Shown here in pieces: positions 1 to 10,072 of a DNA stretch of 10,072 bases (position 1 is the first letter of the stretch; the number at the start of each line of letters is the position of its first letter). Under the pieces are notes generated by a model, which worked only from the letters and a program-made list of their open reading frames with translations, had not been told where the DNA came from and made no database searches. This DNA is from Tubulinosema ratisbonensis (lineage: Eukaryota; Microsporidia; Tubulinosematidae), in NCBI GenBank assembly GCA_004000155.1, contig RCSS01000220.1, forward strand, positions 1 to 10,072, written 5' to 3'. The position numbers and the translations under genes were made by a program.

Positions 1-16
1 TTTTTTTACTAACCAC

Positions 17-544
17 ATGAAAAATACAAAAATAATAAAAAGAAAAAGAAGAGTCAAAAATGAAGAAATAAAAAATAAACCAAAACCAGAAACTATAAAA
101 AAGAAAAAGCTAAACATAAAAGAAGTAAAAGAAGAAACAGCTGCAAATAAACTATTAAGAATGATTAATTCAAAACATTTATATACTTACGCAATAAACA
201 AAATTTTAAAATGTGATTCTGACACTTTGCATGAACTAAAGAATGAAATTTTACCATTTCTGTTCAACAAATTGATGGTAGAAGAAAGCAATTTAATTTA
301 TAAAATTTTACACAGACTTTTCATTGTCTACGATGATAAAAAAATGTTATTTAAATATTTAAAAAGCTTTGAATATTCTAACAATGAACTGATTGATAAA
401 ATAGTAAGAATTGTTTTAAAAATTAACCCTGGTTTATTTTCAGAAAATAAAAATGAAATTTTTCATTTGATTACTAATGACAGGTTAAAAAATGAATTAT
501 TAAAAACTGAATGTGTTGACAATTTACAAATAATAAATAAATAA
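17..544 (+). CDS. Lys-rich hypothetical protein with helical C-terminal part
   Basis: A 175-residue protein I do not recognise. Residues 1-40 are strongly basic (KRKRR at about 9-13, KKKK near 29-32), which would suit a nuclear or nucleolar targeting tail or RNA binding; that is inference. Residues 41-170 alternate hydrophobic and charged positions and look all-helical, possibly short helical repeats. No catalytic motif, signal peptide or membrane segment is visible. The start is uncertain: the frame is open upstream to the window edge, but the ATG at 17 sits just after ACCAC, resembling the C-rich signal before microsporidian start codons. It ends 26 nt before the next gene on the same strand. 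Composition matches its neighbours, so it is probably a real but fast-evolving gene. Confidence 0.7.
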   Translation: MKNTKIIKRKRRVKNEEIKNKPKPETIKKKKLNIKEVKEETAANKLLRMINSKHLYTYAINKILKCDSDTLHELKNEILPFLFNKLMVEESNLIYKILHRLFIVYDDKKMLFKYLKSFEYSNNELIDKIVRIVLKINPGLFSENKNEIFHLITNDRLKNELLKTECVDNLQIINK

Positions 545-570
545 ATATTTTTTAAAACATAAACAAACAA

Positions 571-1335
571 ATGATTGTTGTAAAAAGAGCTTTTTGTGTG
601 TTTATTATTTCTATTTTACTTTGTAAATATGCTTTTTATGAACAAAGTAGGCATAAAGAAAGTTTATTTTTGAATAATAAACATGATTTTTATTCAAAAC
701 ATTTTATTCATGCACTAAAAGAAAGTTTTGACAAATTTTATGTTACCTTTGTTAAATTTTTTGAAATGGATGACAGTTACAAAAAAATAAAATTGAATAT
801 TTTACTGATAAACGAATACAACAAATTAAACATTTTTGAGTTAAAAAAACTAATTTTAAATTATTTTAAAAAAGAAAGAATTTTTTATTTTAGATTTATT
901 ACTAAAATAAAAATAATGAAGGAATTAAACATTAAAAAAAAGAAAATTTTAAATTATAATTTAGAAAGTGACAGTTTAAGTACTTTAGAATCTGAAGATA
1001 AAAATCAAGCATTTGAGATGTTAAAAAAATTCAGAAACTCATCGAGGAATATCAAAAATTTTAACAAATTTGACATTAAAATTTTGTTTAAAGAAAATAG
1101 AAGTGGTGAAGTAGGAGGAATTTCTTTTGAAAAAGGTGCATTTGACCCTTATTTTTCATATGGCATTGTGTTTGTAGAAAACACCGATGATGTTTTAGAT
1201 ATCTTTATTAAAAGTTTACATGAAATTTATCATCTTTTAGGAGCAGAGAGTGACAATGTTTTTGGATCACTAATGAATTGTATTCATGAAACGAATAATG
1301 TTAAATTGTCAATAAAATCAAAAATAAAAAAATAA
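571..1335 (+). CDS. Secreted M12B/reprolysin-like metalloprotease relative, atypical zinc site
   Basis: A 254-residue protein. Residues 1-25 form a hydrophobic signal peptide or anchor (VFIISILL at 10-17). Residues 30-165 are Lys-rich and unassignable. Residues 182-240 resemble the metzincin (ADAM/reprolysin) catalytic core: a GG-I-S-F strand and a YGIVFV strand at 197-202 like the ADAM segment before the active site, then HEIYHLLG at 217-224 (H217, H221 as zinc ligands, E218 as general base), D228 at the place of the D in HExxHxxGxxHD, and a Met-turn-like SLMN at 233-236. Oddly, the third zinc ligand position (227) is Ser, not His, and the stretch to the Met-turn is very short. There is no disintegrin or Cys-rich domain. 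It could be an inactive pseudoenzyme, or it may use another ligand such as D228 or H239. Secretion implies action outside the cell, at the spore wall or at the host interface; that is inference. Fold confidence is moderate. Confidence 0.62.
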   Translation: MIVVKRAFCVFIISILLCKYAFYEQSRHKESLFLNNKHDFYSKHFIHALKESFDKFYVTFVKFFEMDDSYKKIKLNILLINEYNKLNIFELKKLILNYFKKERIFYFRFITKIKIMKELNIKKKKILNYNLESDSLSTLESEDKNQAFEMLKKFRNSSRNIKNFNKFDIKILFKENRSGEVGGISFEKGAFDPYFSYGIVFVENTDDVLDIFIKSLHEIYHLLGAESDNVFGSLMNCIHETNNVKLSIKSKIKK

Positions 1336-1448
1336 TTTTTTTATGTCAAAATATTAGAAAATTGCTGTAAAAACAGGTAAATAAAAAAATATAAATTTTA
1401 TTAATACATTCTAAGTCAAGCCATATTAAAAAAATAAAAAAAAAGAAG

Positions 1449-1451
1449 CCC
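1449..1451 (+). promoter_or_regulatory. CCC motif directly before the CDC25 start codon
   Basis: CCC abuts the ATG at 1452 after an A-rich run. A CCC- or GGG-like signal next to the start codon is reported for microsporidian genes, so this supports both the chosen start and the organism assignment. The RFC gene has CC at -5/-6 and NBP35 has GCC directly before its ATG; the primase start has only a weak equivalent. Confidence 0.45.
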
Positions 1452-2246
1452 ATGTCATCAGAGCCAGACAGTATACAATTCCAAGAAATAAATAGAGATG
1501 AATACGAAAAGGTAAGTAAAAACATAATTAATTTAAGAAACAGTGAATCATCACTACTCATAATAGAAGAAAACGAAAGTTTATTCCTAAAAAATGGAAA
1601 AGAAATATTTGAAAAAAAAGAGAACGAAAATAATTCGTTTGAAATAAACAAAGAAATAAAAATTGTAAAAACACCTTTTAGGAACAAAAAAACAAATTTT
1701 AAAAATAGTTTTATAAAAAATATAGGAATTTCATTCAAGCATAAACTAAGTGAGAAGGTAGGAATTTGTGACAAAAAGAGTTGGTATGACTTTGATAATG
1801 GAGAGAAGCATGCTTTGCCTACATTTGGGATGGGTAAATGTGATAGTATCAGAAGAATAGATGCAAAGATACTTAAAAGATTACTTACCAAAGAATATTT
1901 TATGAATTTTTTAGTGGTAGATTGTAGATATCCCTACGAGTACCAAGGTGGACATATAGAAGGGGCAATAAATATTAGTACACCAGAAGAAATGAAAATA
2001 TTTTATGAAAAGTTTGATACCACAGGACTGATTTTACATTGTGAGTTTAGTTCTGTAAGAGCACCATACCTTTCCAGAGTACTTAGATTGATAGATAGAA
2101 GTGAATGTGAGTATCCTAAGCTAAAATTTCCAGAGATTTATATATTGGAAGGAGGATATAAATCATTTTATGAGAAATTTCCTGAGCATTGTATACCAAG
2201 AGGATATGTAAAAATGAATTCTAATTCTAATGAAAATAATAAATGA
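1452..2246 (+). CDS. CDC25: M-phase inducer phosphatase (CDC25 family)
   Basis: Dual-specificity phosphatase that removes inhibitory phosphates from the Thr/Tyr of the CDK glycine-rich loop and so triggers mitosis. The 264-residue protein has a low-complexity N-terminal region (1-130) and a C-terminal rhodanese-fold catalytic domain (about 135-250). Diagnostic motifs are DCRYPYEYQGGHIEGAIN at 157-174 and the active-site loop HCEFSSVR at 196-203, with nucleophile C197 and phosphate-binding R203, nearly identical to animal and fungal CDC25. YPKLKFPEIYILEGGY follows near 221-236. One proline-directed site (TP at 73-74) in the short N-terminus could be a CDK target; animal CDC25 regulatory regions are much longer. 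It faces the RFC gene tail to tail across a 598-bp gap. Confidence 0.96.
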   Translation: MSSEPDSIQFQEINRDEYEKVSKNIINLRNSESSLLIIEENESLFLKNGKEIFEKKENENNSFEINKEIKIVKTPFRNKKTNFKNSFIKNIGISFKHKLSEKVGICDKKSWYDFDNGEKHALPTFGMGKCDSIRRIDAKILKRLLTKEYFMNFLVVDCRYPYEYQGGHIEGAINISTPEEMKIFYEKFDTTGLILHCEFSSVRAPYLSRVLRLIDRSECEYPKLKFPEIYILEGGYKSFYEKFPEHCIPRGYVKMNSNSNENNK

Positions 2247-2844
2247 GGTTTACATAAAATTACTTTTATTTTTTAAACATATATCCAATTTAAAAAATTA
2301 ATATTTAGGTATTAAAAAATAATTAAAAATCTGAATTAACAAAATATCTTTTTTACGATCCAATTTTGCATTGAGTACTTTTTTCTAGTTTGCTTTTTTG
2401 CTCTAGGGGTGAATAATCCATACAAAGATCTTTTCGCTATGCCTTCTATATAAAATTTAAATACCTAGTTAAAAGAAACATATGGTAAAATATATTTTTA
2501 CATAATTAGGTATAACTCAAGATACTTCGATCCTTTCAACTGCTAAACTCCAATCTTATGCACTCTATTGACTGCCTAAGTCTACCTTTGTTTTACATAA
2601 AATTATTTATTTTCTAATATGAAATAAAATTAATATTTTTCATAAAAATTTAATATTTTTTAAATTGATTTTTTAATTTAATATTTTTTTTGTATTACAT
2701 AAAAATATTTTTTTCAAATCAAATGAATTTAAGATTTTTTATTATGAAATAAAAATAATAGTCTTTATAAAAGAAATTAAATATTTTTTATTATATAATT
2801 AATTAAATAGTTTTAAATACAAATACAATTNNTTTATGCATAAA
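2247..2844. other. Intergenic stretch with repeat copy A
   Basis: Nearly 600 bp between the converging CDC25 and RFC genes. It holds repeat copy A (2420-2590). The rest is A/T runs with several near-copies of TTTAATATTTTTT between 2625 and 2690. Two bases (2831-2832) are undetermined. TTTACATAAAATTA occurs exactly at 2249-2262 and 2592-2605, on either side of copy A. No protein gene is visible. Confidence 0.7.
2420..2590 (+). repeat. Repeat copy A: TATA-box-bearing element with nested hairpin
   Basis: First of four related elements in the window. In order it has: an upstream block containing AAGATCTTTTCGCT (2425-2438, exact in copy B); a TATA-like box TATATAAAAT (2447-2456); a stem ATACCTAGTT / AATTAGGTAT (2461-2470 with 2504-2513, one G·T pair); an inner hairpin with arms ATGGTAAAA and TTTTTACAT (about 2482-2490 / 2495-2503); and a 3' block 2528-2590 containing CGATCCTTTC and ATGCACTCTATTGACT (2558-2573). 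That 16-mer recurs exactly, inverted, in copy D. It has no open reading frame. It could be a non-coding RNA gene or a small non-autonomous mobile element; I match it to no named RNA. Confidence 0.7.
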
Positions 2845-3894
2845 TTATTCTTTTTTATTCAACAAATAAATCAAATATGCTGCAAAGCATTCTAAATGTA
2901 AAATACTTTTATTTCCAATTTTGATTCTCTCTTCACATACTGCTGCTTTTTCAAGTATTTGTTTATAAATATAAAAACTAACCTTCTTCGATAAAAGTTT
3001 AACCATTTCTAAAAGAATCACCGATGGTGGAACACAAGTACCTAGCAAAAAGTAGAAATCTTCCCTTGCACTCTTTAAGCTTTGTACACTGTGATCTCTT
3101 AGTAAGAAATTTANAGTGTTTTCTATCTTCTGTTCCCATTCATTTTTGGTGATTTCTACCTTCTTTCTTTTACCTTCCAAAAAGGGCAAACTGTTAATTT
3201 CCAAAAGACTCAAAATTCTTTCTAAGTTTCCGTTTGACTCTTCATAAAGGAGTTTTACAAAATTTTCATCAAATTTTGCATTTTCTTTTGTTAAAATTTG
3301 TTTACAAATAAAAAGACATTCTTCCAAAGTAAATGTTTTGACTCTTAGTGAAAGAAACCTACTTTTTATTGGGTCAATGATAGTGGAAAGCTGCTCACAC
3401 ATTAAAATAATCCTAAAACAAGAAGAATACTGCTCTACAGTTCTTCTAAGCCCAGCCTGAGCATCTTTAGTCAATCTCTCTGCATTCATTATCACTAAAA
3501 TTCTTGTGTTTAGTTTTTTATTTGACTTAAAAAATTCTAAAATAGGTCTTGTTTGTGCCATTTGTTTTATAAATGTTTGTACAATAAATTTATCTTTGTT
3601 TCCATAGTTAGATGGGGTTATTTCAATGTACTCTTCTGATTCAAAGAATTCTATTTCTATTTTTTGGTCTGAATTTGTTTCTATTTCTGTCTTTTTATGC
3701 TTAAAATTTTGTATTTTTCCACTTAAATGGTTTATCAAAGAATATAATAAAGTTCTTTTTCCTGAGCCATTTTTACCATATAGTACTAAATGTGGCATTG
3801 TTTCTATTGAATATTCTTGTAATAAATTTACTAATTCAGTGTGAGTGTTCATTTCTTTAAATGATTTAGGTCTGTATTTTTCTAACCATAACAT
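2845..3894 (-). CDS. RFC5: Replication factor C small subunit (yeast Rfc5 / human RFC3 type)
   Basis: Subunit of the heteropentameric AAA+ clamp loader that opens PCNA and places it on primer-template junctions. The 349 residues match the family length (about 350). It begins LWLEKYRPKSF, the RFC signature, then Walker A GKNGSGKRT at 40-48. The Walker B place (VIMNAERL, 134-141) lacks the DE pair. LTKDAQAGLRRT (141-152) and the SRC-type motif as SRF (178-180) follow. A degenerate Walker B, the HLVLYGKNGSGK context and the long insertion at about 58-88 fit the subunit called Rfc5 in yeast and RFC3 in human rather than the catalytic RFC2/3/4. The C-terminal half carries the collar helices. Codon 261 contains an undetermined base (3114); any base there gives Ile, Leu or Val, so the reading frame is unaffected. 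CC at -5/-6 supports the start. Confidence 0.95.
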   Translation of the reverse strand: MLWLEKYRPKSFKEMNTHTELVNLLQEYSIETMPHLVLYGKNGSGKRTLLYSLINHLSGKIQNFKHKKTEIETNSDQKIEIEFFESEEYIEITPSNYGNKDKFIVQTFIKQMAQTRPILEFFKSNKKLNTRILVIMNAERLTKDAQAGLRRTVEQYSSCFRIILMCEQLSTIIDPIKSRFLSLRVKTFTLEECLFICKQILTKENAKFDENFVKLLYEESNGNLERILSLLEINSLPFLEGKRKKVEITKNEWEQKIENTXNFLLRDHSVQSLKSAREDFYFLLGTCVPPSVILLEMVKLLSKKVSFYIYKQILEKAAVCEERIKIGNKSILHLECFAAYLIYLLNKKE

Positions 3895-4029
3895 TTAAGG
3901 ATAAAAAAATTTAATTTTTTTTTATAAAATTAAATATAAATTAATATTTAATTTTTTCTTTTTTTAAAAAAACAATTAACAAAATAGTTTTTTTTCTAAA
4001 ATAAATAAATAAAATATTAATACAATTAA

Positions 4030-4347
4030 TTAATTTATATTTAATTTTTTGATTTCTTTTTTTAAAATTTTTCTTTGAAATTTGTTTAAACTTTGTAATT
4101 CTCCTAAACACTTTTTATAAACATTTTCCACAGAAAGATTCTTATTTTCTAGGATAATATCTTCTATAAAATAATAAAAATTTGATCTTGGGACAAAGTC
4201 ACTCTTTTTCTTTTTCACTTTGCTACGTTCATAAACATCATTTATTTTTAAATTTGTAGAATAAGTTGGCTCTGTTTTGTTTTCTAAATTATAAAATGTG
4301 GTTCTCATTAATTTACATATTTTTGCTAAATGATCTCCACATACCAT
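4030..4347 (-). CDS. Small hypothetical protein, 105 aa
   Basis: Not recognised. It is Lys/Asn-rich with two Cys near the start (C3, C11), a basic patch KVKKKK near 44-49, then two predicted helices (about 58-80 and 84-103) ending in a Lys-rich tail. It has no signal peptide or membrane segment. It lies about 100 bp downstream of the tRNA-Trp gene on the same strand and 135 bp upstream of the RFC gene, in an otherwise low-complexity AT region. Its mixed amino-acid content and lack of homopolymer runs argue for a real gene, but it could also be a remnant of a longer one. Confidence 0.5.
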   Translation of the reverse strand: MVCGDHLAKICKLMRTTFYNLENKTEPTYSTNLKINDVYERSKVKKKKSDFVPRSNFYYFIEDIILENKNLSVENVYKKCLGELQSLNKFQRKILKKEIKKLNIN

Positions 4348-4439
4348 TATTTTGTAATTTATTTTTTTCGATAAAAAGGTATTTTTAATTTTTTGTTTTT
4401 TCTTTCATGGGCAACTTTTTTTTTAAAATATTTTTTAAG

Positions 4440-4443
4440 AAAA
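4440..4443 (-). terminator. Pol III T-run after tRNA-Trp
   Basis: On the minus strand four T residues follow the discriminator base of the tRNA directly, then C and TT, with longer T-runs further on. Four or more T residues are the normal RNA polymerase III stop signal. Confidence 0.7.
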
Positions 4444-4515
4444 TGACCGAAGCAGGATTCGAACCTACAACCTTGAGATCTGGAATCTCCTGCGCTACCG
4501 TTGCGCCATCCGGTC
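4444..4515 (-). tRNA. tRNA-Trp (anticodon CCA), intronless
   Basis: A 72-nt cloverleaf. The acceptor stem GACCGGA / TTCGGTC pairs throughout with one G·T; D arm GCGC / GCGC; anticodon loop TTCCAGA gives CCA; T arm GTAGG / CCTGC around TTCGAAT; discriminator A. The internal promoters are typical: A box TGGCGCAACGG and B box GGTTCGAATCC. The first anticodon-stem pair is a G-A mismatch. No intron is present and CCA is not encoded, as expected for a nuclear gene. The CCA anticodon reads UGG only; the genes here also use TAA and TGA as stops, consistent with the standard code. Confidence 0.97.
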
Positions 4516-4579
4516 TGTTTACTTATTTAAAAAATATTTTTATAACATCTTTAAAGAAAAAATAGATGTTTTTTGAAAG

Positions 4580-4609
4580 TTACAAAAGAATTTCAGATTC
4601 TTTTTGTAA
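4580..4609. repeat. Short strong hairpin upstream of tRNA-Trp
   Basis: TTACAAAAGAAT (4580-4591), loop TTCAG, ATTCTTTTTGTAA (4597-4609): 12 pairs with one bulged T. It lies about 65 bp on the 5' side of the tRNA gene. It may be a cruciform or a transcript hairpin; role unknown. Confidence 0.6.
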
Positions 4610-4643
4610 GAAATATAAAATGAGTTAAAAAAATAATAATTTA

Positions 4644-4705
4644 AATAATTAAAAATTTACTTTATATTTTACAGAAAATATTAAAAGTAAAAAATTTTAA
4701 TTATT
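4644..4705. repeat. AT-only long hairpin
   Basis: Arms at about 4644-4670 and 4675-4705 around an ACAG loop. The outer AATAATTAAAA pairs with TTTTAATTATT; ACTTT with AAAGT and ATATTTT with AAAATAT lie further in, with small bulges between. Because it is almost purely A/T it is weaker evidence than its neighbours, but the arms pair across nearly the whole 62 bp. Confidence 0.45.
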
Positions 4706-4777
4706 GAAATAAAAAATATTTTTTTATAACTTTATTATAGATAACTCCCTTTTAGTTAAGCTCATTATAAAAGAATA

Positions 4778-4846
4778 TGGTTGTTTAGGTATTATTACTA
4801 TTTGTTTATACAATCAATGAATAACAACCAGTTTTATGGTAATAAT
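4778..4846. repeat. Interlocked inverted repeats (pseudoknot topology)
   Basis: TGGTTGTT (4778-4785) pairs with AACAACCA (4823-4830); ATTATTAC (4791-4798) pairs with GTAATAAT (4839-4846). The order is a-b-a'-b', so both stems together would form an H-type pseudoknot in RNA. Function unknown. Confidence 0.35.
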
Positions 4847-4891
4847 TCTAATATTTGAAGTTTAAACAAATTTTTTTTGTTGAAATTAATT

Positions 4892-4919
4892 TATTATTTT
4901 AGTATTGAATAAAATAATA
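4892..4919. repeat. Perfect 10-bp inverted repeat
   Basis: TATTATTTTA (4892-4901) and TAAAATAATA (4910-4919) flank an 8-nt loop. All pairs are A-T. It belongs to the local cluster of hairpins. Confidence 0.4.
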
Positions 4920-4975
4920 CATTCCTTTTTTCAAGTAAAATATATTCTGGTTTATATAATTAGTTTGTTTTGTTA

Positions 4976-5000
4976 AATCTTAACAGTACAATTAAGGATT
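4976..5000. repeat. Short inverted repeat
   Basis: AATCTTAA (4976-4983) pairs with TTAAGGATT (4992-5000) with one bulged G, across the loop CAGTACAA. It lies 20 bp before the longer inverted repeat starting at 5021. Confidence 0.35.
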
Positions 5001-5020
5001 CTTTATCAACTTTCCTATAA

Positions 5021-5115
5021 GATTAGAGTTTTTAATTTATTCAAAGAGAAGTTTGTAAAATGCTTTTTTATAAATATTTTCTTTTCTAATTTTTTATGAA
5101 ATTAAAACTCTAATC
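5021..5115. repeat. 95-bp element bounded by 17-18-bp inverted repeats
   Basis: The left arm at 5021-5038 begins GATTAGAG; the right arm at 5099-5115 ends CTCTAATC. They are reverse complements apart from one extra T on the left, and enclose 60 bp of AT-rich sequence without an ORF. Size and shape resemble a MITE-like insertion or a long transcript hairpin. No target-site duplication is evident. Confidence 0.6.
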
Positions 5116-5257
5116 ATTTCTTCTTGAATTTTATGTTAATACTTAATTATTAGATTTTGAATTACAAAAATCACTAGCTGTTACAATCTTAGTTTGTCTA
5201 AAATAATTTCACCCTCTTTTATAATATTTGTTTTTGTTGACAATAGATAGGCAATTC

Positions 5258-5463
5258 ATACGAAGATCTTTTCGCTCTACCTTTTATATAAAATAAAATA
5301 CCTAGTCATAATAAACATTAAGCAAAGTATGTTTCTCACAATTAGGTATAGCGCAAAATACAGCAAGTTTTTACCCGTCAAAACCCACCCGTGCATCCCT
5401 AGGCAACAAAAAAACCCCCACCCCGTGCATTTAATTTACTGCCTAGTCCAGCTTACCTTGCAG
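5258..5463 (+). repeat. Repeat copy B, with a C-rich duplicated 3' block
   Basis: Closest relative of copy A in the 5' part: ATACGAAGATCTTTTCGCT (5258-5276), TATATAAAAT (5285-5294), and the stem ATACCTAGT / ATTAGGTAT (5298-5306 with 5341-5349, one G·T pair). The inner hairpin has quite different arms, AAACAT / ATGTTT (5313-5318 / 5329-5334), at the same place as in A. The 3' block is more C-rich and expanded: CCCGTGCAT occurs at 5388-5396 and again at 5422-5430, separated by an A-run and C-run, and CTAGGCA (5399-5405) can pair with TGCCTAG (5440-5446). The C-runs stand out against the AT-rich surroundings. No ORF. Confidence 0.7.
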
Positions 5464-5466
5464 TAT

Positions 5467-5545
5467 TTGATTACAGGAATGATATTTATATATTCATGCA
5501 AAATCTAACACTGTATTTCTGAGCTATAAATATTCCTGTAATCAA
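5467..5545. repeat. Hairpin between convergent repeat copies B and C
   Basis: TTGATTACAGGAAT (5467-5480) and ATTCCTGTAATCAA (5532-5545) are perfect 14-bp inverted repeats. Pairing continues inward (ATTTATA / TATAAAT) after a 3-nt bulge. It lies exactly between the 3' ends of copies B (+) and C (-), so it could act as a shared bidirectional end signal or be the centre of an ancestral inverted insertion. Confidence 0.6.
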
Positions 5546-5551
5546 GGATTG

Positions 5552-5708
5552 AGATAAAGTAGACTATGATGTCAATTGTGCACAAAGGTAGGTTTTAGCA
5601 TGCGAAAGGATCGCAGTTTAAAGCCATGCTGGTAATGTATAAAGAAACTATTACTTTGTGCTACTTTTATAAATGCGTAAAAATTTTATATAATAGAATA
5701 GCGTAACC
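5552..5708 (-). repeat. Repeat copy C, inverted relative to B, with multi-stem folding
   Basis: Read on the minus strand it has, in order: TTACGCTATTC, resembling the CGCTATGCC block of A; TATATAAAAT (about 5683-5692); a variable hairpin GTAAT / ATTAC (5632-5636 and 5650-5654); CGATCCTTTC (5604-5613, exact in A); TGCTAAAACC; and ATTGAC followed by GTCTAC as in A. It can also fold into an outer stem GCACAAAG / CTTTGTGC (5580-5587 with 5654-5661) enclosing AGCATG / CATGCT (5597-5602 with 5625-5630) and GCGA / TCGC. Conserved motifs with changed stem sequences suggest a structured RNA. It is more diverged than A and B. Confidence 0.6.
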
Positions 5709-5888
5709 ATAATTTTTTGTATAAATTTTTAATTCTTAAGGAATAAAAAAACTTTTTAAATATTTTTACAGCAGTATATTTTTATAGAATTATCGCAGCT
5801 TCTTTCTTCTTTGAAAAAAATAAAAATCAATCTTATTTACAAATATTTTTTTGATTGACTAGGTGTCATAGATGCTATTTTTTACTAG

Positions 5889-6000
5889 AAATTTTCTAAA
5901 AATAAATTTTATTATAAATCAGTCTAATTCTACAAATATTGTTAAATTACCATGTTTTGTTGGTGATATTTTTTTCCCTACAAAATTTTCTAAAAATAAA
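5889..6000. repeat. Exact 18-bp direct repeat, two copies
   Basis: AAATTTTCTAAAAATAAA occurs at 5889-5906 and 5983-6000, a 94-bp period. The repeat itself is AT-rich. It may be a local duplication; no function is suggested. Confidence 0.5.
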
Positions 6001-6066
6001 ATTTTTTAAAGTATTTCAAAATGGCTTAATTATTTTTTGCTTAATAAATTAGATTTCAACAGTTAT

Positions 6067-6155
6067 TTTTTATGTGATGATATTAAACTTATGATCCAAA
6101 TTTCTTAGAATTTATCACACAAAAAAATTTATTAAATTATATCATCACATAAAAA
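6067..6155. repeat. 89-bp element with perfect 17-bp inverted ends
   Basis: TTTTTATGTGATGATAT (6067-6083) and ATATCATCACATAAAAA (6139-6155) are exact reverse complements enclosing 55 bp with no ORF. It ends 109 bp beyond the primase stop codon and lies in the direction of primase transcription, so it might form a hairpin in that 3' region; alternatively it is a MITE-like insertion. Confidence 0.65.
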
Positions 6156-6264
6156 TCTTTAAAATACTTTTACTTCTTCTTATTTTCTCAAATATTGATA
6201 TTTATTTCTAGTTAGTAAAAAAGATTGATATCATTTGCAAAGAAAAAGTAAAATATTTAATCAC

Positions 6265-7083
6265 TCAAAAAAGAAGTTCTTTTACATATTCATCAAGGAT
6301 ACTTGGCTCATTTATCACATCGCTTAAAGTTGGTATATCATCCAAATACAAATCATCAATATTTCTAGCATGTACAGGAATACAAACCTTTTTGCTCAAA
6401 GGATGAATACAGAAAGGTGCTTTGAGTAAATGATTTAAATCATGGCTAACTTTAGCATCCAATTTTAAATAATATTTTTCTATTAATTCTTTATGATCTT
6501 TCAAATCAAAATATTCTTTTAAAATGTTTATATATTCTTCTACAAACAATCCCTTTTGATTTACGTAGTTTATATAACCAGTTAATGACTTTCTTTCTAA
6601 ACCATCTAACAAAAGTGCATCTTCATCAAATACCCAGCAATGTAAACCTCTGTTTCCTGAGAAAAAAAATTTAATTTTTTTAAAGCCAAATTCTTGGCTT
6701 AAAATGTAATTTAGTAGTTTTACTGACACTTTTATTATAGTAAAACAAATCGAACAGATTGATTTACCTGTACAACAATCTCTGGGATAATCTGTTAAGT
6801 CAATGTCAAACACCAATTCTTTCTTTTCTGGTATGTTGTTTAAACCTTTTTGTGGTCTTTCTTTATAAATTGCTCCTATATCAAATTTGGTTGGTACTTT
6901 CTCACAAACAATCGACTTAAACTCTTGAACAGTGTTAAACGTATTATATCGCAAGTAAGCTTCATTGGCAAGAGTAAGTGAAAATTCTCTTCGATCGTTT
7001 ACTCTGAATAAATCAAACATCTGAGCAAATGGATATGAGTTTTCGTAATATTTTTTTAACTTTGTTGTTTCGTTTTCATCCAT
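6265..7083 (-). CDS. PRI1: DNA primase small (catalytic) subunit
   Basis: Synthesises the RNA primers that DNA polymerase alpha extends at replication origins and on the lagging strand. All expected AEP-fold motifs are visible: catalytic D93 and D95 in VFDIDLTDY; a zinc site C103, C104, C110, C113; nucleotide-binding SGNRGLHCW at 142-150 (R145, H148); the third metal ligand D209 in KLDAKVS; and HLLKAPFCIHP at 218-228 (K221, H227). At 272 residues it is much shorter than human or yeast enzymes (about 410-420). The helical region between W150 and D209 is cut to about 60 residues and the C-terminal extension after 255 is nearly absent, yet the active site is complete, so this looks like reduction rather than decay. 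It is divergently paired with NBP35, 50 bp apart, so both promoters must lie in a short A/T tract. Confidence 0.95.
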   Translation of the reverse strand: MDENETTKLKKYYENSYPFAQMFDLFRVNDRREFSLTLANEAYLRYNTFNTVQEFKSIVCEKVPTKFDIGAIYKERPQKGLNNIPEKKELVFDIDLTDYPRDCCTGKSICSICFTIIKVSVKLLNYILSQEFGFKKIKFFFSGNRGLHCWVFDEDALLLDGLERKSLTGYINYVNQKGLFVEEYINILKEYFDLKDHKELIEKYYLKLDAKVSHDLNHLLKAPFCIHPLSKKVCIPVHARNIDDLYLDDIPTLSDVINEPSILDEYVKELLF

Positions 7084-7133
7084 TGATAAAAAAAATTTTT
7101 TTATTAATTAAAAAAAAAAAATAAAAATTAGCC

Positions 7134-7904
7134 ATGTCAAAGTGTCCAGGGATGTCTTCGAAAGAAGCCGGAAAATCTTCAGCTTGTACAGGATGTCCTA
7201 ACCAATCCACTTGCTCTACAAAAGTAGAAGACCCAAGTATAGAAATCATAAAACATAAATTCGCTAATCATAAAAAGATTGCTATAATGAGCGGAAAAGG
7301 AGGAGTTGGTAAATCAACAGTTTCCAAAACATTTTCACAATTTCTATCTAAGAAACATTCAGTTTGTTTAATTGATTTAGACATAACAGGTCCTTCTACA
7401 CCCATACTTGTTAATAGTAACAGTTTAGGGATAATAAACCAAATCTCTGACCAGTTTTATTCCTTCGTACCCCTTTTTGACTTCAAAGAAACATTTTTAG
7501 AAAATGATTTTGAGCTGGCAAATGTTTTAATTTTTGATACTCCACCCAATGTCACTCAATCCCACTTAGACATAGTTAAGTATCTTAATTTGGATGGTGT
7601 TATAATTGTCACGCAGCCACACTTTTTATCATTCAATGATTGTAAAAGGATGATTGATTTTTGTAAAAAAGCTAAATTTAGAATATTAGGGGTAATAGTG
7701 AACATGGATGGATTTGTTTGTGAATGTGGTACTATTAATGACAGTATAGAAGATGGAAAATATTTTTGTGAGCAAAACAATGTTAAATATTTAGGAAGTA
7801 TTAAATTAAAGAAAGAAATTGCCATGAAATGTGATAAAGGCAATGATTTAGAGATAGAAGAATATGAAAATATTTATAAAGAAATAGAATTAATATTTGA
7901 ATAA
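7134..7904 (+). CDS. NBP35: Cytosolic Fe-S assembly scaffold ATPase Nbp35
   Basis: MinD/Mrp-type P-loop NTPase that, with Cfd1, assembles [4Fe-4S] clusters for cytosolic and nuclear proteins. The N-terminal ferredoxin-like motif C4-x13-C18-x2-C21-x5-C27 is intact and separates Nbp35 from Cfd1. The deviant Walker A SGKGGVGKST spans 53-62; the switch I DLDITGPS is at 81-88; the DTPP switch II is at 135-138. Two oddities: the normally CPxC bridging-cluster motif after NMDGF reads C196-E-C198 (CxC), and the protein is 256 residues against about 320 usually, having lost the segment that normally carries the WRGP motif between switch I and switch II. The conserved Cys further on (C212) and the MKCDKG motif (231-236) remain. 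Probably functional and miniaturised. GCC directly precedes the start codon. Confidence 0.94.
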   Translation: MSKCPGMSSKEAGKSSACTGCPNQSTCSTKVEDPSIEIIKHKFANHKKIAIMSGKGGVGKSTVSKTFSQFLSKKHSVCLIDLDITGPSTPILVNSNSLGIINQISDQFYSFVPLFDFKETFLENDFELANVLIFDTPPNVTQSHLDIVKYLNLDGVIIVTQPHFLSFNDCKRMIDFCKKAKFRILGVIVNMDGFVCECGTINDSIEDGKYFCEQNNVKYLGSIKLKKEIAMKCDKGNDLEIEEYENIYKEIELIFE

Positions 7905-7930
7905 TTTAAAATGCTTTTAGGGAGAGATGT

Positions 7931-7958
7931 TTTATTTTTTAGTTACAGAGAGAATTTT
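7931..7958 (+). repeat. Dispersed direct repeat, first copy
   Basis: AGTTACAGAGAGAATTTT (7941-7958) recurs with one mismatch at 9928-9945, each preceded by TTTATTTT. The two copies bracket a 2-kb region without a well-supported protein gene. It could be a remnant of a larger repeat. Confidence 0.4.
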
Positions 7959-8425
7959 AGAGGCGTTTTATAAAAATAAGACGTAAAAATTTTACTCCAA
8001 AATTTCTGTAAAAAAGGAGATTATTTAATTTTTAATAATTTTATGTATTTAAAAAATTATTTATTTTATCTAAAAAAATATTTATATTCTATAAATTATT
8101 CTACTTTAAATTTTTAAATAAATCAAAGTAAAATTTATAAAAATATCAATTTTTTTAAAATTTATAACAAAGTAGTACAAATAAATTAAAATACTATGAT
8201 AAAAAATTAATATAATTAAAAGTATCCAATTTTTATCTTTTAAGAATACTTGTTATATCTTAAGAGATATTTAAATACTAAATGATTATAAAATATAAAA
8301 GAATGTTTTTTTATTTTCTTTATTTAAATTGTTTTTATAATTTTGATATTTCATGATCTCATTCTATTTTTTATTTTTAAAACATTTTTAATTAAATAAA
8401 AAATAATTATTGAGGATTTGAATTC

Positions 8426-8470
8426 ATAAAACGTTTGCTGGGTATAGCAATGTTAAAACAACAGTTTTAT
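8426..8470. repeat. Nested stem-loop
   Basis: Outer arms ATAAAAC (8426-8432) and GTTTTAT (8464-8470) enclose TTGCT / AGCAA (8435-8439 with 8446-8450) with loop GGGTAT. Role unknown. Confidence 0.35.
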
Positions 8471-8580
8471 TTTAAGAATTAGTTAGTTTATAAAAAATAT
8501 TGTCGTGATTGAGAAGAATAATAATAATTATTTTTCTAGAAAAAACTTTATATTTAATAATAAAAATAAAATACTCCAAA

Positions 8581-8760
8581 ATGAGGACAGAGAACAAGAA
8601 TCACCACCCAAGGAACAACTTCAATAAAGGATTTAGCGGAAGTTTATATGATTGTTTACTTTTAAACGGGAAACCCCCAACGAGTCTCGACAATATCTAC
8701 ACATTTTCTTTAAATAAGGAGCTTATAATATGCTTTTATAATAAAAACTTAAGTGGATAA
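8581..8760 (+). CDS. Doubtful small ORF in a GC-richer island (59 codons)
   Basis: From the ATG at 8581 the frame encodes 59 residues, unrecognised, with a His/Asn-rich start and a hydrophobic stretch near the end. An in-frame ATG at 8509 adds 24 low-complexity residues from plain AT sequence and is unlikely to be the start. Over about 8581-8705 base composition and codon choice (AAC, CAC, AGG, CCC, CTC, GAC) differ plainly from the AAT/CAT/TTA bias of neighbouring genes. This suggests a recently acquired or selectively constrained segment: a small real gene, a fragment of a mobile element, or part of an RNA. No start signal beyond CTCC a few bases upstream. Confidence 0.3.
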   Translation: MRTENKNHHPRNNFNKGFSGSLYDCLLLNGKPPTSLDNIYTFSLNKELIICFYNKNLSG

Positions 8761-8985
8761 AAAAAGATTAGAAGAAATATTCTTGTACTTTTATTAATTA
8801 ATATAATGAAGAATTGATAATGCTTTTTTAAAATAGTGATTATTTTCATATAAATTTAACACTTTGGTGTATAACTATATATTTTATTTGTCTTTTATTT
8901 TAAACATGGTTTTTCTCTTATACTTACTTCTAACAAAATAATATAAACAAATTAGTCATCTCCTTTGGCTTGCGAAGTAATTTAA

Positions 8986-9133
8986 AATTTTTTGGTGAAA
9001 CCTTTTGATTGAAACTATTAAAGCTAATTTTATACATGCTTTTGCTTTAATTTAAATTAGCAGTTTCTTAAAAATCTCAAAAACAAAGTAAAGTTTTAAA
9101 GTATGCCTAATTTTAGGTAAACTTTCGTGAGAT
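8986..9133 (+). other. Candidate structured RNA: Sm-like site followed by stem-loops
   Basis: AATTTTTTGG (8986-8995) fits the Sm-site pattern of spliceosomal-type RNAs. It is followed by a mini-hairpin GGTGAAACC, then by GAAACT / AGTTTC (9011-9016 with 9062-9067) enclosing GCTAATTT / AAATTAGC (9023-9030 with 9054-9061), then by ATCTCA / TGAGAT (9074-9079 with 9128-9133) enclosing the near-palindrome CCTAATTTTAGG (9106-9117). Two substantial hairpins directly after an Sm-like site is the layout of an snRNA 3' half, but the 5' side shows no U1, U2, U4 or U5 signature. In an AT-rich genome an Sm-like string arises easily, so this is speculative. Confidence 0.25.
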
Positions 9134-9263
9134 ATTACAATATAATTTTTATAACTAAAAGACTATTCATATCTTAAAACAAATAATTTAATGTAAAATT
9201 TTAAATATACGATTAAAGAATAAAGGCACATTAAATATTTCGTATTGAATCATGAGATGTATC

Positions 9264-9280
9264 TGTTAATTTCATTAACA
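9264..9280. repeat. Perfect 7-bp hairpin, 3-nt loop
   Basis: TGTTAAT (9264-9270) and ATTAACA (9274-9280) flank TTC. Weaker outer ATTGA / TCAAT arms extend it. Confidence 0.35.
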
Positions 9281-9348
9281 CAATCAATTTATAATTTGAA
9301 AAAAGAGATATTTTAAAAATTGATGTATAAAAGAAAGATCCTTGTAAG

Positions 9349-9482
9349 TTAAGTTAAACTTAAGTAGTCAATAGAGTGCATGAGTGAGTTTTAGCAGGTG
9401 AAAAGCCCATAGTACAAGAATCTTTATGTTTGTAAACATATTTTAGAATATGATATTATTTGAATGGGTAACTTTATAAAAT
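9349..9482 (-). repeat. Repeat copy D
   Basis: Read on the minus strand: a TATA-like TTTTATAAAG near 9472-9481, a hairpin TATGTTT / AAACATA (9425-9440) at the place of the inner hairpin of A but with different arms, then CACCTGCTAAAACTC and ATGCACTCTATTGACT (9366-9381), the latter identical to copy A over 16 nt. The TTAAGTT-A-AACTTAA palindrome (9349-9363) lies at its 3' side. The upstream AAGATCTTTTCGCT block of A and B is not recognisable, so D may be 5'-diverged or truncated. Confidence 0.6.
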
Positions 9483-9918
9483 ATGTAGAATATATAGTTA
9501 TAAATTCTCTCATTAATTTTAACTTTTAAAAAACAAAACAATGATAGAAATATGATTTTATTTCAAAGTAAAAGTAATATTAATAGATCTTGTAAAATAT
9601 TAGTTATTTGAAATTTTAGCTAATAAAGGATGCTTAAAAAGAAAAGATTTTTGTGTTATAAATATATTTAAAATTTTTTTTTCATGTAAATTTTAAAATG
9701 GAAGATTTTATTAATTTATAAGTAAAATTACTTATGCATTACTTTTTTATTTAATACATGATTTTAAAAATAAATTTCAATTAATAAATAGATTTGATTC
9801 ATTTTAACAACTTTATAAAAGTATTTTCTTTTGTTGTAACATAAATGTAAGATAAAATAAAATATTTAAATATAACAAAGAAAAACTTAATATTATTCTA
9901 TTTTTACATATAAAAATA

Positions 9919-9945
9919 TTTATTTTAAGTTACAGTGAGAATTTT
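9919..9945 (+). repeat. Dispersed direct repeat, second copy
   Basis: AGTTACAGTGAGAATTTT (9928-9945) matches 7941-7958 at 17 of 18 positions, in the same orientation, with a similar T-rich leader. Confidence 0.4.
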
Positions 9946-10072
9946 TAACTAAAGAATATAAAAAAAGAAATGTATCATTGCGTTTAAATGTCTTAAAATA
10001 TGTCTTATTTATTTTAATTAATTGTGTTTTTATTTTTTAAACATTTTATTTATTTTAAAACACATCAATCAA

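What the first reader, a model, noticed from the sequence alone, without database searches (positions are those of the whole stretch)
2420..9482. Unnamed four-copy element family with conserved blocks and shape-conserved hairpins
Copies at 2420-2590 (+), 5258-5463 (+), 5552-5708 (-) and 9349-9482 (-) share a recognisable 3' block (least clear in B), and A and D share an exact 16-mer in opposite orientations. A hairpin lies at the corresponding place in every copy with different arms: ATGGTAAAA/TTTTTACAT, AAACAT/ATGTTT, GTAAT/ATTAC, TATGTTT/AAACATA. Changed sequence with kept pairing is what selection on a structured RNA produces; a mobile element ending in hairpins is the alternative. I know no microsporidian RNA family that fits.
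Basis: partly seen in the sequence, partly recalled or inferred. Interest (0 to 1): 0.78.

Follow-up and report, generated by a model that had tools for sequence, protein, structure and literature searches.

The report
SINE-like LINE-end retroposon in a microsporidian
The four look-alike stretches are worn copies of a short copy-and-paste DNA parasite found over a hundred times in this microsporidian genome, probably cut from the tail of a larger jumping gene, and not a new family of RNA genes.

Summary
Target-site duplications of 11-16 bp flank 17 of 66 testable copies, some copies are 5'-truncated, and copy B holds a nested antisense fragment with its own A tail and duplication. These are marks of LINE-type (target-primed) retroposition. 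Longer copies continue upstream as an open frame that stops at core position ~46; at one place a LINE reverse-transcriptase remnant lies upstream. So the unit is probably a LINE 3' end mobilised as a short element. The hairpin argument fails: the four hairpins lie in different alignment columns, RNAalifold finds no consensus pair in 48 copies, and changes break the family hairpin more often than they keep it. I saw no report of SINEs in microsporidia in the searches made.

The parts
2394..2588 (-). Copy A: 5'-truncated at core position ~24, 85% to the core; T run 2394-2399 is the A tail on the other strand
5231..5477 (-). Copy B: full length (core 1-213), interrupted by a nested insert; T run 5231-5235 is the A tail on the other strand
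5396..5414 (+). Nested second insertion inside B: last 12 nt of the core (TCCCTAGGCAAC) plus A7, antisense to B
5384..5395 (+). Target-site duplication, first copy (CCCACCCGTGCA, 12 nt), of the nested insertion
   Evidence: other copies show the uninterrupted site
5417..5429 (+). Target-site duplication, second copy (CCCACCCCGTGCA, 13 nt), of the nested insertion
5535..5751 (+). Copy C: full length but old (65-66% to the core), A tail 5745-5751
9334..9519 (+). Copy D: core 10-197, 68%; the stretch beyond 9519 is A-rich but eroded

Best explanation
The copies belong to a dispersed, SINE-like, non-autonomous retroposon. Its RNA, 213 nt plus a short A tail, is copied at a nicked target by LINE-encoded reverse transcriptase and endonuclease (target-primed reverse transcription), giving A-tailed, sometimes 5'-truncated insertions with 11-16-bp duplications. 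Shown: copy number, A tails, duplications, truncation, a nested insertion, and duplications that abut core position 1 in many copies. Inferred: that the sequence is itself the 3' end of a LINE (last ~46 nt of its open frame plus ~167 nt of 3' untranslated region; about 0.75), that the sharp 5' end reflects a discrete short source RNA and not a reverse-transcriptase stop (about 0.6), that a LINE of this genome supplied the machinery, and that copies now simply decay. The confidence given is for the LINE-type retroposon itself.
For: Copies: 42 and 46 match rows for A and B, self and some second pieces included, with only 40 of 219 and 40 of 118 candidates scored; 144 sites for a 23-mer with up to 3 mismatches, reversed-pattern control 0. 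A tail: 56 of 67 copies with a complete 3' end have 6 or more A directly after the core, median 8, range 0-10. Duplications: own-flank score mean 15.6 against 10.7 (sd 0.38, highest of 200 re-pairings 12.2) in 45 copies that reach the core start; 13 of those 45 and 4 of 21 truncated copies exceed the 99th percentile of 4,290 mismatched pairs, lengths 11-16. 5' end: in 9 of the 13 the duplication ends within 1 nt of core position 1 or overlaps it. Nested insertion in B with its own tail and duplication. LINE origin: an upstream block recurs in 11 places, 10 running up to the core start; in C52 it is an open frame of 76 codons ending at core ~46; C201 has a reverse-transcriptase remnant upstream on the same strand (173 against a maximum of 119 in 100 shuffles; 143 against 84 in 60 shuffles). 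A non-LTR element with endonuclease-like and reverse-transcriptase frames exists on C19 and ends in a stretch 91% alike to core 163-195 over 33 nt, followed by A8.
Against: 49 of 66 copies show no duplication above the 99th percentile: expected for old copies in AT-rich DNA, but not shown. Only 31 of 68 copies have a 5' breakpoint within 8 nt of position 1 when the alignment may run upstream; 14 run 9-49 nt further, which I take for spill into AT-rich flank but did not separate from real extension, and 4 run further still. The C19 tail match could be a worn truncated copy that landed there; a test for a duplication flanking that LINE found nothing above background, and its endonuclease frame scores just under the Pfam cut-offs. 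In C201 about 480 nt between the remnant and the upstream block show no LINE similarity in the stricter alignment, and the stretches upstream of copies on C2, C36 and C60 gave no LINE match above shuffles. No Pfam match for the 76-codon frame. No pol III A and B boxes in a simple scan, which classical SINEs have.
Confidence: 0.9

Rival explanations
1. The copies are ordinary 5'-truncated copies of one LINE, with no separate short element; the common start at CCTGTAACC is a place where reverse transcription tends to stop. This is a sub-variant of the best explanation.
For: Longer copies exist: 11 places by DNA and 20 by protein, some short or weak. Other 5' ends occur: 10 of the 22 entries called truncated start at core 41-57 (one of them cut by the end of a held stretch, one B's own split), and four with duplications start at 41-55.
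Against: Thirteen insertions have their duplication at core position 1, and the upstream block is found in 11-20 places against 144 core sites; scattered truncation would not give that step. The sample favours copies that hold the span of A, so shorter ones are under-counted.
Confidence: 0.35
2. A family of structured, non-coding RNA genes under selection.
For: One column pair (114-140) changes on both sides between subfamilies, A-U in 20 and G-C in 19 copies; pairing and covariation score exceed all 500 shuffles.
Against: No consensus pair in 48 copies; 89 cells unpaired against 24 doubly changed, and a -2 slide scores as high; identity to the core runs from 96% down to 62% with truncated and interrupted copies; no Rfam family at its gathering score on an element.
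Confidence: 0.03
3. Retroposed 3' ends of a host mRNA and not of a LINE: the upstream block is the C-terminus of a cellular gene.
For: The 76-codon frame has no Pfam match and no LINE similarity of its own was shown.
Against: A search of the genome with that frame found 20 places, none with an open frame over 80 codons, so no intact host gene is seen in the assembly; C201 places a reverse-transcriptase remnant upstream.
Confidence: 0.15
4. A miniature inverted-repeat (DNA) transposon.
For: Short, AT-rich, many copies.
Against: No terminal inverted repeat is seen in the family alignment and one end is an A run; duplications vary from 11 to 16 bp; 5' truncation.
Confidence: 0.01

Closest known systems
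SINEs (short interspersed elements), in particular those made of LINE sequence such as Bov-A of ruminants (recalled, not from a call)
   Same: Short, non-coding, dispersed, A-tailed, variable target-site duplications, recurrent 5' end, probable LINE 3' end.
   Different: No tRNA, 5S or 7SL head found by Rfam and no pol III boxes in a simple scan; transcription untested; host is a microsporidian.
5'-truncated LINE copies (non-LTR retrotransposons); LINEs are reported in microsporidia (PMC4202319, PMC3486916, PMC3749934, PMC13174016: passages seen)
   Same: A tail, duplications, truncated members, coding sequence upstream in longer copies.
   Different: Many copies begin at one position (13 with a duplication there), and few carry the upstream block.
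Non-LTR element on contig C19 of the same genome (L091)
   Same: Tail of about 60 nt alike, ending in an A run.
   Different: Its C-terminus does not resemble the upstream block by eye, and its 3' region is otherwise single-copy.

Membership tests
LINE-mobilised retroposon | Variable-length target-site duplications | tested here: met
   17 of 66 copies above the 99th percentile of mismatched pairs, 11-16 bp
LINE-mobilised retroposon | 3' A tail | tested here: met
   56 of 67 copies with 6 or more A
LINE-mobilised retroposon | 5' truncation | tested here: met
   22 of 77 held entries, among them B's own split and one cut by the end of a held stretch; 4 of 21 testable ones have a duplication at the break
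SINE | Short, non-autonomous, fixed full length | tested here: met
   13 of 45 copies have their duplication at core position 1; weaker by alignment, 31 of 68 breakpoints within 8 nt
SINE | Internal pol III promoter (A and B boxes) | tested here: not met
   Simple consensus scan: no A-then-B arrangement in the core, while 140 of 500 shuffles have one
SINE | Head from tRNA, 5S rRNA or 7SL RNA | tested here: not met
   No such Rfam match at E up to 1 on 8 loci, nor up to 10 on one copy; old heads can escape
SINE | 3' end shared with a partner LINE | tested here: inconclusive
   Tail match to the C19 element and a remnant upstream on C201, each a single case
Structured RNA gene family | Conserved secondary structure with covariation | tested here: not met
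   0 consensus pairs; 19 of 24 double changes at one column pair
Structured RNA gene family | Discrete transcripts | not testable with these tools
   No RNA reads available
MITE | Terminal inverted repeats | tested here: not met
   Read from the family alignments; one end is an A run

The most novel reading that the evidence does not exclude
The first SINE-like family of a microsporidian, made wholly from a LINE's 3' end (last ~46 coding nt plus 3' UTR) and with a fixed 5' end that no pol III promoter explains, so that the LINE's own RNA processing or a programmed reverse-transcriptase stop makes the short element, in a 4.1-Mb eukaryotic genome assembly.
Probability: 0.4. Interest if true: 0.55.

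Novelty: new member of a known kind. Interest (0 to 1): 0.4.

Why it matters
Microsporidia are models of genome shrinkage; a family with over a hundred copies in a 4.1-Mb assembly would show that LINE-driven insertion still added DNA there. The copies could serve as insertion markers for strains of this lineage, and they warn annotators that short hairpin-bearing repeats in such genomes need not be RNA genes. What sets the 5' end is an open, testable question.

Tried and rejected
Rfam: on the window, the tRNA-Trp gene at 4444-4515 and one weak hit below its gathering score; on 8 loci, one weak hit outside the elements; on one copy at E up to 10, two weak hits below gathering. Copy C as a query found only itself, which alone would have looked like a singleton; alignment to the family core places it. 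Of 27 reverse-transcriptase matches, a motif scan in forward frames only showed Ty3/gypsy-like motifs (my reading) in 13 loci, some of them overlapping; the others were not classified except the C19 pair and the C157 piece. The C19 element was tested for a flanking duplication without result. A pol III promoter was sought and not found. A model search of the genome was not possible, so the copy number rests on a 23-mer pattern, of which only the first 100 places are listed. The random-window scores are not a clean control because windows holding the element were not removed. The species was not identified: the best primase relatives are an unnamed sequence at 75% and a partial one of Dictyocoela roeselum at 50%. 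Papers: searches were search listings; passages were seen in PMC4202319, PMC3486916, PMC3749934, PMC13174016 and PMC12558613; in PMC7313128 a search for the singular words found none. The statement that no report of SINEs in microsporidia was seen rests on the searches with SINE terms and on the term counts in those papers. The 77 held entries were de-duplicated by sequence and include B split in two and a few pieces cut by the end of a held stretch; 10 lack a complete 3' end and were left out of the tail and duplication counts. The BLAST starts cannot run upstream of the core, so they show that 45 copies reach its start, not that they end there; two searches were made for that.
Full report
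What was checked. The copies exist: each aligns to the family core well above 200 shuffles (50.9-126.5 against maxima of 17-23), and the 16-mer shared by A and D is exact. Used as queries, A gave 42 match rows and B 46, self and some second pieces included, with only 40 candidates scored in each case out of 219 and 118; D gave 24 rows and the old copy C found only itself. A 23-base pattern from the core, with up to three mismatches, occurs 144 times in the 4.1-Mb genome and its reversed control 0 times.

Anatomy. It is 213 nt, begins CCTGTAACC, ends GGCAAC and is followed by a run of A: 56 of 67 copies with a complete 3' end have 6 or more, median 8, range 0-10. In the loci held, 77 entries were counted: 45 that reach the core start, 22 that begin further in, 10 without a complete 3' end; these include copy B split in two and a few pieces cut by the end of a held stretch. 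Identity to the core runs from 96% to 62%: 29 at 90% or more, 29 at 80-90%, 19 below. Because queries were taken from A, B, C and D, shorter copies are under-sampled.

Insertion marks. The 5' flank of a copy resembles its own 3' flank more than those of other copies: mean score 15.6 against 10.7 (sd 0.38; highest of 200 re-pairings 12.2) in 45 copies. With 66 testable copies, 13 of 45 that reach the core start and 4 of 21 truncated ones exceed the 99th percentile of 4,290 mismatched pairs, with duplications of 11-16 bp, the best 16 bp exact. The other 49 show none above that level, as expected for old copies but not proven. Copy B holds the clearest single case: the last 12 nt of the core plus seven A, in antisense, sit between CCCACCCGTGCA and CCCACCCCGTGCA; leaving out the insert and one duplication raises the alignment score to the core from 107.3 to 115.0 and restores a colinear copy.

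Mechanism. A tails, variable duplications and 5' truncation together are the marks of target-primed reverse transcription by a LINE (established knowledge). Such machinery has been present here: contig C19 carries a non-LTR element in three open frames, two with reverse-transcriptase matches over the Pfam cut-off and one with endonuclease matches just under it. It has an A-ended tail that resembles the last ~60 nt of the core. That tail could instead be a worn truncated copy; a test for a duplication around that element was negative and its 3' region is otherwise unique.

Origin. An upstream block recurs in 11 places and in 10 runs up to the core start; C2, C36 and C82 share a further stretch upstream. 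In C52 the block is an open frame of 76 codons that ends at core position ~46, and parts of it recur in other copies. In C201 a reverse-transcriptase remnant lies upstream on the same strand (173 against a maximum of 119 in 100 shuffles; 143 against 84 in 60). I read the unit as the last coding bases and 3' untranslated region of a LINE. Against this: the frame has no Pfam match, about 480 nt in C201 between remnant and block show no LINE similarity in the stricter alignment, and the stretches upstream of copies on C2, C36 and C60 gave no LINE match above shuffles. No intact source was found; contigs C36 and C82 end inside long copies, so it may be missing from the assembly.

Fixed 5' end. In 9 of the 13 copies with a duplication at the core start, the duplication ends within 1 nt of position 1 or overlaps it, and the upstream block is found in 11 places by DNA and 20 by protein against 144 core sites. 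That points to a discrete short element. By alignment alone the picture is less sharp: 31 of 68 breakpoints lie within 8 nt of position 1, 14 run 9-49 nt further (probably spill into AT-rich flank, not separated) and 4 further still. No pol III boxes were found in a simple scan and no tRNA, 5S or SRP head by Rfam. What sets the 5' end is open: a short source RNA or a reverse-transcriptase stop.

The hairpin claim. RNAalifold gives no consensus pair on 48 copies. For the family hairpin, 88.2% of cells pair against 86.5% in shuffles, a value no shuffle reached, but 89 cells are unpaired against 24 with double changes, 19 of those 24 sit at one column pair and separate two subfamilies, and sliding the partners by -2 columns gives an equal covariation score. 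This is what decaying copies of two related masters would give; one compensating change between the masters may be real.

Known or new. LINEs are on record in microsporidia (passages of PMC4202319, PMC3486916, PMC3749934 and PMC13174016). I saw no report of SINEs there in the three searches with SINE terms (listings only) or in the passages opened. SINEs made of LINE ends, such as Bov-A, are known in animals (recalled). I therefore file this as a new member of a known kind, with the missing pol III promoter and the open 5'-end question as its less usual points.

Noticed in passing
window 6067-6083 / 6139-6155: Perfect 17-bp inverted repeat with a 55-nt spacer in the same gene-poor stretch; MITE-like or terminator-like.
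   Followed up: no
window 5021-5045 / 5091-5115: 25-nt inverted repeat, 80% complementary, 45-nt spacer, similar in plan to the one at 6067.
   Followed up: no
window 5467-5545: Copies B and C lie head to head with 57 bp between their 5' ends; a perfect 14-nt inverted repeat spans both starts and runs a few bases into the flanks.
   Followed up: no
loci L014, L021, L022, L034, L035, L037: A second group of 5' ends at core 41-55, near the stop codon of the inferred frame; L014, L022, L035 and L037 have duplications there.
   Followed up: partly
L091 (contig C19 8500-12800): Non-LTR element with endonuclease-like and reverse-transcriptase pieces in three open frames; the named hits of its second RT frame include an X-element-like transposon of Bactrocera oleae at E 5.6e-5.
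   Followed up: partly
L063-L089: Many reverse-transcriptase matches, 13 loci with Ty3/gypsy-like motifs, some with SINE-like copies in or beside them, for example L064 and L070.
   Followed up: no
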